From Halichondria panicea (lineage: Eukaryota; Porifera; Demospongiae; Suberitida; Halichondriidae), in NCBI RefSeq assembly GCF_963675165.1, contig NC_087393.1:1141002-1205001 (forward strand): a stretch of 64,000 nucleotides of DNA, given 5' to 3'. The notes beneath the pieces were generated by a model. The model was not told the origin of the DNA and ran no database searches. It saw nothing but the letters and a program-made list of their open reading frames with translations. The translations under genes and the position numbers were made by a program. Below are positions 1 through 64,000 of this stretch, in pieces (positions within the stretch are counted from its first letter, which is position 1; every line of letters starts with the position of its first letter).

Positions 1-367
1 ATGGCCGGGGGACACACTTATAGAGGATTTGTACTGCTTTGTGCAATACTGCTCTCTGTATTAAGCGTCATGAATAAAATTATAAACTGGCTATGAATAT
101 TGTTATTTTAGAATACTGCAATCTGATTGGGTTACACTCCTCAGTGCAGCAGTACAAATGTTATATAAGCGTGTCCCCCGGCCACCTGTCAGAACGGGAG
201 CAGGGCCATGCCCAGCTAGGCTCGTACTGTACGTCTGATAATTACATGTACGTAGATCTAGTCTCTTCAAGTTCTATTTATGATCTACATGATGTACACG
301 TACGTACACGTACTGTACTGTGGTTGAATCTAATTTCTATACACTAGTACATGCAGTAAGTACGTAC

Positions 368-434
368 CTTGTTGAGTTTGAGCATTGACCACAGCAGTAA
401 CAGAAAACAACAACACAGTAGGAAAGAGTTCCAT
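368..434 (-). CDS. Exon 1 (signal peptide) of a second copy of the orphan type I membrane protein; rest lies left of the window
   Basis: Partial gene. The start codon is at 434-432 and 22 codons encode a hydrophobic leader beginning MELFPTVLLF and ending AQTQQ, followed by a GTACGT donor at 367. It is identical to exon 1 of the complete gene at 19153-21477, at an offset of 21043 bases. By homology the large second exon begins about 14 bases left of position 1, so nothing more of this copy is visible. No break is seen in this part. It belongs to tandem block 1 together with the carboxypeptidase at 986-4661. Confidence 0.75.
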
Positions 435-985
435 GACAGATTACCCACACGCTGATACGTACTTCTGTATAATTTGCTGGCCACTGCACTCACTATAGCT
501 AGCTATACGGTACTTGCTTTATTATAATTATTATAGCCCAGCCATAGATATAATACTATAAATTACAGCTGAGTAGCCTCGATCTCCAATCAGATTGCAG
601 TATCTCAAGGGGATTGATCACACCCACTCAACTGTACCACGTGTGAATTTTGCACACGTGAGAGGCGAGGCCAACACCCACTTTAATAAATGATATTCAT
701 CGCTATTGGTTAGCACCCACATAGAATGAATTATGATTTCATGATACTATTGCGTAACAGGCCAGAACAAAACTCAATTAACTGTGGATAGGCTTGATTC
801 CCGACCTCCTTCAAGGAGGGCGGCGGCGCTCGACTACAACTTTCCCATGTACAGCTTTTACATATTGCACAATCATCATTATCACTATAATTATCAGAGT
901 TCATTAGCCACAAAAACATGGAAACACAGAAATTCTTGAATGATTTAGAGTCTTGTTATTATGAATCTATACAATGTTTGTGTAG

Positions 986-3900
986 TCAGCCAGAGATGAC
1001 CCTCTGCAGCATGGTGAGGGCAGTGTCCCCGTTGTCAGCTGGTACCTGCAAGGAGAGACATTTGTAAAGTTCGACATAATTTATAGAATACCGTATAGTA
1101 AACTTTCGCAGAATGACCGGATTTAATTTTATGGAATATCAGCCTTTTTTTATTAAATTTGTGGTGATAAAATTAATTAATGTTTGCGGTACGTGCTGAA
1201 TCAGCGAAAACCGCAAACACCCTTGAAATACACCCGGTTACGGTACATAGATTGTAGTTACAGGAATGGAATATCAACACACAGACAGACATTACACACA
1301 AACCCCTCACACCCACACACCTCACACATAAACCCCCACCCCTCACGCACCTCACACATAAACCCCCCACCCCTTACACACCCTCACCATGTGTCCAGCA
1401 TTGAGTATCCAATAGAAGGCGAGGTTTTTGTACGCCTGATAAAAGCCACCAGTGTGTTTCTTAGTGTGGTCAGTGTCAGGGTAGACAGGCATTTTCTTAG
1501 CAGCCTTAAAACTAGGCAGTCCAGTCCACTTGAGTTTGTCCATCCAAGCCACAGTGCCTGTAGTGATAAAAAGGTAATAATTATATGTAACCAGGAGTGC
1601 ATGAGTATGTAACTATAGCAGGATATAATTATCCCAATTAATTTCAGTGTTCCTTGCATCATCAGCACCTGTGTTCTAGTCCCTGGGTTTTTTCTTGTGT
1701 TTACCAATATGGGAACCAAACACATTCCTAAGTAGACTTCAAACAACTTTAATTGCCAACTCATCATGACCATGCAATAACCAGGGACTTACCTTGAGTA
1801 CAGCAGATGAGGTCCAGCTGGCCATTGTACACAGTCACATTTACCCCCATAGAGAGTAGCTTGTCCACTGTATGAGGGAGGGTGAGCGGGCATAATAAGT
1901 ATCACACAGATACAAGTACACCCCTCCCCACTAGCACAGACCTGTGCTGATGACATCCTTCATGAAGTCCACTCTTTGTTTCTCAAACACTTTCCCAGCT
2001 TGCGCTACAGAAGTCAATTACCTTTTGAATTTGACACAGATTAATCAAAACACAAACCAATCTTCCTAAAAGATACGTTATGAATGTATCAATTGTTACA
2101 AAATCAGGCTGGTCAAATTCAATTTGCAAGTGCAGGTTCTCAAAGATAGTTACTACCAATAGAATTAGGCTTCGATAACGTACAATAATCGAGCAACTCA
2201 CATCCCCAAACCACTTGGTCCGGAATGTGGAGCTTCTGTTTGATTGGTCCGTTCATGAGTTGACTGAGTGATTGGGCATTGTACCGTTGCAGGATACGAG
2301 GGAGGCCACGCCCACTTTGAAGGGACGTTACTTCGTCATCGTTATGACGCAGGATGTTATAGAAGTCCACATCATCAGTCAACTGCGTGGAGGGGGAGGT
2401 AATTGTGGATGGGCAGGGTGTCATACAGGATTTTAAAGTTGGGGAAATAAGAAAAGTAACCGGAAAATTTGGCTAAAAAAAGGTCAATGTTATTTCGATA
2501 CCCTGTTAGTATGTAAAATTGCCAGCTATCAGGGTTTCATACAGGATTTTTAGCCAAGGGGGGGAAATGACGACAGCCGTACGCCGTTGAAAATTTGGGG
2601 GTGGGTCCGGGGGGCAGCCCCCGGAGAAAATTTGGCAGAATGATTGTCTAAGGTGCAATTTTGAGGTTTTGTGATTAAAACTATTCAGTCTAGTTCTTAA
2701 CTGCATTGTACACTTAACTCACCAGAAAAAAAAAATGTTTGAGCAAAGCAGAAAAGGTACTTAAATTGACCTCTAGTGTGTACAGAGCCTATGGTCTCAC
2801 TATGTACATGCTCTGCTTATGTTGTAAGGTTTAAATTTCAAAGGGTATCATAATAATAATTGTATACATGCATTTTGTGTATGTAATCTCCTGTCTGACC
2901 TTTTGAACTGTACCGTGTGCTAGATTGGATATACATGTATGCACTCCTGATGTATGTAAGAGGCTTTTTATCAATTGATACATGTAGAATAATCATTATA
3001 GCTACATGTAGATCTATCTGAATCACTGTACAATTTGGTATGACATCATTAATTTTTCATATTTCCAGGGAGGAATTTTGGCCAGGGGGGAAATCCCAGG
3101 GCCGGCCCCCCTCTGTATGAAACCCTGGCTATAGACACTCAGTCATACAACTACTACTTTTAGGGGGGATATGCCACCTTCCCCCTGTACACACCCTGAT
3201 GGGTATACAGTACTGTAGTAAAAGTTGGTTGAATTTCAATGGCTTGATGATTATATGAGAACTTAAAAGGAGCCCGTTCAGATGGTAAGTAATCTCATAT
3301 TCCAAACAGGAAATTGCACTTTGTAGTGCCCAGCAATATTACACTCGACTCACTGCTTCAATGACATCCTCAGTCTGAGACCAGAGCTCAGTGGACCTGG
3401 CATAGTCTCCATTGTTGAACGCAGCCTCGGTCTGTTTAGAGTAGTTTTGAATACGAGCCAGCTCCGCCTCATTCACTAGCGACTGTGTGTGTGTGTGTGT
3501 GTGTGTGGGAAGGGGATTATGAGGTCAACGCTACACTTCGACTCACTGGTATATTGCAGTACACTCACACAGGAACTAATATTATTCACTGAAAAACCAG
3601 AACTAACCGTTGCAAAAAGATATGGACCCCACATGTTGACGTAATCTATGCAGAGGGTAAGCAAAGAGCACATGAACCAGTGGGAAAGGCATAGCAACAG
3701 TGGCCTGGGGTACTCACCAATAGCAGAGATCCAGCTGTCCCCAAGACCCACACCTTTGAAGACTACTGAGACATTCCCTGCATTGATGGCCTACAAATAA
3801 TCATTAACAATAATAAAAGCTCCTAGAATCGTTAGGAAAGTTAAACTGACCTCTTGAAGCACTTCAGCAAAAGCAGCTGTCATCTTTCCACCGTACGACT

Positions 3901-4661
3901 CACAGAATATGTAGAATGGCATTTTCTGCGTGACCACATGTCATGAGAATATGAAACACTCAAGCTACATCCTCACACATGCCATAATAAATATGTAGAA
4001 AATCACTAATGAAAAAAACAGTGTTCACATTACATAATTGGTACCTGAAAAACAGAGTGTGTTTTAAGAAAGGCACTGAAGAGTGAGAGGAGATCCTTAG
4101 CAATCTCTGCAACGTCAGTGGTATATGCTGAGTCATCATCAACGTAGCTATATCCGGTGCCAACAGGGTTATCGATAAACAGAATATTAGCCACCTGAGT
4201 CCAAGTGGTGTTTCTAGGTCTGAGGTTAATATCCAGCGGTCCAATCTCCATGAAGTTCCCGAAACCAGTCGATGAGCTTCCTGGTCCACCCTAGAGGAAG
4301 GAACAAACAAGACGTGTTATTGCAGCTACATGTAGTGACATTGGGAATTACCCAATTTATGATATAGGTAATAGCAATGTAATGAAGGTTGCATTTTGTA
4401 CGTAAACGTATTTTAATTGTAGTATCACAAAAGGACTGGACTACAACAGAAGTACGTACGTACCTGCAACCACAAGACGAGAGGAACTTGTTCCCTGTTC
4501 TTGGTGCTGTCCGTGCACCCATAGAGCCACCAGAACATGTGTGCAGATGTCCTCACATCCACAAAGCCCCAATCCTCGTCTGGGATGACTGGAGCTGTCG
4601 ACTGGACGCTGCAAACGAGCAGTAGAAGGCTTAATCCAAACACTGCAACTGGAGATACCAT
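986..4661 (-). CDS. SCPEP1: Retinoid-inducible-type serine carboxypeptidase, copy 1 (intact, 435 aa)
   Basis: Peptidase family S10 secretory or lysosomal carboxypeptidase. Exons: 986-1045, 1388-1557, 1793-1867, 1942-2004, 2202-2382, 3354-3482, 3608-3645, 3718-3790, 3851-3925, 4045-4290, 4464-4661 (1308 nt). The leader starts [15 protein letters not shown]. Family marks include MFWWLYG, the oxyanion [15 protein letters not shown] with nucleophile Ser at about 158, NGQLD with Asp at about 353, and AGHM with His at about 415. The length is close to vertebrate SCPEP1 (about 450 aa). All exon lengths match copy 3, so the frame is open. Intron 2202/3354 holds two nested transposons. Just upstream of the ATG the sequence stops matching copy 3 and becomes a dispersed repeat, so this copy has a different promoter. 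Substrates cannot be told from sequence. Confidence 0.9.
2414..3198. mobile_element. TIR element with 5-bp target duplication (outer element) in the SCPEP1 copy 1 intron
   Basis: The ends are inverted repeats starting CAGGGTGTCATACAGG at 2414 and ending in CACACCCTG at 3198. They are flanked by the direct repeat atggg at 2409-2413 and 3199-3203. The same element, without its internal insertion, is at 23449-23651 in copy 3. Copy 2 has a single atggg at 16683-16687 with no insertion, which is an empty site. CAGGG termini with 5-bp duplications recall hAT5-type elements (inference). It is non-autonomous, with no transposase visible. Confidence 0.8.
2530..3127. mobile_element. Nested 598-bp TIR element inserted inside the 2414-3198 element
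   Basis: Begins CAGGGTTTCATACAG and ends with its exact reverse complement at 3113-3127. The 5-bp direct repeat gctat flanks it at 2525-2529 and 3128-3132. The matching position in copy 3 (about 23573) has no insertion. A second family member in opposite orientation lies at 48254-49438. It is non-autonomous. Confidence 0.85.
3484..3508. repeat. TG microsatellite forming the intron 3' end before SCPEP1 copy 1 exon 6
   Basis: On the minus strand this reads as a CA run ending in CAG directly before exon 3354-3482. The microsatellite itself supplies the splice acceptor. The same arrangement is seen in copies 2 and 3. Confidence 0.8.
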
Positions 4662-4911
4662 AAAACAGCTTTATGCTATGTGCAGCTTAGCTTTGACACT
4701 TCCACTGAGGCATCAGCACCGTACCCACGGTGCTTTTATTATGAAATAGCAATTAATATTATACATTCTTGGCTAGAATCAAAACTACTCTGATTCCAAA
4801 AATAGAGTATAGTGTCGTTGTTGGCTTTGTTCATGTGAGACTCTTATATAGCTAGCTACAGCCGGCCGGCCTAAGCTAGCTCTAGCCATAGATACTATAA
4901 ATTTATAGTAT

Positions 4912-5173
4912 GGCTACACCAAATTAATCTTATGTTTCACGGATTTTCCGGGTCATATTTTTGCAGAATGCCAAAAAAATAGTGGTCCAGGTCAGAGGTC
5001 AGAATGGCCATGTGATCTAGCAAAACGTTGTAATGTTTTGCTAAAGTGATTTTTTGTGGTGTGTTGTGACTCTGTTTGTGGTTTTATAATGATATTCATC
5101 AATTTTTTTCTTTTCTTTGCCTGCCACCCTGAAATTAAAATTCCGTGAAACATAAGATCAATTTGGTGTGGCC
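4912..5173. mobile_element. MITE-like inverted-repeat element
   Basis: The ends are long imperfect inverted repeats. The left reads ACACCAAATTAATCTTATG from 4916 and the right reads CATAAGATCAATTTGGTGT ending at about 5170. Complementarity continues inward through GTTTCACGGA. There is no coding capacity. The target duplication is unclear. Confidence 0.65.
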
Positions 5174-5510
5174 TAGCTATGCTCTAGCTCTTCCAGCTAG
5201 CTAGCTACCAGTGTGGAGGTGAAAAAGATGTCCACGACATAATACAGAACAGTTTGTACTTCTTTGTAATAATTGTATCGATATACTTTGTTTTTAGTAG
5301 TCTGTAATGGGTGAATTTATCATCTATATAAATAAATACAGTGTCTACAACGTTATGACAGATTGACACATAGTCTTCTCCCCGCTCGCTTAATTGTTTC
5401 CACGCTTTTTGGTGCTGCCCTTTAGCGACTCGCAAATTGCATGTGTGATGTAGTATTATTGCAAGCAAGGGACTCCCCCCCTTGTTTACTTACATCATGG
5501 TACACAGTCC

Positions 5511-5628
5511 CAGAGGAGGTACGACAGGCGCAGTGAATACTAGTTATCCACCCAAACCCTGTGTTATACTGCTGAGTTTAATCAGAGGCTAATTGCTGAG
5601 CTGCACCGTGCTTGTCGTACCTCCTCTG
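5511..5628. mobile_element. Short hAT-like MITE (CAGAGGAGGTACGACAGGCG family)
   Basis: A 118-bp element. The termini CAGAGGAGGTACGACA and TGTCGTACCTCCTCTG are perfect inverted repeats. A second member is at 48097-48239. CAG-starting termini suggest the hAT superfamily (inference). There is no coding capacity. Confidence 0.75.
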
Positions 5629-6803
5629 ACACATGCAGTCCAATACATATGCAAGCAAGGGACTCTCCCATGAAGTTTTGTTCAGATTATGGTACACACT
5701 CATGCAGAGTCAGCCTGGGCTCAAAGAAAAAAGAGCTCGTATGATTATAACTAGCAAGCACCCTTATCATATACTTATTCGATTTAAGGCGATACTTATA
5801 AAAAATTACGAAGCCAGAGGTCGGCGTTTCTTTTGGAGTTTGAAAAATTATGATGAAGTCATGGTGTCAAATAATTATCAATGCATGCAGCAGTCACTAC
5901 TTTAGAAGTTAGAAAATTGCCTACAGCTTACTGCACAGTAGCCTCGATCCCAGGCCGAGTTTTCGCTTTTATAACGGTTAGGCGAACAGCTAACTGCACA
6001 GCAACTCTTCATTTTGCATTAACGCGTCGATTAAACGTGCATGTGCTTTAACACAAAAAGATCTTTTGCCACTCACGACGGTGGATAGCAATGGTTGCTA
6101 TTATTTTTTGCTTGAAACCACGCCCCGTGCACAACCTCTATAATTATATAGATCTAGTTCAACGCCGTAAGAAGATATTTTATGGTGCATGGGGGGGGGG
6201 GGCTTGAGGTGAAATTATTCATTTTTATGCTCTCAGAAATAACCGTATATATAGCGGGAAATTTTCGCGGATGCAAATTTTCCCAGTACATAAAATAATC
6301 TGCAGAAGGCATATTACAGTCTGCCCCCAGCCCCCCTGGTTCTTACGGGCATGTGACCATAAGCTTCATGTCGCACAGCTTTGGTGCCTTAACCGAGGCA
6401 TCATCAGCACCCGTAGTGCATTCAATGTAATCAGTATAATTGTATATAATTATACATGCAGCAAATTTAGCCACTTACTTCTCCATCAGGGATTGCAGCA
6501 CTGCTAGCAGTAGCTTGTTAACATTAGCTGCAAGTATATAGTGGGATATGCAAATGATGACTCACATGCAACTACAAATTACTGTGGATCACCAAGATAC
6601 TCATGCATACATGTAGAGCAATCACCCCGTGCGTTGTGAACTTCATCGCATAGCAGCAAAACCGATACAATAACTTTTTACCATAATGACCTTAGAATTA
6701 TCACAAATCAGGAATGATTGCATGTGAATCTAAAGCAACAATTAGAAAACAGTGTTTTTTATCGCCTTCAAAGATCGCCTATTATACAAGTTTCAACTAT
6801 ATT

Positions 6804-6852
6804 TATGCCTCGGTGCGCATGCGCAAGCGAGGTATACGGTAGTGTGTTTGTA

Positions 6853-6890
<38 letters not shown>

Positions 6891-7376
6891 CTATTTCAGC
6901 TGCTCAAGGATCAATAAAGTGCAAGTAAGAGTTTCTATAGGCTTCTAGTCATGTTTTCTTGGCATGCTATTTGTGGATTTGCAAAATAAAGCTTCGTTCT
7001 CGAGTTATGCCTAGTTTTGCTTACTTGGAATGCCATTGCAGCCTTTTCAGAAGAGTCCGTAGCAAAACTTGTTCACCGAGTGTTGCTACTCTACTTAGTA
7101 GTTAGCTCTGCACTAGAACGCTAGCTATTGGTAGCTGCAAGAGTGAGAAGAGAGCTGCAAGGCTCTGCTGACTTGCAGCCATTAATTTTAGCCTTAAACT
7201 TTTGGCCTCGATCGTTTTTAACAACAATCATGGTCGATCATTACCCACTATTTGAGTTTTCCACATGCAGTAAAATGAAAAATGTTCATCATGACAATGT
7301 GTGTATAAAAGCTAGCTATTAGATTATGTAGCTTTGGCACCTCCACTGAGGCATCAGCACTCGCGGTGCTTTCATA
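6804..7376. mobile_element. Dispersed 573-bp repeat (TATGCCTCGG...CTTTCATA family)
   Basis: Starts TATGCCTCGGTGCGCATGCG and ends with a hairpin around the gcactcgcggtgc motif followed by TTTCATA. A full second copy, in reverse orientation and about 587 bp, is inserted inside another transposon at 48688-49274. End fragments are at about 4680-4745 and 6371-6425. A short TG run sits near 6857-6887. No transposase is visible. Confidence 0.7.
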
Positions 7377-7719
7377 TTATAAGTAGCCTAAACCACTGTC
7401 TCATTAGCAGTTAAATCAGTCCATGTTTAGTTTCCTCAAACAGCTCATTTTGTGTCCACAAACAGACACACACACACACCAATCACTCTACCCCTACTGC
7501 GCGCTGTGCATGTAGAGTCGCAAGCCACTCCTTTTTCTCTGATTGGACGGGGGCAGGAAAAAAGTACTGGTGACTCTGGCATACAGTAGACTCCTTGTCC
7601 TAGAAGTTGGGTTAGGTTAATCTTACCATAGCATGTGATCCAAACATTGCGTGAAGTAGTAGAATTGCGCAGCCCGCAAGTGCTCGGCTTCTTAGCTACA
7701 GATTGAGCTATAGTGCATG

Positions 7720-7865
7720 CTATAGAAAAGAGAAGATTGATGAAGTAATAACGAGAGCAGGCATTCAGCTAGGATATAGTCATCTAAGAGACCAGCAGAG
7801 ATTATACTTAGTGATGAGAACTGGGTGTGTTATTGGGTGCCCAAGGCTTTTGATAACCTGTGCAA
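7720..7865 (+). pseudogene. Possible relic of a RecQ-like helicase N-terminal motif
   Basis: The plus-strand frame gives GIQLGYSHLRDQQRLYLV followed by MRTGCVIG. This resembles the motif 0 and motif I approach of RecQ-type helicases (aromatic, then LRxxQ, then a glycine-rich region). The Walker A sequence is not recognisable and no exons extend it. RecQ-like helicases are often carried by transposons, so it may be a mobile-element remnant. Weak call. Confidence 0.25.
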
Positions 7866-7953
7866 TACAAGACAGAGGGCAGCAGTTGAATTGCTAAAGT
7901 CATATAATTATAGAGTATAGTTGTCAGACACATACAAATCGCTGTCACTCGGT

Positions 7954-10183
7954 TCAAAAAATTAGGGCTGCCAAGATCTCTACGTCATCAGCTGTTCCAT
8001 GCTAATCCACAAGTTGTGGCGCAATGGACATGCACTGCATGTGTCAACAGACACTGTGGTACAAGGATCTATATCAAAAGGCTGGTTAGATAGATTTCTT
8101 TTTTACACTCAGCCAATGATGCATGGTGTTAGTTTCGCCTGCATGAACTCTTGTGGTGTTGGTGGAAGTGTACTTACATGGCTCATCTTGTTCCAGCTTG
8201 GCTTCTGGCTGCATATCTGGTTCTTTTTGTTGCTCATCTTGTTGCTCCAGGGCCTTCTTCAACTGATAATAGTATTGCTCACGAACTGCATGTAGTGAAT
8301 TAATTAACATCGAACATGTGAAAATTAAAGGTGTTACCTTCACGTTAATTATATATAGTGGTGGAAGGACTTTACCTGGGCCATCTTGTTGCCGCTGGGC
8401 ATCCTTCCGCTGATAATAGTATTGCTCACGAACTGTATAATTACTGTTTATTCTCACGTAACAACAAATTATGTGAACAACTATAATGGTGTCACTTTTG
8501 CATGAATTCCAGTAGTGTTGTTAGTGGAAGGGATATACTTACCTGGGCCATCTTGTTGCTTCAGGGCGTTCTTCAGCTGATAATAGTATTGATCACGAAC
8601 TGCATGTAGTAAATTACATGCATATATCGAACATGATTAATGAGGTGTCACTTTAGCATGAATTTTAATCTGTGGTGTTAGTGTAAGGTACACTTATATG
8701 CCTGGGCCATCTTGTTGCTCATGAGAAGGCCAGATATTTATAGTATTACTCACAAACTGTAATAGTTATGACAATTATAATGTTGTGAACCAACTAAAGT
8801 TACTTTTGCATGAATTCTAACTATATTATAATATCACAGTAAAAACAGATTCGTTACAAACATCTCAAATAAAATGCGAAATTTAATGTAGAAATGACAT
8901 AAATTTCTGTCCGGCATTTTAACACTAAAATACGATGATGCATCCCATATATATAACATATGTGTTTTTGCATATAGTTAGACACTTGTAGTATAGACTA
9001 TATTTAGTTAGGCCTAGGTCATTAGAGTTATTTATACCTATAATTTCCTAGTTAGTCCTGTTTTGTGTGTATTTAAGTCAGTGCATGGGCTGTGTATTAT
9101 ATTCATGCAGTTTTACTGCCATGATCTTGTTGCTTACTGAACCCCTATCAGTTTAGCTAGTGACTCAGCTAGGCTAACACACTACACACTGTTTTGGAGG
9201 TGTCTGTGGGATTTAGAAGCCCAAAGGCACTGATTTAGTATCCCGAGCGTAGCGAGGGTACACTACAAGTGGCTGAGGGCTTCTAAATCACATGGACACC
9301 GACAAAACAGTGTCTAGATACTAGTGCGCATGCACAAACCGCTTGATTACAATATACATGCATGATTATTTGACAACGGAATACTATATGTATTGTATAC
9401 TAAGTAAATTGGACTTAGTATACCTGCTCTGAGGCACTTTTCCCATGTACTTCCCATGTAGATCTTATCAACTAGTGTCTAAAGTGATGTTGTATATATA
9501 ATTATATACATATATACTTACCAGGGCCATCTTGTTGTATCTGAGCATTCTTCTGCTGATAATAGTATATTTGCTCACGAACTGTATAAAAATAATAATT
9601 CTCATATTCTCATACAACAACTATATCGAACATGTGAACCGACTAAAATTAATGGTGTCACTTTCGTATGAAATAATTATACTGGCCAGTATACTGTGGT
9701 TTGGCAGATAAAATTGTATCACACTTAAATAGAGCAGAATGACTTCATTATCCTCGAGACAAAACTGCAAAATAGATTTGAAGTAAGGTCGTTTTTTTTA
9801 GCTGCGACTATTTTCTGAAATGCAGCCACCTCGCTATTCCAGCCATGCAAGCTACACTGTCCCAAGGGTGACTGGATTAACGAGAGTCTGTATATCATAT
9901 ATATATACTTGCAATGGGCCATCTTGGGATAATAATTATAGTATTGCTCACGAAATGTAGTAAATTTTATGACAATTATAGTGAACCAACTAAATAAATG
10001 ATGCATGCATGCATGTTATCTACTTTGGCATGAATTCTATAGTGGTGTTGGTGTAATGTATATACAATCATCATGATATATTATACCTGGGCCATCTTGT
10101 TGGTTTGAAGAGAGAGCAGAAGAGGCCACGGCCATATACAGGAGAGATAGCAAAGCCACACTGGCAATCATTGAAATCTTCAT
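7954..10183 (-). CDS. Predicted secreted protein made of repeated 19-20-codon symmetric exons (about 138 aa)
   Basis: No known family recognised. Exon 1 (10087-10183) encodes a signal peptide starting MKISMIASVALLSLLY, then SSNQQDGPG. Downstream exons 9522-9581, 8543-8599, 8376-8432 and 8178-8285 each start in phase 1 with V-R-(E/D)-Q, keep YYYQ and QQD, and end in phase 1. The last is longer and acidic (DMQPEAKLEQDEP). A possible last exon, 7954-7991, would add SDDVEILAALIF and a stop; this is the least certain part. Total 417 nt. Decayed extra exons lie at 8702-8759 (in-frame stop) and about 9911-9955 (no AG acceptor). Exons plus flanking introns repeat every 147-167 bp at 8178-8760. The product would be a small secreted Q/Y/D-rich repeat protein. 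Start and frame are well supported; expression is unknown. Confidence 0.6.
9186..9313. mobile_element. Palindromic MITE in an intron of the repeat-exon gene
   Basis: A 128-bp inverted repeat. The left end ACACTGTTTTGGAGGTGTC pairs with the right end GACACCGACAAAACAGTGT, and the inner arms GATTTAGAAGCCC and GGGCTTCTAAATC also pair. No coding capacity. Superfamily not assigned. Confidence 0.75.
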
Positions 10184-12449
10184 ATTAATATAAAAATCTT
10201 TTAGCAACTTAATTAAGGGAAGTGCAGTGAAGAGTGATTGCAGGGAATGGTCATTAGTCTCGTGGACCAGCTGTTTGCATTGACAGGTGGTTAGTGGTTG
10301 GAGGGACGGATATGTGAAACCTCATAATTAGATTTGCCAAATCTAGCAGTGCAGCTGTGCGGTTTCACAACTTACTATAAACATTTATCAGCCACTTTGA
10401 GCGCCACGATATTCAGGGTCTGGGTCCGCGAGACTAAATGGTCATTGATCCTATAATATACTCAGCCTGCATGTATACTCATAATTATAAGCATAAGATA
10501 GTTATCTATTGATGTAAGGATGCCGGGATTCCCTAGGACTGTTCATCATTCCAGGTATATATAGTCTAACCACCAGCAATAATAACACTGCACCACACTA
10601 GCTCGTATACATGCATGCAGTAAATTGAATAATACCGTCTTTCTTCTAATTACAGCGCCACTTATTATTTTCCGGTGCACAAATAGAACAAGAAAAACTA
10701 TAAATTCCAGTTTGGCGCTTACATTCGAGTGGCGCTTAGCAATAGAACGTGTAGCTGTTTCCACAAGGCTATCATATAGATCAGTTGTCAGTTGTATATA
10801 TGTATAGATCCTCGATTAAAGGCCACGTTATATCTAATTACCCGCCAGCAAAAAACAAATTTCACAATTTACCTGGCGCTCAATTAAAAATATTTTGTGA
10901 ACTTGGCGCTTCTATTATAGAGTGGCACTGGAATTAAAAGAAAGACAGTACACCTGTAGCAAAAGCAACATTCCAGGTAAAAACCACACAAACTGCATGC
11001 ATGGATTCACAGATCTAATTTCCTCGGCTACAATGCATGCATGCATGCACTATAAGTACCGGTATAATTATATTAGCTTATGCATGTGTAACTTCGCTAG
11101 CTAGACCCCAGGCCTATAAGCTTAATAATGCATGCCCCAGAGAAGCTCCCCACTGAACTCAATAGCTTTCAGAATAATTCGTATAACACAAGACTGCCCT
11201 AAGGCATCACATGACAACAGTATGACGTGGCAGCCCTAAGGCCCACGCCTTACAATTAAAGAATAATACAATAACAATAACTCATATATAGTCACTTGGT
11301 TACACATGCAGAAGCCAGAAGTCAACTATACACAGAAGCCAGAAGGGTCATTCTGTATCAATTCAACGAAATTTAAAACGTGACCTCTTCAAAATTGCAC
11401 GAAACTTGGTATATGTATGAGGAATGGTATATGATAACATCTCAGAACAATTTTGTGTTTGTAAACAATATGGCTTCTGAGATTGAGTTAATCATTATTC
11501 TTGTGTTGTATCATTGAGCAGGTAGATTGATCTTGACACTGTATGATGATACCTCGAGACCTTCTGCTTCGCACCTGAATGTAGATAGTAGTATAATTAT
11601 GATCATTGTATTTCTTCACCATCACTTGTGATCATTCTACTACAATGTGGCATCTATATGAAGCGTCTACCATGCTCAATGAGACAATGGGGGTACATTT
11701 ATGGGATGCAAACACTAATAAAAATAAAAAGCACTCCAGCCTGTTGGTAAAAAATTAGCATTTTGTCTGTTGATACATGGACTATACTTAGGCTTAGAAA
11801 ATCACATGAGGAACTAGCAATTTCAACGGCATTATCGGTAAATCGTCGCAATGTTTGACCTACTAGTGGTACTATATGTGCTGCTACCCATAAAAATACT
11901 TAGACTGGAAACCACGCCCCTTTCTTTAGGGAAAGAGACTGGCTACGACTCGTCCCAACGGAATGCTTGGAATGTAGTGTGTGCATGAATGCGTGGGAGA
12001 GATCTAAACCACAATAATTATTGCACACTAAGTTATAATTGATTTTGTGTGAGTATTATTTTTAGCTGTACAGTTGCAGTATAACTTTTATGTCTACTAT
12101 AGCTGTTTAGATATAAGTTGTCTATCAGTACTTCCAAGGAAGCAATTCTAAAGTTGCTCTGCAAGCAGCTAACTTGGCTGGTTACAAGGCCACTGCACAA
12201 ATAACAGACAGAAGTAGCAGAGATATAGTTATTGTCCACTAACATCGTATACATGTATAGAGGGAAATTTTTGTGTTTTTCGAGGGCATTGAACCGCGAA
12301 TACCCACGAAAACAGCAACTGTCGTCAGGGGCAAACCATAAGCACGTGGCATTGTGTTCAGCGCATGCATGCACAATGCATTGCAAACAGTTGCAGTTTC
12401 CCATCTCCTTCACTTCCAAGTTGCATTATTTCCACATGGCCTCCCTTCC

Positions 12450-13497
12450 CAGTGGCGTATACAATGGGGGGCTTTGGGGGCTTGAGTACCCCCCTGTCCT
12501 CCCAGACAACCATGAAACTAATTCTATCACTCAGTAGCTAGCTAGCTAGCTAACTGTGCAGCTCCAGAGATACATGCAGCTCTATCTCACGGTTACAAGT
12601 AATGACCACGCCCAATTGAGCATGCGCAATCAGCATTGCCATTGCCATTCCAATGTTGTTATGTAATGCATAATAGCTGATCAAGATCCTCTGCACTCTC
12701 CCAGTCACCTCTTGCTCCACTGAGAGATACTGCAAAGCAATGACTAACACTAGAATTACTGGACATCCCCATTGCAGTGATTGACCAGTTTGCTAGGATG
12801 TACCCCTGGAGAATAGTGCATGGAGATCCTACAAGATAACTGACTCATAATTATGTCTTATTATCACACTATGCATGTACCGTATAGCGCGAAATTTTCG
12901 AGGGGCTTAATTTTCGTGGATTTCGTGGGTTAGCAATCCTACACGAAAATTAAGTCCACGAAAATCGTTCTTTACCTGCTATAACGTGCAAGATTTAAAG
13001 GCGTGGCTTCCGGTAAGCAGTCATTCCGCGAACATTGTGCAACGAAATAGTTTTAGAGGCTAATCCACGAAATATAAGTGCCTCGAAAATTTCGCGCTAT
13101 ACGGTATTAGATCCCATTTGAATGTATTTAGCAGGGAACTATGAGCTATAGTACCGGTACTATAGATTCTGGGCTACAAACCACAACATTATACATTTTG
13201 ATACACATAAAATTATTGTAGCTAGATGCTTTGTGTAGTAACATAGTAACAGAACTAGAATGGAAGAGAGAAGCTCTAGAGTATTTTTGGCTTTGTTCGA
13301 GAGTAGTAGGAGCCGCTCGTTTCTTGGGCAGTGTGCTGTACTTTTTTGCTGCAAGGCTGCATGGGGGAGGAGCTGAATGTATGAAAGACGTGCTGCAATA
13401 AATGCAGGGGCATAAAATCGCGTGTGCTATGCACGCAGCCCCATTTTTTTCTGTGCTCTTGAGCACCCTCCTGCTTCAATCTCTAGAAACGCCCCTG
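12450..13497. mobile_element. Possible hAT-like element with a nested MITE
   Basis: Left end CAGTGGCGTATACAATGGGG and right end (reverse complement) CAGGGGCGTTTCTAGAGATT share CAG-GGCGT, a hAT-type terminus. Only a 5-base motif (cttcc) is shared at the flanks, and the inverted repeats are imperfect. No transposase visible. The MITE at 12880-13104 would be nested within it. Weak. Confidence 0.3.
12880..13104. mobile_element. TA-flanked MITE, CCGTATAGCGCG family, copy C
   Basis: A 225-bp element. The ends CCGTATAGCGCGAAATTTTC and its reverse complement form perfect terminal inverted repeats, with TA on each side. This suggests the Tc1/mariner group (inference). Two more copies are at 51171-51396 and 51493-51728. 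Confidence 0.85.
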
Positions 13498-13779
13498 CTT
13501 CCTAGTTATAGTTTTGACTCTGACCTTCCTAACTATATAGGAAGTGAATTGCCCTAATGGGCTTCCGTATTAGTTATTGGTATCTTTGATTTTATGATCA
13601 TGCTGCATGGCACTATAGATGTTGTTAAACTGAGTATATCCAGCTATATATATACAACTGGATACCCTCACACCTTAATTGATTTGTCAAATTGGCAACA
13701 TTAAAATTTGTTGCCAAATTTACTCGCTATATATACGGCTTATTATAATCACAAGCATCCAATTATGTGCTCTTACAGG

Positions 13780-14412
13780 GATGAAGCAAGTGGTGTGTGA
13801 AGCTCCTTGTTTATGTCCACATGATGTTGTCAACATGGTGGTTAGGTCAGATGTTCTTGTAGTAGGTATGTTAATTCACAAATTGCGCAAACCCAATTGT
13901 ACTCTCGTTCATTGCAATTATGATGTAATAATGAAATTAAATGTTCCAGCCAGCAATCAGCCTGAATGTGCAGCCAGCATGCAATCAACCTGAATATGCA
14001 GTGACCGGCACATCTGATGCTGAGCAAGACATTCTGGGCATGGTAATGATTGCCCACGACGAAGAACTGCAGATGAGCCTAAGAGATGAAGGTGTGCTTT
14101 AAAGTATAGTTCATGATATTCATATATACTAATTTCATGGCATACATGCAGAAGAACACTTCAACCACCTTCACCTTCTCGAAGAGATTGGACACGGTAC
14201 CTTTGGGGTGGTCCACATAAGGCAATTTGGAGAGGGAAAATTGTTGCTGCAAAAGTCGTTAGGGCTGAAGCTGGGACTAGTGTTCACAACACTCTCCTAT
14301 CTGAAATGGAAGCCATCAGGTATAATTTTTATACCAAAACAGCATATTTCATTGCATGCTTAGTATATAGGAGCATCAACCATATCCCAACATACTGAGT
14401 CTGCTATATAAA
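13780..14412 (+). pseudogene. Protein kinase relic truncated by the block 2 boundary
   Basis: One plus-strand exon-like segment ends near 14091 (frame AHDEELQMSLRDEG). The next starts after a CAG at 14152 and encodes HLLEEIGHGTFGVVHIRQFG, a glycine-rich loop. After a one-base frame change it encodes VAAKVVRAEAG (the kinase VAxK lysine) and LLSEMEAI, ending at a GTATAA donor near 14319. A further segment at 14371-14410 gives EHQPYPNILSLLY, like the HPNI step after helix C, but not in the frame the splice would need. Homology to block 2 begins at 14417, so the rest of the kinase is missing. Tyrosine versus serine/threonine type cannot be decided. Confidence 0.55.
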
Positions 14413-14416
14413 AACA

Positions 14417-15140
14417 AACTGGTCTATTAGGGTCAGCCTATCACTGTTTATGCCAGCAAATAGTGCCAGAGCAATTCTGAATGAATGGGGGACTATAGCC
14501 ACTTCTCTGTTGTTTGGAGCGTCTTTGATTAGGGTAATACGACATCGCCACAAAATCGATCACCACAAGTGCTAGGGAGATATGCCTCAGGGAATATTGC
14601 GTCACGTTGTATAGAGATGTTAGTTGAGATTAGACGAGAGGATACCACCAAACCATTCGAGGACTGTTGAACAGTAAATTGGGTACCTAATGGAGACGAA
14701 TCTGCAGTGAGAGAGAATACTGCATGAATGGGCTCGTACTAGCTGGGCGTGGCCGGGGGACACGCTTATACATGATTTGTACTGCTGTGTTATGCAATAC
14801 TGCATCATGAATAAAATTATAAACCGTATCCAGTTATGAATATCGTTATCTTGCAATCTGCCTCCTCAGTACAAACCCTGTACATGTACATGTATTAAGC
14901 GTGTCCCCCAGCCATATGATATGTCAGAATGGGGGTCAAACCACACCCAGCTATGCTCGTACTGTACGTTTAGTCTATTCATGTCTAGCGAGCATTCATG
15001 ATGTAAACATGTACTCTATTGTGTTAGATCTACATTTCTATACACAGTACGTACCGACTACGTACCTTGTAGCTGAGCTCGAGCATTGATGACAACAGTA
15101 AGAGAAAATTAAACAACAGCACAGTAGGAAAGAATTCCAT
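14417..15140 (-). pseudogene. Fragment of the orphan membrane protein gene (block 2)
   Basis: 14417-14745 matches 20690-21020, the first quarter of exon 2 of the intact gene, with base changes and small indels. The 3' three quarters of exon 2 and exons 3-4 are absent. The intact gene's splice acceptor region, about 22 bases near 21024-21045, is deleted here. The exon 1 counterpart at 15066-15140 keeps ATG and a donor but is 8 bases longer, so its phase no longer fits. It cannot encode the protein. Confidence 0.8.
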
Positions 15141-16980
15141 CCCAGATCACCCACACGCTGATACGTACTTCTTGATCTTCTGTATAATATTTGCTGGCCA
15201 CTTACTCACTCTGTTTACAAGAGCTAGCTACAGATTCACACAACTGGATGCCTTTTTATATAGCTGGCATCCCAGCTGAGCTGCAACGCTTAGACGTAAC
15301 GTCATTTCATGCATGCTACCATGCATTGTCATGTCATGTTCAATTTGAAATTCCCCCTTCCTTTTTACCTTACAAATTGTGCAATCATAGACCATCACCA
15401 CAAAATCCCCACAATACATGGAAGCACAGAAACACATTATATGATTTAGAGTCACAGTAATGTTATATGCAATCTATACATTGTTTGTGGTCAGCCAGTG
15501 ATGACCCTCCGCAGCATGGTGAGGGCAGTGTCTCCGTTGTCAGCTGGTACCTGTAAATGCAAAGTTCTACATAATTAATACTGTGATGTTTATATACTGT
15601 GATGCTGTTACAGTACAGGAATAGAATATCAACACACACACAAACCCCTCACATCCCACCCCCACCCCCACCCCTCACACACCCTCACCATGTGTCCAGC
15701 ATTGAGTATCCAATAGAAGGCGAGGTTTTTGTACGCCTGATAAAAGCCACCAGTGTGTTTCTTAGTGTGGTCAGTGTCAGGGTAGACGGGAATTTTCTTA
15801 GCAGCCTTAAAACTGCATGGGCAGTCCATCCCACTTGAGTTTGTCCATCCAAGCCACAGTGCCTGTAGTGATAAAAAGGTAATAATTATATGTAACCAGG
15901 AGTGCATGAGTATGTAACTATAGCAGGATACAATTAATTTCAGTGTTCCTTGCATCATCAGCACCTGTGTTCTAGTCCCTGGGTTTTTTCCTGTGTTTAC
16001 TTTACCAATATGGGAACCAAACACATTCCTAAGTAGACTTCAAACAACTTTAATTGCTAGCTCATCATGACCCATAACAAGGGACTAACCTTGAGCACAG
16101 CAGATGAGGTCCAGCTGGCCATTGTACACAGTCACATTTACCCTGCATAGAGAGTAGCTGGTCCACTGAATGAGGGAGGGTGGCAGGCAAAATAAGTATC
16201 ACACAGGTACAAGTACACCCCTCCCCACTAGCACAGACCTGTGCCGATGACATCCTTCATGAAGTCCACTTTTTGTTTCTCAAACACTTGCGCTACAGAA
16301 GTCAGTTACATTTTTTGATGAATTTGACACAGATTAATCAAAACACAAACCAACCTTCCTAAAAGTTACGTTATGAATGCATCAATTGTTACAAAATCAG
16401 GCTGGTCAAATTCAAGTGCAGGTTCCCAAAGTCAATAGAATTTAGGCTTTGATAGCGTACAATAATCGAACAACTCACATCCCCAAACCACTTTGTCCGG
16501 AATGTGGAGCTTCTGTTTGATTGGTCCGTTCATGAGTTGACTGAGTGATTGGGCATTGTACCGTTGCAGGATCCGAGGGAGGCCACGCCCACTTTGAAGG
16601 GACGTCACTTCGTCATCGTTATGACGCAGGGTGTTATAAAAGTCCACATCATCAGTCAACTGCGTGGAGGAGGTAATTGTGGATGGGTATACTAATACAG
16701 AACTGTAGTAAAGTTGGTTAAATTTCAATGACTTGATGATTTTATGAGAGCTTAGAAAGGAGCCCGTTCAGATGGTAAGTAATCTCATATTCCAAACAGG
16801 AAATTGCACTTTGTAGTGCTCAGCAATAAAATACATATTACACTTGACTCACTGCTTCAATGACATCCTCAGTCTGAGACCAGAGCTCAGTGGACCTGGC
16901 ATAGTCTCCATTGTTGAACGCAGCCTCGGTCTGTTTAGAGTAGTTTTGAATACGAGCCAGCTCCACCTCATTCACCAGCG

Positions 16981-16983
<3 letters not shown>

Positions 16984-17040
<57 letters not shown>

Positions 17041-17641
17041 AGGTTTCAAAATAAAATTATAAGAAAATAATAAATAACTTTTGGGTGGAATTGTGTCCAC
17101 TGCTCATATTACTAGCTCAAACGGGATGCTCGCTTAATTTAATTTTAAATTATATTGACATCTGATGCTAATTAAGTGTATTTACGACAAGGATTTACTA
17201 GAAACAAACAAAAAACAAACAAAAAAATTAGACAGCACAAAACTATACAGGTATAGAAAAAGCAAACAGATGCTCGGCCTTGAGAGCCGAGAATGATGGG
17301 TTAAAGAGTCTTTAACGGTGCACCAACCCTCCCCATTCATCTGTTGCAATTGCATTCAGAACTAAATAAGCTATTCACTTGGGGCCATGCTGATTGTAAG
17401 CTATATTCACATTTGAGGTAATGCTGACATAAAGTATAGAACTTATCTTAGACTTGATATTGGCTGCTGTAATACTTCTAAATCTGACCGACTTATCTTA
17501 TATAAGGCTGTATTGTATCTGATAATGGGGATGGGTCTATGTGGTTTTTCTAGGTGGCAAGCACAAAACAACTATTAACCTCTAATTTTGGTTCTTAGAA
17601 TTAGCATTAGGCATTAGTCAAATAAAAATAAATAGAGATGG

Positions 17642-17724
<83 letters not shown>

Positions 17725-17735
17725 CGTGTGTGTGG
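16984..17735. repeat. Interrupted TG microsatellite in SCPEP1 copy 2
   Basis: TG runs at 16984-17037 and 17645-17735 correspond to one run in copies 1 and 3. They are separated by about 600 bases of unrelated sequence. On the minus strand the left run forms the CA-type acceptor of exon 16853-16981. Confidence 0.8.
17038..17644. mobile_element. About 600-bp insertion inside the TG run; possible non-LTR retrotransposon 3' fragment
   Basis: Absent from copies 1 and 3. Read on the minus strand it ends in a T/G-rich tail (repeats of TTTG near 17210-17225) and contains short open stretches, but no clear reverse transcriptase motif. Truncated LINE copies with simple-repeat tails look like this, but a segmental insertion is equally possible. 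Confidence 0.35.
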
Positions 17736-18850
17736 GTGGGGGGTGGGGGATTATGAGACGCTATATACACTTCGGCCAGACTGGTACAGTGTGTATTGCA
17801 GTACTCACACAGGAACTATCACTGAAAAATCAGAACTAACCGTTGCAAAAAGATACGGGCCCCACATGTTGACGTAATCTATGCAGAGGGTAAGCAAAGA
17901 GCACATGAACCACTGGGAAAGGCATAGCAACAGTGGCCTGGGGCACTCACCAATAGCAGAGATCCAGCTGTCCCCAAGACCCACACCTTTGAAGACTACT
18001 GAGACATTCCCTGCATTGATGGCCTACAAAGAATCATTACAATACTAGAATCATTACAAGCTACTACAATCGTTAGGAAAGTTAAACTGACCTCTTGAAG
18101 CACTTCAGCAAAAGCAGTTGTCATCTTTCCACCGTACGACTCACAGAATATATAGAATGGCATTTTCTGCGTGACCACAGGTCATGAGAATATGAAACAC
18201 TCAAGCTACATCCTCACACATGCTATATTAATTATGTAGAAAATCACTAATGAAAAAAACAGTGTTCACATTACATAATTGGTACCTGAAAAACAGAGTG
18301 TGTTTTAAGAAAGGCACTGAAGAGTGAGAGGAGATCCTTAGCAATCTCTGCAACGTCGGTGGTATATGCTGAGTCATCATCGACGTAGCTATATCCGGTG
18401 CCAACAGGGTTATCGATAAACAGAATATTAGTCGCCTGAGTCCAAGTGGTGTTTCTAGGCTTGAGGTTTATATCCAGCGGTCCAATCTCCATGAAGTTCC
18501 CGAAACCAGTCGATGAGCTTCCTGGTCCACCCTAGAGGAAGGAACAAACAAGACGTGTTATTGCAGCTACATGTAGTGACATTGAGAATTACCCTATTAT
18601 GATTATATAGGTATCAATAGCGATGTAATGAAAGTTGCATTCTGTACGTAAACATATTTTAATTGTAAAGGACTGGACTACAACAGAGGTACGTACCTGC
18701 AACCATAAGACGAGAGGAACTTGTTCCCTGTTCTTGCACCCATAGAGCCACCAGAACATGTGTGCAGATGTCCTCACACCCACAAAGCCCCAATCCTTGT
18801 CTGGGATGACTGGAGCTGTCGACTGGACGCTGCAAACGAGCAGCAGAAGG

Positions 18851-19152
18851 CAGTACACACAGATCTAGACTGTGTGAATTTCTACAGGATGAATTAGACC
18901 ACTAGCCAGCTATAGATCTAGTGGTAATTCATCCTGATGTACTGGCCTACCCGCTTCTACACCGGTAGGCCTCTGGCTCTAGCTCTAGCATAAGTGTACA
19001 GCTAGCTAGCCGGCTAAAGGTACTAGGCCTGTGTACAGCTTTGTTTATTGATAATCGAAAAACGACCTGCACACACATATACACATAAAGAAAAAATTTA
19101 TATTGAAAATGCACATGCACACAAATAAATAAGAAATTCTATTATGCTGGTT
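18851..19152. other. Short spacer between block 2 and block 3
   Basis: No coding exon seen. It contains a small inverted repeat, gatgaattagacc and ggtaattcatcc around 18880-18935, and an A-rich stretch at 19090-19110. It marks the junction where block 2 homology stops inside SCPEP1 exon 1. Confidence 0.5.
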
Positions 19153-21477
19153 TCACGAGGTACAGACATCATTGTCAGGTGTAAGACTCCTGTGTCCTAA
19201 TGAAGAAGTGGATGTCCCACGAGGATGATGAAGATCATTGTTTACAAGAGTTTGTTGTCTGCAGGACAACTCTGGTGCTGACCCTTGGACGACAGTAGAG
19301 TGATTTACCGCTGAACTCGACTCAGAGAGCGAGCGATGTAGGTCTGTCATTTTATTGCCTGTGGGGCAGTAAAAATAATTCATTATAAACCATCACAGCT
19401 ATAACCAATTACATCTAGTGAATTCATTTTACCTTGGTTTTCACTCCTCTGAGTCGCCTGTGCTATAAGCGGACGTTGGCTAAGAGCCCTAGAAATAGTT
19501 TAAGTATACAATTAGTATACACATCTGATCAAATGTGCATGAAATTAACAGAGATGTGAATGCTATAGACTGTACATGTATCATGGCTTACTTATTTCTA
19601 GACTTCACCCAATAGCACAAGCACAAGCAAACTGCAATGAAGACGACAGTCATGACAATACATGTAGGTAAACCCAATCCAATTAAAAGGCCAAGGATGA
19701 GTTGTTGTTGACGAGGATCGATCGAATCACCCGGTGGAGAAGACGTCTCATTGGTCGGCTTTTCTTGAGGGATAGTTGATTCTGGACATAAGAAGTCAGG
19801 ATTCAACTCGAATGTGGCCAGAAGATATGTTTGGTTGCTACTGAATTGCTGTGAGTGGCAAGCAAGGTCTTGGACGACAGAAACAGTTGAATTACTGAAC
19901 AGTAACACATGACCATCAATCAGCTGGTGATTGATTTGCGCATCGTCAGCGAGAATGATTGTTTGGTTGTCCAGAAGGTTTGTGAGTGCAATGCTACCGT
20001 CTCTCGAAGTACCGATAAAATACGTGGCATCTTCAATCGTTGCACAGTCACCGACGTATCTCTCCGACAAGTTCAATGGATGAGGGATCACATGATCTAA
20101 CAGTCCGGGCGATACCAGCGCTAAAGTTTCACTTCGTTGCTCAATATAAACACCTTGAGGGCAGTGAAACCTTGTTTGAGTTCGCTTAAAGCCGACTCTC
20201 ATTCCCCCACGATATATCACGCTGATGTTGATTAGATTGTTGTCTGAGCAATACACTAGCAGATTATTTAAGTTTCTCGATTGCCTCACGTCCGTCACAT
20301 TGTTTCCAAAGCATACACTCCTGTTGGTGTCAGCATAAAAATGTTCAGCCGATGAGAATGAATTACCATAACCGGGTAGAACAGTGAATAAGACGTCATC
20401 GTCAAACCAGATCACATGACTGTCACTAACTAAATCAACACTAGAGAAGAATATCGGAGAGAGGCCAGTAGAGTACGATTGATACGGGGTGTCAATATTG
20501 TCGTTCAGCAGCGATAGGGACGACTGGTTCAAATCCTCAAAGTCGATGTGAACTTTGAACAACCATAAATCTACTTTAAAATGAGCAAGTGGAGTGAAGC
20601 GAACACACGATACCACACGTCCATCGTCTGATGGGCTTTTTGCGATAGAGGTGAAGCTACAGTTGACCTCTTCTTGCGGGCCAAGTATGAACTGGTCTAT
20701 TAGGGTCAGCCTATCACTGTTTATGCCAGCAAATAGTGCCAGAGCAATTCCGGCTGAATGGGGGACTATAGCCACTTCTCTGTTGTTTGGAGCGTTTTTG
20801 ATTAGGGTAACACGACATCGCCACAATCGATCACCACAAGTGCTAGGGAGATATACCCCAGGGAATATTGCGTCACGTTGTATAGAGATGTTAGTTGAGA
20901 TTAGACGAGCGGATACCACCAAATCATTTGAGGACTGTTGAACAGTAAATTGGGTACCTAATAGAGACGAACCTGCAGTGAGAGAGAATACTGCATGAAT
21001 GGGCTCGTACCAGCTGGGCGTGGCCCGGCCTCTGTTCTGACGGATGGCCGGGGGACACACTTATAGAGGATTTGTACTGCTTTGTGCAATACTGCTCTCT
21101 GTATTAAGCGTCATGAATAAAATTATAAACTGGCTATGAATATTGTTATTTTAGAATACTGCAATCTGATTGGGTTACACTCCTCAGTGCAGCAGTACAA
21201 ATGTTATATAAGCGTGTCCCCCGGCCACCTGTCAGAACGGGAGCAGGGCCATGCCCAGCTAGGCTCGTACTGTACGTCTGATAATTACATGTACGTAGAT
21301 CTAGTCTCTTCAAGTTCTATTTATGATCTACATGATGTACACGTACGTACACGTACTGTACTGTGGTTGAATCTAATTTCTATACACTAGTACATGCAGT
21401 AAGTACGTACCTTGTTGAGTTTGAGCATTGACCACAGCAGTAACAGAAAACAACAACACAGTAGGAAAGAGTTCCAT
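19153..21477 (-). CDS. Orphan type I single-pass membrane protein (588 aa)
   Basis: Not recognised as any known family. Exons: 19153-19358, 19433-19488, 19592-21029, 21411-21477 (1767 nt, phases agree). Exon 1 encodes a signal peptide (MELFPTVLLF, then AQTQQ). Exon 2 encodes an ectodomain of about 440 residues with many N-glycosylation sequons (NIS, NCS, NQS, NRS, NVT, NST, NET), scattered cysteines, and one strongly hydrophobic segment at about 465-497 starting LILGLLIGLGLP and followed by KSRNK. Exons 3-4 encode a serine-rich cytoplasmic tail of about 90 residues. The exon 2 acceptor used is AACAGAG before GC, because CAG eight bases earlier is out of frame. It lies directly downstream of SCPEP1 copy 3 in the same orientation and is duplicated with it. 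A cell-surface receptor or adhesion role is only a guess. Confidence 0.75.
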
Positions 21478-22028
21478 GACAGATTACCCACACGCTGATA
21501 CGTACTTCTGTATAATTTGCTGGCCACTGCACTCACTATAGCTAGCTATACGGTACTTGCTTTATTATAATTATTATAGCCCAGCCATAGATATAATACT
21601 ATAAATTACAGCTGAGTAGCCTCGATCTCCAATCAGATTGCAGTATCTCAAGGGGATTGATCACACCCACTCAACTGTACCACGTGTGAATTTTGCACAC
21701 GTGAGAGGCGAGGCCAACACCCACTTTAATAAATGATATTCATCGCTATTGGTTAGCACCCACATAGAATGAATTATGATTTCATGATACTATTGCGTAA
21801 CAGGCCAGAACAAAACTCAATTAACTGTGGATAGGCTTGATTCCCGACCTCCTTCAAGGAGGGCGGCGGCGCTCGACTACAACTTTCCCATGTACAGCTT
21901 TTACATATTGCACAATCATCATTATCACTATAATTATCAGAGTTCATTAGCCACAAAAACATGGAAACACAGAAATTCTTGAATGATTTAGAGTCTTGTT
22001 ATTATGAATCTATACAATGTTTGTGTAG

Positions 22029-25000
22029 TCAGCCAGAGATGACCCTCTGCAGCATGGTGAGGGCAGTGTCCCCGTTGTCAGCTGGTACCTGCAAGGAGAG
22101 ACATTTGTAAAGTTCGACATAATTTATAGAATACCGTATAGTAAACTTTCGCAGAATGACCGGATTTAATTTTATGGAATATCAGCCTTTTTTTATTAAA
22201 TTTGTGGTGATAAAATTAATTAATGTTTGCGGTACGTGCTGAATCAGCGAAAACCGCAAACACCCTTGAAATACACCCGGTTACGGTACATAGATTGTAG
22301 TTACAGGAATGGAATATCAACACACAGACAGACATTACACACAAACCCCTCACACCCACACACCTCACACATAAACCCCCACCCCTCACGCACCTCACAC
22401 ATAAACCCCCCACCCCTTACACACCCTCACCATGTGTCCAGCATTGAGTATCCAATAGAAGGCGAGGTTTTTGTACGCCTGATAAAAGCCACCAGTGTGT
22501 TTCTTAGTGTGGTCAGTGTCAGGGTAGACGGGAATTTTCTTAGCAGCCTTAAAACTGGGCAATCCAGTCCACTTGAGTTTGTCCATCCAAGCCACAGTGC
22601 CTGTAGTGATAAAAAGGTAATAATTATATGTAACCAGGAGTGCATGAGTATGTAACTATAGCAGGATAAAATTATCCCAATTAATTTGAGTGCTCCTTGC
22701 ATCATCAGCACCTGTGTTCTAGTCCCTGGGTTTTTTCTTGTGTTTACCAATATGGGAACCAAACACATTCCTAAGTAGACTTCAAACAACTTTAATTGCT
22801 AACTCATCATGACCATGCAATAACCAGGGACTTACCTTGAGTACAGCAGATGAGGTCCAGCTGGCCATTGTACACAGTCACATTTACCCCCATAGAGAGT
22901 AGCTTGTCCACTGTATGAGGGAGGGTGGCGGGCATAATAAGTATCACACAAGTACACCCCTCCCCACTAACACAGACCTGTGCCGATGACATCCTTCATA
23001 AAGTCCACTCCTTGTTTCTCAAACACTTTCCCAGCTTGCGCTACAGAAGTCAATTACCTTTTGAATTTGACACAGATTAATCAAAAGACAAACCAACCTT
23101 CCTAAAAAATACGTTATGAATGTATCAATTATTACAAAATCAGGCTGGTCAAATTCAATTTCAAGTGCAGGTTCTCAAAGTTAGTTATTACCAATAGAAT
23201 TAGGCTTCGATAACGTACAATAATTGAGCAACTCACATCCCCAAACCACTTTGTCCGGAATGTGGAGCTTCTGTTTGATTGGTCCATTCATGAGTTGACT
23301 GAGTGATTGGGCATTGTACCGTTGCAGGATACGAGGGAGGCCACGCCCACTTTGAAGGGACGTCACTTCGTCATCGTTATGACGCAGGATGTTATAGAAG
23401 TCCACATCATCAGTCAACTGCGTGGAGGGGGAGGTAATTGTGGATGGGCAGGGTGTCATACAGGATTTTAAAGTAGAGGGGAGAAATAAGAAAAGTAACC
23501 AGAACATTTTGCTAAAAAAAAGGTCAACTGTTATTTTGATACCCTGTTAGTATGTAAAATTGCCAGCTGTAGACACTCAGTCATACAACTAGTACATGAA
23601 TGCACATTTTAGGGGGGGGATATCCCCCTTCCCCCCCTGTACGACACCCTGATGGGTATACAGTAAAAGTTGGTTGAATTTCAATGGCTTGATGATTTTA
23701 TGAGAGCTTAGAAAGGAGCCCGTTCAGATGGTAAGTAATCTCATATTCCAAACAGGAAATTGCACTTTGTAGTGCCCAGCAATATTACACTCGACTCACT
23801 GCTTCAATGACATCCTCAGTCTGAGACCAGAGCTCAGTGGACCTGGCATAGTCTCCATTGTTGAACGCAGCCTCGGTCTGTTTAGAGTAGTTTTGAATGC
23901 GAGCCAGCTCCACCTCGTTCACCAGCGACTGTGTGTGTGCGTGTGTGTGTGTGTGTGTGTGTGCGTGTGTGTGTGTGTGTGTGTGTGCGTGTGTGTGGGT
24001 GGGGGGTGGGGGATTATGAGACGCTATATACACTTCGGCCAGACTGGTACAGTGTGTATTGCAGTACTCACACAGGAACTATCACTGAAAAATCAGAACT
24101 AACCGTTGCAAAAAGATACGGGCCCCACATGTTGACGTAATCTATGCAGAGGGTAAGCAAAGAGCACATGAACCACTGGGAAAGGCATAGCAACAGTGGC
24201 CTGGGGCACTCACCAATAGCAGAGATCCAGCTGTCCCCAAGACCCACACCTTTGAAGACTACTGAGACATTCCCTGCATTGATGGCCTACAAAGAATCAT
24301 TACAATACTAGAATCGTTAGGAAAGTTAAACTGACCTCTTGAAGCACTTCAGCAAAAGCAGCTGTCATCTTTCCACCGTACGACTCACAGAATATGTAGA
24401 ATGGCATTTTCTGCGTGAACACATGTCATGAGAAATATAAAACACTCAAGCTACATCCTCACACATGCTATAATAATGTAGAAAATCACTAATGAAAAAA
24501 CAGTGTTCACAATACATAATTGGTACCTGAAAAACAGAGTGTGTTTTAAGAAAGGCACTGAAGAGTGAGAGGAGATCCTTAGCAATCTCTGCAACGTCGG
24601 TGGTATATGCTGAGTCATCATCGACGTAGCTATATCCGGTGCCAACAGGGTTATCGATAAACAGAATATTAGCCGCCTGAGTCCAAGTGGTGTTTCTAGG
24701 TTTGAGGTTAATATCCAGCGGTCCAATCTCCATGAAGTTCCCAAAACCAGTCGATGAGCCTCCTGGTCCACCCTAGAGGAAGGAACAAACAAGACGTGTT
24801 ATTGCAGCTACATGTAGTGACATTGAGAATTCCCCAATTACGATTATATAGGTACCAATAGCAATGTAATGAAGGTTGCATTCTGTACGTAAACATATTT
24901 TAATTGTAAAGGACTGGACTACAACAGAGGTACGTACCTGCAACCACAAGACGAGAGGAACTTGTTCCCTGTTCTTGGTGCTGTCCGTGCACCCATAGAG

Positions 25001-25135
25001 CCACCAGAACATGTGTGCAGATGTCCTCACATCTACAAAGCCCCAATCCTCGTCTGGGATGACTGGAGCTTTCGACTGGACGCTGCAAACGAGCAGCAGA
25101 AGGCTTAACCCAAATACTGCAACTGGAGATGCCAT
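22029..25135 (-). CDS. SCPEP1: Retinoid-inducible-type serine carboxypeptidase, copy 3 (intact, 435 aa)
   Basis: Exons: 22029-22088, 22431-22600, 22836-22910, 22978-23040, 23237-23417, 23800-23928, 24104-24141, 24214-24286, 24336-24410, 24527-24772, 24938-25135. The signal peptide begins [15 protein letters not shown]. Ser at about 158 (CESYGGKM), Asp at about 353 (NGQLD) and His at about 415 (AGHMV, then PADNGD) are all present, as is GGPGGSS. Close vertebrate matches are the segments [22 protein letters not shown] and [15 protein letters not shown]. The start codon lies 122 bases from the Chibby start on the other strand, so the two share a short head-to-head promoter. The protein differs from copy 1 by a few substitutions. 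It should act in the secretory pathway or lysosome. Confidence 0.92.
23449..23651. mobile_element. TIR element with atggg target duplication in SCPEP1 copy 3 intron
   Basis: A 203-bp counterpart of the outer element at 2414-3198. Begins CAGGGTGTCATACAGG, ends GACACCCTG, flanked by atggg at 23444-23448 and 23652-23656. It is not split by the second insertion seen in copy 1 and is absent from copy 2. Confidence 0.85.
23930..24000. repeat. TG microsatellite forming an acceptor before SCPEP1 copy 3 exon 6
   Basis: TG-rich run with interspersed TGCG units, followed by a G-rich stretch to 24011. On the minus strand it ends in CACAG at 23929, the 3' splice site. Confidence 0.8.
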
Positions 25136-25257
25136 TTTCTTGCTGATTTGGAAAAACAACGTGAGCCACACCCACATTTTTTATTTGATGGGCGTGTCTC
25201 TACTAGTTTACATGGAAACTAGGTTCTCTTTCACACAAGTTTTTCACCTACAAAGAG
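25136..25257. promoter_or_regulatory. Short bidirectional promoter region between SCPEP1 copy 3 and Chibby
   Basis: Only 122 bases separate the two opposite start codons, so both 5' UTRs and core promoters must fit or overlap here. No TATA box is obvious. Called from geometry, not from a recognised motif. Confidence 0.5.
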
Positions 25258-25832
25258 ATGCCATTATTCTCTCGGTCCTCATTCAGAACTCCCAAGAAGC
25301 CACCCAGGAGAAAGGCTGACTCCCTGCCCAATATCTCTGCTCTGGATGACTCGTTCAATTTCACCTCCGATAGCATGGTCAGCATGACCTCGGGTGCTGT
25401 ACCCGCAGTCTCTATGAAGCTGGGGGACCAGGAGATCTTCTTTGAGAAAGGAGAGTGGGTCTCAAGTGAGTGTCAACGTATAAAGCAGCTATAATATTAT
25501 TTGCTTGTTCCCTCATATAAGAAGCTTTACATATACACTCCACATGAACGACAACTTTGTTGTTTTACCCTATCATCCGAATAACTTTCAGCCTGATTAA
25601 ATATTCTATGCCTCCCCCCCCCCCCTTTATCCCAGGTGGTGGAGGCAAAGGTCCTGGTTCAAGGGACTTTGTTCGGCTGCAGAAACAGAATGTGCAGCTG
25701 AGTGAAGAGAACAACCTGCTTAAGTACAAGGTGGAACTGTTGTTGGACATGTTAGCAGCTAGTAATGCTGACTTCCTGGTCATGCAGAAAGAGGTCGAAG
25801 CACTCAAGAAATCACAAACTAAAAAGAGGTAG
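25258..25832 (+). CDS. CBY1: Chibby family protein (134 aa)
   Basis: Exons 25258-25465 and 25636-25832, joined in phase 1. The N-terminus MPLFSRSSFRTPKKPPRRK and SLPNISALD match the conserved Chibby start and its phosphorylatable SxxNLxxLD-like site. The middle (EIFFEKGEWVSS) matches the family's KFENGQWV segment. The C-terminus (RLQKQNVQLSEENNLLKYK, then LLLDMLAAS) is the leucine-rich coiled coil used for dimerisation. Length is close to human CBY1 (126 aa). The family binds beta-catenin and 14-3-3 and sits at the ciliary base. It runs head-to-head with SCPEP1 copy 3 and tail-to-tail with CENPX. Confidence 0.9.
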
Positions 25833-26223
25833 CTATAATAATAGAACTCATAAATTATTTTTAATTTCCAATTTACACATTTTAATCCACTACACACATA
25901 CACGCAGTTTATTATTCTCATGGTCATTTACCAGGCATCCTGAAACTAGTGTAAGCAGGAGTACATTAAGATTCTTAATGTACTCCTGGTGTGAGCCACC
26001 ATTGCTGGGGAAGTCCCTCGAGCAGAGCATGGGTATGGTGGTTGGTTACAGCTACATGTAATTAGGAACCTCAATAGGCAATGTCTCTTCAAATAATAGT
26101 CGCCCCAGTAAACATTCATTGTGTAGTGTTTCTTCTGTATTAAATGATAATTATTCATAGTTCCAGTAAGACCAACCTTGGGGCCGGCCAAGGACTGCAC
26201 CACAATAACTTGCTCTGTGATCT

Positions 26224-26915
26224 TTAGAAATCCAGTAACTGTACATGTTGAAAAATGGACAAGTACATACACCCAAGTACATCCATAATTATTAGTACCA
26301 ATTTGGGTAGAATTTTCTCAAAGTGTTGAATGTCTACTTGGGAGGCTCCTTCATCCTGTACAGATAGTGAGTAATTTAGTAAACTAGCTGCAACTTTATA
26401 CTCTTAAGCCTCACCTTAGCTTGTTGAGATGACCTATGTGCTGCTTCTGTATAAATAATAACACAAATTGATTACCTAAGGAGGGTATAAAATGAACAGG
26501 CTCTCCTACGTCAGATGTCCTACATAGCTCAACTGAGGCTAATATCTATAATGGCCGGCTAAAACAATACTTGTAGCTGGTATACATGTATATAAATCTA
26601 CAAGGTCTTCACAAACTGGCAAGTTGTGACATGACACACACATATGTAACAGTATTAACGTACGTGTACCTGTGATGAACAGGTGGAGCAGGTCTGCCGT
26701 CAGCTTTATTGCGTCATTGTTAACTGTATGTATTTTTATCATGAGTGTATGCATGAATCGTGAGTACATAAAATTATACTCGTACTTTTTGTCTTCTTGT
26801 CGCTGAAGTTGGTCTTGAGCAGTTCTACCACAGTCTCCTGCAATCATTCAGTCATACACACATGTAACACAGCACCTGCAATACCTACCAGCTTGAGTGG
26901 GTTGTCAGTATCCAT
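26224..26915 (-). CDS. CENPX: Centromere protein X / MHF2 histone-fold protein (78 aa)
   Basis: Six small exons: 26224-26238, 26299-26355, 26415-26446, 26670-26723, 26786-26837, 26889-26915 (237 nt). The predicted protein starts MDTDNPLKL and continues ETVVELLKTNFSDKKTK, then NNDAIKLTADLLHLFIT, EAAHRSSQQAK and VDIQHFEKILPKLLLDF. These segments align along the whole of CENP-X (about 80 aa), including the diagnostic C-terminus with LLLDF. The final exon is only 15 nt (LLDF and stop). CENP-X pairs with CENP-S as a histone-fold dimer at kinetochores and with FANCM. It is divergent from ZNF207 and convergent with Chibby. Confidence 0.88.
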
Positions 26916-27073
26916 ATGCAAAGCTAAAAAAGTGCAATAGATCCAGTGCAGTGGTGGGGTGGCTCTTTTTAGAAGAGCAAATAATTTTATGACACTTTAT
27001 GACGCTCAAGGTACTTTCCATGTGTTTAGAGAGAGAAGTGTCAGAGGCTCTGCTGTGTTGAGGCCAGATAGTT
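26916..27073. promoter_or_regulatory. Bidirectional promoter region between CENPX and ZNF207
   Basis: 158 bases separate the opposite start codons of two kinetochore-associated proteins. No classical core element stands out. Called from geometry. Confidence 0.5.
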
Positions 27074-29932
<2,859 letters not shown>

Positions 29933-30426
29933 CTGAATATTATATGTAGCTGTATATTTATGTAATGAACTGTCAATGTTATCCTTCTTCTTTGTACACT
30001 TATACGTGTCCTGTATTATTGTATTGGACTGATTTTTCTAATTCGATATAATTATTCTTGAATGCAATGAAAGTGGGTTATAATACTTATGTCAATGAAC
30101 ACAGGCCGCTTTCCTGGATCTGAGCATATAATTATATTGCTCATGTCTCCTGATACAAAGAATCTCATTAACGTACGCGTGTACCATGCACATATAATTA
30201 TAATTATGCATGCATAAATAAAATAATGTCAATAAAATTATTATGTTAATGTTGTTATTGACAAACAAGAAATAATGTAATTACAAGATCAAAACTTCTA
30301 TTGACTACAAATAATACAACAGTCAAATTGTTTCTCAGCTTAAAAACACCTACTACCACGATATGTGTACAATTGCTAACAATTCATTCTAACTACATTA
30401 TCAAGTTCTTCTAGAAGTTTCCAAGT
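29933..30426. other. Convergent 3' region between ZNF207 and myosin
   Basis: AT-rich, no exon seen. It contains AATAAA-type signals near 30217-30236 on the plus strand. It should hold the 3' UTRs of both genes. Confidence 0.5.
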
Positions 30427-44372
<13,946 letters not shown>

Positions 44373-44819
44373 ACTTCTGAGCTATAGTTCTACCTCTTTG
44401 CAATTTAGGGTGTGTTGTAGTAGTAGTTGAACGCTTTACAATCAGTTCTCTCAAACCCTTGAACACTACGTCTTTGATATCGAATAAGATGATCTGCAAG
44501 ATAAGCCCTGTTTACCTAAATGTGTGGGCGTGGCACGTGGTTCTCAGAAATGTGTTGTAACCACAACATGTAAACAAGATGGTCTCTCAACTCTCATTGT
44601 ACTTTTCACCTTACAATGTACTTGAAAAAGCAGAAATGCTTTTTATTTGACCTCAAGTGTGTAGACTAGTGTACAGAGCCTATAGTGTGTTCCCACTATG
44701 TACACTGTAGCTGCATGGTGGTGTGTTTAGGTGTTTGCATTCAAGTGATGTGAAGAGGGTTGTAAATAAAGTTATATAAAATCACCAATAAAACATAATA
44801 ATCGGAATATTCATGCTAG
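44373..44819. other. Spacer between BTAF1 3' end and myosin 5' end
   Basis: 447 bases between two genes on the same strand, so it must hold BTAF1 3' UTR and the myosin promoter. Bases 44625-44720 resemble the interior of the TIR family at 2740-2815 and 48560-48640, which looks like an old solo fragment. No exon seen. Confidence 0.55.

Positions 44820-64000
<19,181 letters not shown>

Follow-up and report, generated by a model that had tools for sequence, protein, structure and literature searches.

A gene on the minus strand of a 64,000-nucleotide stretch of Halichondria panicea DNA (the window, C17:1141002-1205001, in a genome of 131.5 Mb and 39 contigs) is, with a probability that we place just above even, a live-looking gene from a multigene family whose secreted repeat proteins have a structural role and gain and lose their repeat units by exchange. 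The gene family is new and its style of evolution a familiar one; so far it is known from this genome alone. Most probably it is restricted to a lineage and its secreted products are structural, a role suggested by composition and analogy. If so, they point to an undescribed extracellular protein family, a single genome displays several growth stages of a repetitive secreted family, and the proposal that recurrent introns drive repeat uniformity can be tested beyond spider silk.

Structure of the window gene

The gene runs on the minus strand, and its exons and dead unit copies are listed in Table 1; the end points of both dead copies were set by eye. A preliminary description of this DNA had proposed a signal exon followed by units in phase 1-1, and that architecture was borne out. 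The leader of exon 1 is hydrophobic and is a predicted signal peptide, and four live unit exons with GT/AG borders follow it in frame, coding for V-R-(E/D)-Q-(I)YYYQ...QQD. Each unit exon has a CAG acceptor and a phase 1 start, and ends in phase 1 at GTAAGT or, once, GTAAAG. The unit length of 57-60 nt given earlier holds for three exons (60, 57 and 57 nt) and fails for the last, at 108 nt. Live and dead copies do stand side by side, and the duplication of introns every 147-167 bp agrees with measured cassette spacings of 147 and 167 bp. Recurrence of the unit exceeds chance: a tblastn search with unit 2 hit, at E <= 0.01, its own position and three more in the window, while 20 first-order Markov resamples gave 0 matches.

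Table 1. Exons and dead unit copies of the window gene, in order of transcription (window coordinates)
Feature	Position	Strand	Description
Exon 1	10087-10183	(-)	Predicted signal peptide MKISMIASVALLSLLYMAVASSA + LSSNQQDGP; ends in phase 1, G/gtataatat
Dead unit copy	9915-9955	(-)	Acceptor AG gone; truncated (3' part missing), without donor
Unit exon 1	9522-9581	(-)	60 nt, (V)REQIYYYQQKNAQIQQDGP
Dead unit copy	8702-8756	(-)	55 nt; stops in frame; GC donor replacing GT
Unit exon 2	8543-8599	(-)	57 nt, (V)RDQYYYQLKNALKQQDGP
Unit exon 3	8376-8432	(-)	57 nt, (V)REQYYYQRKDAQRQQDGP
Unit exon 4	8178-8285	(-)	108 nt, acidic extension, (V)REQYYYQLKKALEQQDEQQKEPDMQPEAKLEQDEP
Terminal exon	6475-6527	(-)	(S)NVNKLLLAVLQSLMEK, then stop; beyond the range 7954-10183

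The six exons are intact and give a modelled product of 143 aa. A 3' end at 7954 and a product of 138 aa, as put forward earlier, were not upheld. The automatic gene model placed the donor of exon 1 21 nt further on; the tandem copy of the gene on C17 lacks 4 nt inside this longer extension, which favours the donor after 10087. Within the intron that separates unit exon 1 from unit exon 2 is an inverted repeat with 50-bp arms that are 82% complementary (9182-9317), possibly a small mobile element.

Terminal exon and 3' end

Relatives of the window gene on contig C6 end in a conserved exon coding for VDELLLAVVQSMLDE or ADSLLLAVLQSLLDK and a stop, and homology with these last exons identified the terminal exon of the window gene, which is in the right phase and has a good acceptor upstream. 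Protein comparison alone is weak here (tblastn E 0.056). At the DNA level, a 30-nt pattern taken from the window exon and searched through the 131-Mb genome with 3 mismatches allowed gave 11 matches, 9 on C6 and 2 on C17, against 0 in the control. All 11 sit at terminal exons of family loci; the pattern misses one known copy, in the gene at C6:1834335. A terminal exon resembling LLLAVLQSLL/MLDE was found within 6.5 kb in 11 of 19 loci, the window gene included, in a count that excluded the tandem C17 copy, covered only 3.0 to 5.4 kb at three loci and discarded three out-of-frame motif matches. Eight of the 19 had no terminal exon at the tolerance used; the locus near 0.30 Mb on C6 has a diverged one, and none was found at the seven C6 loci at 1.06-1.18 Mb. 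The automatic gene models end wrongly in several genes, that of the window included, so terminal exons were assigned by homology, and a long exon modelled automatically at C6:1835453 is false.

In the family terminal-exon copies compared, a GT(G/A)AGT donor overlaps the stop codon, and about 110 bp beyond, behind (G/A)TGCAG, a second conserved stretch occurs in 7 of 10 C6 genes compared; it was not seen at the window gene. One example is the terminal exon at C6:1815778 with the 250 bp after it, where the second stretch stands behind a GTGCAG that follows the stop codon. The second stretch may be a last exon of these genes, or an exon of their 3' UTR, and since it accompanies a donor at the stop, the true 3' end could hold one more exon.

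A gene family on two contigs

The preliminary description recognised no homologue, a statement that does not survive within the same genome. The family's signal exon reads MK(I/V)S(M/V)IA(T/S)VALLSL. A 27-nt signal-exon pattern, searched through the whole genome with up to 3 mismatches, found 20 places (0 in controls), and the window gene matched it without mismatch. Two of these are on C17 and eighteen in three regions of C6, with seven at 1.06-1.18 Mb, ten at 1.79-1.88 Mb and a single one near 0.30 Mb. The sequence immediately 5' of the start codon is, by eye, common to the copies. Two copies, C6:1150489 (where the start codon reads ATT) and C6:1851376, yielded no gene model. Members range from genes that have only one or two units, through the window gene with four units and its dead copies, to arrays of some ten exon-intron cassettes with ordered intron types; in others the repeats lie within one exon.

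The second C17 gene lies 20.9 kb from the window gene and differs from it by 6 bases and 3 indels over about 5 kb, all of them outside exons, which are identical in the two copies. The pair arose either by duplication in tandem not long ago or through the assembly. Window segments 1-2527 and 21044-23568 are direct copies, 98.4% identical at an offset of 21.0 kb, and because this offset is close to that of the genes, the window appears to be part of a segmental duplication in tandem.

Elsewhere in the window, three related segments of about 1.2 kb (3484-4661, 17665-18851 and 23930-25104) are 91-95% identical and are perhaps a small family of their own; one overlaps an open frame at 24776-25180 (-) that matches serine carboxypeptidase (Peptidase_S10) just under the cut-off. 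Open frames at 33254-44381 (-) match myosin heavy chain (Pfam Myosin_tail_1, Myosin_head and Myosin_N), and a SNF2-related domain lies at 50533-50979 (-). A further inverted repeat at 12878-13106, with 45-bp arms that are 91% complementary and 139 bp between them, is perhaps a small mobile element.

Growth of the arrays

The earlier proposal of growth by tandem copying of symmetric exons along with their introns is supported, and exon number varies among relatives as it had suggested: four live units in the window gene compared with 11, 11 and 8 unit exons in C6 genes B (C6:1834335), C (C6:1863809) and D (C6:1870489), where the count is of exons matched by a regular expression and leaves out deviating copies such as C6:1872696. 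Measured from the matched TTCGTGAG to the first GTAAGT, all 30 unit exons of B, C and D are divisible by three (60, 63, 93, 111 or 114 nt). Among 29 of these units, every gap run in exons was of 3 nt (36 and 16 pairwise runs, representing few events), whereas only 61 of 281 and 19 of 75 gap runs in introns were divisible by 3. In short units, 10 of 63 exon sites vary against 55 of 145 intron sites; in long units exons and introns do not differ in variability (13/114 and 14/126). Exon identity of short units within genes is 97.8%.

The 27 introns compared from the three genes fall into three types, distinguishable by length and by the preceding exon, with two of the types among short-unit introns. 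Identity between introns of the same type is 96.9% within a gene (51 pairs) and 95.6% between genes (82 pairs), and between different types 82.7-83.3%. The types recur, but the first two values are so close that they do not tell present-day homogenisation from recent copying of whole arrays; entire arrays could be recent copies, or conversion may act across genes. The introns run c c b c c b c c c c in B, c c c c b b b in D and a b a b c a b c a b in C, where the block c a b is present twice with intron identities of 99-100%, the pattern expected when cassettes are duplicated in groups. Multiplication within a single exon has occurred as well: C6:1814365 and similar genes have a 642-nt exon made of 45-nt repeats (SNYYYKAQMQQDGGP). 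In the window gene, 5 of 6 intron stretches find a counterpart among C6 unit introns (best rows 74-87% over 43-96 nt), and on this basis the C17 and C6 cassettes are of common origin.

Selection

All pN/pS values come from pairwise and hence non-independent counts. For units they were 0.53 in the window gene, 0.26 for three C6 units, 0.56 when the B/C units were included, 0.65 for C17 against C6 and 0.76 over 15 hand-picked units; for the signal exon the value was 0.87 (19 loci) and for the terminal exon 0.79 (11 copies). Terminal exons differ at 15.8% of sites, compared with 36.7% in the intron behind. The frame is maintained and amino-acid constraint is mild; because pN/pS is only mildly below 1, either protein-level constraint is weak or conversion is dominant.

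Product composition and search for relatives

Six modelled products are of low complexity, with 16-21% Q, 10-17% Y, 0-1 Cys and a net charge of -2 to -25. Amphipathicity was no better than in shuffled sequences in 15 of 16 tests. A structure model of another subfamily predicted an all-beta protein and was not used for any conclusion.

Relatives were sought in prokaryotes, viruses and one animal genome, the source genome. A Pfam-A hmmscan of four products gave nothing above the curated cut-off (best E 0.0051, FHOD FH3), and for the 143-aa product the best match was the GIT coiled coil (E 0.0011; 19.1 bits against a cut-off of 28.7); both were below their cut-offs and were taken as chance matches of low-complexity sequence. 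Against solved-structure sequences the best E values were 0.49 for a C6 composite and 0.37 for the window product, and none was accepted. The window product had 50 pattern places in prokaryotic contigs and 12 in viral contigs, with 0 confirmed in either; the C6 composite had 0 pattern places in the viral contigs. Listings of the sponge, exon-duplication and tyrosine-rich literature contained no published account of such a family.

Discussion

In the mechanism that we propose, units would be added and removed as nearly identical cassettes of exon and intron undergo unequal crossing-over or gene conversion with one another, and phase symmetry would keep every array in frame. The predicted mature chain, rich in Q and Y, nearly free of Cys, net acidic and with Gly-Pro turn motifs, could act outside the cell as a structural polymer, whether as a component of matrix, adhesive or fibre. 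Tyr (as dityrosine or DOPA) or Gln-Lys bonds are possible cross-links, and the constant C-terminal segment may serve as an assembly or sorting piece.

Other readings of the same gene have to be weighed against this one. The product might be a precursor of many small secreted peptides, with units released by cleavage, perhaps after the single Arg that opens the unit (VR/EQ, VR/DQ, AR/QQ), where an N-terminal pyroglutamate could form. Unit exons on C17 and in several C6 subfamilies do begin with R-(E/D/Q)-Q, and the signal exon is conserved while the remainder is variable. Two dibasic places occur in the window product (RK in unit 3 and KK in unit 4) and the long units of gene C carry KK, but such places lie away from unit borders and are absent from 9 of 17 automatically modelled products. 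Arg is missing from most of the 15-residue repeats inside the exon of C6:1814365, and no Gly precedes a basic residue in the window product, which therefore has no amidation signal; we regard a peptide precursor as improbable. A diversified secreted immune or recognition family, variable in repeat number and order in the style of the echinoderm Sp185/333 (Trf) proteins, would account for clustered paralogues that differ in unit number and order, for inactive copies and for the recent tandem duplication. Units within an array are, however, near-identical rather than diversified (the 97.8% of short-unit exons within genes), and with pN/pS below 1 there is no excess of amino-acid change, so that this explanation appears quite doubtful.

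Least probable in our estimate is a reading of the C17 copy as a C6-family relic, either decaying or unexpressed. Two of its six unit copies are dead, its introns match C6 unit introns at only about 74-87% and over short stretches, and an intron of 1.65 kb precedes the terminal exon. Yet all six exons kept GT/AG borders and contain no stop, and the two C17 copies show no exon difference, although they are too young for this to weigh strongly. A live-looking member of a structural repeat-protein family is the reading that we prefer.

Comparison with known systems

The echinoderm Sp185/333 genes form clusters, code for secreted repeat proteins and combine a leader exon with variable elements, features that the present family shares; here, variability lies in exon number as well as within one large exon. 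SCPP/casein genes begin with a signal exon, followed by small symmetric exons of phase 0. The window gene resembles them in having small symmetric exons after a signal exon, and differs in that its unit exons are in phase 1-1. Exon duplication and loss and fast-evolving secreted proteins are a further likeness, as described in parts of PMC13367325. No SCPP match appeared in the Pfam results for the four products and the 143-aa product. Resilin has a 15-residue repeat, GGRPSDSYGAPGGGN, within one exon, according to the portion of PMC7794388 that deals with it, and in C6 relatives, too, a Tyr/Gly/Pro/Ser repeat of 15 residues lies within an exon, GGPSNYYYKAQMQQD being one instance. The order of residues and the Q content are not the same, no GGRPSDSYGAPGGGN repeats were seen in gene models inspected by eye, and the chitin-binding domain that also marks resilin had no match in the Pfam results for the four products; the resemblance is likely convergence.

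The gene organisation is closest to that of spider silk genes with repetitive introns, of which passages of PMC9779670 describe the flagelliform spidroin and Argiope MaSp2. No spidroin family, N- and C-terminal domains included, appeared in the Pfam-A hmmscan at E <= 10 for the four products and the 143-aa product, and the family here has no poly-Ala core, its units being of 19-38 aa and rich in Q and Y and its products a few hundred residues long. The likeness, as far as those passages extend, is in clustered genes with a repetitive core between non-repetitive ends, and in small exons with recurrent near-identical introns that form higher-order ensembles in which intron type follows exon type. 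In the clustered MaSp2 genes, introns are homogenised, sometimes in alternation, and are alike within a gene and divergent between genes (PMC9779670, in the sections concerned), whereas the introns here are 95.6% identical between genes compared with 96.9% within them. According to the same sections, the authors are aware of no further eukaryotic gene in which two homogenised intron types alternate. Here, strict alternation of two types is confined to the first four introns of gene C, and the next six form a three-type cycle. An independent silk-like system in an animal lineage, in which clustered Q/Y-rich structural proteins have arrays lengthened and kept uniform via ordered recurrent introns, is a tentative reading that we consider rather unlikely; if true, it would provide a second, unrelated case of alternating homogenised intron types beside Argiope MaSp2.
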